Shown one piece after another: positions 1 through 64,000 of a stretch of 64,000 nt of DNA (position 1 is the stretch's first letter; each line of letters begins with the position of its first letter). A program made the translations under genes and the position numbers. This DNA is from Gammaproteobacteria bacterium. GTDB taxonomy: Bacteria > Pseudomonadota > Gammaproteobacteria > S012-40. The stretch spans positions 1 to 64,000 of the forward strand of contig JAOUHV010000006.1 in assembly GCA_029884425.1 (NCBI GenBank), given 5' to 3'. The notes beneath the pieces were generated by a model. That model did no database searches, was not told the origin of the DNA, and worked only from the letters and a program-made list of their open reading frames with translations.

Positions 1-1
1 A

Positions 2-229
2 ACCGCCATCTACACGACCAACGCAGTAGAAGCCGTGCATCGGCAATTCCGTAAGCTGACCAAAACCAAAGGCGGATTCGCCAACGAAAACAGTTTGCTG
101 AAATTGTTGTACGCCGGTATGCTCAAAACCTCCGAGCGCTGGACTCATCCCGTGCAAAACTGGAATCTCACGCTATCGCAGCTGGCGATTCATTTTGAGG
201 GACGATTGGATGGTCACTTGGCGCTTTGA
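2..229 (+). CDS. IS256-family transposase, C-terminal fragment (5' end outside window)
   Basis: The reading frame is open from base 2 and encodes about 75 residues up to a TGA stop. It contains the segment TTNAVEAVHRQFRKLTK followed by NWNLTLSQLAIHF, which is the conserved C-terminus of IS256-family (mutator-type) DDE transposases; the catalytic domain lies left of the window. The apparent GTG start at 35 is internal, because homology continues upstream of it. The IS terminal repeat follows about 10 bp after the stop. Whether the full element is intact cannot be judged. Confidence 0.88.
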   Translation, partial: TAIYTTNAVEAVHRQFRKLTKTKGGFANENSLLKLLYAGMLKTSERWTHPVQNWNLTLSQLAIHFEGRLDGHLAL

Positions 230-237
230 TTGATAAC

Positions 238-261
238 TGACACAGAATTTTGAACACCCTC
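238..261. mobile_element. Right terminal inverted repeat of the IS256-family element
   Basis: The 24 bp here read, on the minus strand, GAGGGTGTTC followed by AAAATTCTGTGTCA, which resembles IS256-group terminal repeats (starting G(A)G and ending TTGTGTCA). They lie just downstream of the transposase stop. The partner repeat and the target duplication are outside the window, so the exact boundary (about base 261) is inferred. Confidence 0.65.
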
Positions 262-913
262 ACAATATGCCGTCATTTAAATATCTCTTTTCATCATTTC
301 CAATTTCAAAACCTAGGCGATTAATAAGAACTAGCCACCATACAGAATAATTCGACCTATACCTTTGAACCTTCTGTAGTTTTTCTTCAGAGCAGATCAG
401 TATATTTCTCTCTAGCTCAGAAAGAACCCACCCACCACTGTCTCGATCAGAACACCCACCCAACAAGTATAATTTTCCATTTTTAGAAGAACTTGCCGGC
501 AAAATATTTAGTGACAAATTACTATTTATCTTTATTTTCGTCTTTTTATCCAAAGGACATTTTGAGAATTCATCAAGCGCTTCTTTAACAGCATTTCTGA
601 CAACTTTACCGCTTCCAACTGGTCGACGAAACCACAAATATACAAAATACGTTTTACCGAAAAACTGCTGATCATAACTATCTAACAGCTGATTTACCAA
701 GTTATACAAAGGAAATCTATCCTCCTCTAGCCCACTAGTTTCGCCATCTTCATTTTCATAATTTTGATTTAAACGACGAACCTCGATAGCAATAGTTCCA
801 TCAACCAAAAAATCCGGAGGTATATTCCCATCAGGCTCAAACTCTATCGATTCATAACCCTTATATGCCAGATAGTCTTTAGCTATTTTTTCTTGCGCAT
901 CCATCAACGCCAT
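260..913 (-). CDS. Hypothetical protein with PD-(D/E)XK-like motif, truncated by the IS element
   Basis: This 217-residue frame is not assigned to a named family. Around residues 32-47 it has P-D-F-L-V-D-G-T-I-A-I-E-V-R-R, a PD...ExR pattern resembling the active site of PD-(D/E)XK nucleases, although the usual final lysine is arginine. The gene is clearly more AT-rich than its neighbours, which suggests recent acquisition. Its TGA stop lies across the inferred IS boundary (chromosomal T plus GA of the IS end), so the original C-terminus is probably lost. An AGGAAGAG ribosome site could serve the ATG at 913 or the ATG at 904. Function is unknown; a nuclease role is only a suggestion. Confidence 0.6.
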   Translation of the reverse strand: MALMDAQEKIAKDYLAYKGYESIEFEPDGNIPPDFLVDGTIAIEVRRLNQNYENEDGETSGLEEDRFPLYNLVNQLLDSYDQQFFGKTYFVYLWFRRPVGSGKVVRNAVKEALDEFSKCPLDKKTKIKINSNLSLNILPASSSKNGKLYLLGGCSDRDSGGWVLSELERNILICSEEKLQKVQRYRSNYSVWWLVLINRLGFEIGNDEKRYLNDGIL

Positions 914-1003
914 CTCTTCCTACCCCGTCAATTTCTGATCACGTATCAAATTGCATCTACTCCAGTTACAACACTCCATAAACATAGCCAATACCGTTGC
1001 ATT

Positions 1004-1020
1004 AGTGCGCACAGCGCACT
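1004..1020. repeat. Perfect 7-bp inverted repeat (AGTGCGC-aca-GCGCACT)
   Basis: This short dyad lies between the stop of the thioesterase-like gene and the start of the accessory gene, both on the minus strand. It has no T-tract, so it could be a weak terminator for the upstream gene or an operator for the downstream one. No function can be assigned. Confidence 0.4.
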
Positions 1021-1029
1021 CTAGGCCTA

Positions 1030-1473
1030 CTATGTATGGACGACGTAATTCCCCACAAACTCCAGCGCCACCTGGCCATGTTGCATGACGCGCGATTCGA
1101 GGTCGATGCGCGCCATGCCTTTGCGCTGAAATAATTTTACGAAGCGTTCGAAATTTTGTGTGGTTGCAATAGTCGCAGTGGCTTCGATATCGGTAGTGAC
1201 GGGCTTGAGGTATTTGACGCTGCTTTGCTGAATCACAATGTGGCCGCGCAGCCCCAGTTCGGCCAGACGCAAATGCAATAAACCCCAACCGGATAACACC
1301 GCAACAGCGTACAAACTGCCACCGAAGGCGGTGCATTTGTGATTGATGTTGTTGGCCAGCGGAGCGATCAAGGTGAGGCTGGTGTGGTCGTAATTTATTA
1401 CGCGAACGCCAATGGCATTGGTCAGCGGAATTTCTTCGTGCAGCAGTTTTTCCAGCTGCTGTTCGCGGTTCAC
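1030..1473 (-). CDS. YiiD C-terminal-like thioesterase (hotdog fold) protein
   Basis: The 147-residue product resembles the putative thioesterase domain at the C-terminus of YiiD. It has the hotdog-fold pattern in which an N-terminal helix (EEIPLTNAIGVRV) is followed by NHKCTAFGGSLYAVAVLSGWGL and by strands ending in the FVGNYVV segment. Such proteins hydrolyse acyl thioesters, but the substrate is unknown. Its ATG overlaps the stop of the sulfatase gene by four bases (ATGA), so the two are translationally coupled and probably one transcript. That link suggests, but does not prove, a lipid or envelope role. Confidence 0.75.
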   Translation of the reverse strand: MNREQQLEKLLHEEIPLTNAIGVRVINYDHTSLTLIAPLANNINHKCTAFGGSLYAVAVLSGWGLLHLRLAELGLRGHIVIQQSSVKYLKPVTTDIEATATIATTQNFERFVKLFQRKGMARIDLESRVMQHGQVALEFVGNYVVHT

Positions 1474-3371
1474 TGCGTCACCTTGTTTTTCAGCAACATG
1501 TCCATCACCACTTGCTCGGTGGCCAGCAAACGCTTTTCCAGTTCATCAATGTTCTGACCCTGGCTTTCGATGCGTTTTTCCAGATTGTGACTGATGGTAC
1601 CTTCCGCACCCAGCCATTCGATGACACTGCCGTTTACTGCAAACACGCCGCGATCGGTGTTCACCTCAGCACTAAACAGTGACGCACCCAAACTGCCATG
1701 ACGAATGTTCCAGCCCGCCAAATCGGCAACACTGGGCAACACGTCCAATTGGCTACCGATGCGATCGTCCAGCCCGGGTTTTATGCCCGGCGCGAGCACT
1801 AACAACGGCAGGTGGTATCGCTCGCGAGGATTAGTGGGGTCGTCACCAAAACGACCAATATGATCGCCGGTAAAAATAAAAATTGTGTTGTCGTAGTAAC
1901 CGGCTTTTTTGGCTTCGCTGATGAATTCACCCAATGACCAGTCAGCATAGGCCAGGGTATTGAGGTAGCGTTTGTAGTCGTCCACCGGCTCGAATTTTTC
2001 CCACTTGCTGCTCGGCACGCGCCAGGGGTTGTGGGTGGTCGAAGTGAAAATAAAACTCAAAAATGGTTTTTGGGTTTTGGCGTATTGCTGGCTGGCGAAC
2101 ATGAAAGTCTGGTAGTCCCACACGCCCCAGTCCGATGCCTGCTCCGCATGACCGGCAATGGCGGGAATGTCCTCAGCACCATAGTAGCGATCGAATCCAG
2201 CGTTGGCGGCAATGGCGTCCATGTGGAACGAGCCACGGTTGCTGCTTTGCAGCATAATGGTCTCGTAGCCTTGTTGCTTGGCGAGACTACCCAGCCAGGC
2301 AATGCGGTTTTGTTCCATGCCTTTGCCGATGTAGGGCAATTGCGGCAGGGTCAACATGGATCCCAGCAGAGCGGCCATGCCGTCCATGCTGCGTCGGCCA
2401 TTGGCGTAAAACTGGGTAAACAGCCGGCCCTGACTGGCCAATTGGTCAAACACCGGCGTTGCGCCCATGGACTCCTTGCCAGACAGTTTGCGCATAACAT
2501 CGGTATTGGCAGCGTCCCAGCTTTCGAACACAACCATCACCACGTTCGGCGGCCGATCCGGGTGGAAACTGGCCTTGCTGTCGCGCATAACCGGGTAATC
2601 GTTACTCACAAACTGGTCACCCGGCATGCCGACCTGTTGTCTAACCAGCGCCCGCGCCTGCTCGGGGGGCATGTACTGCTGTTGTTTGGGCGCGCCTCGG
2701 CTCAGCGAGTATTGCGCCGCAAATGCACCATTCATCGCCAGATAGCCTGCCGCCGGCGAACCAAAGGCAAACGCATCAGCCACGCCGACCGGCTTGTATT
2801 GCACACCGCCGCGCGCCACCAGCACAAACAGCAAGAGCAATCCCAGCAGCGCCAAAGAACGCCGGTTCGGATTGCGACTCGGCCGCACCGGGGTTGCAAA
2901 ACTCCGCCGCCAGGCCCAGGCCGCCGCGAATATTGCCAGCACAAACATTACCAGGGCCAAACCATGATCGCTAACCGCGATATCCAGCATCAGCCGGGTA
3001 TCGTCGGCAATCAACGCCAGCTCGGCACCCACATGGCGGTTCACAAAGCCAAAATAAATAAAATCAGCAATCAGCACCAGACTGGTCAGCACGATGGCGA
3101 CAAACACCCACCAATGCCACAAGCCCTGCCACCAACGCGCCCGCGCCCAGCCATAGGGCAGCGCCAACAGCAACAGCGGCAGGCCGATCAGTTTGATCAG
3201 CGCCGACAGATCAAAACGCAAGCCGTACAAATACGCCAGCGCAATATCGCCCACCGACAGGGCAGAAAACACCTGATCGTAATGAATCAATAACGCGGTA
3301 CGTACTGCCCAGAACGGCAGCAGCGCCAGCGCCAATAGGGCGAAAATACGGATCAACGGGTGGGCAATCAT
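1470..3371 (-). CDS. LTA synthase family / sulfatase-type membrane phosphotransferase
   Basis: The 633-residue protein starts with about five transmembrane helices (residues 8-190) and carries a periplasmic alkaline-phosphatase/sulfatase domain from about residue 270. Family motifs are visible: [10 protein letters not shown] (metal-binding Glu), [15 protein letters not shown] (nucleophile position, Ser rather than the Thr of LtaS) and [11 protein letters not shown] (Asp-His metal ligands). In Gram-negatives such enzymes transfer phosphoglycerol or phosphoethanolamine to glycans or lipids in the periplasm. The C-terminal 40 residues look coiled-coil ([19 protein letters not shown]). The ATG at 3371 has no strong ribosome site. 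It is divergent from hldD and is followed by an overlapping thioesterase gene. The substrate is unknown. Confidence 0.85.
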
Positions 3372-3404
3372 CGTAGGGGCAGTATCAGCAGCTCAAAAGG
3401 GGTG

Positions 3405-3413
3405 TGCTATTAT
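3405..3413 (+). promoter_or_regulatory. Predicted extended -10 promoter of hldD
   Basis: The sequence TGCTATTAT fits an extended -10 element (TG-N-TATTAT) about 45 bp upstream of the GTG start. No good -35 hexamer is seen 17 bp upstream, as is tolerated for extended -10 promoters. The prediction is by inspection only. Confidence 0.35.
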
Positions 3414-3456
3414 ATCGGCAAAATCCGGTTCAGATCATTTTTGGAAGGACAGTCTC

Positions 3457-4404
3457 GTGTACATTGTCACTGGCGGCGCCGGCTTCATCGGCAGCAATAT
3501 CGTAAAAACCCTTAACGGGCGTGGAATTACCGACATTCTGGTTGTAGATGACCTTGAGGATGGCACCAAGTTCAAAAATCTGGCGGATTGTGAAATTGCC
3601 GATTACATGGACAAGGATGCCTTTCTGGCCCATATCCAGGCCGGCAAAGGCTTCGCGCAACCGGTCAAAACCATTTTCCACAACGGTGCCTGCTCAGCCA
3701 CCACCGAGTGGAATGGCAAAATGATGATGCAGAACAACTACGAATACTCCAAGGAAGTACTGCATTACTGCCTGAACAACAAAATCCAGTACATCTACGC
3801 CAGCTCTGCCTCAGTGTATGGTGCCGGTACAATTTTCGAAGAAAAACGTCAGCACGAACAGCCGCTGAATGTTTACGGCTATTCCAAATTCCAGTTTGAC
3901 CAATACGTGCGCCGTGTTTTGCCGCGCGCCAGTTCGCAAATTGTTGGCCTGCGTTATTTCAACGTGTACGGTCCGCGCGAACAGCACAAAGGCAGCATGG
4001 CCAGCGTTGCTTTCCATTTCAACAACCAGATCAAGGCCGGCGATAACGTCAAACTGTTCACCGGCTGTGACGGTTATGGCAACGGCGAACAACGTCGTGA
4101 CTTTGTGTTTGTGAATGATGTCGTCAAAGTGAATTTGTGGTTGAGCGATCACCCGAAAGTGTCTGGCATTTTCAATCTGGGTACGGGTCGCAGCCAAACA
4201 TTTAACGATGTCGCCAACGCGGTTATTGCATGGCACAACAAGGGCAAAATCGAATACGTTCCTTTCCCAGATCATCTCAAAGGTCGCTATCAGAGCTTCA
4301 CCCAGGCCGACATGACTGCGCTGCGCAATGCCGGCTACAGCGATGCATTTTCAACCGTTGAGCAAGGCGTCAAATCCTACCTCGACACCATCAACCAGGA
4401 CTAA
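3457..4404 (+). CDS. hldD: ADP-L-glycero-D-manno-heptose-6-epimerase
   Basis: The 315-residue enzyme converts ADP-D-glycero-beta-D-manno-heptose to the L-glycero form, the last step in making the heptose precursor of lipopolysaccharide inner core. The short-chain dehydrogenase fold is clear: the NAD(P)-binding [10 protein letters not shown] at residues 6-15, the catalytic YxxxK pair at Tyr140 and Lys144, and SSASVYG just before it. The start is GTG at 3457 with GGAAGGA eight bases upstream. Length matches the family (about 310). gloA follows three bases after the stop, so the two genes are probably cotranscribed. Confidence 0.96.
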
Positions 4405-4407
4405 AAC

Positions 4408-4794
4408 ATGCGCATTCTTCACACCATGATTCGCGTTGGCGATTTGCCGCGCTCCATTCAGTTTTACACGGAAGTATTGGGCATGACGTTGTTGCGCCAA
4501 AAAGAATATCCCGAAGGAAAATTCACCTTGGCATTTTTAGGCTACGGTGATGAGCGTGAACACAGCGCGATTGAATTAACGTACAACTGGGGCGTGGAAA
4601 GCTACGAACTGGGCAATGGCTTTGGTCATCTGGCGCTGGAAGTTGATGATGTTTATCAAGCCACTGATGAGATACGCCGTCGTGGCGGCAAAATTCTGCG
4701 CGAAGCCGGGCCGATGAACGCTGGTTCCACCATCATTGCTTTTGTCGCTGACCCCGATGGCTATCAAATCGAATTGATTGGCAAAAAATCCTGA
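4408..4794 (+). CDS. gloA: Lactoylglutathione lyase (glyoxalase I)
   Basis: The 128-residue protein isomerises the hemithioacetal of methylglyoxal and glutathione to S-lactoylglutathione. All four metal ligands of the Ni-dependent bacterial type are present at the expected positions: His5, Glu56, His74 and Glu122. It consists of two beta-alpha-beta-beta-beta modules of the VOC superfamily. The ATG lies three bases after the hldD stop. Glutathione dependence fits the presence of gor at 36.1 kb. Confidence 0.95.
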
Positions 4795-4806
4795 TTTTCG
4801 TCGCCG

Positions 4807-6903
4807 CTAGTTGTCGACCAATGACAACGAAGCGGCGTCTGCTTTTTGCGTTGGCAGCATTAACCAAAAACAACTACCCTTGCCTTCCTCGCTTTCAAAG
4901 CCAATTTCGCCACCCATTTCTTCAATCATGTGACGACTAATCATCAAGCCGATTCCAGTACCGCTCACATTGGTTTCTTCCGCACCCGCCCGCTCAAATT
5001 CATTAAACAGTAAATGCTGCTTGTTTTTGGGAATGCCGCAACCAACATCTTCCACTTCCAGGCGCACATAATCATCCAAACGGTTGGCACGCAAATATAT
5101 GCTTGAATGATTGTCACTAAATTTCACGGCATTGCTCAGCAAATTGATCAACACCTGGCGCAAGCAAGCCCTGTCAGCAAATACTTCCAGCAGCAAACAA
5201 TTATCGCAAACATCAATCTGAATATTTTTCGCCTTGGCCATGGGCGTCATGGCCATCACCGCCTCATGAACAACATCGACCAACATCACATCGCGCAGAT
5301 ACAATTTTAGCTTGCCCTGCTCCAGGCGCGACAAATCCAGCACCTCGTTGATCATCGCCAAGAGTTGCTGACCTGAAGCCTCGATCGCGTTCACAAAAGT
5401 TTCATTGGCCCCCTCTTTGCGCAACAACGCCGAGAAACCGATAATGGCATTGAGTGGCGTGCGCAATTCATGACTCATCCGCGACAGGAATTTGGTCTTG
5501 GACGCATTGGCAGCTTCGGCTTTTTTCTTTTCCGCCAAGATTTCTCGCTGGATTTTCACTCGATCGGTAATGTCCATAACCAAGGAGGCCACACCCACCA
5601 CTTTTCCGGCATGATCCAGCAATGGCGTGTTGTACCAATCGCAGAATATTTCGCGTCCATCCTTGGTCAAGTTAGCGCCCATGCTGCGATAGCCACCCGC
5701 ATCGTCCATCAATTGCTGCCAAATTTCATTTATCTGTTCGGTCAGTGACACATCGACGATGGTGCCATAGGCGTGATGGCCAATAATCTCTTGAGCCTGA
5801 TAGCCAAAAATGCGTTCTGCGCCCAAGTTCCAGGAAACCACTTTGAAATCCTGATCCCAGTCAATAACCGCCAACGGAGTTTTGCTGATGTGCAAATCGA
5901 GTTTGGTTCTAGAGTGTAGCAACTCCTGCTGTTGCAACTGCTGGATGGACAAATCACGCGCCACCACCACGATGTAATTGTTACCATCGAAGCTGTATAA
6001 CGTTTCGCTAACGCTGACCGGTACTTCCTCGCCAAGCGCATTGCGATAAGTGGTCTGCTCGACAAGTACTTCACCCCGCTTTAAGCGGCGAAGTTTGTTA
6101 AAAAATTGGCTGCTGGGCACATCACCAACTTGCCGAAATCGCATACCGACCAGTTGTTCGCGCGAATACCCTGTCATGCTGTTTGCGGTGCGATTGGCAT
6201 CAACAATCTTGCCCTGCTGATTAATCACAATCAGTGCATCGCCTGCACTGTCAACCATGGAGCGAAACCGTTGTTCACTTTGGCGGGATTCGTGACTGAG
6301 ACGAAAATTTTTCAGCGTTGCGCTATAAAGTCGCCGGGCATTGCCGGCAATCACCACCCAGTAAAAAACAAACATCACCAACGCCACATTTGGCAATTGG
6401 TTGTAGGACTCAGTCCATTGCCAGAGCAACGGCTGCGCGGTGATCAATACAAAGGTCGGCATGGGCAAGGGTCGAGCAGCGACGCTGCTCAATGCCCCCA
6501 TGTGCAAACCCGCGAGGAAAAGCAGCATCAGCGCCTGATGGGTTACATCCAGGCGTGGAAACGCCCAAGCCATGCCCACCGCCCACAAAATGGCGGTCAC
6601 AACGCCCGAAGCAATAAACCAGACTTCCCACTGGCGACAGGAAAATTTATCGCGATAACGACTGAACAGCACCGCCAGATAAATTCTGGCCAATGCCACC
6701 AATACGAAGATGATGTACCACCACTGAGGATAGGGACTGCTGTCAAATCCCGGTATCATTGCCAGCCACAAGCCTGCTAGCACGACACTGATGAGCATGG
6801 ACGAACCCAAGGAGCGATACAGCAACTCCATCTGGTCTGCGTAAACCAGCTTGTCAACGTCAACGACTGACAATAACGGCTGTTTGTCTTTGTGCGCTAA
6901 CAT
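4807..6903 (-). CDS. Membrane PAS-domain sensor histidine kinase
   Basis: This 698-residue inner-membrane kinase has an N-terminal block of about six transmembrane helices (residues 30-190), two PAS domains (about 210-320 and 330-450; the second with a PAC-like segment), a HisKA domain with phospho-acceptor His478 in MSHELRTPLNAIIGF, and a HATPase domain with N box LINLLSNAVKFSD, G1 VEDVGCGIP and G2 GTGIGLMISRHM. There is no receiver domain and no adjacent response regulator, so the partner is unknown. The ATG at 6903 is preferred over an in-frame TTG at 6963, which has no ribosome site; a GGCGGACAGG stretch precedes the ATG. It follows pmbA by about 67 bp. Confidence 0.85.
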   Translation of the reverse strand: MLAHKDKQPLLSVVDVDKLVYADQMELLYRSLGSSMLISVVLAGLWLAMIPGFDSSPYPQWWYIIFVLVALARIYLAVLFSRYRDKFSCRQWEVWFIASGVVTAILWAVGMAWAFPRLDVTHQALMLLFLAGLHMGALSSVAARPLPMPTFVLITAQPLLWQWTESYNQLPNVALVMFVFYWVVIAGNARRLYSATLKNFRLSHESRQSEQRFRSMVDSAGDALIVINQQGKIVDANRTANSMTGYSREQLVGMRFRQVGDVPSSQFFNKLRRLKRGEVLVEQTTYRNALGEEVPVSVSETLYSFDGNNYIVVVARDLSIQQLQQQELLHSRTKLDLHISKTPLAVIDWDQDFKVVSWNLGAERIFGYQAQEIIGHHAYGTIVDVSLTEQINEIWQQLMDDAGGYRSMGANLTKDGREIFCDWYNTPLLDHAGKVVGVASLVMDITDRVKIQREILAEKKKAEAANASKTKFLSRMSHELRTPLNAIIGFSALLRKEGANETFVNAIEASGQQLLAMINEVLDLSRLEQGKLKLYLRDVMLVDVVHEAVMAMTPMAKAKNIQIDVCDNCLLLEVFADRACLRQVLINLLSNAVKFSDNHSSIYLRANRLDDYVRLEVEDVGCGIPKNKQHLLFNEFERAGAEETNVSGTGIGLMISRHMIEEMGGEIGFESEEGKGSCFWLMLPTQKADAASLSLVDN

Positions 6904-6969
6904 CCTGTCCGCCTTGTGTGCGAGCAAGGCAACCGCAAAGATCTGCGGCTGCCTGATTTTCAAGGAAAG

Positions 6970-8304
6970 TTATGCGCCAGCCACGGTCATCTTGTCAATA
7001 AGAATGGAACCTGTGCGAATATTACGATGCGGATTTATATCATTGGCGATCGCCTGAATGCCCAGCATCATTTGCTTCACATTGCTGGCGATCGTAATTT
7101 CCGAAACCGGGTATTGGATTTCGCCATTTTCTACCCAGAAACCAGCCGCACCACGCGAATAATCACCGGTTACATTATTCACGCCTTGGCCCATCAGCTC
7201 CGTCACCAGCAAACCAGTGCCCATGCGACGCAGCAATTCATCGCGACCAAAATCACTGGTGTGCACGCTCAGGTTGTGTACCCCGCCTGCGTTGGCAGTC
7301 GTTTGCATGCCCAGGCGACGTGCGGCATATGCATCCAGCACATAGCCCTGCAACACACCGTCGATCACCAGGTCACGCTCCTGGGTGCGAACACCATCAC
7401 CATCATAAGGCGCACTGCCAATCGCACCTTTCAGCAACGGCTGCTCGGCCAGTTGTAACCAGCTGGGAAATATTTGTTTGCCTTTGCTGTCCAGCAAAAA
7501 ACTGGTGCGACGATACAGACTGCCGCCGCGAATTGCGCTGATGAAATGGCCAAAAAATCCCGTCGCCATTTCTGCAGAAAACACCACGGGCACTTGGCGC
7601 GTGCTTAAACTGCGCGGATTCAAACGCGCAATGGTGCGCTCGGCAGTGATGCGCCCGACGTTGGCCGCAGACTCCATGTCAGCCGCATTGCGCGCCATGG
7701 TGTACCAATAATCGCGCTCCATGCCTTTGTTGTCTTCACCAATCACCGAGCAACTCAAACTGTGACGACTGGTGGGATAACCGCCGATAAAACCATGACT
7801 GTTGCCATAGACGCGAAACGCGCTGTGACTGGAAACAGTTGCGCCTTCGGAATTGATTATGCGCTTGTCGAAATCGCGCGCCGTGGCTTCGCATTCCAGC
7901 GCCAGATCAATTGCCTGCTCGGAAGATACCTGCCAGGGATGATACAAATCCAGATCAGGATAATCCCAGGCCATCAGCGCCTTGTCTGCCAGACCAGCAA
8001 ATTCGTCCGCTGCGGTATAGCGCGCAATCGAGCATGCCGCACGCACCGTATCCACAATCGCCTGACGACTAAAATCGGAAGTACTCGCCGAGCCTTTGGA
8101 CTGACCGACAAACACAGTCACAGACAACCCTTTGTCGTGATTGTATTCCAGGGTTTCCACATCCCCCAGCCGCACGCTGGCAGACAATCCGGTCTCGATA
8201 CCGACGGCTGCTTCTGCCGCAGTAGCACCTTGATGCTTGGCCTCATCCAGCACTTGCTGAATGAGCTGGCTGTATTCCTGCTTTTGTTGTGAAAAATCAT
8301 TCAT
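6970..8304 (-). CDS. pmbA: Metalloprotease-complex subunit PmbA/TldE
   Basis: The 444-residue protein is the non-catalytic partner of TldD. Together they form the heterodimeric TldD/TldE protease that trims modified peptides (microcin B17 maturation in E. coli) and degrades unfolded peptides. The family signature near the C-terminus (GAAGFWVENGEIQYPVSEITIASN) and GNSHGF motif are present, and there is no HExxxH motif, as expected for this subunit. It lies 11 bp downstream of tldD, which supports joint expression. Confidence 0.94.
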   Translation of the reverse strand: MNDFSQQKQEYSQLIQQVLDEAKHQGATAAEAAVGIETGLSASVRLGDVETLEYNHDKGLSVTVFVGQSKGSASTSDFSRQAIVDTVRAACSIARYTAADEFAGLADKALMAWDYPDLDLYHPWQVSSEQAIDLALECEATARDFDKRIINSEGATVSSHSAFRVYGNSHGFIGGYPTSRHSLSCSVIGEDNKGMERDYWYTMARNAADMESAANVGRITAERTIARLNPRSLSTRQVPVVFSAEMATGFFGHFISAIRGGSLYRRTSFLLDSKGKQIFPSWLQLAEQPLLKGAIGSAPYDGDGVRTQERDLVIDGVLQGYVLDAYAARRLGMQTTANAGGVHNLSVHTSDFGRDELLRRMGTGLLVTELMGQGVNNVTGDYSRGAAGFWVENGEIQYPVSEITIASNVKQMMLGIQAIANDINPHRNIRTGSILIDKMTVAGA

Positions 8305-8315
8305 TACTGCATTTC

Positions 8316-9767
8316 CTAGGTGCTAGTACCACCGACTGTCAGTTGATCCACGCGCATACTGGGCTGACCAACGCCGACCGGAACACTTTGCCCGTCCTTA
8401 CCGCACGTACCCACGCCGGTATCCAATTGCAGATTATTGCCAACCATGCTGATGCGTTGCATCACTTCGGGACCATTGCCTATCAGGGTCGCACCCCGTA
8501 CAGGCGCGATAATTTTGCCCTTTTCCACCAGATAGGCTTCGCTGGCAGAAAACACAAATTTGCCCGAGGTAATATCCACCTGGCCGCCACCAAAATTCAC
8601 CGCGTACAAGCCACGATCAATCGAGGCAATGATTTCTTCTGGCGTATGCTTGCCCGCCAGCATGTAGGTGTTGGTCATACGCGGCATCGGCAAGTGCGAA
8701 TACGATTCGCGCCGACCATTTCCGGTGGGCGCCATGCCCATCAATCGGGCATTGTGTTTGTCCTGGATGTATCCGACCAACACGCCGTTTTCGATCAGCG
8801 TAGTGCATTGAGTAGGCGTACCCTCGTCATCCACGTTCAGCGAACCACGGCGTTGTGCCAACGTACCGTCATCCACCACGGTGCACAATTCCGATGCGAC
8901 CTTCTCGCCGATACGACCAGAGAACGCTGAAGAACCTTTGCGATTAAAATCGCCTTCCAGACCATGACCCACCGCTTCGTGCAGCAACACGCCCGGCCAA
9001 CCTGGGCCCAACACCACATCCATAACACCAGCAGGGGCATCCACTGCATCCAGATTCACCAGGGCCTGACGCACAGCTTCGCGCGCGTAACTCATCGCCC
9101 GGTCATCATCCAGAAAATAACCAAAACCCACACGTGCCCCGCCGCCGGATGAACCTTGTTCACGACGACCGTTTTGTTCGGCGACCACACTGACACTCAA
9201 ACGCACCAGCGGACGCACATCGGCGGCAAGCGTGCCATCAGCACCAGCCACCAACATCACATCGCGTACACCAACCATGCTGATCATCACCTGGGTAACC
9301 CGCGGATCAATCGCACGCGCCGCCTTGTCGAGCTTTTCCATCAGGTGAATTTTTTCCTGATCACTCATGCTGGCCACGGGATCAAGTGCCTCGTACAAGT
9401 GATGGCCGCTGTGCATTTTGCCAAACACTTTCGCCTTGCCCGCCTGCCCTTGACGCGAAATCGCCTTGACCGTATTGGCCGCTTCGTTCAGCGCAGATAA
9501 ATTTATTTCATCAGAATAGGCAAAACCGGTTTTTTCACCACTGATGGCGCGCACACCCACGCCCTGGTCTATGCCGTAGCTGCCATCTTTCACCCGACCA
9601 TCTTCCAGCGACCACGATTCGTAGCGGCTAACCTGAAAATATAAATCGGCATCATCCACGCCGCCGTGCGACATCAACATGGATAGCGTTTGTGCCAACG
9701 CCGACTCGGTCAAACCACCGGGTTCGAGAATCAGCGATCGGGCTAATTGCAGGCTGTCAGTCATCAT
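8316..9767 (-). CDS. tldD: Metalloprotease TldD
   Basis: The 483-residue catalytic subunit of the TldD/TldE protease contains the zinc motif HEAVGH within [16 protein letters not shown], together with the family segment [11 protein letters not shown]. The C-terminus ([19 protein letters not shown]) is the usual TldD ending. Its ATG overlaps the TGA of the upstream nitrilase-like gene by four bases. The order yhdP-nit-tldD-pmbA is conserved in gammaproteobacteria. Confidence 0.96.
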
Positions 9768-10576
9768 TTCACCCGACGATGTTCCAACGCGGGGAAGTTA
9801 CGACGCGTCATCTGCAAACGTTCCTTATCCATGTCGGCAATCACAAAACCCACGCCGTGCGTCAAACGATCCAGCACCACGCCCCAGGGATCAATGATCA
9901 TGCTGTTACCGTATGTTTCGCGGCCACTGATGTGGTAACCGCCTTGCGCAGCCGCGACCATGTAGCACAAATTTTCTACTGCGCGGGTACGGGTAATAAT
10001 TTCCCAATGGGCGCGACCAGTGATCGCAGTGAACGCTGAAGGCACCACAAAAAATTCTGCGCCCTGATCCACCAGCGCACGAAACAGCTCGGGAAAACGC
10101 AAGTCATAACAAATCGCCACACCCATTTTGCCAAATGGCGTATCCACCACTAATGGCTTGTCTCCGGGTTCAATGGCGCTGGACTCGTGATAGCTTTCCT
10201 TGCCGTTTTCCAGTTCAACGTCAAACAAGTGGATCTTGTCATAGCGACCGACCACCTGGCCTTTGTCGTTGTACACCAAACACGCTGAACGCACCCGATT
10301 TGGCGACGTTCCCACCAGCGGCGCGGTTCCCCCCACCAGCCAGATTTTGTGTTTGATGGCTTGTTCACGCAGAAAATCCTGAATCGGTCCACGGCCTGGC
10401 TCTTCCTTGATTTTCAGCTTGTCCATTTCGGTATTGCCCATGTGGGCAAAATTTTCCGGCAGCACTACCAGCTGCGCACCCTTGGCAACCGCGTCATTTA
10501 TCAAGCGCCCAGCTTCTATCAGGTTTGCCCCTACATTAGGACCTGATGCCATTTGTATCGCCGCAACCCGCTTCAT
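9764..10576 (-). CDS. Carbon-nitrogen hydrolase, Nit2/omega-amidase-like
   Basis: The 270-residue nitrilase-superfamily enzyme carries the full catalytic triad: Glu41 (LVVLPENFA), Lys114 ([10 protein letters not shown]) and Cys156 ([13 protein letters not shown]). Relatives hydrolyse amides; the Nit1/YbeM group repairs deaminated glutathione. That substrate is an inference from family and from the glutathione use of this genome. The ATG at 10576 is preceded by AAGGAG with nine bases spacing, so a TTG six codons upstream is rejected. It is coupled to tldD by an ATGA overlap and lies 39 bp after yhdP. Confidence 0.9.
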
Positions 10577-10615
10577 TTCACAACTCTCCTTCAACTACCA
10601 TTCATATTCCGCCGA

Positions 10616-13600
10616 CTAATCCAATATTTCCGGGGGCACCGCTACAGGCGGTTTTTCTATTTTCTCAATAATGGGTTGTTCCCAAGGTCCCCGAACAGAG
10701 TATTGTATTGTACTTACTTCGTCTATCTGCTTTTCGAACACTTTCTGCAGCAAAAACAAGGTCGCGCCGACCTGTGGCGCCACGGTCAGCGCGCCCAGCA
10801 CCGGCAGGCTTGCACCAACTTTTGGCACGATGGTCACCACCTGATCGTACTGGCCTGCAGCCAGATCAATTTGCCCGGCCATATCAATTTGGGCAGCCGG
10901 ACCATCCATCGCCAGACCCGAGGTAAATGCCTTGCCATTTTCGATCTTGAAATCACCCTTCAGGGTATCGAATTGCATGCCTTTGGCAAATACGTCACTG
11001 AAGTCCAATATTAAACGGCGTGGCAAAGTTTGTACCGACAGCAAACCAAACAATCGCGCCGCCCCCGGTTTTACATCCAGCAGGCGACCGTCTTTTACAT
11101 TTAGACTCGCCGTCCCGGTCAAGTTGCGAAACGTAAAGTCAATCGGCGTGCCCGGCCAGCGGGCACTGATGTTCATTTTGGTCGTGCCGTTGGCGATGGT
11201 TTCTGCATAACCCCAATCCGACAGGGCCTGCCCCAGTGATTCGCTGTCCACCACGATGTCAAACTTGGATAATTGCTGCCCCTTCTGCTCCTGCCACTCG
11301 CCCTTGGCGGTAATCCTCGTTGTTGCCGTGCGCATGGCCAGCGTGTCCAGCTTCATCCCTTTGTCGGTACGGCGAGTATCGAGTTGCAACTGACCAAAGC
11401 GGATGTTGTTGTAGCGAAAATCCGTGCTGGTAATCCGCAACTCCGGCATTTCGGAAGGGCGCAGACTGTTGTCACCTTTGCCAGTGGCGGGTTGTCGATC
11501 AACATTAATGATCATTCGATCCATGTTCATCACCAGTGGCGCACTGCGCATGACCAATGGGATGAACATGTCCCCTTTCAACTGGGGGCCATCCACCGAT
11601 ACGCTCCAGCCCTGCACCGAGTTGGAAGCCTGAACCGACAGATCCTGCAGTTTCAGACCAAACAATTCACCCTGTTTGACGGTAACATCAAAAAACATGG
11701 ACGCTGTCGCCCCGCCGCTGGACTTGATCAGGCCGGTATTGGTTTTTTCTGGCAACAGCAACGGTTTCCACTGTGCCCAGGAGAATTTATCCATTTCACC
11801 AATGAATCGGTATCCGTGCTCGCCCGGCAACTTTACCACCCGGCCAAAGCCCACTGCGCCACGCGATATTTCAGTTTGATTTTCCGCATGCTGCAATTCC
11901 AGGATGGAATAAATATCACCATAATTGAATTCCAGCTGTGGCAATGCATGCCCTATGTGCATCTGGAAAGTGAAATTGCGCCGCTCTTCACCATTTTTCT
12001 TCAGCGGCTCGGGCAAATCCACCAACATCCCCGTCAAAGGTGAATCGGCACGCACATCGACATTGCCTGCATTTTTTCCGCTGATGGCGATGTCTATTTT
12101 CGTCGCAACATTGGTACTGCCGGTAAACCAAGCCGCAAGCTGTTCCTGATCAGCGAAGTGCTTCAGCAAATACTTCAGTTGTGCAGCACTGATACGACCA
12201 TTGTTTTTAAGAACAATCCGCGACTCATCAGCCCCCTGCTCGGTTGTCGCCGTCAACTTAAGAGGCAACACGCCACCAAAGCGCCCCGTCAGGCCATCCG
12301 AGTAAATGCCATGCTCATCAAACTTCAGGCGACCATTCAAATCACGCACATCCACCAACCAGGCATCGGCTTTAAACTGATTCTTTGCGAAGTCGACATG
12401 ACCTTTAACCTGCACAGGATCGTGTGTCGCCAATGGGATTTTCAACTCAAGCGCCAGGTCGCTGTTGCCCGCCAAAACAATGGGCTGAATATGTTTGGCA
12501 AATATTTCTTCCAGCGGGCTTTGATGCAAATATTTTAATTTGTCCGCACTGCTACCCTTGGCTGAACCGGTGATCAATAAATCGCCCCGATGGAAATCGG
12601 GCAGCGACACCGCAACATCATGCAACTGGGTATTAAATATTCGCCCCTGCGTCGCATCAAACCTGAGACCGTTTGCAGTCAGCTCAAAGCGACCTTCGAT
12701 GCCATTGATCACCGGCCAGCCGTTGTAATAATTCAACACTCCACGATGCACATCCAGTCGCAATTCAAATTTCCCTTCATTGTTGGCAAAAGGAAATTTC
12801 GCCATATCACCGTAGAAAACGAATTCGCCCTTGGCAACACCGTCACGCAGGGCATCGCGCGTCCAGTGCACCGCACCAGGAGGAATAATTCCCGTTGGCA
12901 GATACGCTGTCGCCTTGTTCACCTGAACCGGACGATTAAGTGCAGCATGCATATCGATGAATGGCGCTGCGTTTTTCGGCAACAAAATATTGCCGTGAAC
13001 AGCAACATCTATATCGCTGTTCCAAATCCGTATTTTGGAAAAATCCAGACTTACTCCATCATCCGCAAGCAACCACGTCACCTTACCCTGCACCACATCC
13101 GCACGGATAACATGATCAAAGATGGTGGGAGAATCAAACTGCAGCTTCTGGCTGTCAATCACGAAACTTCCACCGCTGTTGTTCAGCTGCAAATTACCTG
13201 ACAAATTTTTAAAGCCCGGCCAAGCGCCATGACTGCGTGCCGAGATATTTTCCGCACGCGCAGTCAGAAAATATTGTGCCGTCTCACCATCCCGAAAACC
13301 CAGCTGCAGGTTTCTCAATCCACCACCAAGCGCCGATCGTGAAAGCTGGGTTTGTTGCGCATTGGCCAGCACTTCGCTCATCAGCAACATCTCACTGGCA
13401 AACGCCAGATCGATGTAACTGGCAGATGCCTGTAACTGTTTGGTTTCGGTGTCCAGCGCAATGGTCAGCGAGCTGTTTTTCCACTGCCGACCGCGATTAC
13501 TGACACTAAAATCGTTTAGCAGAACATGCCACTTCGAATCTTGGTGGGTAAACGCAAAATTACTATTCAGCGTGTCATAACCCATCAAGCTGGCACTGTC

Positions 13601-14461
13601 GGCATTCATTACCAGAACATTCTGCAAGCCAACCGAGCCGTAGGTTTTTTCCATCCGACCATTGCGCCATTCGCTCCAGGCGCGCAAATCGGCACGACCA
13701 TTGATCAACTGCCATTCATTTTTCGATTGATCCGGCAACCAGGCATCCAGCAACACATCCTGAGCGGCGATATAAAAACTGCCATGCCAGCCATTGCCAC
13801 CAACAGGCGACCCCAGCAGTTCTGCAGAAAAATCAAAATTACGCCCCAGCTCACTGGGCAGACCGACGCTGCCGCGCAAATAATGCATGTCATCATCGTT
13901 GTGCAGAACCAGTTCGCTGACGTGCAACTCGCGCGGCTGCCAGCCCATTACGTGGTCTTCCCACAGCAAACGACTTTGCTCCATGCGCAGCGTATCGCGC
14001 TCGAACAACCAGCGACTAACAAAATCATTGGCGGTATCCGGCGAACCGGTATTGATTGCACCAATGGTAAAGCTGCCATCGGTTTCACGTGCAATTTTGA
14101 GGTCGGCACCAACCACAACCAGGGTTCCTGGTTGAACTGTGCCGGTAAACAGGGAGGTAAAAAGATTAATACCGATTTTGGCAGCGGCAAATTGCAAGAA
14201 CGGCTTACCGTCCTCGCTATTTAAAAAACTGATCCCGCGCAATACCAGCTGCGGTTCTGTTCCCTGCCAGTCAGCATCCAGTGATTCAATGCGCACCGGA
14301 TGGTCGATAACATCGGTCACCCATTGCTCGACTTGCACCCGATAATCTTCAGCAATCGGCAATAATATTCGCGCAAGACCCAGCGTCACGGCGGCCAAAA
14401 CCAGTCCGGTAACGATCGCATACCAGCAAACGTACCACACAGTTTTGACGTATTTATTCAC
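10616..14461 (-). CDS. yhdP: YhdP family AsmA-like envelope protein
   Basis: The 1281-residue protein has one N-terminal transmembrane helix (about residues 10-32) and a very long periplasmic region of the DUF3971/AsmA2 type (TIGR02099). The C-terminal AsmA-like part includes FRNLTGTASLNVKDGRLLDVKPGAARLFGLLSV, typical of YhdP. In E. coli YhdP, TamB and YdbH form bridge-like conduits that carry phospholipid to the outer membrane. Length matches the family (about 1270). It stands 20 bp downstream of rng, as in many gammaproteobacteria. Confidence 0.93.
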   Translation of the reverse strand: MNKYVKTVWYVCWYAIVTGLVLAAVTLGLARILLPIAEDYRVQVEQWVTDVIDHPVRIESLDADWQGTEPQLVLRGISFLNSEDGKPFLQFAAAKIGINLFTSLFTGTVQPGTLVVVGADLKIARETDGSFTIGAINTGSPDTANDFVSRWLFERDTLRMEQSRLLWEDHVMGWQPRELHVSELVLHNDDDMHYLRGSVGLPSELGRNFDFSAELLGSPVGGNGWHGSFYIAAQDVLLDAWLPDQSKNEWQLINGRADLRAWSEWRNGRMEKTYGSVGLQNVLVMNADSASLMGYDTLNSNFAFTHQDSKWHVLLNDFSVSNRGRQWKNSSLTIALDTETKQLQASASYIDLAFASEMLLMSEVLANAQQTQLSRSALGGGLRNLQLGFRDGETAQYFLTARAENISARSHGAWPGFKNLSGNLQLNNSGGSFVIDSQKLQFDSPTIFDHVIRADVVQGKVTWLLADDGVSLDFSKIRIWNSDIDVAVHGNILLPKNAAPFIDMHAALNRPVQVNKATAYLPTGIIPPGAVHWTRDALRDGVAKGEFVFYGDMAKFPFANNEGKFELRLDVHRGVLNYYNGWPVINGIEGRFELTANGLRFDATQGRIFNTQLHDVAVSLPDFHRGDLLITGSAKGSSADKLKYLHQSPLEEIFAKHIQPIVLAGNSDLALELKIPLATHDPVQVKGHVDFAKNQFKADAWLVDVRDLNGRLKFDEHGIYSDGLTGRFGGVLPLKLTATTEQGADESRIVLKNNGRISAAQLKYLLKHFADQEQLAAWFTGSTNVATKIDIAISGKNAGNVDVRADSPLTGMLVDLPEPLKKNGEERRNFTFQMHIGHALPQLEFNYGDIYSILELQHAENQTEISRGAVGFGRVVKLPGEHGYRFIGEMDKFSWAQWKPLLLPEKTNTGLIKSSGGATASMFFDVTVKQGELFGLKLQDLSVQASNSVQGWSVSVDGPQLKGDMFIPLVMRSAPLVMNMDRMIINVDRQPATGKGDNSLRPSEMPELRITSTDFRYNNIRFGQLQLDTRRTDKGMKLDTLAMRTATTRITAKGEWQEQKGQQLSKFDIVVDSESLGQALSDWGYAETIANGTTKMNISARWPGTPIDFTFRNLTGTASLNVKDGRLLDVKPGAARLFGLLSVQTLPRRLILDFSDVFAKGMQFDTLKGDFKIENGKAFTSGLAMDGPAAQIDMAGQIDLAAGQYDQVVTIVPKVGASLPVLGALTVAPQVGATLFLLQKVFEKQIDEVSTIQYSVRGPWEQPIIEKIEKPPVAVPPEILD

Positions 14462-14480
14462 CGTAGCAGCCTCGACCGAT

Positions 14481-15956
14481 CTACATCAATACAACGTCAT
14501 ACAATTCTTGCGAATATTGCGACTCTGCCTGAAAACGAATGCCACGACCAATGAATGATTCCAGCTCGGCGACGCTTTGGTTTTCTTCATCCATCAACAA
14601 ATCCACCACCCTGGGTGCCGCCAAAACCATAAACTTTTGCGCATCGTACTGGCGTGCCTCGCGGAGAATTTCGCGGAAAATTTCATAGCACACCGTCTCC
14701 GGCGTTTTGACACTGCCGCGTCCGGCACACATTGGGCAGGTTTCGCACAAAATATGCTCGAGACTCTCGCGCGTCCGCTTGCGGGTCATTTGCACCAGCC
14801 CCAGAGACGACACTTCGCTGACCGTGGTTTTGGCATTGTCTTTTTCCAGGCAACGCTCCAGCGCACGCAGCACTTGTCGCTTGTGCTCATCATCTTCCAT
14901 GTCGATAAAGTCGATGATGATGATACCGCCCAGATTACGCAGCCGCAGCTGACGCGCAATCGCCTGCGTCGCTTCCAGATTGGTTTTGAAAATGGTTTCT
15001 TCCAGATTGCGATGACCAACAAATGCGCCGGTATTCACGTCGATGGTGGTCATGGCCTCGGTCTGATCAATCACCAGATGACCACCGGATTTGAGCTGCA
15101 CCCGTGGCTGCAAGGCTTTTTGGATTTCGTCTTCCACCGAATACAGATCAAAAATCGGACGTGGCCCGGAATAGAGTTCGATACCAGACAGCAATTCAGG
15201 AATGAATTTGGCGACAAATTTGTGAATTTTGTGATGATGCTCTTTGGAGTCAATGCGAATTTTTTCAACGCCAGACCCGACCATGTCACGAATGGCGCGC
15301 ATGGATAAATTCAGATCTTCGTGCATCACCTGTGGCGCATTGAGGTTACGCCACTTATCCTGAATCGAATCCCAGATACGGTTCAAAAATAAAATGTCGG
15401 CGCGTAACTCACCTTCCTGCGCACCTTCTGCGGCAGTGCGGGCGATATAACCGCCGGGAAAACCGTCTTCAACCAGCTCTTCAATTAATTTCCGCAAGCG
15501 ATCGCGCTCGGCAGCTTCTTCGATTTTTTGCGAAATACCCACATGCGGTGTCTGTGGCATAAACACCAGAAATCGCGCAGGAATGGTGATGTGGGTGGTC
15601 AGTCGTGCGCCCTTGGTTCCCAGCGGATCCTTGATCACCTGCACCAACACAGTCTGGCCTTCAGTCACCAGTTCGGTAATGGGCCGCACTTCCGGGCGTT
15701 GTTCATTGCTGGGATCGTAGTTGTTGCGATTGTCATGAATGTCGGAGGCATGCAAAAACGCGGCGCGCGCCAAACCAATTTCGACAAATGCGGCCTGCAT
15801 TCCCGGCAACACCCGCACCACTTTGCCCTTGTAGATATTGCCTACAATACCGCGTTTGCGCTCGCGTTCGATGAACAACTCCTGCAACACGCCGTTTTCC
15901 ACCAACGCCACACGGATTTCCTGCGGCGTGATGTTAATCAGCATTTCTTCGCTCAT
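14481..15956 (-). CDS. rng: Ribonuclease G
   Basis: The 491-residue endoribonuclease of the RNase E/G family matures the 5' end of 16S rRNA and cleaves mRNAs. The N-terminal S1 domain is broken by a characteristic insertion. The catalytic DNase-I-like part shows VDVNTGAFVGHRN and IIIIDFIDM, which provide the two metal-binding aspartates, and the Zn-link cysteines lie in CETCPMCAGRG. There is no long C-terminal scaffold, which separates it from RNase E. It is placed between maf and yhdP. Confidence 0.96.
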   Translation of the reverse strand: MSEEMLINITPQEIRVALVENGVLQELFIERERKRGIVGNIYKGKVVRVLPGMQAAFVEIGLARAAFLHASDIHDNRNNYDPSNEQRPEVRPITELVTEGQTVLVQVIKDPLGTKGARLTTHITIPARFLVFMPQTPHVGISQKIEEAAERDRLRKLIEELVEDGFPGGYIARTAAEGAQEGELRADILFLNRIWDSIQDKWRNLNAPQVMHEDLNLSMRAIRDMVGSGVEKIRIDSKEHHHKIHKFVAKFIPELLSGIELYSGPRPIFDLYSVEDEIQKALQPRVQLKSGGHLVIDQTEAMTTIDVNTGAFVGHRNLEETIFKTNLEATQAIARQLRLRNLGGIIIIDFIDMEDDEHKRQVLRALERCLEKDNAKTTVSEVSSLGLVQMTRKRTRESLEHILCETCPMCAGRGSVKTPETVCYEIFREILREARQYDAQKFMVLAAPRVVDLLMDEENQSVAELESFIGRGIRFQAESQYSQELYDVVLM

Positions 15957-15973
15957 GCCTGTTCCTGAATCCG

Positions 15974-16576
15974 TTATTTTAATTCTTCGTTGAACAACAC
16001 ACCGACGCCAAAGCGCTGCAGTAGTTGCGCGGTTTCGAACACTGGCAAACCCATGATGCCCGAATAACTTCCTTCAATGTGCTCAATGAAAATCGCGCCC
16101 AGTCCCTGTACCGCATAACCGCCGGCCTTGCCCTGCGGTTCGCCACTGTTCCAGTAGGCAGTCATTTCCTGGTCGCTGATGGCGCGCATGCGCACCATGC
16201 TCTGTTGCACAACAATCTGTTCGCTCGTTCCTTGGACCAGCGCCACCGCCGTCAGCACGCGATGCGTGCGACCAGCAAGCGCACGCAACATCTGCGCAGC
16301 ATGCGTCTGGTCCACAGGTTTACCGAGAATTTGTTGATCTACGATCACCGAGGTGTCGGCACCCAGCACCGGCAAATTGCGCTGAGCGGCCATTGCCCAA
16401 CCGGCGCGAGCTTTGTCCAGCGCCACGCGGGCCACGTATTGTTCCGCCGCTTCGCCGGGCAGAATCTGTTCATCGCAGTCCGGCAAAATCAGCTCAAACT
16501 GCACACCGATCTGGGTCAGCAGTTCCCTGCGTCGCGGCGAGCCCGAAGCCAATAACACCTGCACCGCTAAAGTCAC
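15974..16576 (-). CDS. maf: Maf family nucleoside triphosphate pyrophosphatase
   Basis: The 200-residue protein hydrolyses non-canonical or dTTP/UTP-type nucleotides to the monophosphate. Motifs are LLASGSPRRRELL near the N-terminus (residues 8-20) and GADTSVIVDQQILGKP. The arrangement maf-rng matches YhdE in E. coli, so the dTTP/UTP pyrophosphatase type is likely. A GTG at 16576 with AGGGA six bases upstream is preferred to a TTG two codons earlier. The gene ends 17 bp before the rng start. Confidence 0.93.
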   Translation of the reverse strand: MTLAVQVLLASGSPRRRELLTQIGVQFELILPDCDEQILPGEAAEQYVARVALDKARAGWAMAAQRNLPVLGADTSVIVDQQILGKPVDQTHAAQMLRALAGRTHRVLTAVALVQGTSEQIVVQQSMVRMRAISDQEMTAYWNSGEPQGKAGGYAVQGLGAIFIEHIEGSYSGIMGLPVFETAQLLQRFGVGVLFNEELK

Positions 16577-16640
16577 TGCCAATCCCTATTCGTTAATTGA
16601 TCACAAGTCGTTAAAAGTATACCGAAAAGTGCGCGCCGTA

Positions 16641-17111
16641 CTAAGCGCGATGATACGGATGCCCCTGAGTCAGCGTCCAGGCACGATAAAGCTGTTCAGC
16701 CAGGATCACCCGCACCAAGGGATGCGGCAAGGTCAGCGGCGACAACGACCAACGCTCGCTGGCCAAGGCCATTACCGTCGGATCGATGCCATCGGGACCA
16801 CCCACCAACAACGCCACATCCTGTCCTGAGGGCAACCACTCTCCCAGCTTTTCCGCCAGGGTTTCGGTGCTCCAGGCTTTGCCGCGCACATCCAGCGCCA
16901 CCACCAACGCACCTTTGGGAATGGCGGCAACCAGGCGCTTGGCTTCATCCTGCATAAACTGCATCGGTCCAGCGCCCTTGCTGCGTTTGGCGGCTTCGAT
17001 TTCCCGTAACACCAACTGACATTCGCGCGGCATGCGCTTGGCGTATTCTTCATAGCCAGCAATCACCCAGGCGGGCATGCGCGTCCCAACCGCCAGCAGG
17101 TGAATTCGCAT
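16641..17111 (-). CDS. rlmH: 23S rRNA (pseudouridine1915-N3)-methyltransferase
   Basis: The 156-residue SPOUT methyltransferase modifies pseudouridine 1915 in helix 69 of 23S rRNA. The knotted C-terminal region is clear: VVALDVRGK, LLVGGPDGI, and LSPLTLPHPLVRVILAEQLYRAW, ending in GHPYHRA as in E. coli RlmH. The ATG at 17111 overlaps the rsfS stop by one base (TAATG). A longer frame beginning at 17153 is inside rsfS and is rejected because the family starts at MRIHLLAVG. Confidence 0.96.
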   Translation of the reverse strand: MRIHLLAVGTRMPAWVIAGYEEYAKRMPRECQLVLREIEAAKRSKGAGPMQFMQDEAKRLVAAIPKGALVVALDVRGKAWSTETLAEKLGEWLPSGQDVALLVGGPDGIDPTVMALASERWSLSPLTLPHPLVRVILAEQLYRAWTLTQGHPYHRA

Positions 17112-17461
17112 TAACCGTTCGCCGTTTTCCCGCTGGCCGCTGGTGCACTCCACAGACGCTCCAGCTGGTAAAAATCGCGCATTTCCTGCGTCAGCACATG
17201 CGCCACCACGTCACCCAGATCCACCAGTACCCAGTCACCGGTTTGTTCACCTTCGGTGCCGTAGGGCATGATGTTATTTTCTTTGGCTTTGACCACGATG
17301 TTGTTCGCCAGTGCCTTGACGTGCCGGGTTGATGTTCCGGTCGCAATTACCAGCACATCCGTGACGTTGCACGCATCGCGCACATCAAGCACCTGCATAT
17401 CTTTGGCTTTCAAATCAGCCAAGGCTTCTTCGACCAGTTCGGTCAGTTGTTTCGTTTGCAT
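17111..17461 (-). CDS. rsfS: Ribosomal silencing factor RsfS
   Basis: The 116-residue protein of the Iojap/RsfS family binds ribosomal protein L14 and blocks subunit joining when nutrients are scarce. It has the diagnostic DVRDACNVTDVLVIATGTSTRHVKAL and DWVLVDLGDVVAHVLTQEMRDFYQLERLW segments. It abuts nadD and overlaps rlmH by one base, the common nadD-rsfS-rlmH arrangement. Confidence 0.96.
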   Translation of the reverse strand: MQTKQLTELVEEALADLKAKDMQVLDVRDACNVTDVLVIATGTSTRHVKALANNIVVKAKENNIMPYGTEGEQTGDWVLVDLGDVVAHVLTQEMRDFYQLERLWSAPAASGKTANG

Positions 17462-18109
17462 TTATCGATATAACCTTGTTACTTCAATATATTCACGCAC
17501 CGCTTCGGGAAGCAGGTAACGCACACTTTTTCCCTGCCGCACCCACTGTCGGATAGCGGTGGCGGAAATTTCCAATTGGCTCACGCTCCACGGCAGAATC
17601 CATCCTGCCGGCTGCTGATGCAGCGCCTGGGGCTGCGCAATAAATCGCGCACTGATATCCAGATCACCCAGCTGCGTTCCTTGCCGAATCCATCCTGGTC
17701 TGTGCGCAATGACGATATGCGCCAGCTCAAACAATTGTTGCCACTGATGCCAGCTTGGCAAACCGGCAAACGCATCCGATCCCATGATCAGACACAGCGG
17801 CTGATCTTCACCCAACTCCGCGCGCAGCGATCGCAGCGTGTCGACGGTATATGACGGCCCCGATCGATGATATTCGCGCGTATCAATTTGCAGCGCAGGT
17901 TCGCCCTGCAATGCCAACTGCAGCATCTGCAGCCGCTGCTCACCACTGGCACCCGGTTGCCCACGGTGCGGTGGTTGCGCACACGGCAGCATACGCACCG
18001 CCGCCAAACCTAATTCCTGTTGCAACTCCAGCGCAATCCGCAAATGGCCAAAATGAATGGGATCAAACGTCCCACCCAAAATGCCAATGGCGCGCTGCGC
18101 GTCAGTCAT
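17462..18109 (-). CDS. nadD: Nicotinate-nucleotide adenylyltransferase
   Basis: The 215-residue enzyme joins ATP to nicotinate mononucleotide in NAD synthesis. It shows the nucleotidyltransferase motif GGTFDPIHFGHLRIA (residues 12-26, HxGH) and the C-terminal ISATAIRQW motif (ISSTxxR-like). Length matches the family. It is placed between proA (six bases upstream) and rsfS (immediately downstream). Confidence 0.96.
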   Translation of the reverse strand: MTDAQRAIGILGGTFDPIHFGHLRIALELQQELGLAAVRMLPCAQPPHRGQPGASGEQRLQMLQLALQGEPALQIDTREYHRSGPSYTVDTLRSLRAELGEDQPLCLIMGSDAFAGLPSWHQWQQLFELAHIVIAHRPGWIRQGTQLGDLDISARFIAQPQALHQQPAGWILPWSVSQLEISATAIRQWVRQGKSVRYLLPEAVREYIEVTRLYR

Positions 18110-18115
18110 GATTTA

Positions 18116-19375
18116 TTACTGACGAATCTGACCATCGCCGAACACCACATATTTCTGCGAGGTCAGCCCTTCCAGGCCGACAGGACCACGCGCGTGGAAT
18201 TTGTCGGTGCTGATACCAATTTCGGCACCCAGGCCGTATTCAAAGCCATCGGCAAAGCGGGTCGAGGCATTCACCATCACCGAGCTGGAATCCACCTCAG
18301 CAAGAAAACGTCGTGCAGTGCTGTAATTTTCGGTGACAATCGCTTCGGTGTGACGCGAGCTGTACTGCTCAATGTGGTCCATCGCCTCGTCGACATTTTT
18401 GACCACGCGAATGGCCAAAATCGGCGCCAGATATTCGGTCGCCCAATCTTCTTCCGTTGCCGCAATCACGCCATCAATCAAACGCTGAGTGGTCGCACAG
18501 CCACGCAGCTCCACGCCTTTTTCCTTGTACATGCCGCACAACTCAGGCAGCACGCGCTCGGCAATCGCTTCGCTGACCAACAACGTTTCCATCGCATTGC
18601 ACACGCCATAGCGATGAGTCTTGGCGTTGAAAGCAATCTGAATCGCTTTTTCCAGATCAGCATCATCGTCGATGTAGACATGACAAATACCGTCCAGGTG
18701 TTTAATCACCGGCACGCGCGCATCTTTGCTGATTCGCTCAATCAGCCCCTTGCCACCGCGAGGAATAATCACATCGACGTATTCGGGCATGGCGATCATC
18801 ATGCTCACCGCTTCGCGATCAGTAATCTCCAGCACCTGCACCGCCTGCGCCGGCAAGCCGGCCTGCTTCAGTCCTGCCTGAATGCAGTTGGCGATGGCCT
18901 GATTGGAGTGAATCGCCTCTTTGCCGCCGCGCAAAATCGCCGCATTGCCGGATTTCAGACACAGCGCCGCCGCGTCCGCCGTCACGTTGGGACGGGATTC
19001 GTAAATGATGCCGACTACGCCCAAAGGCACGCGCATTTTGCCGATCTGAATGCCAGACGGACGGAATTTCATGTCGGAGATTTCGCCCACGGGATCAGCC
19101 AGGGTCGCCACTTGACGCAAACCTTCGACCATGGCCGCCACTCGCGCTGGGTTCAGTTCCAGCCGATCGAGCAGCGCCGCATCCAGACCACTGTCGCGTC
19201 CCGCCTGCATGTCTTTGGCATTGGCTGCCAGAATTTGTACCTGCTGCGCCTCCAACTGGCGGGCAATCGCCTCCAGCGCGGCATTTTTGGTGTTGGTGCT
19301 GGCGCGAGCCATTGCCCGCCCTGCCGCACGCGCCTGTTTACCCAGGCTTACCATGTAATTTTTTACATCCGTCAT
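18116..19375 (-). CDS. proA: Glutamate-5-semialdehyde dehydrogenase (gamma-glutamyl phosphate reductase)
   Basis: The 419-residue aldehyde dehydrogenase-like enzyme carries out the second step of proline synthesis, reducing gamma-glutamyl phosphate with NADPH. Typical segments are [28 protein letters not shown] and the Cys-bearing loop [15 protein letters not shown]. The C-terminal [32 protein letters not shown] is characteristic of ProA. It stands between holA (1 bp) and nadD (6 bp) in one leftward run. Confidence 0.97.
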
Positions 19376-19376
19376 A

Positions 19377-20396
19377 TCACGCTCTTAACAATTCACAGCC
19401 GGCCATCGCCAGCCCTAGTTTCAGAATTTCGTCCCAGGTATTCCCCGGTTGTTGTCCTTTGATCATACGATCAATCTGCGCCGCGTGACGTAGCATTCGC
19501 ACCCACTGTATCGGTCGAAACCGGTCCATGGCCGCCCGCGCCGCGCCCTGACGATTACCCCACACCTTGCCATCGCGCATCACCTGATCCGGCGAATGGC
19601 CGGCAGCACGCGCCAGCGCCATGTCGTGCATGCGGCGCAGCTCTTCAGCCAGCGCCCACACCACCAGAATCGGCTCGGTGCCCGATGCACGCAAATGTTC
19701 CAGCACATGGGCATAGCGGTGGCGATCACCCAGCAGGGCACTTTCCACCAGACCAAACACGTCATATTTGGCACTGTCGGCCACCGCCTCCAGCACCAGT
19801 TCCTCGTCCCAAACCTGGTCGGGATAGAGCAGCGCCAGTTTTTCGATGTCCTGGCTGGCGGCCAGCAAATTTCCCTCAACCCGTTCGGCCAGCATGCGCG
19901 CCGCCCCAGGGGTGATGTTCATCCCCTTGGTTTTGACCCGGTGGGAAATCCAACCCGGCAACTGCTTGGCCTCAATCGGCCAGACCTGCACACAATCAGC
20001 AGCCGTTTCCAGCTGTTTGTACCAGGCCAGCTTTTTACTTTTGCCGTCAGCCTTGGGCGCTGTCACCAGAAAAATATTGTCTTCGGGCGGTGCCTGCAGA
20101 TACGTGGTCAGCGCCGCGCTGCCGGCATCACCCAGGGAATAATTTTTTAACCGCAACTCAATGATGCGCCGCTGGGCAAACAGCGACATGGCCGTCGCTG
20201 CGTCATACAGCACACTCCAGTCAAAACCTGGCTCCACATGCAGCAATTCACGGTCGATAAAACCCTGCTCGCGCGCTGCCGCACGAATCACATCGGCGCA
20301 CTCAGCCAACTGCAGCGGTTCGTCACCGCTGAGAAAATAGACTCGGGAAAGCCCGCGTTTGAGCTGGGCTTTGAGCTGTTCAGGTTTGATGTTCAC
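19377..20396 (-). CDS. holA: DNA polymerase III delta subunit
   Basis: The 339-residue clamp-loader subunit opens the beta sliding clamp. Family features include [20 protein letters not shown] at the N-terminus and [23 protein letters not shown]. The start is GTG at 20396, which gives the usual MNIKPEQLK beginning. The neighbours lptE upstream and proA/nadD downstream match the gammaproteobacterial lptE-holA-nadD order. Confidence 0.95.
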
Positions 20397-20467
20397 CGGC
20401 CACTTCCACGGATACAGGTGGCTATTTTAACAGCGCCGAGGCAAAAACCCACGCCCATCCGCGGAAT

Positions 20468-20929
20468 TTACTGTTGATACGCCAATCGGCGCAGGATATT
20501 GGTCGCGGCGCGCTGCACCAGATCGTCGCGCAACCGCGCTTCTTCCACCCCTTTGCTGAGTATCAGCGCCGGGCTAAAACTGTAGTCACCATAAACACTT
20601 AGCGGATATTCCGCCCGCAACTGACCGTCCTGGTCCTGTACCTGGACCCGCAATTCCAGGCGCAGCTCGTACTCCACCGGCGTGCCGTCCTGGGCATGGG
20701 AAATCACCCGCTGTTGCCATTGGGCACGCGAAATGTGCAGTCGCCGGGTCTGCTGCGCATCCTGGCGATAGTTCGCCGACTGCTGTTCCAGCTCCTGTAC
20801 CAGCGGATGGGTATCCGCCAGACCGGACACCGTGAACACCGGCAAAACCGCCCCGCTCGGCAGACTGCCCTGCAGGTAAAAACCGCAGCCGCTCAGCAGC
20901 AGGGCCAGCACCGGCAGCAGCCAGCGCAT
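20468..20929 (-). CDS. lptE: LPS-assembly lipoprotein LptE
   Basis: The 153-residue outer-membrane lipoprotein forms the plug of the LptD translocon that delivers lipopolysaccharide to the cell surface. A short signal peptide ends in the lipobox LLLSGC with the lipidated cysteine at about residue 14, followed by GFYLQG, which is common to LptE. The ATG at 20929 lies five bases after the leuS stop; a longer frame from 20974 would run inside leuS and lose the signal peptide. Confidence 0.93.
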   Translation of the reverse strand: MRWLLPVLALLLSGCGFYLQGSLPSGAVLPVFTVSGLADTHPLVQELEQQSANYRQDAQQTRRLHISRAQWQQRVISHAQDGTPVEYELRLELRVQVQDQDGQLRAEYPLSVYGDYSFSPALILSKGVEEARLRDDLVQRAATNILRRLAYQQ

Positions 20930-20933
20930 GGCG

Positions 20934-23396
<2,463 letters not shown>

Positions 23397-23421
23397 TTAC
23401 CTGAAATTAAACCTGGGGCGT

Positions 23422-23450
23422 ATTATAGAGGGTAAACGCCCCGCTGTCGG
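23422..23450 (-). promoter_or_regulatory. Predicted sigma-70 promoter of leuS
   Basis: On the minus strand a perfect -10 TATAAT (complement of 23422-23427) is preceded by 17 bases and the -35-like CCGACA (complement of 23445-23450). Transcription would begin about 30 bp before the leuS ATG. Predicted by inspection. Confidence 0.55.
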
Positions 23451-23518
23451 CGTGGATTTCGCTGACAGCTGCCGCCCACGGCGTTAAGATGAAACAAACC
23501 ACGCGAAGGAGATGTACT

Positions 23519-24025
23519 GTGCCAAACAAAATCGCCGACAAGCTGAGCAAGGGCTATCAGCAACTGCTCAACCACGCCGAAGAATTCATCGTCGAATTTC
23601 GCCACGAAACCAAACCACTGGTAGAGGATTCACTGCACCACGCTGCCGACAAGCTCGAAGACCTAGGCGAACTAACCCGCGAGGAAGTGGATAAACTGCG
23701 CGACTACCTGATGAAGGATTTGTACGAAGCTGCGCGCTACATGGCGCATGAAGAGAAAAAACTCGCCGATTGGTTGCGACTGGACTTGGCGTACATCAAG
23801 GCGAGCGCACTGGAAACTTTCGCCGCGATGGTCGACCAAACCAAGCTGGAACTGGATCGCCTCGCCTATGAAGCACAAAGCGCCAGCTGGCATACCGGCG
23901 AAATTACCGCCCCCGGCATTTTGGTGTGCGATGCCTGCGGCGAGGAACTGCACTTCAAGGAACCCGGCCACATTCCGCCCTGCCCCAAGTGCCAGGCCAC
24001 AACCTACCACCGCGTCAAAGCGTAA
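23519..24025 (+). CDS. Zinc-ribbon protein of the YbeL/DUF1451 family
   Basis: The 168-residue protein has a long, charged, helical N-terminal part (residues 1-125, rich in Glu, Lys and Leu) and a C-terminal zinc ribbon with two CxxC pairs (VCDACGEELHF and CPKCQATTYHR). This is the DUF1451 (YbeL-like) architecture, and its molecular role is not known. The GTG at 23519 is chosen because GAAGGAG lies eight bases upstream; an earlier in-frame ATG at 23489 has no such site. It is divergent from leuS and has a strong terminator right after the stop. Confidence 0.88.
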   Translation: MPNKIADKLSKGYQQLLNHAEEFIVEFRHETKPLVEDSLHHAADKLEDLGELTREEVDKLRDYLMKDLYEAARYMAHEEKKLADWLRLDLAYIKASALETFAAMVDQTKLELDRLAYEAQSASWHTGEITAPGILVCDACGEELHFKEPGHIPPCPKCQATTYHRVKA

Positions 24026-24034
24026 AACGAAAAA

Positions 24035-24056
24035 GCCCTCGATCGAGGGCTTTTTT
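24035..24056 (+). terminator. Rho-independent terminator after the DUF1451 gene
   Basis: The perfect palindrome GCCCTCGATCGAGGGC is followed by TTTTTT and preceded by an A-run, so it could act in both directions. It stands ten bases after the stop codon. Confidence 0.9.
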
Positions 24057-24065
24057 ATCCGTGGT

Positions 24066-24183
24066 GAAATTCACTCAAGGTGCGCTGGCAAGGCGGAAGC
24101 AAGCGAAAAAGCGGAGTTTACTCAAGTAAATGAGCATTTTGAGCGCCGCTTTCAACGCCGCCAGCGTGCCTTGAGTGAATTTC
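24066..24183. repeat. 118-bp palindromic intergenic element (MITE/REP-like)
   Basis: Perfect 15-bp terminal arms (GAAATTCACTCAAGG at 24066 and its complement ending at 24183) continue as an imperfect repeat to about 24 bp with two mismatches. The centre holds a small perfect hairpin TTTACT-ca-AGTAAA at 24117-24130. The element fills almost the entire gap between the terminator and trpE, and its last base is part of the trpE stop codon. It encodes nothing. The shape suggests a non-autonomous mobile or REP-type repeat. No second copy was noticed in this window. Confidence 0.75.
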
Positions 24184-25694
24184 TACTTGTGGCCCTGCGC
24201 CAGATAATCTAACCCCTGCGCCGCCAACGCCGCGGCACGAAACACCGCCCGGCCTTTGTTCATGGTTTCCTCCCACTCCTTGGTGGGGTCGGAGTCATAC
24301 ACCACGCCCGCGCCAGCCTGCAGGTAGAGTTTGCCGTCCTTGATCACCGCAGTACGGATCGCAATGGCGGTGTCGACATTGCCGTGCCAGCCGATGTAGC
24401 CCACCGCACCAGAGTAAATGCCGCGTTTGACCGGCTCCAGCTCGTCGATGATTTCCATCGCCCGCACCTTGGGCGCGCCAGATACCGTACCCGCAGGGAA
24501 GGTCGCACGAATCACATCCATCGCCTCGTGATCAGCGCGCACTTCGCCCACCACGTTGGAGACAATGTGCATCACGTGCGAATAGCGCTCGATAACCATT
24601 TTCGCCGTCACCTTCACCGAGCCGGTTTTGGCAACACGACCCACATCGTTGCGACCCAGGTCGATCAGCATCAGGTGCTCGGCCAGCTCCTTGGGATCGG
24701 ACAGCAGATCTTTTTCCAGCGCCTGGTCCTGTTCGTCTGTCGCACCACGCGGCCGAGTACCGGCAATGGGACGCACGGTAACCATGCCATCTTCCAGCCG
24801 CACCAGAATTTCCGGCGATGAACCCACCACCTGGTGATCACCCAAATCCATGAAGTACATGTAGGGCGAAGGATTGAGACTGCGCAATGCGCGATACAAA
24901 TCCATCGGCGCCGCTTCAAACGGCACAGTCATGCGCTGCGATAACACCACCTGCATGGCATCACCGGCGGTGATGTATTCCTTGGCCTTGCGCACCGCAG
25001 CTTCGAAACCTGCCTGGGTAAATTCGGATACAAAATCCACTTCGCCCAGCTCGCCAGTTCTCGCGCCCAACATGGCGCGCGGCACCGGATGCTGCAGCAA
25101 TTGCTCAACCAGCTGATTCAAGCGCAATTGCGCCTTGTTCCAGCCGCGATTGTCATGGGGGTCGGCATGCACGATCAGGTACAGCTTGCCGCTGAGGTTA
25201 TCGAAAACGATCACTTCCTCAGACAGCATCAGCAAAATGTCGGGTGAACCGATGGGATCGGGATTGGGGCATTCGCCCAGGCGGGGCTCGACGTAGCGCA
25301 CGGTGTCGTAGCCAAAATAGCCCACCAGACCACCAGTGAACTTGGGCAGACCGGCAACCGGAGCTACCTGGTAGCGCTCACGGTATTCGTCAACAAACGC
25401 CAGCGGATCTTCGCAGGTCAACAATTCAAGCCGGCGCTCGTCCTCGAACACTGCGACCTCGTGACCACGCACTTCCAGACGATGACGACAGGGCAAACCG
25501 ATGATGGAGTAACGACCCCACTTTTCGCCGCCCTGCACAGATTCGAACAGATAGGAAAACGGCCGCTGGGCAAAACGCAAATAGACGCTGAGTGGCGTAT
25601 CCAGATCAGCGTACACTTCTCGAATCAGCGGAACCCGGTTATAACCCTGCGCGGCGAAGGCGTCGAACTGCTCGCGGGAAATTTTCATGCTCAT
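24183..25694 (-). CDS. trpE: Anthranilate synthase component I
   Basis: The 503-residue enzyme makes anthranilate from chorismate, the first step of tryptophan synthesis. The chorismate-binding core is recognisable in [58 protein letters not shown], and [23 protein letters not shown]. The ATG at 25694 has AGGA about 11 bases upstream; an earlier TTG/GTG region has none. Neither trpG nor trpDC follows: the gene ends against a palindromic repeat. gph lies upstream, an arrangement seen in Pseudomonas-like genomes. Confidence 0.96.
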
Positions 25695-25815
25695 ACCAAA
25701 CAAATCCTGTAATTGGACCAACGTGACAACCAACGCGGTACGTTAGCCTCGCCATCGATGCAGATGGTAAAAAAACAGGATAGTTTTGTATAGGTAATCT
25801 TGCATTAATCCCGGT

Positions 25816-26484
25816 TTATGCCCACAAACCGGGAATATCGTCCATGCGATCAACGACTGCATCGGGCTTGGCATCACGAATGTCTTCGCCGTGATTGTAA
25901 CCGTAGGTCACCGCCGCCACCTGGAAACCGGCATTGCGCGCCGCCTGCACATCGTGCTGGGAGTCACCAATCATCAGGCAATTTTCCGGTGCAACACCAA
26001 ACTGCTTGGCCGCGTACAGCAAAGGCTCGGGGTGCGGTTTTTTGTGCGCCGTCGTGTCACCACTGACCACCACTTCAAAATATTTGCGAATGCCCAACGA
26101 TTCCAGCAGCGGCAGGGTAAAGGCTTCGGCCTTGTTGGTCACGCAGCCTACTTTGAAGCCAGCCGCGGTAAATGTTTTCAGCGCGCCCACCACACCATCA
26201 AATACGCGACTGTATTTGCCATTGGACTGGTGATAGTAGTCCATGAAAATCGGCAGGGCCTTGTCGTATTCTGCGGCGTCAGGCTCGGCGTGCAATTGTT
26301 CGGTCAGGGCACGCTTGGTCAGGCGCTCGACGCCATTCCCCACCCAATGACGAACTTTGTCTTCGCCATGCACAGGGCGACCAAGCTTCTCCATCAAACG
26401 GTCTACCGACCAGGCCAAATCCGGCACGCTGTCTACCAGGGTTCCATCCAGATCAATCAAAATCAGTTGAGGCTTCTTTAGCAT
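25816..26484 (-). CDS. gph: Phosphoglycolate phosphatase
   Basis: The 222-residue HAD-superfamily phosphatase removes phosphate from 2-phosphoglycolate. HAD motif I is DLDGTLVDSVPDLA (Asp nucleophile at residue 11), motif II lies in VGCVTNKAEAF, motif III in the Lys of KKPHPEPLL, and motif IV in MIGDSQHDVQAARNAGF. It begins MLKKPQLILIDLDGT, with only a weak ribosome site. It is about 120 bp upstream of trpE on the same strand. Confidence 0.94.
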   Translation of the reverse strand: MLKKPQLILIDLDGTLVDSVPDLAWSVDRLMEKLGRPVHGEDKVRHWVGNGVERLTKRALTEQLHAEPDAAEYDKALPIFMDYYHQSNGKYSRVFDGVVGALKTFTAAGFKVGCVTNKAEAFTLPLLESLGIRKYFEVVVSGDTTAHKKPHPEPLLYAAKQFGVAPENCLMIGDSQHDVQAARNAGFQVAAVTYGYNHGEDIRDAKPDAVVDRMDDIPGLWA

Positions 26485-26550
26485 ACTAAATTACTAGGCT
26501 ATTAAACGGATAGCACATTGGACCACAAAATATCCCCGCAGTCCACTGGG

Positions 26551-26576
26551 AAAAGAAAACGGCGCCCTAGGCGCCG
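26551..26576 (-). terminator. Terminator of the porin gene
   Basis: The stem CGGCGCC-cta-GGCGCCG (26560-26576) is followed, in minus-strand orientation, by TTTTCTTTT. It stands 30 bp after the porin stop codon. Confidence 0.85.
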
Positions 26577-26605
26577 CTCTCAAACCATTGCTTTCTAAAC
26601 AAATC

Positions 26606-27622
26606 TTAGAAAGATTGCTGCATACCGAAAGTCAAAATGGTAGACGTATCGTCTGCGATCGCCTTCTTCTTCATGCCGTCGCCCCACAAATCATCGCCCG
26701 TGGCTGAACCGTAGGCAGCATACAATGCCGTTGTCTTGGCAATGCTGTGCATTGCACCTACGACGTAAGCGGTATGGCCATCTTTAGCGCCAGAAGCATT
26801 TTCATCCTGCATACCGTAAGAGGCGGTCAGAGTCGTTGCACCCATGGTGTAAGACACGTTGGTGAACAGTGTGTTGGACTTGGCCTTAGAGGTTGCATCC
26901 TTGTTAATCGCACCACCATCGATTTCATACTGAACGCCAACAGCAACATCGCCAGCAGTGAACTTGCCGCCCACTTTAGTTGCCGTCAGATCAGAGCCAT
27001 CCTTACCTTTTCCTGGCAAGCTAACGTAATCAACGAACGCCAACACTGGACCATTCTTGAAATGCACGCCCACGCCCAGGTTGTCAGAACCCGCTGCGAT
27101 CATGTTGTAATCAACATTCAGAGTCGCACCAGCAACAGTGGGTGAAGTGTACTGAATGGTGTTAGTTTGACGACCACGGCCATCGCCAGTACCACCGTGC
27201 AATTGGTTAGACATAATACGCAGATCATTTGCAGCTTGCACTTCGGTATCCCAGAAAATATCAAGGTAGGCACCGGAAGTTTTGTAAGACGTCTTCATGG
27301 CACCAACGCGAACGGTACCCAGACTATTGGATGACAAACCTACCCAGGTATCACGCTGTGCATAGGTGTTGTCCGCGTTCATACCCATTTCAAATTTATA
27401 AACGGCAGAAAAATCCAGCAGCTCAGTCTCGTTAGAACCTTTAACACCAACGTTGGTACCCTTGCTGGAGCTAATATCTGAAGACCAGGCAGCGTCAGCG
27501 CCAAACATGGTTTTTTGGCTAACTGCGGCATTTACTTTGCCGTAAACTGTCGCATCTGCAGAAGCAGCCATCGGTGCGGCCAATACGGCGGCTACCGCCA
27601 TGGCTGTCAGTGTCTTTTTCAT
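26606..27622 (-). CDS. Gram-negative general porin
   Basis: The 338-residue outer-membrane protein starts with a clear signal peptide (MKKTLTAMAVAAVLAAPMAA, cleavage near SADA) and ends with a terminal phenylalanine (GMQQSF), the usual beta-barrel assembly signal. Alternating strands such as TVYGKVNAAVSQK and VYKFEMGMNADNTYAQRDTWVGLSS are typical of the 16-stranded porin family. It is preceded by a good ribosome site (TAGGAGAG) and a predicted sigma-70 promoter. It is monocistronic, with its own terminator. Substrate selectivity cannot be told from the sequence. Confidence 0.92.
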   Translation of the reverse strand: MKKTLTAMAVAAVLAAPMAASADATVYGKVNAAVSQKTMFGADAAWSSDISSSKGTNVGVKGSNETELLDFSAVYKFEMGMNADNTYAQRDTWVGLSSNSLGTVRVGAMKTSYKTSGAYLDIFWDTEVQAANDLRIMSNQLHGGTGDGRGRQTNTIQYTSPTVAGATLNVDYNMIAAGSDNLGVGVHFKNGPVLAFVDYVSLPGKGKDGSDLTATKVGGKFTAGDVAVGVQYEIDGGAINKDATSKAKSNTLFTNVSYTMGATTLTASYGMQDENASGAKDGHTAYVVGAMHSIAKTTALYAAYGSATGDDLWGDGMKKKAIADDTSTILTFGMQQSF

Positions 27623-27670
27623 TCTTTCTCTCCTATTTCCAATGTTGGCAAAAACTTACAAACCTGGACA

Positions 27671-27698
27671 GTTATAGCACCCTAAACGTAAAGTGCAA
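27671..27698 (-). promoter_or_regulatory. Predicted sigma-70 promoter of the porin gene
   Basis: On the minus strand TTGCAC and TATAAC are separated by 16 bases, about 50 bp upstream of the porin ATG. This is a good match to a strong housekeeping promoter. Confidence 0.6.
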
Positions 27699-27813
27699 CT
27701 AGTTTTGTCCCAGAAATCAAGCACTCCACGGTTTTTGTCGTTGCAATTTAACAACAAAAAATATGGAAATTTGCTCTATATGCAAATATTCCAGTGATGC
27801 AAAGTCTAGCAGC

Positions 27814-27839
27814 GCTATGTGACAAAACTGTTACATAGC
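27814..27839. promoter_or_regulatory. Palindromic operator-like site upstream of the porin promoter
   Basis: GCTATGTGACA and TGTTACATAGC form 11-bp arms with one mismatch around four bases. The site is about 115 bp upstream of the porin -35. It contains TGTGA and TTACA, but their spacing is 8 rather than the 6 of a CRP site, so the cognate regulator is uncertain. The rest of the 335-bp region from 27623 to 27957 is AT-rich and shows no further gene. Confidence 0.4.
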
Positions 27840-27958
27840 CGCACCATCAGATCAACCCAGCAGAAAACAACGAGGAAGGAAACGGACAACGCCGCAATTA
27901 GAAGAAAACGGCAGAACCAGAATTGCTCATCCTGCCAGCGACAATTTGTCAAAACGCA

Positions 27959-27993
27959 AAAACCCCCTGACGACATCGCCGCCAGGGGGTTTT
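27959..27993 (-). terminator. Terminator of the rplM-rpsI operon
   Basis: AAAACCCCCTG and CAGGGGGTTTT form an 11-bp stem 12 bp after the rpsI stop, and in the minus orientation the stem ends in a T-run. It could also stop transcripts coming the other way. Confidence 0.88.
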
Positions 27994-28005
27994 GACAAAA
28001 GCAGA

Positions 28006-28398
28006 TTAACGCTTGGAGAACTGTGTAGCGCGGCGAGCTTTGTGCAAGCCCACTTTCTTACGCTCAACTTCACGAGAGTCACGAGTCACGAAACCTGCTT
28101 TACGCAGAGTCGGACGCAGCGCTTCATCGTAGTTCATCAGTGCGCGTGTAATGCCGTGACGAATAGCACCCGCTTGACCGGAGATACCACCACCAGCAAC
28201 TGTGACGTTCACGTCAAATTTGCTCGTCATTTCGACGCGCTCCAGTGCTTGGCGAACGATCATGCGTGCAGTTTCACGACCAAAGTAAACGTCGATAGGA
28301 CGCTTGTTGATAGTGATGTTACCGCTGCCGGTGCTCAGGTATACACGAGCTGTAGAGCTCTTGCGACGACCAGTTCCGTAATATTGTGCAGTAGCCAT
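28006..28398 (-). CDS. rpsI: 30S ribosomal protein S9
   Basis: The 130-residue protein of the small subunit contacts the P-site tRNA with its C-terminal tail. The sequence begins [21 protein letters not shown] and ends with the invariant [17 protein letters not shown]. It is 10 bp downstream of rplM in the conserved operon. Confidence 0.98.
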
Positions 28399-28408
28399 GA
28401 TCTAATCC

Positions 28409-28837
28409 TTAAATTTCCAGAGACTTGGGCTGCTGAGCAGTATGTGGATGCTCAGAACCAGAGTAAACTTTCAGTTTACGGTACATTTCGCGACCCAGAG
28501 AATTCTTGGGCAACATACCTTTCACTGCAATTTCAATAATGCGCTCTGGTGCTTTGTCGCGCAGCTTGCCGAAGGAAATCGTCTTCAGACCACCGATAAA
28601 GCCAGTGTGGTGGTGGTACATCTTGTCGGATTCTTTGCGACCAGTCACTTGAATCTGTGATGCGTTGATAACTACGATGTAATCACCGGTATCAACGTGA
28701 GGCGTATATTCCGCCTTATGCTTTCCGCGCAAACGTGAGGCAACTTCGGTGGCCAGACGGCCCAGGGTTTTGCCAGAGGCATCAACCACATACCAGTCGC
28801 GAGTTACAGTTTGCGGCTTGGCGCTAAATGTTTTCAT
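28409..28837 (-). CDS. rplM: 50S ribosomal protein L13
   Basis: The 142-residue protein is an early assembly protein of the large subunit. Recognisable segments are [41 protein letters not shown], and [22 protein letters not shown]. It is the first gene of the rplM-rpsI operon; AAGGGTC precedes the ATG. Confidence 0.98.
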
Positions 28838-28920
28838 TCTTGACCCTTAGGTATTCTTTTACAGCCTAGAGAAGGCCGGCAATAATATTGGTTAGGCGCC
28901 AGACTGTCAATACCGCGAAT

Positions 28921-28946
28921 AAAAAAAGCGGCCCAACAAGGGCCGC
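28921..28946 (-). terminator. Terminator downstream of the thioredoxin-like ferredoxin gene
   Basis: GCGGCCC-aacaa-GGGCCGC forms a 7-bp GC stem followed, on the minus strand, by seven T residues. It lies between the ferredoxin gene and rplM and separates the two transcripts. Confidence 0.82.
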
Positions 28947-29047
28947 CAAACAAAACACCACCACAGGGAGGGGAGGGTGGATCTGGATTGTCACCTAGTT
29001 ATGACAAAAATCTGTGCGCAATTCTGTACACTGCTTCCGCAATGTGT

Positions 29048-29079
29048 ACAAAGATTATCCAGTATAAAATAATCTTTGT
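29048..29079. repeat. 11-bp perfect inverted repeat with overlapping TGTACA dyad
   Basis: ACAAAGATTAT and ATAATCTTTGT are separated by ten AT-rich bases. Just upstream TGTACAC and GTGTACA (the latter at 29044-29050) form a second 7-bp dyad. There is no terminator tail. The position, 24 bp beyond the ferredoxin stop and upstream of the rplM leader, would suit a regulator-binding site or an mRNA-stabilising hairpin. Confidence 0.5.
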
Positions 29080-29102
29080 CAACTCAAATATAACTAATTA
29101 AC

Positions 29103-29429
29103 TCAAGTATTCTCAAGCTGCAGTCGCTTGACCACTCGCCCGCCTACCAGATGCTCGGCAACAATCTCGTCCAGGTCATCATGGTCAACATAGGTATACC
29201 AGGTTCCTTCGGGATAAACCACGGCAACCGGTCCTTCCGCGCAGCGCCCCAGGCAGCCCGATTTGTTCACCCGCACCATGCCCGGCCCGTGCTGGCCTTG
29301 CGTTTTCACTTTGTCCTTGACGTATTCCCGCGCCTTGGTGGAATCAAAGTTGGCGCAACAATCTCCGCTGTCGGTCTTGTTCTCACAAAAAAAGATATGA
29401 CGGGTGTAAAAAGGTTTTTCGATGCTCAC
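29103..29429 (-). CDS. Thioredoxin-like (2Fe-2S) ferredoxin
   Basis: The 108-residue protein has the cysteine spacing of the thioredoxin-like [2Fe-2S] ferredoxin family (Cys15, Cys25, Cys59 and Cys63, within FFCENKTDSGDCC and SGCLGRCAEGP). Such proteins are soluble electron carriers, and a specific partner is unknown here. It is divergent from an iron-sulfur (GlcF-like) gene 59 bp away. Confidence 0.88.
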   Translation of the reverse strand: MSIEKPFYTRHIFFCENKTDSGDCCANFDSTKAREYVKDKVKTQGQHGPGMVRVNKSGCLGRCAEGPVAVVYPEGTWYTYVDHDDLDEIVAEHLVGGRVVKRLQLENT

Positions 29430-29488
29430 AGTGCACTCTCGGTATAATTCACACGAGTTCCCATTTTACCACTTTTGGTGGCAATGCC

Positions 29489-30655
29489 TTGACCAAACCA
29501 CAAAATTCGCTGGAAGCCCAGATCAGTAACCTCACCGATCGCTGTGTTATGTGCGGCATGTGCTCCAGCCACTGCCCGACCTACCAGTTGTTTGGTGACG
29601 AAAACGAATCACCGCGCGGTCGCATTGCCCTGATTCGCGGCCTGGCCAGCGGCCAGCTAACCGCCGACACCCACGCCCAGGCGCACATCGACCATTGCCT
29701 GCTGTGCCGCAACTGCGAAAAAAAATGCCCTTCCGGCGTTGAGTACGCACAAATCTACAACCTGGGCCGACAGCTTCAGCCGCAGCCATCAAACTGGCTC
29801 AACAATTTCGCTGTCCGCCGGCACTGGCGACAGTGGCCGCTGGCACTGACAAGATTGGCCCAACGAATCGGCTTGACCCGCCTGCCTCTTTTCGGCCGCG
29901 CCGAAACTGCCCGCCGACTTTTACCTCGCGAACTGGCACCGGCATTTCGCGATTTTTCCCAGCCGACCACGGCCCAGGTCAACCTGTTCACCGGCTGCGC
30001 CAACGAAAGCCTGGACAGCAACAGCATCACTGCTTGCCAGCGCATCCTGTCCGCCTGCGGCATCGAAGTCGCCACACCCGCCCAACAACAATGCTGTGGT
30101 GCATTGGCGCAACATTCCGGCGACACTCAAAACTTCGCGCAGCTACAGCAGCAAAATCTAGCCGCCTTCGACAACGATCTGCCCATCATTTTTTTGGCCA
30201 CGGGCTGCGGCGCCACGCTAAAGGATTACCCCAGGCTATTCGCCGATCGTGCGGCTGAAGCCTGCCACTACCTCAGCCAGCTAGAACAATTACGCTCGCT
30301 GCAGCTACGACCACTGCCAAAGAATGTAGCCATTCACCAACCCTGCTCGCATCGCAATGTGATTGGCCAGCCACAGGCAGTGGAGCGTCTGCTTGCCCAC
30401 ATTCCCGACATCAAACTGATCACCCCTGGCGCCTCTGGCTGCTGCGGCGCCGGTGGCAGCAATATGCTAAGTCAACCGGACATCGCGCAGCGCCTGGGAC
30501 AACAAACCCTGGATCAGTTGCTTGCCGCCAAACCCGACATTATCGTATCCACCAATATTGGTTGCGCACTGCACCTGGCCGGCCAACTGCGCCAGCGGGG
30601 ACTGGACACCGAACTGCTCCATCCGCTAGTGTTATTCCACCGTCAACTTGAGTAA
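29489..30655 (+). CDS. GlcF/LutA-like iron-sulfur oxidoreductase subunit
   Basis: The 388-residue protein holds two [4Fe-4S] motifs at the N-terminus (CVMCGMCSSHCP and CLLCRNCEKKCP, about residues 17-75) and two CCG domains (FTGCAN with QQCCGALAQHSGD, and HQPCSHRN with GCCGAGGSNML). This is the architecture of glycolate oxidase subunit GlcF and lactate-utilisation LutA; it passes electrons to the quinone pool. No glcD or glcE flavin subunit is adjacent, so its partner is unknown. The start is a TTG with GGTGG upstream; no other in-frame start precedes the first cysteine motif. coq7 follows after six bases. Confidence 0.86.
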   Translation: MTKPQNSLEAQISNLTDRCVMCGMCSSHCPTYQLFGDENESPRGRIALIRGLASGQLTADTHAQAHIDHCLLCRNCEKKCPSGVEYAQIYNLGRQLQPQPSNWLNNFAVRRHWRQWPLALTRLAQRIGLTRLPLFGRAETARRLLPRELAPAFRDFSQPTTAQVNLFTGCANESLDSNSITACQRILSACGIEVATPAQQQCCGALAQHSGDTQNFAQLQQQNLAAFDNDLPIIFLATGCGATLKDYPRLFADRAAEACHYLSQLEQLRSLQLRPLPKNVAIHQPCSHRNVIGQPQAVERLLAHIPDIKLITPGASGCCGAGGSNMLSQPDIAQRLGQQTLDQLLAAKPDIIVSTNIGCALHLAGQLRQRGLDTELLHPLVLFHRQLE

Positions 30656-30661
30656 TCACCC

Positions 30662-31306
30662 ATGTCATCACGCCGACTCTCGCCACTCGATCTCGCCGTC
30701 ATCAATTTGGACCAGGGTCTGCGCACCCTGTTCGGTCGCCCTGAAGTCACCGAGCGCCCCAACCCGGCCCAAGGCGTTGCCGACAGCACCCTGTCCGATG
30801 CCGAACGCCGCCACTCGGCTGGCCTGATGCGCGTCAACCATACCGGCGAAGTCTGCGCCCAGGCGCTGTATCAGGGGCAAGCGCTTACTGCGCGCAAAAG
30901 CGCCGTGCGCAAAACCATGCAGCGCGCCGCCGAGGAAGAAAATGATCATCTGGAATGGTGCGACCAGCGCCTCAAGGAACTGGACAGCCACAAGAGCGTG
31001 CTCAATCCGCTGTGGTACGCCGGCTCGCTGGCCATCGGTGCCGCTGCCGGTATCGCCGGTGACAAATGGAGCCTAGGGTTCGTGGTGGAAACCGAGCGTC
31101 AGGTGGAAAAACATCTGGACCATCACCTGACCGAGCTGCCCAAGCAGGATGAGCGCAGCCGGGTGATTATTGAGCAAATGAAAATCGACGAAGTTCACCA
31201 CGCCGATACTGCGTTGCGCGCCGGCGGTGCCGCTCTGCCCGCGCCGATCAAGGCACTGATGAAACTCAGCTCCAAGATCATGACCACCACCGCGTACCGA
31301 ATTTAA
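30662..31306 (+). CDS. coq7: 2-polyprenyl-3-methyl-6-methoxy-1,4-benzoquinone monooxygenase
   Basis: The 214-residue di-iron hydroxylase performs a late hydroxylation in ubiquinone synthesis. Iron ligands are visible in [39 protein letters not shown] and KIDEVHHAD. Its six-base separation from the GlcF-like gene suggests they are expressed together, which would fit quinone-linked electron transfer. A strong terminator follows. Confidence 0.95.
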
Positions 31307-31326
31307 CGCCTAAACCGAACGCGCAC

Positions 31327-31355
31327 AAAAAAGGCCAGCATTGCTGGCCTTTTTT
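31327..31355. terminator. Bidirectional terminator between coq7 and speD
   Basis: AAAAAAGGCCAGC-att-GCTGGCCTTTTTT is a near-perfect palindrome with A-run and T-run on both sides, placed between two convergent genes. Confidence 0.93.
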
Positions 31356-31370
31356 GCGTTTCGGCTGCGC

Positions 31371-32189
31371 TTACGGATTGCCGTAGTTGCGTCCGAAGAA
31401 GATTTCCTGCATTTCCCGCTGCAGTTTCAACCGAATACGCTCGGCTTCATCTTCAGTAAGATCTGACTCAGAAATACCGAACAAATAATTGTTCAGGTCA
31501 AAATCGTTGAGCAACATCTTGGTGTGGAAAACATTTTCCTGATAGATGTTGACGTCAACCATCTTGTAGCGATCCTTGGTGTCATCCGACAGGTAATTCT
31601 GGATGGAATTGATCGGATGATCGATGTAATGCTTTTTACCGTCCACGTCACGGGTAAAACCGCGCACGCGGTAATCCATGATTACGATGTCCGAATCAAA
31701 ACTGTGGATCAGGAAGTTCAACGCGCGCAGCGGCGAAATCCGACCACAGGTAGACACGTCAATGTCCGCACGGAAGGTACTGATACCTTCGTGAGGATGA
31801 CTCTCCGGATAGGTGTGCACCGTGATATGGCTCTTGTCCAGATGACCAACCACCGTTTCGGGCAATGGACCGGGGTGTTCACCACCAACATCACCTGCAA
31901 CCAAGTTCTCGGTAACCACCGGCTCCTCAGAGATCAGGATAGTTACGCTCGCACCCTCGGGATCGTAGTCCTGATGGGCGATATTGAGCACGTTCGCACC
32001 GATCAGATTGGACACCTCGGTCAGAATCTTGGTCAGACGCGCGGCATTGTACTCTTCATCGATGTACGCAATGTACTCACGGCGCTGCTGTTCAGTGCGC
32101 GTGTAGCAAATATCATAAATGTTAAAACTCAATGACTTAGTTAGATTATTAAAGCCATGAAGTCTTAATTTGTCCTGGTAAAGAGGCAT
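31371..32189 (-). CDS. speD: S-adenosylmethionine decarboxylase proenzyme
   Basis: The 272-residue proenzyme produces the aminopropyl donor for spermidine. It is of the E. coli type: [23 protein letters not shown] at the start, self-cleavage site in [14 protein letters not shown] (Ser becomes the pyruvoyl group), and [24 protein letters not shown]. The ATG at 32189 is chosen because AGGGG stands seven bases upstream; the preceding TTG lacks this spacing. No speE is adjacent, but a spermidine-synthase-like gene lies at the right edge of the window. Confidence 0.96.
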
Positions 32190-32283
32190 TGACAATCCCC
32201 TCTGGCAACTAGCTGTACAACAACGCCGCCCACAAAGCGGCCCCCGAGGATAAAACGATCAAGCGCCAGCTGCCCGCCACTTG

Positions 32284-32691
32284 CTATCTCGCACCTTTAT
32301 CCGAAAGGGGCGGATGATAAATAATTTGGACCACAATGTCATCAGGATCGTAGCAATAAAAACTGCGCGCCCCATCCCTATGGGTACGCGGCTCGTTGCG
32401 AATCCGCACCCCATTGGCCTTCAAAAAGCCAAACCAATCATCCACATCGGCCATTTTGTCGACAATAAATCCAATATGATCAAGCTTTTGCTCGCTACTG
32501 GGGGCAGCAGTGAACGTCGCCCGATGCAGAGCCAGATTATCCACACCACCACTAAGGTAGACGTTATCCGGGTCTGGGCGCCATTCCACCGCCATTCCCA
32601 TCAAATCGACATAGAAATGCTCGCAGGCTTCCAGGTCTTTGACGAACAGCGCCACGTGACGCATACCGGTGGTCGGTGCGGGACGCTGCAT
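32284..32691 (-). CDS. VOC-family (glyoxalase/dioxygenase-fold) protein
   Basis: The 135-residue protein shows two VOC half-domains (MRHVALFVKDLEACEHFYVDLMGM and LDHIGFIVDKMADVDDWFGFLKANGVRIRNEPRTHRDGARSFYCYDPD). Likely metal ligands are His11, His near the start of module 2 and a C-terminal acid. The substrate is unknown; it differs from gloA at 4.4 kb. The ATG at 32691 is served by GAGGAGG inside the end of the OsmC gene, whose TAG lies just before it. Confidence 0.82.
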   Translation of the reverse strand: MQRPAPTTGMRHVALFVKDLEACEHFYVDLMGMAVEWRPDPDNVYLSGGVDNLALHRATFTAAPSSEQKLDHIGFIVDKMADVDDWFGFLKANGVRIRNEPRTHRDGARSFYCYDPDDIVVQIIYHPPLSDKGAR

Positions 32692-32692
32692 G

Positions 32693-33130
32693 CTATGCCT
32701 CCTCGGCAACACGGACTTCGTGGCTGTGCGTCACTTCGCACACCTTGCCCAGCATGATGGACGCAGAGCAATACTTTTCAGCAGACAATTCCACCGCGCG
32801 TTTGACCTGGGCTTCTTTGAGATTGGCGCTGCCCGTTACCACAAAATGCAGATGGATTTTGGTAAACACCGCCGGTGCAGTGTCGGCGCGCTCTGCAGAA
32901 AGCTCAACATAGCAATCCAGAATAGGCTGACGGCCCTTTTTCAGGATATGAACCACGTCGTAGGCAGAGCAGCCCCCGGTTCCCAGCAACAGCATTTCCA
33001 TAGGGCGAACCCCCAGGTTACGACCACCGCCGTCAGCCGGACCGTCCATCACCACCGCGTGGCCGGAACCGGACTCCCCCACAAACGTGGCACCTTCTAC
33101 CCATTTGACTCTTGCCTTCATCGCCGTCAT
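32693..33130 (-). CDS. OsmC-family peroxiredoxin-like protein
   Basis: The 145-residue protein of the OsmC/Ohr superfamily starts MTAMKARVKWVEGATFVGESGSGHAVVMDG and has the reactive-cysteine turn in LLLGTGGCSAYDVVHIL (Cys about residue 52) with a second cysteine in ILDCYVELSAERA. Such proteins reduce organic hydroperoxides with thiol donors; here the exact activity is not known. The ATG at 33130 has GGAG nine bases upstream; in-frame alternatives are a TTG at 33145 and an ATG at 33121. The VOC gene is coupled directly behind it. Confidence 0.85.
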   Translation of the reverse strand: MTAMKARVKWVEGATFVGESGSGHAVVMDGPADGGGRNLGVRPMEMLLLGTGGCSAYDVVHILKKGRQPILDCYVELSAERADTAPAVFTKIHLHFVVTGSANLKEAQVKRAVELSAEKYCSASIMLGKVCEVTHSHEVRVAEEA

Positions 33131-33219
33131 TGCCTTCAACTCCAAAAAAAAGCTGCCGTTATACTAACATAAGCCCAAAGCTTATTTAATGAACCGCCCA
33201 GTGAACAAAGGACAGCATT

Positions 33220-33870
33220 ATGAGCGCCAACCCCATTCCCGACAAACCCAAGGTCGTGTCCGCGCCGATTGAAAGCTTTCTCACCCATTGCCATCGCCGC
33301 CGCTACCCTACCAAGACCCTGATCATCTACGCCGGCGACCAACCCGACGTGTTGTACTACATCATCGAAGGCTCGGTGGCTGTAGTGATGGAACAGGATG
33401 AAGGACGGGAAATTGTGCTGGCCTACCTCAATAAGGGCGATTTTTTCGGGGAAATGGGCCTGTTCGAAGAAGCCGGCCTGGGACGCAGCGCCTGGGTTCG
33501 GGCACGTACTGACTGTGTTTTGGGTGAATTGAGCTACGGCAAATTCAAGTCGCTAGCGGTCGAAGAACCCAACCTGCTGTTCGCCCTGTCTAGCCAAATG
33601 GCCTCGCGTCTGCGCAAAACCAGTCGCAAAGTGGGTGACTTGGCGTTCATGGACGTGACCGGTCGCATCGCCCGCACCCTGCTCGACCTGAGCAAGGAGC
33701 CCGATGCCATCACTCACCCGGACGGCATGCAGATCAAGATTACCCGTCAGGAACTCGGTCGCATCGTAGGCTGTTCACGCGAAATGGCTGGCCGCGTTCT
33801 CAAGGAACTGGAAGATCAGCACCTGATTTCGGTCAGCGGCAAAACCATCGTCGTGTTTGGCACCCGCTAG
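33220..33870 (+). CDS. crp: cAMP-activated global regulator CRP/Vfr
   Basis: The 216-residue transcription factor has a cyclic-nucleotide domain with the cAMP-binding signature [20 protein letters not shown] (about residues 72-91), a dimerisation helix ([25 protein letters not shown]) and a winged helix with recognition helix [25 protein letters not shown]. This is the close CRP/Vfr type rather than FNR: there are no N-terminal iron-sulfur cysteines. It converges on aroE with a four-base overlap of the ends. Confidence 0.93.
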
Positions 33871-34679
33871 GCGCGGAGCTGACGAATAACCTCGGCAGTG
33901 CGCGGCCGACAGCCGCGCCATAGGTAAAATGCCTCGGCCGCCTGCTCGACCAGCATCCCCAAACCATCCACACACTTGGCCGCACCGTGCTGCGCGCACC
34001 AAGCCAAAAATGCCGTCGGTTTGTCGCCATACATCATGTCGTAGCAGCTCGCCCCGGCAACACTGGCCTCGCCGATAGGCGGCACCTCACCCTGCAGACT
34101 CGCCGCCGTACCATTGATCACCACATCAAACGCCCGACCATCCGCCGCCAGTTGTTCGAAACTGCGCGCTTGAAGCTGTCCCTCATCGGCAAACAATTGC
34201 GCCAATTCCTCGGCACGCGACAAGGTACGATTGGCCAGCACCAGTAACGCCGGCTTTTCCGCCAACAACGGTGACAACACCCCACGCACCGCGCCGCCGG
34301 CCCCCAGTACCAGCACGCGCTTGCCAGCCAGCGCAACGCCATTGCGCGCCAGATCACTCACCAAACCCACGCCGTCGGTGTTATCCCCGCGCAATTTGCC
34401 ATTCGGCTGCACCACAATGGTATTCACCGCGCCGGCTTTTTTGGCACGTGGCGCCAATTCATCCACCAACTGCCATGCTTGTTCCTTGAACGGCACCGTC
34501 ACGTTCATGCCGCGATAGCCCTCACCCACCAGAGAGCGCACGGTCTGCGCAAAACCTTCCAGCGGTGCCAACTGCGCGCTGTAGTCCATCGCCTGCCCGG
34601 TCTGACGGGCAAATTCGGCGTGAATTTTCGGCGACTTGCTATGACTAATAGGATTACCAATGACCGCGTAATGATCCAT
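33867..34679 (-). CDS. aroE: Shikimate dehydrogenase
   Basis: The 270-residue NADPH enzyme reduces 3-dehydroshikimate. The substrate motif is [21 protein letters not shown] (residues 4-24), the catalytic Lys lies in [11 protein letters not shown], and the nucleotide-binding loop is [12 protein letters not shown]. It converges on crp and overlaps its last four bases, with no terminator between the two genes. Confidence 0.96.
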
Positions 34680-34695
34680 ACAGATTTCCTTGACG

Positions 34696-34724
34696 AAAAA
34701 AAACGGCCCTGAAAACAGGGCCGT
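34696..34724 (-). terminator. Terminator of the SH3-domain gene
   Basis: ACGGCCCTG-aaaa-CAGGGCCGT gives a 9-bp stem followed by eight T residues in the minus orientation. It separates the SH3 gene from the aroE start. Confidence 0.92.
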
Positions 34725-34749
34725 CAGTATAGCGTAAATTTGTTTGGAA

Positions 34750-35403
34750 CTATGCCCAGCTACCGCGACGGCTGCGCAGGTTTGGCAGAACTAGGCCAAT
34801 CAGCACACCGACGAAAATGATAATACCGCCACTGATAAACCATTCCAGATCCGAGGTATCTTCCATTTCAGTGACCTTGTGGCGCAACGTCTCCAGCTCG
34901 GTACGCATCGTTGCGTTACTGGCAGTCAGTTCTTCATTTTGCTTGCTCAGCTTCAGCGGTTCTGCTGCAGCTTCGCTGATGTCTTTAAATTGTTTTTCCA
35001 GCTTTTGATTTTCTGACAGCAGACGCTTTAGTTCTTTGTCCGTGTCTTTGGCTTTGTCCTTGAATTCACCGCTGCTGGATTTCAGCGAGTCGCGCTCTTT
35101 GGTCACTGCCGCCAGCTCGCGCTCCAAACTCGCCAAGCGCTCTGCTGCCGTTGGTTGATTTTGCAAATAGCGAGACCGCACCCAACCTTCTGTGCCGTCT
35201 TCCATCGATGCCCGAACGTAATCACCAGTGTCTTCCAGAATTTCCAGCTTGGTTCCACTGCGAATGGTTTTTACCAAACTAGAATCCTCACCTGCCGTGG
35301 TACGCAAGGTCACATACATCACATCCATCACGTAACGTGTTTCCGCCATCGTGACGCTGGAAACCCCCAAGAACAACGCAAATCCCATCAACCAATAACG
35401 CAT
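34750..35403 (-). CDS. TIGR04211-family SH3 domain protein (YgiM-like)
   Basis: The 217-residue protein has an N-terminal signal peptide ([20 protein letters not shown]), a bacterial SH3 domain (residues about 22-85, ending [15 protein letters not shown]), a long coiled coil (residues 88-185) and one C-terminal transmembrane helix ([19 protein letters not shown]) followed by a basic tail. This matches TIGR04211/YgiM. The periplasmic SH3 domain may bind peptidoglycan. It has its own terminator. The biological role is not established. Confidence 0.9.
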
Positions 35404-35503
35404 AGCCTTTCCTCTCGTTTACTCCCTGGTGCCTGATAAAACAATTCAACACCTTATCTACTGTTGCAATATTCGACAGCTTCCACGCAAACTTGAATTT
35501 TCT

Positions 35504-36037
35504 TTAGCGATCATTCAGATATTCGTTTTTCAAGCGCACATAGTGACCGGAAGAATAGGTCAGGTACTCCAACTCCTTTGGCTTGAGCGGACGTGCCTTT
35601 TGCACAGGCGAACCCATCCACAAATAGCCGCCTTCCAGTTCTTTGCCCGGCGGAACCACCGAACCTGCTGCCACCATTGCCTTGGCGCGAACAATCGCAC
35701 CATCCAGCACAGTCGCACCCATGCCGATCAGGCAAAAATCTTCAATCGTGCATGCATGTAAAATCGCGCCGTGACCTATCGTCACATCGTTGCCGATGGT
35801 CAACCCAAAGCCGCCAGGGTTGAATTGATTGTCCGCCGTCACATGCAGCACGGAACCATCTTGCACGTTAGTCCGTTCGCCGATGCAAATGCTGTGCACG
35901 TCTCCACGCACCACCGACATTGGCCAGATGGACGCGTCGCGACCAATGCTCACCCGACCCACCACCAGGGCCATGTCGTCGACATACACACCCGGCGCGA
36001 TGTCCGGGTGATGATCTTTGTACGCTCTAATCGCCAT
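35504..36037 (-). CDS. Gamma-carbonic anhydrase-family protein (YrdA-like)
   Basis: The 177-residue left-handed beta-helix protein has hexapeptide repeats and histidines of the metal site in VRGDVHSICIGERTNVQDGSVLHV and GNDVTIGHGAILHACTIEDFCLIGMGATVLDGAIV. Members are trimers; some are true carbonic anhydrases and others have unknown activity. It lies 21 bp downstream of gor on the same strand, so it is probably cotranscribed. Confidence 0.9.
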   Translation of the reverse strand: MAIRAYKDHHPDIAPGVYVDDMALVVGRVSIGRDASIWPMSVVRGDVHSICIGERTNVQDGSVLHVTADNQFNPGGFGLTIGNDVTIGHGAILHACTIEDFCLIGMGATVLDGAIVRAKAMVAAGSVVPPGKELEGGYLWMGSPVQKARPLKPKELEYLTYSSGHYVRLKNEYLNDR

Positions 36038-36058
36038 TAACTTTTCCTCACTCCAACT

Positions 36059-37408
36059 TTAGCGCATCGTTACCAATTCTTCCGCGCTGGACGGATGAAT
36101 CGCGATGGTGTCATCAAAATCCGCTTTGCACGCCCCCATGCGAATCGCCACGGCAAATCCTTGCAGCATTTCGTCCGCGCCGTTGCCGATGATGTGGCAA
36201 CCCACGATTTTTTCCTCTGCGCCCACGGTCACCAGTTTCATCGCCGTTTTTACCTGACGACGGGTAAAAGCGTACTTCATCGAGGTGAATCGTGTTTGAT
36301 AAATTTTCACTGCGTCACCATACTCGCGACGCGCTTCATCCTCGGTCAGGCCAACCGTACCTATCGGCGGATGAGTAAAAACCACCGTGGGAATTTGCGA
36401 ATAATCCACCTTGCGATTGTGCTTGCCGGCAAACAAACGATCCGCCAGACGACGTCCTGCGGCAATCGCCACCGGTGTCAACGCCGCTCGACCCGTGACA
36501 TCGCCAATGGCATAAATCCCAGGCACGTTGGTGTGCTGCATATCGTCAGCAATAATGAAGCCATTTTCATCCACTTGCACACCGGCTGCGGCCAGATTCA
36601 GCTCCGCTGTGCGCGGCTGCCGGCCTATTGCCCAGATCACTGCATCAAAATTCGACAAATGCTCACCGCGATTGCTGCGCAACTGCAGCGTACCGTCACT
36701 AGCTTTTTCCAGCGCGTTTAGTTCAATACACGACACCAGTTTGATGCCATCTTTTTGCATTTCATCCATCAGCACCTCGCGCAGCAACGGATCAAATCGC
36801 TCCAGCAACTGCTGACCGCGCAGCAACACCGTCACTTCGCTACCCAAGTGGCGCAACACACAGGCCAGTTCTGTTGCGATATATCCCGCACCAACAATCG
36901 CTACCCGACGAGGCTGTTCAGTCAACTCAAAAAAACCATCGGAGGTCATGCCCAGTTCCGCCCCCGGCAACCGAGGACGCGCCGGCACACTGCCCGTGCT
37001 GATCACAATTTTGTCCGCAGTGTAGGTTTGGCCCGACACCTCCAGCGTGCGACTGTCAACAAACCGCGCCGTGCCTACCAGCTCATCAATACCCAAATCT
37101 TTCAAATAACCATGGTACCAGCCGGTGATATTGCCGATGTAGCTTTCGCGTTTTTCCACCAGGCCACGCCAATCCAAACCATTGCTCTGTACTGCAAATC
37201 CATAATCCGCCGCATCATGCAGCATTTCCGCAAGCTGCGCCCCGTACCACATGACTTTTTTGGGTACACAACCGCGATTCACGCAAGTGCCGCCGATCAT
37301 GTCATCCTCGACCACGGCCACTTTTTTGCCGTAGGCGGCGGCTTTTTCCGCCACCGAAATCCCGCCACTACCAGCGCCAATGGCGATCAAATCATAGTGC
37401 TTGCTCAT
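36059..37408 (-). CDS. gor: Glutathione-disulfide reductase
   Basis: The 449-residue flavoenzyme reduces oxidised glutathione with NADPH. FAD binding is seen in [13 protein letters not shown], the redox disulfide in [16 protein letters not shown] (two Cys five residues apart), and the second dinucleotide site in [17 protein letters not shown]. The C-terminal catalytic His-Glu pair sits in [16 protein letters not shown]. The ATG at 37408 with GGAG six bases upstream is chosen over a longer frame from 37447. Confidence 0.96.
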
Positions 37409-37496
37409 GCGCTGCTCCGCCAAAACTGTGACTGACAAACCAGTCATGTTAAAGTTACTGTCATACGACCAACTACTTTAACAAGTGGAAAACCTA

Positions 37497-39551
37497 ATGA
37501 CCAACAATCCATTACTGCGCAATGAAGGCCTGCCCGCGTTTTCTGCCATTCAACCCGAACACGCTGAAGATGCCATCGACCAATTGACCACACGTAACCG
37601 GCAAACTGTTCAGCAATTACTTGACGCCAACAGCAACTATAGCTGGGACAACTTGGTCCAGCCCCTAGAGGAAATCGAAGCGCAACTCAGCCGCGCCTGG
37701 TCACCTGTCAGCCACATGAATTCCGTGGTCAACAGCGACTCGCTGCGCGAAGCCTACAATGCCTGCCTGCCCAAGCTCAGTGCCTATGCTACCGAAATGG
37801 GCCAAAATGAGCGCCTGTTTCACGCCTTCAAACAAATCGCCGATGGCGACGAATATCGTCGCCTTGATCATGCGCAGAAAAAAATCATCGACAATGCCCT
37901 GCGTGATTTTCGTCTTTCCGGGGTGGAACTCAGCGCCGAGAAAAAAGATGCCTACAAAGACATCATGCAGAAACTATCCAACCTGACATCCAAATTTGAA
38001 GAAAACTTGCTGGACGCAACCCAGGCATTCACCAAACTGATCAGCGACGAATCCGAGCTGGCCGGTTTGCCGGAATCAGCGCTTGGCTTGGCGCGTCAGG
38101 CAGCACAACAACAAGACAAACAAGGCTGGTTGCTGACGCTGGAATTTCCATCCTACTTCCCGCTGATCACCTACGCCGACAACCGCGAACTGCGCAAAGA
38201 AATGTACACCGCCTACGTGACCCGCGCATCCGATGAAGGCCCCAATGCCGGCCAATGGGACAACGGCCCGGTCATGGATGAAATCCTCGCGCTGCGTCAT
38301 CAAGCCGCACAACTGCTCGGCTTTCACAATTACGCCGAACGCTCCCTTGCCACCAAAATGGCCACCCGAACTGACCAGGTGATGAACTTCCTCACTGATT
38401 TGGCCAAGCGCTCACAGCCCATGGCCCATGCAGAACTCAAGGAATTGCGCGATTTCGCCAAAAATCAATTTGGCGTGACTGATTTGCAGGCGTGGGATTA
38501 CAGCTACTACGGCGAGAAATTGCGTCAGCACAAATACGCCATCACCCAGGAAGAACTCAAACCTTACTTCCCCGAAACCAATGTCATCCCCGGCATGTTC
38601 GCCGTGGTTGAAAAATTATATGGTTTGAAAATTCGCGAAAAAACCGGCGTCGACACCTGGCACAAAGACGTGCGGTTTTATGAAATTCTGCAAGACGATG
38701 GCAGCGTGCGCGGCCAGTTTTATCTGGACCTGTACGCACGCCAAAAGAAACGCGGCGGCGCGTGGATGGATGATTGCCTGCCACGCATGAAAAAGAATGG
38801 CCAACTGCAAACACCAGTGGCCTACCTGACCTGCAACTTCACCCCTCCCGTGGGCGACAAGCCAGCGCTGTTCACTCACGATGAAGTTGAAACACTGTTT
38901 CACGAATTCGGTCACGGCCTGCATCACATGCTGACGCAAATTGATTACCCCAGCGTCTCCGGCATCAGCGGCGTTCCCTGGGATGCGGTCGAACTGCCCA
39001 GCCAGTTTATGGAAAACTGGTGCTGGGATCGTCAGGCACTCAACCTGTTTGCCAAGCATTACGAAACCGGCGCAAACATTCCTGACGAATTGTTTAAGCG
39101 CATGCTCGCTGCACGTAATTTCCAATCCGGCATGCAGATGTTGCGACAAATAGAATTTTCAATTTTCGATTTCCGCGTGCATCTGGAATTCGACCCCGCC
39201 AAATCTGGCCGGATTTACGATGTACTCAATGACGTTCGCAAAGAGATTGCGGTGGTACAACCACCTTCATTCAATCGCTTTGCCCACAGCTTCTCGCACA
39301 TTTTTGCCGGCGGTTACGCCGCAGGTTACTACAGCTACAAGTGGGCGGAAGTATTGTCGGCGGATGCGTTTTCACTGTTCGAAGAAAACGGCATATTCGA
39401 TCGCGAGACGGGTTTAAAATTCCTCAACAGCGTTCTCGCCAATGGCGGCTCAAAAGAACCGATGGAATTGTTTGTCGAATTTCGTGGCCGCGAACCACAA
39501 ATCGACGCACTACTGCGACACAGCGGCATCGTTCAATCTGTGGATGCGTAA
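37497..39551 (+). CDS. prlC: Oligopeptidase A (M3 family)
   Basis: The 684-residue zinc metallopeptidase degrades oligopeptides and cleaved signal peptides in the cytoplasm. The zinc motif HEFGH is present in ETLFHEFGHGLHHMLTQ (about residue 470), and the C-terminal region FNRFAHSFSHIFAGGYAAGYYSYKWAEVLSAD is typical of the family. The ATG at 37497 has a GTGGA sequence upstream; an upstream GTG has no ribosome site. It is divergent from gor. Confidence 0.96.
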   Translation: MTNNPLLRNEGLPAFSAIQPEHAEDAIDQLTTRNRQTVQQLLDANSNYSWDNLVQPLEEIEAQLSRAWSPVSHMNSVVNSDSLREAYNACLPKLSAYATEMGQNERLFHAFKQIADGDEYRRLDHAQKKIIDNALRDFRLSGVELSAEKKDAYKDIMQKLSNLTSKFEENLLDATQAFTKLISDESELAGLPESALGLARQAAQQQDKQGWLLTLEFPSYFPLITYADNRELRKEMYTAYVTRASDEGPNAGQWDNGPVMDEILALRHQAAQLLGFHNYAERSLATKMATRTDQVMNFLTDLAKRSQPMAHAELKELRDFAKNQFGVTDLQAWDYSYYGEKLRQHKYAITQEELKPYFPETNVIPGMFAVVEKLYGLKIREKTGVDTWHKDVRFYEILQDDGSVRGQFYLDLYARQKKRGGAWMDDCLPRMKKNGQLQTPVAYLTCNFTPPVGDKPALFTHDEVETLFHEFGHGLHHMLTQIDYPSVSGISGVPWDAVELPSQFMENWCWDRQALNLFAKHYETGANIPDELFKRMLAARNFQSGMQMLRQIEFSIFDFRVHLEFDPAKSGRIYDVLNDVRKEIAVVQPPSFNRFAHSFSHIFAGGYAAGYYSYKWAEVLSADAFSLFEENGIFDRETGLKFLNSVLANGGSKEPMELFVEFRGREPQIDALLRHSGIVQSVDA

Positions 39552-39559
39552 TTTGCAAA

Positions 39560-39583
39560 GACCGGCGGAGAAATCCGCCGGTC
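39560..39583. terminator. Hairpin between prlC and sbcB with weak T-tail
   Basis: GACCGGCGGA-gaaa-TCCGCCGGTC is a perfect 10-bp stem closed by a GNRA-type tetraloop, eight bases after the prlC stop. There is no long T-run on either side, so it may stop transcription weakly or protect the mRNA end. Confidence 0.65.
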
Positions 39584-39646
39584 CATTTCAGCATATCAAC
39601 AACAGCAATTTAGCTATCGAGCTGACTCAACAAAACTGACAACGCT

Positions 39647-41089
39647 TTACACGCCAGCGCGCAACGCTTTTCCGTAGGATTCAAGCTCATCCAGTATCGC
39701 CCAGTCCGGACCCAGGCGGTCCGGCTCGGCACGCAGCCGCTCGATTTCATCAAAAAATGCCGCAAAATTTAGTCGTTCGCCTTCCTGCTTGGTCAGGCGC
39801 TCGGCACGGAATTCATCCCACTGCGCCCGCTCCGCGACCGACAAACTTTCCGGCCAGTTGCGCGCACGGTAGCGGAACAACATTTCCGGCAAACGCTTGT
39901 CATCAAACACCGGCTGGTGATCCGCCAATTGCTGCGGTGACAGTTGCTGAATCTGATCCATGCGTGCTCGGTCATCCTGACTGAAAAACGGGCCGCCGTA
40001 GAGCATGTAATCCGGGTCAGTGCGTTTTTCAAATTCTGTACTATTTAATACCTGCTGCAATTTTTTGTTCAGCGGTGCACCACTGGTCAGTATCGCCAGA
40101 TGATTGCGGATAACGTTCAGATCAATGCCGTATTTTTTTGCCTGCGCGCCACTCAGGGTGGTCATCGGCGCAATGATGGGGCACTTGTTGGCATGTACGG
40201 TTTTGATCGGCAAGCGATCCACGCCCTCCGCCATTTCTGCCGTCGGTGTAAAAATGCGCTCGTGAATTTCTTCCACGTTCATTTTGAACAACGGCGTCGG
40301 ATCGTGGCTCAGATCAAACACCATCACACCGTTTTTGTTGGTCGGGTGATTGGCAATCGGCACGACGATGGCCATGTTGCCCTGCTCAACGGGATACATG
40401 CCGGAAATATGAATTACAGGTTTTTGCTCGCGCAGATTGAGCATTTTCAGCACCTGGTTTTTACCGCGATTCTGATAGGCGTAATCGTACAGCTTGGGTT
40501 GTTTTTCCTTGATCAGTCGCGCAATGCTGATAGTCGCGTAAACGTCACTTAGCGCATCATGCGCCGATTCATGCGACACCTGATTGGCTTTGGTCAGATC
40601 TTCCAGACGCACGCTGGGCCGACCTTCATCGTTGCTCGGCCAAACGATGCCTTCAGGGCGCAACGCGCGCGTCATCCGCACCACATCAAGTAAATCCCAG
40701 CGCGAGCATCCATCCCGCCATTCACGCGCATAGGGATCCAGCAAATTGCGATACAAACTGTAACGGGTAAATTCGTCATCAAAACGCAAATTGTTGTAAC
40801 CCAACACGCAGGTATTTGGTTGGGAAAATTCTGCGTTGATGCGCCGAATAAATTCCGCTTCGGGAATGCCTTCAAGCAAGGCTTTTTGCGGCGTGATGCC
40901 CGTAATCAAGCTGGAAATGGGTTGCGGCAAAAAATCATCTGCGGGCTTGCAGTACATCATCAGCGGCTCACCAATGATGTTCAGATCTTCGTCGGTACGC
41001 ACGCCGGCAAATTGCACCAACCGATCGTACATGGGATTGGCGCCGAAGGTTTCGTAGTCGTACCAATAGAGGGTTTTCTGCCCTGCCAT
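39647..41089 (-). CDS. sbcB: Exodeoxyribonuclease I
   Basis: The 480-residue 3'-5' single-strand exonuclease works in mismatch repair and recombination. DEDD motifs are visible: YWYDYETFGANP (first Asp/Glu), NLRFDDEFTRYSLYRN, and AHDALSDVYATISIARL. The remainder matches the SH3-like and helical domains of ExoI. The ATG at 41089 with TTAGGA seven bases upstream is used in place of the TTG at 41104. Confidence 0.95.
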   Translation of the reverse strand: MAGQKTLYWYDYETFGANPMYDRLVQFAGVRTDEDLNIIGEPLMMYCKPADDFLPQPISSLITGITPQKALLEGIPEAEFIRRINAEFSQPNTCVLGYNNLRFDDEFTRYSLYRNLLDPYAREWRDGCSRWDLLDVVRMTRALRPEGIVWPSNDEGRPSVRLEDLTKANQVSHESAHDALSDVYATISIARLIKEKQPKLYDYAYQNRGKNQVLKMLNLREQKPVIHISGMYPVEQGNMAIVVPIANHPTNKNGVMVFDLSHDPTPLFKMNVEEIHERIFTPTAEMAEGVDRLPIKTVHANKCPIIAPMTTLSGAQAKKYGIDLNVIRNHLAILTSGAPLNKKLQQVLNSTEFEKRTDPDYMLYGGPFFSQDDRARMDQIQQLSPQQLADHQPVFDDKRLPEMLFRYRARNWPESLSVAERAQWDEFRAERLTKQEGERLNFAAFFDEIERLRAEPDRLGPDWAILDELESYGKALRAGV

Positions 41090-41117
41090 ATTTTTTCCTA
41101 ACAATGCTGTCTGTGGC

Positions 41118-42692
41118 TTATGCTTCTTCGCGGCTGTCGATACCGCGCTCTAACTCGCCGTGTTTGCGCAATTCGCGCTTGAGAATTTTACCGGCGGCAT
41201 TTTTTGGCAATTCAGCCAGGAAATGAATCCGGCGCGGAATCTGGTGACGACCTAAACGGTCGCGGCAAAATGTTTTGATATCCGTTGCGTTTATTTCTTT
41301 GCCGGGCTGCAATGAAACGTACGCCACCGGAATTTCGCCATGCGACTCGTGCGGTTCACCGATCACCGCCGCTTCACGAATATCGGGATGTTCGTAAAGC
41401 ACTTCTTCCACCACGCGTGGATAGACATTCATACCGTTGACGATCACCATGTCTTTGATGCGATCGACGATGTAGAAATACCCATCGGCATCGCGATAGC
41501 CCAGGTCGCCGGTACGGAACCAGCCTTCTGGCCAGAAACTTTCGCGGGTATCGTCCGGACGCTTGAAATAACCCTTCATGACGTTGTCGCCACGCACACA
41601 GATTTCGGCAATTTCGTTGTCGGCAACTTCAATACCCTGCAAATCGCGTATGCTCATTTCCACGCCCGGAATCGGCAAACCTACTGACGCATGCTTGCGC
41701 ACACCATCAATCGGATTGACGCAGGTTACCGGACCACATTCGGTCGGACCGTCGCCTTCGTAAATAAATTTGCCATAGCGTTGTTCAAAGCGCTTGAGCA
41801 ACTCTTGCGGCATGGCCGCGCCACCCGAAATACCGAAACGGATACTGGCAAATTTGGCCACTTGTTCGTCAGACAAATTCAGCAGCACGTTGTACATGCT
41901 GGGCACGCCCAGGAAAATCGTGGCCTGGGTTTGGGCAATGGTGTTCATCACCAGATCGGGTTCAAACTTGGGCACGGGCACCAGCGTCGCGCCGTACAGC
42001 AGCGGCGTCAACATGCCCACCGTGGCGGCGAAGGCATGGAACATCGGCAGCACCACCAACAGGCGGTCTTCCCCGGGGTGAATTTTTATCGCCTTCACCA
42101 CTCCCGCTGTGTCAGCCAGCAGATTGCGATGAGTCAGCATCGCACCCTTGGGCTTGCCGGTGGTACCGGAGGTATAGAGCACAGAAGCCACATCCTGCGC
42201 CGCGTCGAACATGGGGGCAGGAACGGCGGCTTCGTTGGCCAGCAACGCCGGCCAGGCAAGATCGTCGGCAGCAGACTGTTTGGCGCCTATCGCCACACAA
42301 AAATCCAGGCGGGTAGCTGCAGCACGGAACGCGCTAACGTTGTCCGCAAAGGCTTCGTGATAAATCAATGCCTTACACTCGGCATCGTTAATGATGTATT
42401 CCAGTTCCTTGGGCGTCAGCAACAAATTGAGCGGCACAACGATCGCTCCCGCCTTGAGGATGCCAAGGTAAGCCGCCGCAAAAATGTCGCAGTTGACGCA
42501 ATACAGGGCCACATGATCGCCCTTGGCAATTCCCCTGGCCGCCAGCCCGGCCGCAACCCGGTCGCTTTGCTGGTCAATTTGGCCAAAACTGACCTCGCGC
42601 CCCATAAAAATGATGGCAGTCTGGTCAGCACGCTGCTTCGCGGTAGTGCGAAACACCTCAGGGATACTGCTGTAGCTCATCGCTGTCGCCAT
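41118..42692 (-). CDS. Long-chain acyl-CoA synthetase (AMP-forming)
   Basis: The 524-residue ANL-superfamily ligase activates a carboxylic acid, probably a fatty acid, with ATP and CoA. Motifs include SVLYTSGTTGKPKGAMLTHRN (P-loop), YEGDGPTECGPVTCVNP, GWFRTGDLGYRDADGYFYIVDRIKDMVIVNGMNVYP, and the catalytic Lys in PKNAAGKILKRELR. The exact substrate cannot be inferred. The ATG at 42692 has GGAC upstream; a further ATG lies 12 bases inside. It is 28 bp upstream of sbcB on the same strand. Confidence 0.9.
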   Translation of the reverse strand: MATAMSYSSIPEVFRTTAKQRADQTAIIFMGREVSFGQIDQQSDRVAAGLAARGIAKGDHVALYCVNCDIFAAAYLGILKAGAIVVPLNLLLTPKELEYIINDAECKALIYHEAFADNVSAFRAAATRLDFCVAIGAKQSAADDLAWPALLANEAAVPAPMFDAAQDVASVLYTSGTTGKPKGAMLTHRNLLADTAGVVKAIKIHPGEDRLLVVLPMFHAFAATVGMLTPLLYGATLVPVPKFEPDLVMNTIAQTQATIFLGVPSMYNVLLNLSDEQVAKFASIRFGISGGAAMPQELLKRFEQRYGKFIYEGDGPTECGPVTCVNPIDGVRKHASVGLPIPGVEMSIRDLQGIEVADNEIAEICVRGDNVMKGYFKRPDDTRESFWPEGWFRTGDLGYRDADGYFYIVDRIKDMVIVNGMNVYPRVVEEVLYEHPDIREAAVIGEPHESHGEIPVAYVSLQPGKEINATDIKTFCRDRLGRHQIPRRIHFLAELPKNAAGKILKRELRKHGELERGIDSREEA

Positions 42693-42766
42693 AGAAACTT
42701 GTCCGTAAATTGATTTCCAGCAGTATACAACGGCCACCGGACGGTCGCGACCTTAACGCATTCATC

Positions 42767-42795
42767 TTGTGGCAACCCGCTGATCTGCGTATAAT
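42767..42795 (+). promoter_or_regulatory. Predicted sigma-70 promoter and leader of rpmE
   Basis: TTGTGG and a consensus TATAAT are separated by 17 bases. Transcription would start about 67 bp upstream of the rpmE ATG. The leader is GC-rich with complementary GGCC segments, as in L31 leaders that are autoregulated in E. coli; that control is an inference here. Confidence 0.7.
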
Positions 42796-42868
42796 CCCGG
42801 CCTTCGTCCCTGCGGTGCCCGACATAGTGTCCGGTTGCGGTAGGGCTGGCCAGAATGAGGAATGAACA

Positions 42869-43072
42869 ATGAAATCCGGTACCCATCCCGAATACGTAGA
42901 AGTAAGTGTAAGCTGCAGCTGTGGCGAGAGCTTTAAAACCCGCTCCACCGCCAAAAAGGATCTGCACCTTGATGTTTGCTCCGCTTGTCACCCGTTTTAC
43001 ACCGGCAAGCAGAAGATTGTTGACACCGCAGGTCGTGTTGACAAATTCCGCCAAAAATACGGCATCAAGTAA
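42869..43072 (+). CDS. rpmE: 50S ribosomal protein L31 (zinc-binding type)
   Basis: The 67-residue protein belongs to the zinc form of L31: Cys16 and Cys18 in VSCSCGESF and Cys37 and Cys40 in [13 protein letters not shown] form the zinc site. This is the form replaced by a cysteine-less paralog under zinc shortage; no such paralog is nearby. The ribosome site GAGGAA precedes the ATG. A thermonuclease-type gene starts about 20 bp downstream. Confidence 0.96.
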
Positions 43073-43091
43073 GCCTTGCGCTTGCCGCCGG

Positions 43092-43901
43092 GTGGTTTCG
43101 TCAAACCGCCCGGCAGTACTCCACCTGCTGTTTTCGCAATTCCGTTATTCCCTACTGCTTTTGCTGTTCCCTGCCCTGGCCGCCGCCGAGGATGCCTCGC
43201 TTTGCCCTGCCGATCAGCCCTTTGACCAAACTGTCACTGTCAGCCGCGTCATTGATGGCGATACTGTATTACTCAGCGATGGTCGCAAACTGCGTTTTGC
43301 CGCCATCAACGCCCCGGAATTGACCCAACGCAACAGACAGGAAGAACCTGGCGCCCTGCAAGCCAAACAGGCGCTGCAACACTGGCTGGCTGACAACCCC
43401 CAACTTCAGTTACGGCTCGATGAAAGCACCCGCGACCCCTACCAGCGCCTGCTCGCCCATCCATTTTTAGCTGACGGTCAAAATCTGCAAGCCTTAATGC
43501 TGCAGCAGGGGCTAGCGGCCCACATTGTCGACCCCAACAGCCTGTGGGCGCATCGTTGCTACGCCGCGCTGGAAAAGCACGCCCAGCAACAACAGTTGGG
43601 CATGTGGGCCAGCCCCCGCTTCGCAGCCATCGCAACTGATCGCCTGGGGAGTCATGACCATGGTTTTTACCGCATCAGCGGAAAAGTGGAAAAAGTCTGG
43701 TCCAGCAATCGCACTACCTGGCTACAACTCAGCGATCGCGTGTCGCTACGCATTGAGGACGAGGATCTGAAATATTTCAAAAACTTCAGCCTTGAAGCCT
43801 TGCGCAGTCATGAAATAGAAGCCAAAGGCTGGCTGTTCCCCTACCGCAACGGATTGAATCTGAGAATTAAACACCCCGGTGCCTTGCGCATACTCGACTG
43901 A
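43092..43901 (+). CDS. Secreted thermonuclease-like (SNase-domain) protein
   Basis: The 269-residue protein has an N-terminal signal (residues about 18-38, hydrophobic LLLLLFPALA ending AAAED) and a staphylococcal-nuclease fold domain: VTVSRVIDGDTVLLSDGRKLRFAAINAPE, and DESTRDPYQRLLAHPFL with LMLQQGLAAH. The active-site Arg/Asp/Glu pattern is present. It probably hydrolyses nucleic acids in the periplasm or outside. The start is uncertain: a GTG at 43092 is taken because upstream codons fall inside rpmE in another frame. The order rpmE-nuclease-malic enzyme is also found in Pseudomonas. Confidence 0.8.
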   Translation: MVSSNRPAVLHLLFSQFRYSLLLLLFPALAAAEDASLCPADQPFDQTVTVSRVIDGDTVLLSDGRKLRFAAINAPELTQRNRQEEPGALQAKQALQHWLADNPQLQLRLDESTRDPYQRLLAHPFLADGQNLQALMLQQGLAAHIVDPNSLWAHRCYAALEKHAQQQQLGMWASPRFAAIATDRLGSHDHGFYRISGKVEKVWSSNRTTWLQLSDRVSLRIEDEDLKYFKNFSLEALRSHEIEAKGWLFPYRNGLNLRIKHPGALRILD

Positions 43902-43940
43902 AATCGCTATGCTGACCCGATAGGCAAAAGGAACAAGAAC

Positions 43941-45185
43941 ATGATCAAAGACTTAAAATCTGCGGCTCTGGACTATCACGAAAAACCCACCCCCGGCAAA
44001 ATCCGCGTTGAATCCAGCAAACCGTGCAACACTCAAAAGGAATTGTCACTTGCCTATACCCCCGGCGTTGCCGAGCCTGTGCGCGAAATTGCCGCCGATC
44101 CTGAAAACGCCTATCGCTACACTTCCAAAGGCAACTTGGTCGCGGTCATTACCGACGGCACCGCCGTCCTTGGCCTGGGCAACGTCGGTGCCCTGGCCGG
44201 CAAGCCGGTCATGGAGGGCAAGGGAGTTCTGTTCAAACGTTTTGCCAACATCGACGTGTTCGACATCGAAGTAAACACCACCAATGCCAAAGATTTTATC
44301 GACACCGTAGAGCGCATCGCGCCGACGTTCGGCGGCATCAACCTGGAAGACATCGCCGCGCCCGACTGCTTTGAAATCGAAACCGCGCTGATCAACAAAC
44401 TCGATATTCCGGTTTTTCACGACGACCAGCACGGCACCGCAATCATCATTGCCGCCGGTCTGACCAACGCACTGGAACTGCAGGGCAAAACCCTGGCCAA
44501 TGCCCGCATCGTCTGCCTGGGTGCCGGCGCCGCAGGCATCGCCTCCATGAAGCTGCTGCTTTCCATGGGCGCGCGCGCTGAAAACCTGTATCTGGTTGAC
44601 CGCAACGGCGTGATTCACGATGGTCGAACTGATTTGAACAGCTACAAACAGATGTTTGCCCTGAAAACCGACAAACGCACCCTGGCCGATGCCATGAATG
44701 GTGCCGACGTGTTCATCGGTGTTTCCGGCCCCAACCTGATCGATGCAACGATGATCAGCTCCATGGCTGCGCGGCCCATCATTTTTGCGCTGTCCAATCC
44801 GGTACCGGAAGTATTGCCCGAAGTCGCGCTGGCAGTTCGCAACGATCTGATCATGGCCACTGGCCGCAGCGATTACCCCAACCAGGTCAACAACGCATTG
44901 GGCTTCCCGTTTATTTTCCGCGGCGCCCTTGATGTCCGCGCCAAAACCATTAACCAGGAAATGAAAATCGCCGCAGTCAATGCCTTAGCCGCACTGGCCA
45001 AACAGCCCGTCCCCGCCGAAGTCTGCAAAGCCTACGACAAGGACAAACTGGAATACGGTTCGGAATACATTATTCCCAAACCATTGGATCCACGCCTGCT
45101 TGATGTCGTGCCTGCGGCCATCGCCCGCGCTGCAGTTGACAGCGGTGTCGCCAGACTGCCCTTGCCGGCCAAATATCAAAAATAG
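43941..45185 (+). CDS. maeB: NADP-dependent malic enzyme (short form)
   Basis: The 414-residue enzyme oxidatively decarboxylates malate to pyruvate. Conserved parts are [31 protein letters not shown] (metal ligands), [17 protein letters not shown], and [16 protein letters not shown] (cofactor binding). It lacks the C-terminal phosphotransacetylase domain of E. coli MaeB, so it is the short form; the cofactor is inferred. AAGGAAC serves the ATG. A palindromic terminator follows. Confidence 0.92.
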
Positions 45186-45202
45186 GCAAACACCCAAAAT
45201 GC

Positions 45203-45230
45203 AAAAAGCCGGTTGATCAACCGGCTTTTT
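45203..45230. terminator. Bidirectional terminator after the malic enzyme gene
   Basis: AAAAAGCCGGTTGATCAACCGGCTTTTT is a perfect palindrome with A- and T-runs. It lies between two convergent genes. Confidence 0.95.
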
Positions 45231-45246
45231 CGCGATGGTAAACTTC

Positions 45247-45834
45247 TCACGCCACCAACAATTCCTGCAACCGTTTGGTATCCAGCCTCACCACTGGCTT
45301 GCCATCCACCACACTGCGCAAAGTCGCACGCTGAGTGGAAACAGGCATCACCACCAAGGCCACTGGCGCATCGCCGGCCATGAATTCAAAACTGGGGAAA
45401 CTAATTTTTCCCTTGCCCGCAATGTTCAGCGTCACATGGGTTTGATCAAACGGAATGTCGTTGTTGATAAGGAAAATGGTTACCTCTTCCGTGGTATCAG
45501 CAAACAAATGCAAAATGATTTCTGAAAACTTGCCCGCATTGCCGTCTGCCACCGGCCCCACCAACACGGGTGAAAACCGTTTGAAAAACCGCATCGCGTG
45601 CAACGCTTCTTTACGCAACACCTGCAAATGCCCTGGTTGCTCTAACCGAAATAAACTCTGATATTTTCGTAGGGCTCGTTCAATCTCCTGATTACTTGGC
45701 AAATCCTCAGTTGTCGGCTGATGCAGACGTTGCGCAGCCTTCCGCTTCGCCTGCCCATAATCACCTACCCCTTCTTCGGCCATGATTCGTGCTGCCTCAT
45801 GAGCCAACCTCGTGCGCATTTGATGCTCTGCCAT
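45247..45834 (-). CDS. Conserved protein with nucleotidyltransferase-like core
   Basis: The 195-residue protein has a helical N-terminal region (RTRLAHEAARIMAEEGVGDYGQAKRKAAQRL) and a core beginning FSPVLVGPVADGNAG followed by SEIILHLFADTTEEVTIFLI. This resembles the nucleotidyltransferase glycine-serine and acidic strands of a conserved proteobacterial family annotated nucleotidyltransferase-like, although a full DxD pair is not obvious, so activity is doubtful. It starts 9 bp after the mrcA stop, probably in the same transcript. Function is unknown. Confidence 0.75.
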   Translation of the reverse strand: MAEHQMRTRLAHEAARIMAEEGVGDYGQAKRKAAQRLHQPTTEDLPSNQEIERALRKYQSLFRLEQPGHLQVLRKEALHAMRFFKRFSPVLVGPVADGNAGKFSEIILHLFADTTEEVTIFLINNDIPFDQTHVTLNIAGKGKISFPSFEFMAGDAPVALVVMPVSTQRATLRSVVDGKPVVRLDTKRLQELLVA

Positions 45835-45843
45835 GACGACCTC

Positions 45844-48333
45844 TCAGAACAGTTGGGGTATATCTCCACCCGAATCATTTTCTGCCGGGCTGTTTCCACC
45901 TTGATGACCGTCCGACTTCCGCTTCGGTACGTTTTCCTCAAGGAATACTTCATAAATCGCATCGGCCACACTGCTGTCCGCCAACAAACCGGTTTCCGGA
46001 TCAACACGCACCGTCACAACACCAGGTGGCTGAGTCAGAGGAGTTTCTGGCCGACCATTAAGCGCTTCGCGCATATAGCTAATCCACATAGGCAACGCCG
46101 CCCGGGCACCGGACTCAGCATCACCCAGCGGATGCGGGCGATCAAAACCAACCCAGGCCGTCGTCACAATTTCGCCGTTAAACCCGGAGAACCATGCATC
46201 GCGCTGATCGTTGGTTGTACCGGTTTTACCCGCCAAATCATTACGCCCCAACACCTTGGCTCGCGTCGCCGTACCACGCTGCACGATATCGCGCATAATT
46301 GTATCCATGATGTACGCAACTTCCGGACTCACTACCCGTGGCGCATGGTTTGGCCGATTGCCCTGCGCTACTACACCTTCACGCACAACGCTGCCTGACT
46401 TGGCCGCCGTCGGCGCAACAACAGAGCCTGCAGCTGCAAGTTCAGCGGAATCATCGCTATTCGCATCATTCTTCTCGCAACGATCACACACAACCGCCGG
46501 GTTTGCGGTATACAGCACCTTGCCATCGCCATCCTCAATTCGAGTTATCAGGTAAGGCTCAACCGCAAAACCGCCGTTTGAAAACACGGCATATCCCTTG
46601 GCAATTTGCAGCGGCGTCACCGAGGCGCTCCCCAACGCCAGCGACAAATCATGCGGCAAATGCGCCGGATCAAACCCAAATCGTTTCGTATACTCCAAGG
46701 CATACTGCACGCCAATGGAGCGCAGAATACGGATCGATACCAGGTTGCGAGAAGTCACCAACGCCTCGCGGAAACGCGTCGGGCCGAAGAATTGGCCGCT
46801 GTAGTTTTCTGGACGCCAAGTGTCTTCCAATCCCGAATCTTCAAACACAACAGGAGCATCGTTAATAATCGTCGCAGCGGTATAGCCCTTTTCCAAGGCG
46901 GCGGCATACACAAACGGTTTGAAATTCGAACCCGGCTGGCGCAATGCCTGATCAGCACGATTGAATTTACTGCGATCAAAATCATAGCCACCAACCACAC
47001 TGATCATGCCACCGTCTTTTGAGCGCAACGACACCAACGCGCCCTCAACTTCAGGAATCTGCCCCAGACTCCACTTACCACCGCCCGCGTCGTACACACG
47101 AATCACGTCGCCTTCGGCCAACACATCAGCCGCAGTCTTCGGCGCAGGCCCAGGATAATTGCCGTCCTTGTAGGGAGCTGCCCACTGAATACCTTTCCAG
47201 CACAAATGTGCAATATGTCCATCACCGATGTAAACGTAGGCATCCTTTTCGTTCACCTGCAACACCACTCCAGGTTGCAACAACGAAACATCGGGGCGCA
47301 GCTTGATCACTTTATCCAGCTCGTCCATCTCCCCCATCTCGAGCAAATTGACGTGATCTTCTGGGCCGCGATAGCCATGACGCTCTTCGTAAGCAAGCAA
47401 GTTGTAGCGCAACGAACGATTCGCCTGTAGCTGCAAACGCGAATCAATAGTGGTGTAGACGCGATAGCCCTCGGTATAGGCCGCTTCCTCGCCAAACCGC
47501 GCAACCATCTGCGCACGCACCATTTCTGCTGCGTAGGGAGCTTCTATTTCTGCGGCCAAACCATGCAATCGGGCAGTCACAGGCTCTTTGATTGCTGCCG
47601 CATACTGCTCATCGCTGATGTTTTTCAGATCGTGCATACGCTTAAGCACATAATCGCGACGCAGCTTGGAACGTTCTGGATTAACAATGGGATTAAAGCG
47701 GGAAGGCGCTTTGGGCAGTCCGGCAATCATCGCCATCTGCGCCAAGTTCAATTCATTGAGTGGCTTGCCGTAATAAATTTGCGCTGCAGCACCCACGCCA
47801 TACGCACGGTTGCCCAGATAAATTTTGTTCAGGTAGAGCTCAAGGATCTCTTCCTTGGTCAGCTCATCTTCGATTTTCAGCGCCAATAAAATTTCGCTGA
47901 ACTTGCGCAAAAAAGTCTTTTCGCGACTGAGGAAGAAGTTACGCGCTACCTGCATGGTAATGGTACTGCCACCCTGCATTTTTTCGCCCGTCAGCACCAG
48001 CAAGCCGACCGCCCGCAACAAGCCCTGGTAATCCACGCCCGGGTGTTCGAAATAACGATCGTCTTCGGCCCCCAACACCGCGTGAATCATATCCTCAGGG
48101 ATTTCGTTGTATTTGAGCGGCTGACGGCGCTTTTCACCAAACTCCGCCATCAGTTTGCCGTCAGCGGTATACACACGCAAAGGGACCTGGTAGCGAGTAT
48201 CTTTCAGAACCGAGGTTTCCGGCAAGCGGGGCTCAATATACATGTAAGCGCCCACTACCCCAATAACCCCGAGTACAACCGCTGCACCAGTGGCGCGGAT
48301 ACCCCATTTAATCGCTGTTTTTAGCTTTATCAT
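45844..48333 (-). CDS. mrcA: Penicillin-binding protein 1A
   Basis: The 829-residue bifunctional murein synthase has a cytoplasmic start with one membrane helix (residues about 12-32), a glycosyltransferase domain (EDDRYFEHPGVDYQG with catalytic Glu, GGSTITMQVARNFFLS, and LYLNKIYLGNRAYGVGAAA), an inserted OB-like domain, and a transpeptidase domain (SNFK at RQPGSNFKPFVY, SRN in TSRNLVSI, and KTGTT). The C-terminus is a charged tail. It is divergent from aroK with a 479-bp gap. Confidence 0.97.
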   Translation of the reverse strand: MIKLKTAIKWGIRATGAAVVLGVIGVVGAYMYIEPRLPETSVLKDTRYQVPLRVYTADGKLMAEFGEKRRQPLKYNEIPEDMIHAVLGAEDDRYFEHPGVDYQGLLRAVGLLVLTGEKMQGGSTITMQVARNFFLSREKTFLRKFSEILLALKIEDELTKEEILELYLNKIYLGNRAYGVGAAAQIYYGKPLNELNLAQMAMIAGLPKAPSRFNPIVNPERSKLRRDYVLKRMHDLKNISDEQYAAAIKEPVTARLHGLAAEIEAPYAAEMVRAQMVARFGEEAAYTEGYRVYTTIDSRLQLQANRSLRYNLLAYEERHGYRGPEDHVNLLEMGEMDELDKVIKLRPDVSLLQPGVVLQVNEKDAYVYIGDGHIAHLCWKGIQWAAPYKDGNYPGPAPKTAADVLAEGDVIRVYDAGGGKWSLGQIPEVEGALVSLRSKDGGMISVVGGYDFDRSKFNRADQALRQPGSNFKPFVYAAALEKGYTAATIINDAPVVFEDSGLEDTWRPENYSGQFFGPTRFREALVTSRNLVSIRILRSIGVQYALEYTKRFGFDPAHLPHDLSLALGSASVTPLQIAKGYAVFSNGGFAVEPYLITRIEDGDGKVLYTANPAVVCDRCEKNDANSDDSAELAAAGSVVAPTAAKSGSVVREGVVAQGNRPNHAPRVVSPEVAYIMDTIMRDIVQRGTATRAKVLGRNDLAGKTGTTNDQRDAWFSGFNGEIVTTAWVGFDRPHPLGDAESGARAALPMWISYMREALNGRPETPLTQPPGVVTVRVDPETGLLADSSVADAIYEVFLEENVPKRKSDGHQGGNSPAENDSGGDIPQLF

Positions 48334-48812
48334 TTAATTCGTACATCCAGATACATATAGGCGCCATTTAACCCCTTGCAAAAAACGGGCAAGTTAGCTT
48401 TTCCAACGTTCTGGGAAAAACCGTGCATGTCACACCGGCGACACAACGCGTCATTGGCATATCCATCCTGGAATTTGCAAAAAATTGACTGAATTCACCG
48501 GCCACCATCCACCCACACCCAGCTAATATAGCGGTTAATCGCCAACGCAAGTCAAGCCAGGAAGAGTGCACAGTCATCAGTCTATACATATTTGTCGATT
48601 TTGCAGGGAAAAAGATCATATTTTCCTTGTGAAACAATAGGATAGCCGTACAACTCATCGAATTTAAGACAAATTTTTTATTTTTCAACAAGATACGTAA
48701 AAATATTGCCAACCTGCAGATTTTATCCCATGCCATCATTAAGGTTGTTTTTGTACTGCCCAGCAAGGCAGCGCTTTAGTACAATACAGCCATCGCAACC
48801 TAGCATTCGTTC
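48334..48812. other. Gene-free gap between mrcA and aroK
   Basis: This 479-bp AT-rich region separates the divergent mrcA and aroK genes. The only long frame (48368-48766, minus) has no recognisable domain and lies within the mrcA leader. Pseudomonas-like genomes carry pilMNOPQ here; no remnant of these genes was seen. It probably holds promoters for both sides, but no convincing promoter hexamers stood out. Confidence 0.6.
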
Positions 48813-49361
48813 ATGAACACACCAACATCCAAGTACGCAGCAGAACGTATTTTTCTCATTGGCCCCATGGGCGTGGGCAAAACAACCATCGGCTTACAAC
48901 TGGCGCAACATCTGGGGTATCAGTTTATCGACAGCGACAAGGTCGTCGAAGAACGCACGGGTGCCACCATCCCTTTAATCTTCGAAGTAGAAGGCGAAGC
49001 CGGTTTTCGCCAACGCGAAACCCTGGCCATTGATGAACTCACCCAGCTTGACCGGGTCATTCTTGCCACCGGCGGCGGCGCAGTGATCAGCGAACAAAAT
49101 CGTCGTTACCTGGCTGAACGCGGCACCGTGGTATTTCTGCACGCCGACATCGATCAACTGTTCGAGCGCACATCCAAGGATCGTAACCGCCCATTGTTGC
49201 AAACCGACAATCCCAAACAGAAGCTGGAACAAATATTTCAGGCGCGCAAACCTTTCTACCAGGAAATCGCCGACATCGAATTTGACACCGGCGAGCACTG
49301 CCTGCGCGATACCATCCGACTGCTGCTACGACAAATTCAAAAATACAGAGCCAGCGTCTAG
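48813..49361 (+). CDS. aroK: Shikimate kinase
   Basis: The 182-residue kinase phosphorylates shikimate in the chorismate pathway. The Walker A loop is [11 protein letters not shown] (residues about 16-26), substrate-binding DS-K motifs lie in [13 protein letters not shown], and ATGGGAVIS is the glycine-rich loop. It is the first gene of the aroK-aroB-dgt-WGR-damX run, all on the plus strand. Confidence 0.97.
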
Positions 49362-49428
49362 CAACGGGGAGCTTGCACCCCCACCTTATAGATTTTATGC
49401 TGTAAATCCAACCATCGAGAGCATGCAC

Positions 49429-50532
49429 ATGAAAACGCTAAACGTCGAGCTGGGTGACCGTAGTTACCCAATTTTCATTGGTCCCAAATTATTGGGCAAT
49501 GCCTCACTGATTCGCCCCTACATCAAAGGCAAACAGGTCATGATCGTCAGCAACACCACCGTTGCGCCGCTGTACCTGGCCAAAGTTCGTAGCATGCTCG
49601 ATGGATTTCAGGTCACCGAAGTCATCCTGCCCGATGGCGAAAAATATAAAAATCTCACCGTGCTCAACGAGATTTACAGCGCCTTGCTGGAAAACACCTT
49701 CGACCGCAGCTGCACACTCATCGCTTTGGGTGGCGGCGTCATTGGCGACATGACCGGCTACGCCGCTGCCACTTATCAGCGCGGCGTTAATTTCATCCAG
49801 ATTCCTACCACCCTGCTTTCGCAGGTGGACAGCTCGGTCGGCGGCAAAACCGGCGTGAACCATCCGCTTGGCAAAAATATGATTGGCGCCTTTCATCAGC
49901 CGCAGTGCGTCATTGCCGACACCGACACCCTCAACACCCTGGATGATCGCGAACTGTCCGCCGGCATTGCCGAGGTCATCAAATACGGCCTGCTGGGCGA
50001 CGCGCCCTTCACCGACTGGCTTGAACAAAACATGGATGCGCTGCTGGCGCGCGAGCCACAGGCACTGAGCTACGCCATTGAGCGGTCGTGCGCTGACAAA
50101 GCCGAGATTGTTGCCTCCGACGAACGCGAAAATGGCCGACGCGCTCTGCTCAATCTTGGTCATACTTTTGGCCACGCCATTGAAACCGGCATGGGTTATG
50201 GCGAATGGCTGCACGGCGAAGCGGTTGCCTGCGGTATGTTGATTGCCGCCGAAATGTCCATGCGTCTGGGCTGGCTCAGCGAAACCGACGTTATGCGTAT
50301 CGACAACCTGATCGACAAGGCCAGCCTGCCCACCCGCGCACCAGCCAAACTCACCACCGACAAATTTATCGAGCTGATGAGTCGCGACAAAAAAGCACTC
50401 GGCGGCCAGATCCGCTTGGTGCTGCTCAAGGCCATCGGCGAATCCGTAGTCACAGCCGACTATCCAATGGCCACACTGCGTCAATCTCTGGATGCCCACC
50501 ACGCCGTTTCCGGCCAGAAATTGGGTGCCTGA
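49429..50532 (+). CDS. aroB: 3-dehydroquinate synthase
   Basis: The 367-residue NAD- and zinc-dependent enzyme converts DAHP to 3-dehydroquinate. Typical motifs are [31 protein letters not shown], and [27 protein letters not shown]; zinc ligands appear in [12 protein letters not shown] and [13 protein letters not shown]. The ATG at 49429 gives [18 protein letters not shown], the family N-terminus, with GAGAG upstream. Its stop overlaps the dgt start (TGATG). Confidence 0.97.
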
Positions 50533-51683
50533 TGCAAAATCTGGCCAGTTACGCCGCCCACGAGCAACATTCCAAAGGCCGACAATTCAGCGAACCTCAT
50601 CCGGGTTTTCGTAGCGAGTATCAACGCGACCGCGACCGCATCGTCCATAGCACTGCCTTTCGCCGCCTGGAGTACAAAACCCAGGTTTTCGTTAATCACG
50701 AAGGCGATCTGTTTCGCACTCGCCTCACGCATTCCATTGAAGTGGCGCAAATTGGTCGCGCCATTGCCCGCGTGCTGAGCCTCAACGAAGATCTGACCGA
50801 AGCGATTGCGCTGGCACATGACCTTGGCCACACGCCATTTGGTCACGCCGGCCAGGACGCGCTGAACGACAGCATGAAACAGTATGGCGGTTTTGAGCAC
50901 AACCTGCAGTCGCTGCGCGTGGTCGATCAACTGGAACAAAAATACGCGGATTTCGAGGGACTCAATCTCACCTTTGAAACCCGCGAAGGCATACTCAAAC
51001 ATTGCTCGCAAACCAATGCCAAACAACTCGGCAACCTTGGCGAACGTTTTTTGCTGGGCAAACAACCCGGCCTGGAAGCGCAACTGGCCAACTTTGCCGA
51101 TGAAATCGCCTACAACAATCACGACGTCGATGACGGTCTGCGCAGCAAATTAATCACCCCAACCCAATTACGCGAAATTGAACTGTTCCGTCGCCACTAC
51201 GATGCCGTGGTCAGCCGTTATCCCGACGTGTCTGAGCGCCGCACCATTCACGAAACCGTGCGCCGCATGATCAACGAAGTAGTCAATGACCTGGTCGCCA
51301 CCACCAGCCAAAATTTGCGCGACTGCGCCCCCCTCAATATCGATGACGTACGCAATGCCAAACAGCCGCTGGTCGGCTTCAGTCCCGCTATTCGCGAACA
51401 AACACAGCTGCTGAAGCGTTTTCTGCGGCATAATCTGTACTCCCACTACCGGGTGTACCGCATGACCACCAAGGCCAAGCACATTGTCCAAAGCCTGTTC
51501 ACCGCACTGATGGACGACATTCATTTACTGCCTCACGAACATCAACGGCTGGCCAACCAGGCGGAACAGCAGCAAGGGCGCGACGGCCGTGCCCGTGTCG
51601 TTGCCGATTACATTGCCGGCATGACGGACAGATATGCCATCAAGGAATATCAACGATTGTTTGAACCCTTACAATTGACCTAG
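50532..51683 (+). CDS. dgt: dGTPase-like deoxynucleotide triphosphohydrolase
   Basis: The 383-residue HD-domain enzyme removes triphosphate from deoxynucleotides. The metal ligands are visible in [17 protein letters not shown] and [20 protein letters not shown], and the segment [22 protein letters not shown] is characteristic of the Dgt family. It is the short (type 2) kind found in many proteobacteria. The start overlaps the last base of aroB, so the two are coupled. It is followed by a WGR-domain gene after 15 bp. Confidence 0.93.
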
Positions 51684-51698
51684 GATAGAACTCAGCGC

Positions 51699-51953
51699 AT
51701 GCGCATCTACATGCAAACACCGCCGACCTCCGATCAGCCACCTCGCTTTTATCAGATCTATCTCGAGCGCGATTTGTTGGCCGGCTGGATTGTCACCAAA
51801 GAATGGGGACACGTAGGCGCATCCGGCAGAGTCAAACTCGAACACTATGACGACCACGACACCGCCGTGGCCGCACTGGAAGAAACCCGTGACGCACAAT
51901 GCAAACGCGGCTACCGCGTTGTATTCGTGCAGGGTCAAAACGAACCGCGCTAA
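51699..51953 (+). CDS. Small WGR-domain protein
   Basis: The 84-residue protein is a single WGR domain: PPRFYQIYLERDLLAGWIVTKEWGHVGASGRVKLEHYDDHDTAVAALEETRDAQCKRGYR. The name-giving W-G-(R/H) is Trp36-Gly37 followed by His in this case. WGR domains are found in PARPs and in some bacterial proteins and are thought to bind nucleic acid. No partner domain is attached. It lies between dgt and damX on the same strand, probably in one operon. Confidence 0.85.
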   Translation: MRIYMQTPPTSDQPPRFYQIYLERDLLAGWIVTKEWGHVGASGRVKLEHYDDHDTAVAALEETRDAQCKRGYRVVFVQGQNEPR

Positions 51954-51962
51954 GGAGCCACT

Positions 51963-53552
51963 GTGCCCACACCCAACATTACCCACCGTTTAAGCATGTT
52001 TCGCGACAACATGGCCGACATCGCCTTTTTTCTCGATGGCGAACGTGATGCCATCAGCAAAAAAATGGCGCATCTGATCGACTTCACCAAACTCATTTTG
52101 TTTGTCCAGGGCATCAACGGCGTCGGTAAAACTTCGCTGCTCAAATACCGCTTTTTGCACAACAAAAAATCCACTTGGCGTGTCTGCGTCATTGATGCTG
52201 CCGTCATCAAAAACACCAACGACCTGCTCAGTAAATTATCCGTTGACCTTGGTTTCAGCCAACCATCGCGCCAGGCGCCGGCAATTGAACTCATCGTTCA
52301 ACAACTCGAAGATCTGCGCAAAAGCGGCCAGATTGGATTGCTGGTAATTGACAACGCCGAGGAACTCGACAAAAACCAGTGCGCATTGATCAGCGATCTT
52401 GGCATCCGTCATCAAGGATTGCCCGCTCTGATCCGGCTGGTCATGTTTGGCGAACACCTGCCCAAGCCACTGGATCAAGCCATTAAACACGCTGCACAGG
52501 AAAACAAAGAAGAACAAATCAACAACATTGTACTGCCACGCCTGGGCGAAAAAGAAACCAGTGACTACATTCGCCACTGCCTGCAGCACATGGACAACAC
52601 CGACAGCCACCTGTTCGATCCAGCGACCGTGCGCAGCATTTTTGAAAAATCCGGCGGACTGATTCCGCGCATCAATGATCTGGCCAACCGAGTTTTGGGC
52701 GCACCTGCAAAATCGTCTGCTACTTCCGCCAAAAAACAGGGCAAGAAAGAACTGGGTCTCATGCCCATCATCGCTTCAGCGCTGGCGGTGACGTTTGTCG
52801 TCTCACTGTTTTTGTTCGACCAGTCGCCATCAACGCCCGAGCAAATCGACAACGTGGCAACCGAAACCGAAATCGATCCCGATCGCGTAACCACCGAATT
52901 GGCACTGCCGGCACAAGGTGGCGATGCAGCCGCGCAGCGCCACACCATCAGCATCAAAGATGGCGAAGTAAAAAATTCTTTTGATCAGGCATCTGCTGAC
53001 GATGCGCCGCAACCCATTTCGCCACTCATGCCATCAGCCGTGGAGTTTACCGATGGCGACGTTGCTGCCAACGCCAGTCAGCCTGATGTTGCCGCCGCTC
53101 CGCCCACCGTGCCAGCCGCTGCTCCCGCTCGCGTAGAGCCGCCTGCGCCCGCAAAACCAGAGCCGCAAACAAACACGCCAATGGTTGCGAGCATTCCCGA
53201 GAAAAAGCCCGAACCAAAACCTGAACCTGCGGCTAAAAAACCGGAGCCTAAGAGCGAACCGGCACAAAACGGTCCTTTGACCGCCGAGAAGTTTCGCAAA
53301 GCTCCGCGTGGCTATTTCACTGTGCAGTTGAGCGCCGGCAGCAACGAGGCCGCAATCAAACAATTCATCAGCGAACACAAGCTGGATAAACAATCGATTT
53401 ATCTGACCGGCACGCGTGATGGCAAACCCTGGTTTACTGTCGTGCACGGAGTATTCAAAGATCGCGCAAGCGCTGAACAGGCGAGCAAAAAACTGCCAAG
53501 CTCCATTAAGTCCAAACCCTGGGTACGCACTGTCGAAGGACTGCAGAAATAG
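51963..53552 (+). CDS. damX: DamX-like AAA ATPase with SPOR domain
   Basis: The 529-residue protein joins an N-terminal P-loop ATPase (Walker A GINGVGKTS at residues about 50-58, Walker B GLLVIDNAEELD near residue 126), a transmembrane helix (about 267-288, MPIIASALAVTFVVSLFLFD), a proline/alanine/glutamate-rich linker, and a C-terminal SPOR domain (about 455-528, FTVQLSAGSNEAAIKQFISEH). SPOR domains bind denuded septal glycan, so a role in division is likely. In E. coli, damX follows aroKB too. The start is GTG with AAGGAG seven bases upstream. Confidence 0.88.
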   Translation: MPTPNITHRLSMFRDNMADIAFFLDGERDAISKKMAHLIDFTKLILFVQGINGVGKTSLLKYRFLHNKKSTWRVCVIDAAVIKNTNDLLSKLSVDLGFSQPSRQAPAIELIVQQLEDLRKSGQIGLLVIDNAEELDKNQCALISDLGIRHQGLPALIRLVMFGEHLPKPLDQAIKHAAQENKEEQINNIVLPRLGEKETSDYIRHCLQHMDNTDSHLFDPATVRSIFEKSGGLIPRINDLANRVLGAPAKSSATSAKKQGKKELGLMPIIASALAVTFVVSLFLFDQSPSTPEQIDNVATETEIDPDRVTTELALPAQGGDAAAQRHTISIKDGEVKNSFDQASADDAPQPISPLMPSAVEFTDGDVAANASQPDVAAAPPTVPAAAPARVEPPAPAKPEPQTNTPMVASIPEKKPEPKPEPAAKKPEPKSEPAQNGPLTAEKFRKAPRGYFTVQLSAGSNEAAIKQFISEHKLDKQSIYLTGTRDGKPWFTVVHGVFKDRASAEQASKKLPSSIKSKPWVRTVEGLQK

Positions 53553-53558
53553 CAGCGA

Positions 53559-53966
53559 TCAAATCACCATTAAAATCACGCCAAGCATCGCCAGCGCTGC
53601 ACCGGCGACTTGCTTGAGCGTGATCACTTCATTCAAAAACAGCAACGCAATGGCAATCGTCACCACCGGATAAATGGCCGTAATTGCGGTAATCACCGAG
53701 ACCGGCCCTTTGCTTATCGCCAGGATAAAAAACAAGGTAGCCACCATACCGGTTAAACCGTACAGCAAACTGAAAATAACGCCTTGAGGATTGGTTTCCA
53801 GCTCGAAATCATTCAACCAGTACACCAGCAAACCACCCAGCGCAAACATCAGACAGTCGTATACAAACAGACTTTTGAAACCAATGTGATTCGCCGCCAA
53901 CTTGCCAAACACGCCCCACAATCCGTACAGGAAGGTTGAAATCAGCGCGTATGCCTGCCAGCTCAT
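53559..53966 (-). CDS. Small EamA/DMT-family membrane protein (half-transporter)
   Basis: The 135-residue protein has four transmembrane helices (residues about 1-25, 31-50, 65-88, 95-133) and matches half of the 10-helix EamA-type transporter: FLYGLWGVFGKLAAN and AISKGPVSVITAITAIYPVVTIAIALLFLNE. Such small DMT proteins usually work as dimers. The substrate is unknown. Its ATG overlaps the SET gene stop by four bases, which means translation is coupled. Confidence 0.78.
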   Translation of the reverse strand: MSWQAYALISTFLYGLWGVFGKLAANHIGFKSLFVYDCLMFALGGLLVYWLNDFELETNPQGVIFSLLYGLTGMVATLFFILAISKGPVSVITAITAIYPVVTIAIALLFLNEVITLKQVAGAALAMLGVILMVI

Positions 53967-54538
53967 GACTTGCTCACGGCATTTCGCGCCGCAAGTTTGC
54001 GCTGCACGTGTGGCGCAAGGGTGTAACGTGCCAGCACATCCTTAGGCAAGGTTGCCGCACCGCGAATCACGCCCAAACATTCATTGGTGCGACACTGACA
54101 CTCAAATGCTTGTGTCATGCGCCACTCGGTAGCAGGGTAAAAAAAGGTTATTTCGTCGCCTTCAGCAATCGCGCCCAACGCGATGATCAGGCCACGAACG
54201 ACATCGAGAAATACACTGGGTGCACAGCTATGGTTGAGATACTGCAAATATTCGGGAAAAAGCTCGATGTGTCTGTCATCGTCAACTTGCAGCGAGAAAT
54301 AGGTGGGATGGGCTACATCCTGCCTGGCGGAGAAACTACACACTACTTCACCGCCCGTAAAACTACGCCTGGCCCGCAGCGAGTGAAAGCCTGCGGCAGA
54401 AATGTGCAGCACCAACTCGCTACTCACTTCACGTATTTGCTGCACAATTTCATCTCCATCCACCAACCCGCTCACCGCAGGCAGCTTATTCGCCAGGCGG
54501 CACTTCACGAACAGCAAACGACAATGCGTGACCGGCAT
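53963..54538 (-). CDS. SET-domain protein
   Basis: The 191-residue protein has a SET fold with the AdoMet/pseudoknot motif YLNHSCAPSVF (about residue 103) and the C-terminal ITFFYPATEWRMTQAFECQCRTNECLG, a post-SET-like cysteine cluster. SET proteins methylate lysines or act on small substrates; the substrate here is unknown. The start is uncertain: the ATG at 54538 lies 53 bp inside the end of the cupin gene; GTG codons further in could be used. It is coupled to the DMT gene by a four-base overlap, and all three genes are leftward. Confidence 0.72.
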   Translation of the reverse strand: MPVTHCRLLFVKCRLANKLPAVSGLVDGDEIVQQIREVSSELVLHISAAGFHSLRARRSFTGGEVVCSFSARQDVAHPTYFSLQVDDDRHIELFPEYLQYLNHSCAPSVFLDVVRGLIIALGAIAEGDEITFFYPATEWRMTQAFECQCRTNECLGVIRGAATLPKDVLARYTLAPHVQRKLAARNAVSKS

Positions 54539-55646
54539 AATCATCTGCGCAAAACACCGTGTGCCACGCGCATTCAGCAACGCTTTTTTGCGGCAACAAG
54601 ATCACATCGCCCGGATCAAGCACATCAGCATAATCCGCCTCGACCAGATGCTTGAAAAATCCGGGACTGCGATTTAGTGCATGCTCCAGTGCATCGTTAT
54701 TGCGACACTCCAGCATTTCGGCCAGCGCATCACGATTGCTCAATGCATTCACGAATTCGTCACGAACTTTCGCATCCCATGCACCTGCCGCAATAAATTG
54801 TCGACCTGCATCGGTTTGATAAAATGCAACCAATTCATCCATCAATTGCGCTTTTGAAATGGAGAACCAGGCCGTGGAACCATACAACTGCGCGAACACC
54901 ACGCCGGCATGACCACGCTCCACGTCCTGATGAAATTGCGCGCCGCCGTTTGGCGCATTGAAATAAATAATGCGTTCAACATAAGCGACTTTGTCGACTT
55001 CCATAATTTTGCCCAGCAACCGCTGCATCGGTTCGCTGCTGGAAATCAAACTCGACTCGGGAAAAATAGCTTCGGTCAGATCGGCGGCCAATTGCTGTTT
55101 CTGCCAGTCCGCAGCCACATCCTCGTAGCCTTCCAGACCAAACGATATGCGGCAACGCAACGACAGGTCATCATCTTCATAGGACAACCAGGAGAATTTC
55201 ATCCACAAATCATCTGCGATGATGTCATCGTCTTCCAATGCATCGACATCAATCTTCACGATTTCCTGCAAGTCGCTTTCATCAAAACTGCCCTGCAACA
55301 GTTCAAACTTGCCCTGCAATCGCGATGCGTAATACGGCGCATCCAACAGATCGTTAACATCCTCGTCATCCAGGATGTCATTCATCAAGCGAAGTGATTC
55401 TTTAATGGGGGTCTGATAGTCCGTCAGCTCGGCAGTAAAAAATCCCGGCAGAAAAATGCCTTCTGAACTTCCCCAGCGCTGACGCATCTGCGCAATGCTG
55501 CTTTGATTAAAATCGTTGGTTCGACCAATCCAGCCCAACGGCGTGCCCCGCCGAATAATGGGGATCGCTCTGCGACATCCCAACGCCGCTGCCGCCGCCT
55601 CTGCCTGCTCCTGGGTCGCCTCCGGCCCAGCCAAAAACTTCACCAT
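54486..55646 (-). CDS. Cupin/JmjC-like protein (possible Fe(II)-dependent oxygenase)
   Basis: The 386-residue protein is not assigned to a named enzyme. Its C-terminal half carries NAPNGGAQFHQDVERGHAG, with an HxD-type metal pair typical of Fe(II)/2-oxoglutarate oxygenases of the cupin-8/JmjC group, and a downstream His in AECAWHTVFCADDYAGHALSF. The N-terminal half is acidic (EDDDIIADDLW). The ATG at 55646 has GGTGAG upstream. Followed directly by a SET gene, it could be part of a protein-modification unit, but this is inference. Confidence 0.6.
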   Translation of the reverse strand: MVKFLAGPEATQEQAEAAAAALGCRRAIPIIRRGTPLGWIGRTNDFNQSSIAQMRQRWGSSEGIFLPGFFTAELTDYQTPIKESLRLMNDILDDEDVNDLLDAPYYASRLQGKFELLQGSFDESDLQEIVKIDVDALEDDDIIADDLWMKFSWLSYEDDDLSLRCRISFGLEGYEDVAADWQKQQLAADLTEAIFPESSLISSSEPMQRLLGKIMEVDKVAYVERIIYFNAPNGGAQFHQDVERGHAGVVFAQLYGSTAWFSISKAQLMDELVAFYQTDAGRQFIAAGAWDAKVRDEFVNALSNRDALAEMLECRNNDALEHALNRSPGFFKHLVEADYADVLDPGDVILLPQKSVAECAWHTVFCADDYAGHALSFAVREVPPGE

Positions 55647-55651
55647 AGTGC

Positions 55652-56203
55652 TCACCAATAATATCTTACTACCAGATCAGCGTAGGGTCCGCCGTCCAAG
55701 CCATCACCGACGCTAACCGACATACCGCTGATACCCAAACCCAATGCCAATGAATCCACTTGCCAATAGCTGCGCACTCCGGAGTGCATCACTGCGACCA
55801 TACCGTTAGTGCGTTGCTGGCGCAGCCCATCCTGCTCGCGATAATCGATGCTGCCCACACCCACCACCGCAAATACCTCCGCAGTAGTGCGCGACCCCAA
55901 GCGGTAATCCAACTTAAATCGCGGGCCGCCATAGGCAAATTGCTGAACGCGCTGCGTCACACCATGACTGGTTCGCTCGATCGGCTGATTGAGCACGCCG
56001 ATGCTAACCGTACCGCCTTTTACCCAGCCGGTATTAAACAGCAGATTGATGCCGCTAAAAACGCTGCTCACTCCCATCGTGCTGCCTTGACGATACTCCA
56101 ACTCCACATGACGTGGCTGACCGACATTCCAGGGATTTTTCTTCGCCTGTGCAGACGTCACCGGCAACATCAGGATGCACAGCAGCAACACCCACTTTTT
56201 CAT
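55652..56203 (-). CDS. Predicted outer-membrane or periplasmic protein, unknown function
   Basis: The 183-residue protein starts with a signal peptide (MKKWVLLLCILMLPVTSAQA) and then shows alternating hydrophobic strands (VELEYRQGSTMGVSSVFSGINLLF, FAYGGPRFKLDYRLGSRTTAEVFAVVGVG, YADLVVRYYW), ending in an aromatic residue, which suits a small beta-barrel. No family was recognised. It is nearly adjacent to the cupin gene. Confidence 0.6.
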   Translation of the reverse strand: MKKWVLLLCILMLPVTSAQAKKNPWNVGQPRHVELEYRQGSTMGVSSVFSGINLLFNTGWVKGGTVSIGVLNQPIERTSHGVTQRVQQFAYGGPRFKLDYRLGSRTTAEVFAVVGVGSIDYREQDGLRQQRTNGMVAVMHSGVRSYWQVDSLALGLGISGMSVSVGDGLDGGPYADLVVRYYW

Positions 56204-56215
56204 GGCCGCCTAGCC

Positions 56216-56416
56216 CTATTTGCGAAATAACCAGAAAATGAGTGAAAGAATAATACTGATAATCAGCGAGGTCACTACCGGGAAGTAGAATCGGGCATTT
56301 TCTTTTTCGATGACGATGTCGCCGGGCAGCCTGCCCAGCCCCAGTTTTTGTATCCAGGGCCAGAGCAAACCAACCACGATCAGGACAGCTCCGATAATGA
56401 TCAGCGTACGCGTCAT
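56216..56416 (-). CDS. DUF2905 small membrane protein
   Basis: The 66-residue protein has two transmembrane helices (residues about 3-20 and 46-63) around a loop with LGRLPGDIVIEKENARFYFPV, which is the DUF2905 signature. The role is unknown. It lies 18 bp downstream of rpiA. Confidence 0.88.
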   Translation of the reverse strand: MTRTLIIIGAVLIVVGLLWPWIQKLGLGRLPGDIVIEKENARFYFPVVTSLIISIILSLIFWLFRK

Positions 56417-56434
56417 CGCGCTGTCCTCCTGCCG

Positions 56435-57097
56435 TTAAGCAGTCAGGGTCTTAACCCCATCATCGCAACCCATCAGCAGCACGTTGGCACCGCGACAGGC
56501 AAACAAGCCATTGGTAACAACACCGACGATCTGGTTCAGCTTGGTTTCCATCTCCACTGGATTGAGAATCTGCCAGCCGTGTACGTCCAGAATCACGTTG
56601 CCGTTGTCGGTAACAACCCCTTCCCGATACACCGGATTACCGCCCATTTTGACAATTTCCCGTGCGACATAGCTACGCGCCATGGGGATGACTTCAACCG
56701 GCAGAGGGAACTTGCCCAGCATCGGCACCAGTTTGGTGTCGTCAGCGATACAAATAAATTTGTCGGCAACCGCAGCCACGATTTTTTCACGGGTCAGCGC
56801 ACCGCCGCCGCCTTTGATCATGTGCATGTGCTCGGTGATTTCATCCGCGCCATCAACATACACCGCCATACGACTAACCATGTTCAGGTCTTCAACGGGA
56901 ATGCCGTGCGACTTCAACCGCTTGGTAGAAGCCTCGGAGCTGGATACCGCCGCCTCAATAGAACCCTTCATGCTGGCCAGGGCATCTATGAAATAATTCA
57001 CTGTCGAGCCTGTTCCCACACCCACAATGGCGCCGGGTTTTACATAGGCCAGGGCTGCCTGGGCCGCCGCTTTTTTCTTGTCATCTTGTGTCATCAT
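56435..57097 (-). CDS. rpiA: Ribose-5-phosphate isomerase A
   Basis: The 220-residue enzyme interconverts ribose-5-phosphate and ribulose-5-phosphate. It shows [39 protein letters not shown] and [14 protein letters not shown] (catalytic Glu region). The AAGGAG ribosome site in front of the ATG can base-pair with an upstream TCCTTGG segment, which may influence translation. Confidence 0.96.
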
Positions 57098-57101
57098 CTA
57101 C

Positions 57102-57148
57102 TCCTTGGGTCTTCGCCCATAATTCGAGCGAATTGTTTGCACCAAGGA
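57102..57148 (-). promoter_or_regulatory. Possible ribosome-site-masking hairpin in the rpiA leader
   Basis: On the minus strand TCCTTGG (complement of 57142-57148) and CCAAGGA (complement of 57102-57108) are perfectly complementary. The second contains the rpiA Shine-Dalgarno. The loop between has an inner hairpin AATTC-GCTC-GAATT (57121-57134). This would hide the ribosome site when folded; it is inferred from sequence only. Confidence 0.35.
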
Positions 57149-57273
57149 TACCTGAGAGCCGCCTCATAAAGAAGGGTCCGGGCGCACAATTCCAGCGTTA
57201 GCCGCTGATCTTTCAGCAACTTGGGCCCGTTGGACGCTTACTTAAACCCCGCATTTCTGGTAGTGTTGCGCCT

Positions 57274-58788
57274 ATGATTTCAAGTTACCTGCAAAACATC
57301 CTGCGCGCCCGTGTGTACGACGTGGCCATCGAGACCCCTCTGGACTACGCCAAGGCCCTGTCCACCCGGCTGAACAACCGTGTACTGCTCAAACGCGAAG
57401 ACCTGCAGCCCGTGTTTTCCTTCAAGCTGCGTGGCGCCTACAACAAAATGGCGCACCTGACCGAAGCAGACCGCGCCAAAGGCGTCATTGCCGCATCGGC
57501 AGGCAACCACGCCCAGGGTGTCGCTCTGGCCAGTCAGCGGCTGGGGATAGAAGCCACCATCGTCATGCCCAAAACCACACCCGCCATCAAGATCAACGCC
57601 GTGCGCAACATGGGCGCCAAAGTGGTGCTACATGGCAGCGCCTATGACGAGGCCTACGAATACGCCAGGCAAATCGCCGATGAGCAGCAACTCACGTTCA
57701 TTCACCCCTACGATGACCCCCAGGTCATTGCCGGGCAGGGAACGGTTGCCATGGAGATTTTGCGCCAGCACCCAGATCCCATTCACGCCATCTTTGTCCC
57801 GGTCGGCGGCGGCGGATTGATTGCCGGGGTTGCTGCCTACGTCAAACAACTCTATCCCCAGGTCAAAATCATCGGTGTCGAACCCGAGGATGCGGGCTGT
57901 CTATATGCCGCGATGCAGGCCGGGAAACGGGTAATTCTGGATCAGGTGGGTATTTTTGCCGATGGCGTTGCCGTGCGTCAGGTAGGCGAAGAACCTTTCC
58001 GCATTTGCCGCGATACCGTGGATGAGGTCATCCTGTGTACCACCGATGAAATCTGCGCGGCCATCAAACACATGTTCGACGACACCCGCTCCATCGTCGA
58101 ACCCGCTGGTGCGTTGTCCATAGCCGGCCTGAAAAAATATGTCCAGCGCAGCGGCATCACCGGCCAAAACCTGATCGCCATCGCCAGTGGCGCCAATATG
58201 AATTTTGATCGTCTGCGCCACGTTGCTGAGCGCGCCGATTTGGGTGAGCAAGGCGAAGCCCTGCTGGCCGTCACCATTCCAGAACAGCCCGGCAGCTTCC
58301 GCCGCTTCTGCCACCAAATCGGCCAGCGCAGCATTACCGAGTTCAATTACCGTTTTGCCGACAAGCAGCAAGCTACCGTGTTTGCTGGTGTGCAACTGCG
58401 CGAAGGTGCCAAAGAAAAAGAGCGCCTGCTGGAAAAGCTCGCCGAAGCCAATTATTCCGTGCTTGATCTGTCTGACAATGAAATGGCCAAGCTGCACATT
58501 CGCTACATGGTGGGTGGCCATGCACAGCAGGTCAAAGATGAACTGGTATACCGCTTTGAGTTTCCCGAACGTCCCGGCGCACTGCTGCGCTTTTTAACCC
58601 AGATGGGCCAGCGCTGGAACATCAGCATGTTCCATTACCGCAATCACGGCGCAGCGTACGGTCGCGTGCTGGTCGGCATACAGGTGCCCGATGACGAGCG
58701 GGGAGAATTTAACGAGTTTCTTGATGAACTGGGCTACAACTATTGGTTCGAATCCGACAACCCGGTTTATCAGATGTTTTTGGGATAA
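57274..58788 (+). CDS. ilvA: Biosynthetic threonine ammonia-lyase
   Basis: The 504-residue PLP enzyme deaminates threonine to 2-oxobutanoate for isoleucine synthesis. The Lys-bearing motif is QPVFSFKLRGAYNKM (residues about 46-60), ASAGNHAQGVALA is the phosphate-binding neighbour, and VPVGGGGLIAG is the glycine loop. Two ACT-like regulatory modules at the C-terminus (starting about residue 330 and 420) show it is the isoleucine-inhibited type. Its ribosome site is weak and the upstream region is structured. The last 19 bases overlap the end of the convergent parA gene. Confidence 0.96.
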   Translation: MISSYLQNILRARVYDVAIETPLDYAKALSTRLNNRVLLKREDLQPVFSFKLRGAYNKMAHLTEADRAKGVIAASAGNHAQGVALASQRLGIEATIVMPKTTPAIKINAVRNMGAKVVLHGSAYDEAYEYARQIADEQQLTFIHPYDDPQVIAGQGTVAMEILRQHPDPIHAIFVPVGGGGLIAGVAAYVKQLYPQVKIIGVEPEDAGCLYAAMQAGKRVILDQVGIFADGVAVRQVGEEPFRICRDTVDEVILCTTDEICAAIKHMFDDTRSIVEPAGALSIAGLKKYVQRSGITGQNLIAIASGANMNFDRLRHVAERADLGEQGEALLAVTIPEQPGSFRRFCHQIGQRSITEFNYRFADKQQATVFAGVQLREGAKEKERLLEKLAEANYSVLDLSDNEMAKLHIRYMVGGHAQQVKDELVYRFEFPERPGALLRFLTQMGQRWNISMFHYRNHGAAYGRVLVGIQVPDDERGEFNEFLDELGYNYWFESDNPVYQMFLG

Positions 58789-59504
58789 CCGCCCACAGCG
58801 AACAACTGTGAGCGCACACCATCCCTGGTAGGCAGATGCGCGCCTTCCAACCAAGCGATGAGCGGCAGCATGTACTTTTGATCTTCTCGGGCGGATTCGC
58901 CGTCCATTTCCATGATACTCAATCCGTGCTCAGCGGCGTGGATGTAGTTATCAGACTCTTTCAGACTCGCTACCAGCGGTATCTCGAGATTATCGAAAAT
59001 CCGCACCAACGCCGTATAAGCCGAGCATTTTGCCGTCACCCGACTGGCCACCGCGGCCACCTTCCCCTTGCAGCGATACTTACCTAAAAATTTGTTCAAA
59101 TTATAAATAAACATGGCCGCAGCGCGAATATCTACTGGCGATGGCATAACGGGAATTAATATGGCGTTGGCAGTGCACAACTCGTGTTCCATGCGCTGCA
59201 AATCAACACCTGCGGGACAATCTACAATAAGCTGCTCAACATTGGGCGGTATCCGCATTTGCCAGCTCCGAGTGCTCACACCCGTTGTCTTCGCCGCGTT
59301 TACGCCATAGATTGGTTCACGTGTATGTGGTCGATGATTCAGCCAATCCAGACTGGAAGCCTGTGGATCATAATCCTTGAGCGCAGTCACACGTCCATGG
59401 CCGGCGTAGTATCCCGCAAGATTGGTCGACAATGTCGTCTTGCCAGCCCCGCCTTTGCTGTTGATCACAACAATTGATTTGACTTGATTAGTCCCTGGCC
59501 GCAT
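58770..59504 (-). CDS. ParA/MinD-type ATPase, orphan
   Basis: The 244-residue P-loop ATPase has the deviant Walker A KGGAGKTT with Lys17 and Lys22, a Walker A' region KDYDPQASSLDWLNHR, and Walker B-like LIVDCPAGV. Members sort plasmids, chromosomes or protein clusters on the nucleoid or membrane. No parB or cargo gene is adjacent. The GGTGGAG ribosome site precedes the ATG; a 6-bp hairpin (59530-59545) is just upstream. It converges on ilvA with a 19-bp overlap. The role is unknown. Confidence 0.82.
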   Translation of the reverse strand: MRPGTNQVKSIVVINSKGGAGKTTLSTNLAGYYAGHGRVTALKDYDPQASSLDWLNHRPHTREPIYGVNAAKTTGVSTRSWQMRIPPNVEQLIVDCPAGVDLQRMEHELCTANAILIPVMPSPVDIRAAAMFIYNLNKFLGKYRCKGKVAAVASRVTAKCSAYTALVRIFDNLEIPLVASLKESDNYIHAAEHGLSIMEMDGESAREDQKYMLPLIAWLEGAHLPTRDGVRSQLFAVGGYPKNI

Positions 59505-59725
59505 GGCTCCACCCCGTTTCGCTCTTATTCACCCGTTACCGGGTGCGTCCCTTAGTGATCGGCTGGCCTACATCGATCTTCAATACGTTGTACCGCTAAT
59601 ATCCTGGGTTTAATTGATTTTCGAGGGCCAGTTCCGTTTCTTGCGTGACAGGCAGCAATAAACGTGCAAACAATCCCCTATCTCAAGTAATAAATATCTA
59701 GAAAAACTTTAAATTGCAGCCGGAC

Positions 59726-60100
59726 TTACTTGGGCACGGCAAAATCCAACGGGAAAACCAGCACAGTCTCTTTGCCCTGCCAGCGGACATAAACGTTTAG
59801 TTCATCCTGCAATGGATCGTTTACTAGCACTGCCCGTCGGTATACACCGACATGGCCGTCCTGTATCGCCTGCGTCCAGCGACCGCTAGACCCAATACGG
59901 AGATTCACGAATAAATCCTCTGCGCGACGCTTTCCCCGGTCAGCCACTACCAAAAACTCAATCATGCCTGGCTCAACAATTGGGGGGCGGGTTTCAATCT
60001 GAAAGATCATCCCCTCCCATTCCTGTGCGGGTGAAACCACCGCATTGCCAGGACAGCCCGTCAACGTCAAGAGCAGCAACAAAATCATGACCAAACGCAT
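59726..60100 (-). CDS. Predicted lipoprotein in the ccoG cluster (FixH/YtkA-like size)
   Basis: The 124-residue protein has a signal peptide with lipobox LTLTGC (Cys about residue 15) and a beta-rich domain (PPIVEPGMIEFLVVADRGKRRAEDLFVNLRIGSSGRWTQAIQDGHVGVYRRAVLV and ELNVYVRWQGKETVLVFPLDF). The pattern of a small Ig-like periplasmic domain recalls YtkA/FixH proteins, but the match is weak. The ATG at 60100 has GGAG ten bases upstream and lies four bases after the cytochrome gene stop. The function is unknown. Confidence 0.7.
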   Translation of the reverse strand: MRLVMILLLLLTLTGCPGNAVVSPAQEWEGMIFQIETRPPIVEPGMIEFLVVADRGKRRAEDLFVNLRIGSSGRWTQAIQDGHVGVYRRAVLVNDPLQDELNVYVRWQGKETVLVFPLDFAVPK

Positions 60101-60104
60101 AAAG

Positions 60105-60413
60105 TTAGAACTCCGAAGCATGTTTGTCCAGATAGGCAACCAAGCTAGCAATTTGTTGCTCGCTTAGCGTGTCCATTGATTCCATCAAACGATGATTTTG
60201 CATGCGTAGCACCACATTTCTCCACTCACCCTTCAGATGCGTGGAGGGTTTGGGGGGAGCATGACACTGACTGCAAAAATCCATCAGCACCTTAGCCCCT
60301 TCACTGTCGGGCTCAGGCAAATCTTTGCTGGGTGAGAATTGTTTCGGCTGCTCACAGGCAACCAACGCCAACACCGGTATACAGACCAGGAATGTATAAA
60401 GTTTGTTCCGCAC
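60105..60413 (-). CDS. Monohaem c-type cytochrome lipoprotein
   Basis: The 102-residue protein has a lipoprotein signal (cysteine at residue 20 in LALVAC), a haem-attachment site CSQCH (Cys47 and Cys50, His51) and a C-terminal helical part with methionines at 71, 77 and 80, one of which is a probable sixth ligand. It should be anchored to the periplasmic face of the membrane as a small electron carrier. The GTG start overlaps the stop of the upstream two-helix membrane gene (TAGTG). Confidence 0.85.
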   Translation of the reverse strand: MRNKLYTFLVCIPVLALVACEQPKQFSPSKDLPEPDSEGAKVLMDFCSQCHAPPKPSTHLKGEWRNVVLRMQNHRLMESMDTLSEQQIASLVAYLDKHASEF

Positions 60414-60826
60414 TATTTGTCTTTCTGCTGTTCTTGCTGTTTCAGTTTTTCTTCTTTTTTGCGTTTAATCACATGACGCAAATCAACCATGTAGTAAATC
60501 AAAAAGCTCATTACGATAACCCAGGCCGCGCCCGCTGGAATTCCCCAGTCAAACCAATCGCGCTCAAACCCAGGGCGATTTCCCCAAAAGGGGAACGTCA
60601 ACCCTACAGCAATCAGCAGCAACAGGAAAAACAGCGCAACAAACCAATATGGAATAGAGGTTTGACTTTCCTCCATCTCCTCCAGCATTTCCCAGTCTTC
60701 CAGGCCCCGTTTCGCACGTCGGGTCTCCTTATCTTTGTAACCGAATTGATCTTCCGGTATGTCGCCCCACTTGGTTTCCTGAGTGATTGCGTGTTCGTTT
60801 TTACCTTCGTCTGGTTTATTTGTCAT
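60413..60826 (-). CDS. Two-helix membrane protein of the ccoG cluster
   Basis: The 137-residue protein has a hydrophilic N-terminus (residues 1-55, acidic, with WGDIPEDQFGYKDKETRRAKRGLEDWEMLEEM), two transmembrane helices (about 59-80 and 98-117) and a basic C-terminal tail (RHVIKRKKEEKLKQQEQQKDK). No named family is recognised. It starts within the last bases of ccoG, with GGAG six bases upstream of the ATG at 60826. Its position between ccoG and a c-type cytochrome suggests an oxidase-assembly or electron-transfer role, but this is inference. Confidence 0.65.
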   Translation of the reverse strand: MTNKPDEGKNEHAITQETKWGDIPEDQFGYKDKETRRAKRGLEDWEMLEEMEESQTSIPYWFVALFFLLLLIAVGLTFPFWGNRPGFERDWFDWGIPAGAAWVIVMSFLIYYMVDLRHVIKRKKEEKLKQQEQQKDK

Positions 60827-62129
60827 ATTTTGCTCCGGCAACAAAATGTTGAATACGGAAATTTGTTGACCAACCATTCTCTGCCTTTGCCCGCACTACA
60901 AAACTGTGCAAGCCCGCAGGCAGATCACGCAAAGTCAAAAACAAATCTCCGCGCCCTGCACCTTCAAAGCGATAACTTGGTGCCGTCAATGCGAAATTTT
61001 CGCTATTCAATCCTTCAACGCTGACGTTAAGCGTCACTGGCTCTAGCATTTTGGACGCTAAATTTATGCGATATTCATTGACCTGCCCTTGAATCGAAGG
61101 ACCCGATTGATACACGGTCAAATGATATGGCTGGTATGTCCACAAACCCCAGGCAAACAAGCCTACACCCAACAGCCAAACTGGAACCACCCAGAACAAG
61201 CGTTCGCGTACCGAGGCCACCGATTTGGTTGGATCGTGCCGCATTCCAGTACGTGGTCCCAACTTGAACTTCAGCAATCCGGGCACACCTTTTTTGCTGT
61301 GCACATTATCGCAGGCGGTAATACATGCCCCACAATTGGTACAACTGTCGTACTGGGTTGTTGCTCGCGGATCGATTTCCACCATGCATTGCGTCAAGCA
61401 ATAACTGCATTTATCACAATCCGCACGCCGAGCTTCGTCATATTCAATGTGCAAGGTGTCTTTGGTTTTGAATAAATACTGCCACATTCGATATATGCAC
61501 ATATACCGACACATAAAATGGCGAATCACCGCCAAATTTACAAACGTGACCAAAACAAAAACTGTGTATATCCAGTACAGACTTGCTGCGAGGCGCTCAT
61601 CCGGTTGAAAAGTGATAAACGACCAAATCGCCTGGGGGGGGAAAAAATACAGCATGGGAATTATCGCCAGCAACAACGACATTGCCAGCAACTTGATCGT
61701 CAACAACAACCAGTTGCCCACATGATTCTTGTTCGCCGCCACCTTGGCACGATCGCGATTTTCCCAGTCCACCACCGCTCGTTTGCCCAGGTGCTGCGCG
61801 GTCAATTTATTAGCCAACGACGAGAACGTATTTTGTGGACACGCCCAGCCACAAAAGGCGGTCCCTACCGTTGAATACACCATGATCATGGTCGCCGCCA
61901 CCGCCAACCAAAAACCAAACACGATCTCAAAATCGGAAAACCATATTTGATGACCAAGAACCACAAACCCGGAGGACACATCTATGCGGAATAAGCCCGT
62001 CACCGGTATGGCAATGAGAATCAAAATTGCCGCAATTTGGGCTGCTTGACGCTTCCACGCCAGGCCGCGCGCGTCTTGAATGCCTACTTTATTTATGGGT
62101 ATTTTGGACAGAGCTTCGTTTGCTTTCAT
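60816..62129 (-). CDS. ccoG: Cytochrome c oxidase accessory protein CcoG (FixG/RdxA)
   Basis: The 437-residue membrane protein has about five transmembrane helices and iron-sulfur sites: CGWACPQNTF, CDKCSYCLTQCM, and CTNCGACITACD. The C-terminal part is an Ig-like periplasmic domain (ending GWSTNFRIQHFVAGAKYDK). CcoG/RdxA is thought to reduce copper for insertion into cbb3-type oxidase. The ccoNOQP oxidase genes are not in this window. It heads a leftward cluster with a two-helix protein, a cytochrome c and a lipoprotein. Confidence 0.92.
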   Translation of the reverse strand: MKANEALSKIPINKVGIQDARGLAWKRQAAQIAAILILIAIPVTGLFRIDVSSGFVVLGHQIWFSDFEIVFGFWLAVAATMIMVYSTVGTAFCGWACPQNTFSSLANKLTAQHLGKRAVVDWENRDRAKVAANKNHVGNWLLLTIKLLAMSLLLAIIPMLYFFPPQAIWSFITFQPDERLAASLYWIYTVFVLVTFVNLAVIRHFMCRYMCIYRMWQYLFKTKDTLHIEYDEARRADCDKCSYCLTQCMVEIDPRATTQYDSCTNCGACITACDNVHSKKGVPGLLKFKLGPRTGMRHDPTKSVASVRERLFWVVPVWLLGVGLFAWGLWTYQPYHLTVYQSGPSIQGQVNEYRINLASKMLEPVTLNVSVEGLNSENFALTAPSYRFEGAGRGDLFLTLRDLPAGLHSFVVRAKAENGWSTNFRIQHFVAGAKYDK

Positions 62130-62276
62130 GCTTTTTATGCTAACACATTACCACTTTCGACCAACGTGGCAGTATCGCCCCATTTCAGCTGAGTTTCCAG
62201 CGGGATTGTCACAAGTCCGCCAATATCCGATCGTTATATTCGGGATTTATCACTCCCCAAAAGCCCTTTTCAGACC

Positions 62277-62305
62277 TTGCGCAATAAGGTTCGTTCATAT
62301 ATAGT
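62277..62305 (+). promoter_or_regulatory. Predicted sigma-70 promoter of the 42-residue membrane protein
   Basis: TTGCGC and TATAGT are separated by exactly 17 bases about 64 bp upstream of the ATG. It faces away from ccoG. The 239-bp divergent gap contains no clear FNR/Anr box. Confidence 0.6.
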
Positions 62306-62368
62306 CGGGCGAGTCACTTTATAAAGTGCGGCTGTTTCCAAACTATACACATAAGAGGGGTGGATGAC

Positions 62369-62497
62369 ATGGTTACAGAGATCGGTATTAACATTATTGT
62401 TCCGATTTTGGTATTTGCCTTCATTATCGTAGGCGCATACATGATGTCTAACTGGGCATTCCAGGACGTGTTGAAGCGTCGCTCTAACGGCGAGTAA
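62369..62497 (+). CDS. 42-residue single-helix membrane protein
   Basis: The short frame begins MVTEIGINIIVPILVFAFII and ends SNGE, with one transmembrane helix (residues 5-26) and a basic end (VLKRRSNGE). GAGGGGTGG precedes the ATG by about eight bases, a promoter lies upstream and a strong terminator 24 bp after the stop, so this is a complete small gene. A nearby out-of-frame ATG at 62364 is less well placed. No family was recognised. The setting next to ccoG suggests a link to respiratory complexes, similar in size to CydX/CcoQ-type subunits, but this is inference. Confidence 0.72.
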   Translation: MVTEIGINIIVPILVFAFIIVGAYMMSNWAFQDVLKRRSNGE

Positions 62498-62520
62498 TCG
62501 TCGTCATTGCTAGACACAGA

Positions 62521-62546
62521 AAAACCCGGCTTAGCCGGGTTTTTTG
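62521..62546. terminator. Bidirectional terminator after the small membrane protein gene
   Basis: AAAACCCGGC-tta-GCCGGGTTTT followed by more T residues lies 24 bases after the stop. It also serves the opposite spermidine-synthase-like gene. Confidence 0.93.
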
Positions 62547-62561
62547 TTGGCCGAAACCGGC

Positions 62562-64000
62562 TTATTTTTTCGCCAGCTCCGGATCATGCGGATTTAGCTC
62601 CAATAGTCGCGCCTTGATATCGTCTGCATTATCAAAAGCCCCGGATGCCATTTCCAAACGCCACAGCATCTTCAATGCATCGACATGATCAGGCCGCATC
62701 TCCACGATTCGCATTAACGCCTGAGACTTGCTCAATCCCTGCTGCACCGCCTGATCCAGACTGGCGAACATACGATCGGCCATCTCAAAACTAATCCAGC
62801 GATCAATTGGATTGGCCCGATATGCCTGCTCAAGGAAACTGGTCGCCTCTTCCTCGTCACCGCTAAGTTTGGCAAACCAGCTCGCATAGATCATGCTGGT
62901 GGCCTGGTAGGCCCTGCTGAACCGGTCAATATCGGCCAGCTCAACCAGCTCCAGCGACTCCCCCGCTACGGCCAAATTTGGCCGAATCTGCAGCAAGAAC
63001 CCCAAGGTCTTGCGCAGATCTATCGACTTGCTGTAGCGCGCCTCAGGAATTCTGAACTCAATGACCGGCGCCCACTCATCCTGGGTCGCCACGTCAAAAT
63101 CAGGAATTGTCCCCCAATATCGACCCAACCAGCTCCAAGCATCCTCATTGGCGAACACCCGCTCATCATTCATATCAGCCTTGGCGATTATCGTGGACGC
63201 TTTCACTCCCCGATTGGTACCCACCAGCGCCAAACGAAATCCATCCGCGAATATTTCCGCGCGTGGAAAGGCCTGTTTGAACGTATGCAAAATAATTTTC
63301 AATGACTCAACATCAAACTGATTCAGCGCAATCCACTGAACAAACACACCGTTGTCATTTAGACGACTTCTTACTCGTTCAAACTGCTGTCTGGATAATA
63401 ATGCGCTGCGTCCAACCAAATCCGGGTGAAACAAATCACCAACAATCACATCGAATTTTTTGTCTGTTGTTTTTATAAATCGACGTGCATCATCATTAAT
63501 CACATCAATTTTCTTAACAACACCGTCATTGGCAAATTCAAATTCATTGCCTGCCGCATCTATCGCCGCTTTAGATAACTCTACTGCAGAAATATTCGAA
63601 TTCACAAAGGGCAATGCACCTGCCGCCGAAATACCTGTCCCCAAACCAAGAAACAATACCTGCTCCGCTGACGGCGCTAGCAACAAAGGCAACGAGCCCT
63701 GAATACGCTGCACTGTTATCGCCGTCGGTTCCGTTGATGCATCCATGCGCTGCAGATCCGATAACAAAAACCGATGGCCTTGCGTATTTTGAATAACATG
63801 CGTCACTGCCAGCGCATTTTCTTGAACACTCAAATCTGCCGATTTCGCCTGCGCACTTGGCAACAGTACCGAAACACTCGGCCAAACAACAAAGAACATT
63901 GCTGCAATACTGAGCAATCCTGCGGTCGCAAAATACCAGCGCGTTTTCACCCAGTATGTCGCCACCAACAAAACAACAATCATTGCCAGTACCAAACTCG
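62562..64000 (-). CDS. Membrane-anchored spermidine-synthase-like protein (5' end outside window)
   Basis: The visible part is about 479 residues with an open frame to the window edge, so the true start is outside; a TTG at 63995 is probably internal. It begins with hydrophobic helices, then a class I methyltransferase-like spermidine synthase domain (VLFLGLGTGISAAGA, INDDARRFIKTTDKKFDVIVGDLFHP, and LLSRQQFERVRSRLNDNGVFVQWI) and a helical C-terminal extension with TPR-like pairs. Membrane-fused family members often do not make spermidine. The window also contains speD, so a polyamine role is possible but not shown. Confidence 0.78.
   Translation of the reverse strand, partial: SLVLAMIVVLLVATYWVKTRWYFATAGLLSIAAMFFVVWPSVSVLLPSAQAKSADLSVQENALAVTHVIQNTQGHRFLLSDLQRMDASTEPTAITVQRIQGSLPLLLAPSAEQVLFLGLGTGISAAGALPFVNSNISAVELSKAAIDAAGNEFEFANDGVVKKIDVINDDARRFIKTTDKKFDVIVGDLFHPDLVGRSALLSRQQFERVRSRLNDNGVFVQWIALNQFDVESLKIILHTFKQAFPRAEIFADGFRLALVGTNRGVKASTIIAKADMNDERVFANEDAWSWLGRYWGTIPDFDVATQDEWAPVIEFRIPEARYSKSIDLRKTLGFLLQIRPNLAVAGESLELVELADIDRFSRAYQATSMIYASWFAKLSGDEEEATSFLEQAYRANPIDRWISFEMADRMFASLDQAVQQGLSKSQALMRIVEMRPDHVDALKMLWRLEMASGAFDNADDIKARLLELNPHDPELAKK

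Follow-up and report, generated by a model that had tools for sequence, protein, structure and literature searches.

A small gene in the 64,000-nucleotide stretch of DNA analysed here (the window), encoding a 42-residue protein, is genuine and conserved, and it tracks a divergent oxidase cluster in gammaproteobacteria. As judged from sequence, and by analogy with CcoM, CcoQ and CydX, its product is fairly likely to be either a small subunit of the divergent oxidase or a partner in its assembly. The features of the locus are summarized in Table 1.

Table 1. Features of the small gene and its neighbourhood in the window
Feature	Position	Strand	Basis
Promoter, TTGCGC-17 bp-TATAGT	62277–62305	+	Read directly; layout recurs in relatives
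Shine-Dalgarno sequence, GAGGGG	62355–62360	+	Read directly, 8 nt before ATG; equivalents in relatives
CDS, 42-aa one-helix membrane protein	62369–62497	+	Profile and sequence matches, purifying selection, predicted helix
Bidirectional intrinsic terminator	62520–62545	.	Fold energy on both strands
Cluster gene C0, 859-aa fused MFS/spermidine-synthase-like protein, continuing past the window end	62562–64000	-	NF037959, 87.6 bits, over cut-off
Divergent CcoG paralog, divergently transcribed neighbour	60816–62129	-	TIGR02745, 119.6 bits, cut-off 316.7
Cluster gene C3, membrane protein, weak below-cut-off cytochrome b561-like match	60413–60877	-	
Cluster gene C13, small c-type cytochrome	60105–60413	-	One CxxCH, read from sequence
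Cluster gene C2, short lipoprotein-like protein	59726–60151	-	No Pfam match

The small gene is under purifying selection

The product, MVTEIGINIIVPILVFAFIIVGAYMMSNWAFQDVLKRRSNGE, is encoded between the ATG at 62369 and the TAA at 62495–62497. At E up to 0.1, this single sequence matches 11 of the 13 genomes of the same order; for nine, counting the window's own genome, the E-value is 1.8e-9 or better. In comparisons among nine close family members, pS ranges from 0.60 to 1.06 and pN from 0.08 to 0.33, and pN/pS is 0.09–0.26 for most pairs within the family, indicating that the protein is conserved while synonymous sites are near saturation. The window gene differs from its nearest relative at 21 of 25.7 synonymous sites and 7 of 91.3 non-synonymous sites. 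Counted by codon position, differences number 370, 132 and 805 at positions 1, 2 and 3, respectively. The synonymous-site bias that was expected of a conserved frame is thus present in relatives. The other frames lack such a pattern, except for the overlapping antisense frame, which mirrors it and is interrupted by stop codons in some relatives. That the frame arose by chance above a regulatory or RNA element, a reading to which its short length would lend itself, is already contradicted by this selection pattern, as its pN/pS is far below 1 and the antisense frame is not kept open in some relatives; an Rfam scan of the window, moreover, gave no match, and we regard such an origin as extremely improbable.

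Distant family members are 31–41 residues long and have few features in common beyond [IL][IVT]P...F and a polar C-terminus; they were counted in the family on the basis of a profile match together with a shared position. Weak matches in G040, G149 and G241, for which synteny is not established, were left out of the membership. Weak matches of profiles A1 and A2 (see below) in G069, G071, G222, G245 and G326 were treated as false, as they lie inside large frames or contain stop codons.

The small gene carries its own expression signals

The original prediction described a promoter with 17-bp spacing, a strong ribosome site and a bidirectional terminator, and all three are present. The −35-like element (TTGCGC, 62277–62282) matches the consensus at 3 of 6 positions and the −10-like element (TATAGT, 62300–62305) at 5 of 6, with a 17-bp spacer between them. 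Although this site was absent from the output of a generic promoter scan, the layout TTGnnn-17-TATAnT recurs in 18 of 30 relatives, compared with a mean of 0.13 and a maximum of 2 in mononucleotide-shuffled controls. The −10 box of the relatives is positioned 54–99 bp upstream of the start codon, and six of the relatives lacking the layout have TAGACT upstream. A GGAGG-like site precedes the small gene in nearly all relatives. The terminator palindrome, AAAAACCCGGC-TTA-GCCGGGTTTTTT, folds at −19.3 kcal/mol on the forward strand and −18.1 kcal/mol on the reverse strand (z about −5 on both) and can be shared with the convergent gene that ends at 62562; a similar terminator follows the small gene in most relatives.

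The small protein is predicted to form a single helix

A hydrophobic core is visible in the sequence of the small protein, and AlphaFold, given seven sequences, predicts one helix spanning residues 2–39 with a mean pLDDT of 93, in agreement with the single-helix fold proposed earlier. Together with the selection pattern and the gene's own signals, this prediction strongly supports the view that the small gene is a self-contained unit encoding a membrane protein with one helix.

Searches of Pfam, NCBIfam and PDB sequences, with the single sequence and with alignments as queries, returned chance-level matches only, and no known oxidase subunit emerged as similar in sequence. In particular, the Pfam and NCBIfam models for CcoQ and CcoS (FixQ, FixS) have no significant match in the family, the best FixS match being one A3 member at the chance level of E=0.79. 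Among PDB sequences, A1 has no match at E up to 10 and A3 has chance-level matches only. The small protein is apparently a member of a conserved, unclassified family.

The small gene lies in a divergent oxidase cluster

The small gene was described originally as divergent from ccoG. The divergent orientation is correct; the neighbour, however, is not an ordinary ccoG, since its score falls far below the curated cut-off (Table 1), and it is therefore a divergent paralog. The small gene is one of roughly 20 genes forming a conserved group that surrounds a divergent CcoN/CcoO-like oxidase. The divergent CcoN is encoded past the window end on the same contig (G000:C6:70490-71899) and scores 225.6 bits against a ccoN cut-off of 583.15. 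Because both CcoG and CcoN lie below their equivalog cut-offs, the cluster does not qualify as a canonical ccoNOQP-GHIS locus. The CcoN/CcoO-like subunits lie about 8 kb from the small gene, and cytochromes, a sulfatase-modifying-factor-like protein and several membrane proteins are also encoded past the window end on this contig.

The canonical genes (ccoN, ccoO, ccoQ-like, ccoP, ccoG, ccoH, ccoI and ccoS) are located on another contig, G000:C37, where they were named from size, order and sequence, with additional Pfam support for ccoN. Given the presence of a second, divergent CcoN beside the canonical one, the divergent cluster probably belongs to what the literature calls the 'distal cbb3' type. 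In an alignment with Pseudomonas stutzeri CcoN, the divergent CcoN keeps the residues at the positions that we take to be the active-site tyrosine and the histidines of heme and CuB. The counterpart of the tyrosine is retained, and for this reason we discarded the idea that this oxidase is a nitric-oxide reductase (gNOR/sNOR), on which a literature search turned up nothing of use.

Further short genes occur in this genome. A second one-helix ORF of 48 residues (MIDIDNG...), also unclassified, lies outside the window between cluster genes C12 and C7 (L077:8599-8745, reverse strand; G000:C6:68598-68744), and equivalents of 41–44 residues beginning MIDxDNP or close to it occur at L126, L131, L147-L150, L152 and L153, members of another class included. 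Two short genes, G000:C6:73858-74388 and G000:C9:71413-71832 (both reverse strand), are similar to heme-copper oxidase subunit I in its C-terminal part only (PF00115 positions about 305–430).

The small gene co-occurs with the divergent oxidase

We examined 369 gammaproteobacterial genomes; 32 of them carry the divergent CcoN (E up to 1e-100) and are termed oxidase-positive. Profile A1 was built within the order and matches 28 genomes, 21 of them among the 32 oxidase-positive ones (p=1.4e-20; the Fisher test assumes that genomes are independent of one another, an assumption that related genomes violate). With the window's own family removed, A1 matches 18 of 29 oxidase-positive genomes versus 6 of 336 negative ones (p=2.9e-18). 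Profile A2 matches 35 genomes, comprising 27 of 32 oxidase-positive and 8 of 337 negative ones (p=6e-29, a value that is somewhat optimistic because A2 includes rows from some of the counted genomes). The link to a respiratory oxidase envisaged in the original prediction thus holds by co-occurrence and synteny, while the partner it points to is the divergent cbb3-like cluster rather than an ordinary cbb3 oxidase.

Among the oxidase-positive genomes missed by A2, the small gene was found by targeted search in G048, G155 and G362; in G180 the contig ends inside the cluster, and the oxidase of G047 is more distant (56% identity). After targeted checks, which were made mainly on oxidase-positive genomes and were left out of the p-values, the small gene is present in 30 of 31 genomes with a close oxidase. 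In G002 and G011, of the window's family, the oxidase is present and no convincing small-gene match was found. The small gene occurs with no detected oxidase in G012, G087 and G315, all fragmented MAGs, and with an oxidase fragment of only 83 residues at a contig end in G296.

The oxidase also occurs, at 66–79% identity, in a further class of the phylum, where the genomes read carry the surrounding cluster as well. Among 14 oxidase-bearing genomes of that class, A3 gives no convincing small-protein homologue; the small protein is therefore either not universally required or too divergent there to be recognised. A plasmid search for carriers of the divergent oxidase returned only matches below 60% identity.

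Synteny and alternative roles

Many cluster genes accompany the small gene also in distant families, and C0 adjoins it in many families. The small gene lies between CcoG and C0 in some families and directly upstream of C10-C8 in others. In several distant families (L059, L060 and L062-L065), C15, C16 and C22, which by eye are presumably rsmD-like, coaD-like and gamma-glutamyltransferase-like, are found upstream of it.

With a promoter and terminator of its own, the small gene stands outside the oxidase operon, which counts against an oxidase partner and would fit a small stress or membrane protein of general function whose nearness to the cluster is historical; small hydrophobic proteins of such a kind are common. 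The strong co-occurrence with the cluster over the 369 genomes and the synteny kept across families argue against such a general protein, which we consider unlikely.

The main alternative, itself rather unlikely, is that the small protein partners the C10-C8 pair, for example in heme or copper delivery, and not the oxidase core. C10 is a four-helix-sized fragment resembling the C-terminal part of CcoN, and C8 is a Cys-containing protein of about 170 residues. The pair is immediately downstream of the small gene in many distant families, and G012 and G087 have the small gene beside it with the oxidase undetected. However, a terminator often separates the small gene from C10, G422 of the other class carries C10-C8 without the small gene, and in the window's genome the pair is on a different contig (G000:C9) while the small gene still sits beside CcoG and C0. 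An association with the divergent oxidase itself is the preferred reading: the small protein is found almost wherever this oxidase occurs in gammaproteobacteria and is therefore probably its subunit or assembly partner.

DISCUSSION

We propose that the sigma-70-type promoter, strong ribosome site and terminator would yield a 42-residue single-pass inner-membrane protein, with a periplasmic N-terminus and a KRR-rich cytoplasmic C-terminus as suggested by the positive-inside rule. This protein would work with the divergent cbb3-like heme-copper oxidase, potentially through physical association and an effect on the enzyme. Most likely it would be an accessory subunit whose proline-containing helix packs against the oxidase core, as with CcoM, CcoQ and CydX; otherwise it may be a partner in assembly of the divergent oxidase.

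The likeness to these three proteins is offered as an analogy of function, not of descent. CcoM, a 36-residue cbb3 subunit of P. stutzeri that is important under oxygen limitation (PMC10433244) and was originally unannotated as an oxidase subunit (PMC9264385), is likewise very small and hydrophobic and is associated with a cbb3-type oxidase. In contrast, the partner oxidase here is of a divergent type, and the searches, which were made against PDB sequences, gave no similarity. CcoQ is also a small single-helix companion of cbb3 oxidases, but the small gene is a separate unit whose product has no family match, and a CcoQ-like protein of 69 residues is encoded in the canonical operon on G000:C37. 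CydX resembles the small protein as a one-helix small subunit, although it serves cytochrome bd, an enzyme of another superfamily.

Proximal and distal cbb3 forms have been described in Zetaproteobacteria and Sideroxydans, the distal oxidases being traced to Ducluzeau et al. 2008, and in iron oxidizers the second, divergent enzymes are reported to have a subunit composition unlike the textbook enzyme (PMC7029218, PMC8788666). The divergent oxidase is similar in being a second cbb3 form, of other subunit composition, beside an ordinary one; its placement with the distal type is our own, and the available text of those papers does not mention such a one-helix protein. It is a tentative proposal, a little short of even likelihood, that the distal-type cbb3 of gammaproteobacteria has an unrecognised family of one-helix subunits, possibly with a second one-helix protein (MIDxDNP) as well.

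If so, the known subunit list of the divergent cbb3 enzyme would be incomplete. A conserved small protein that tracks the divergent cbb3 cluster is a concrete candidate for a missing subunit, and the family alignment could serve annotation pipelines as the basis for a family model.
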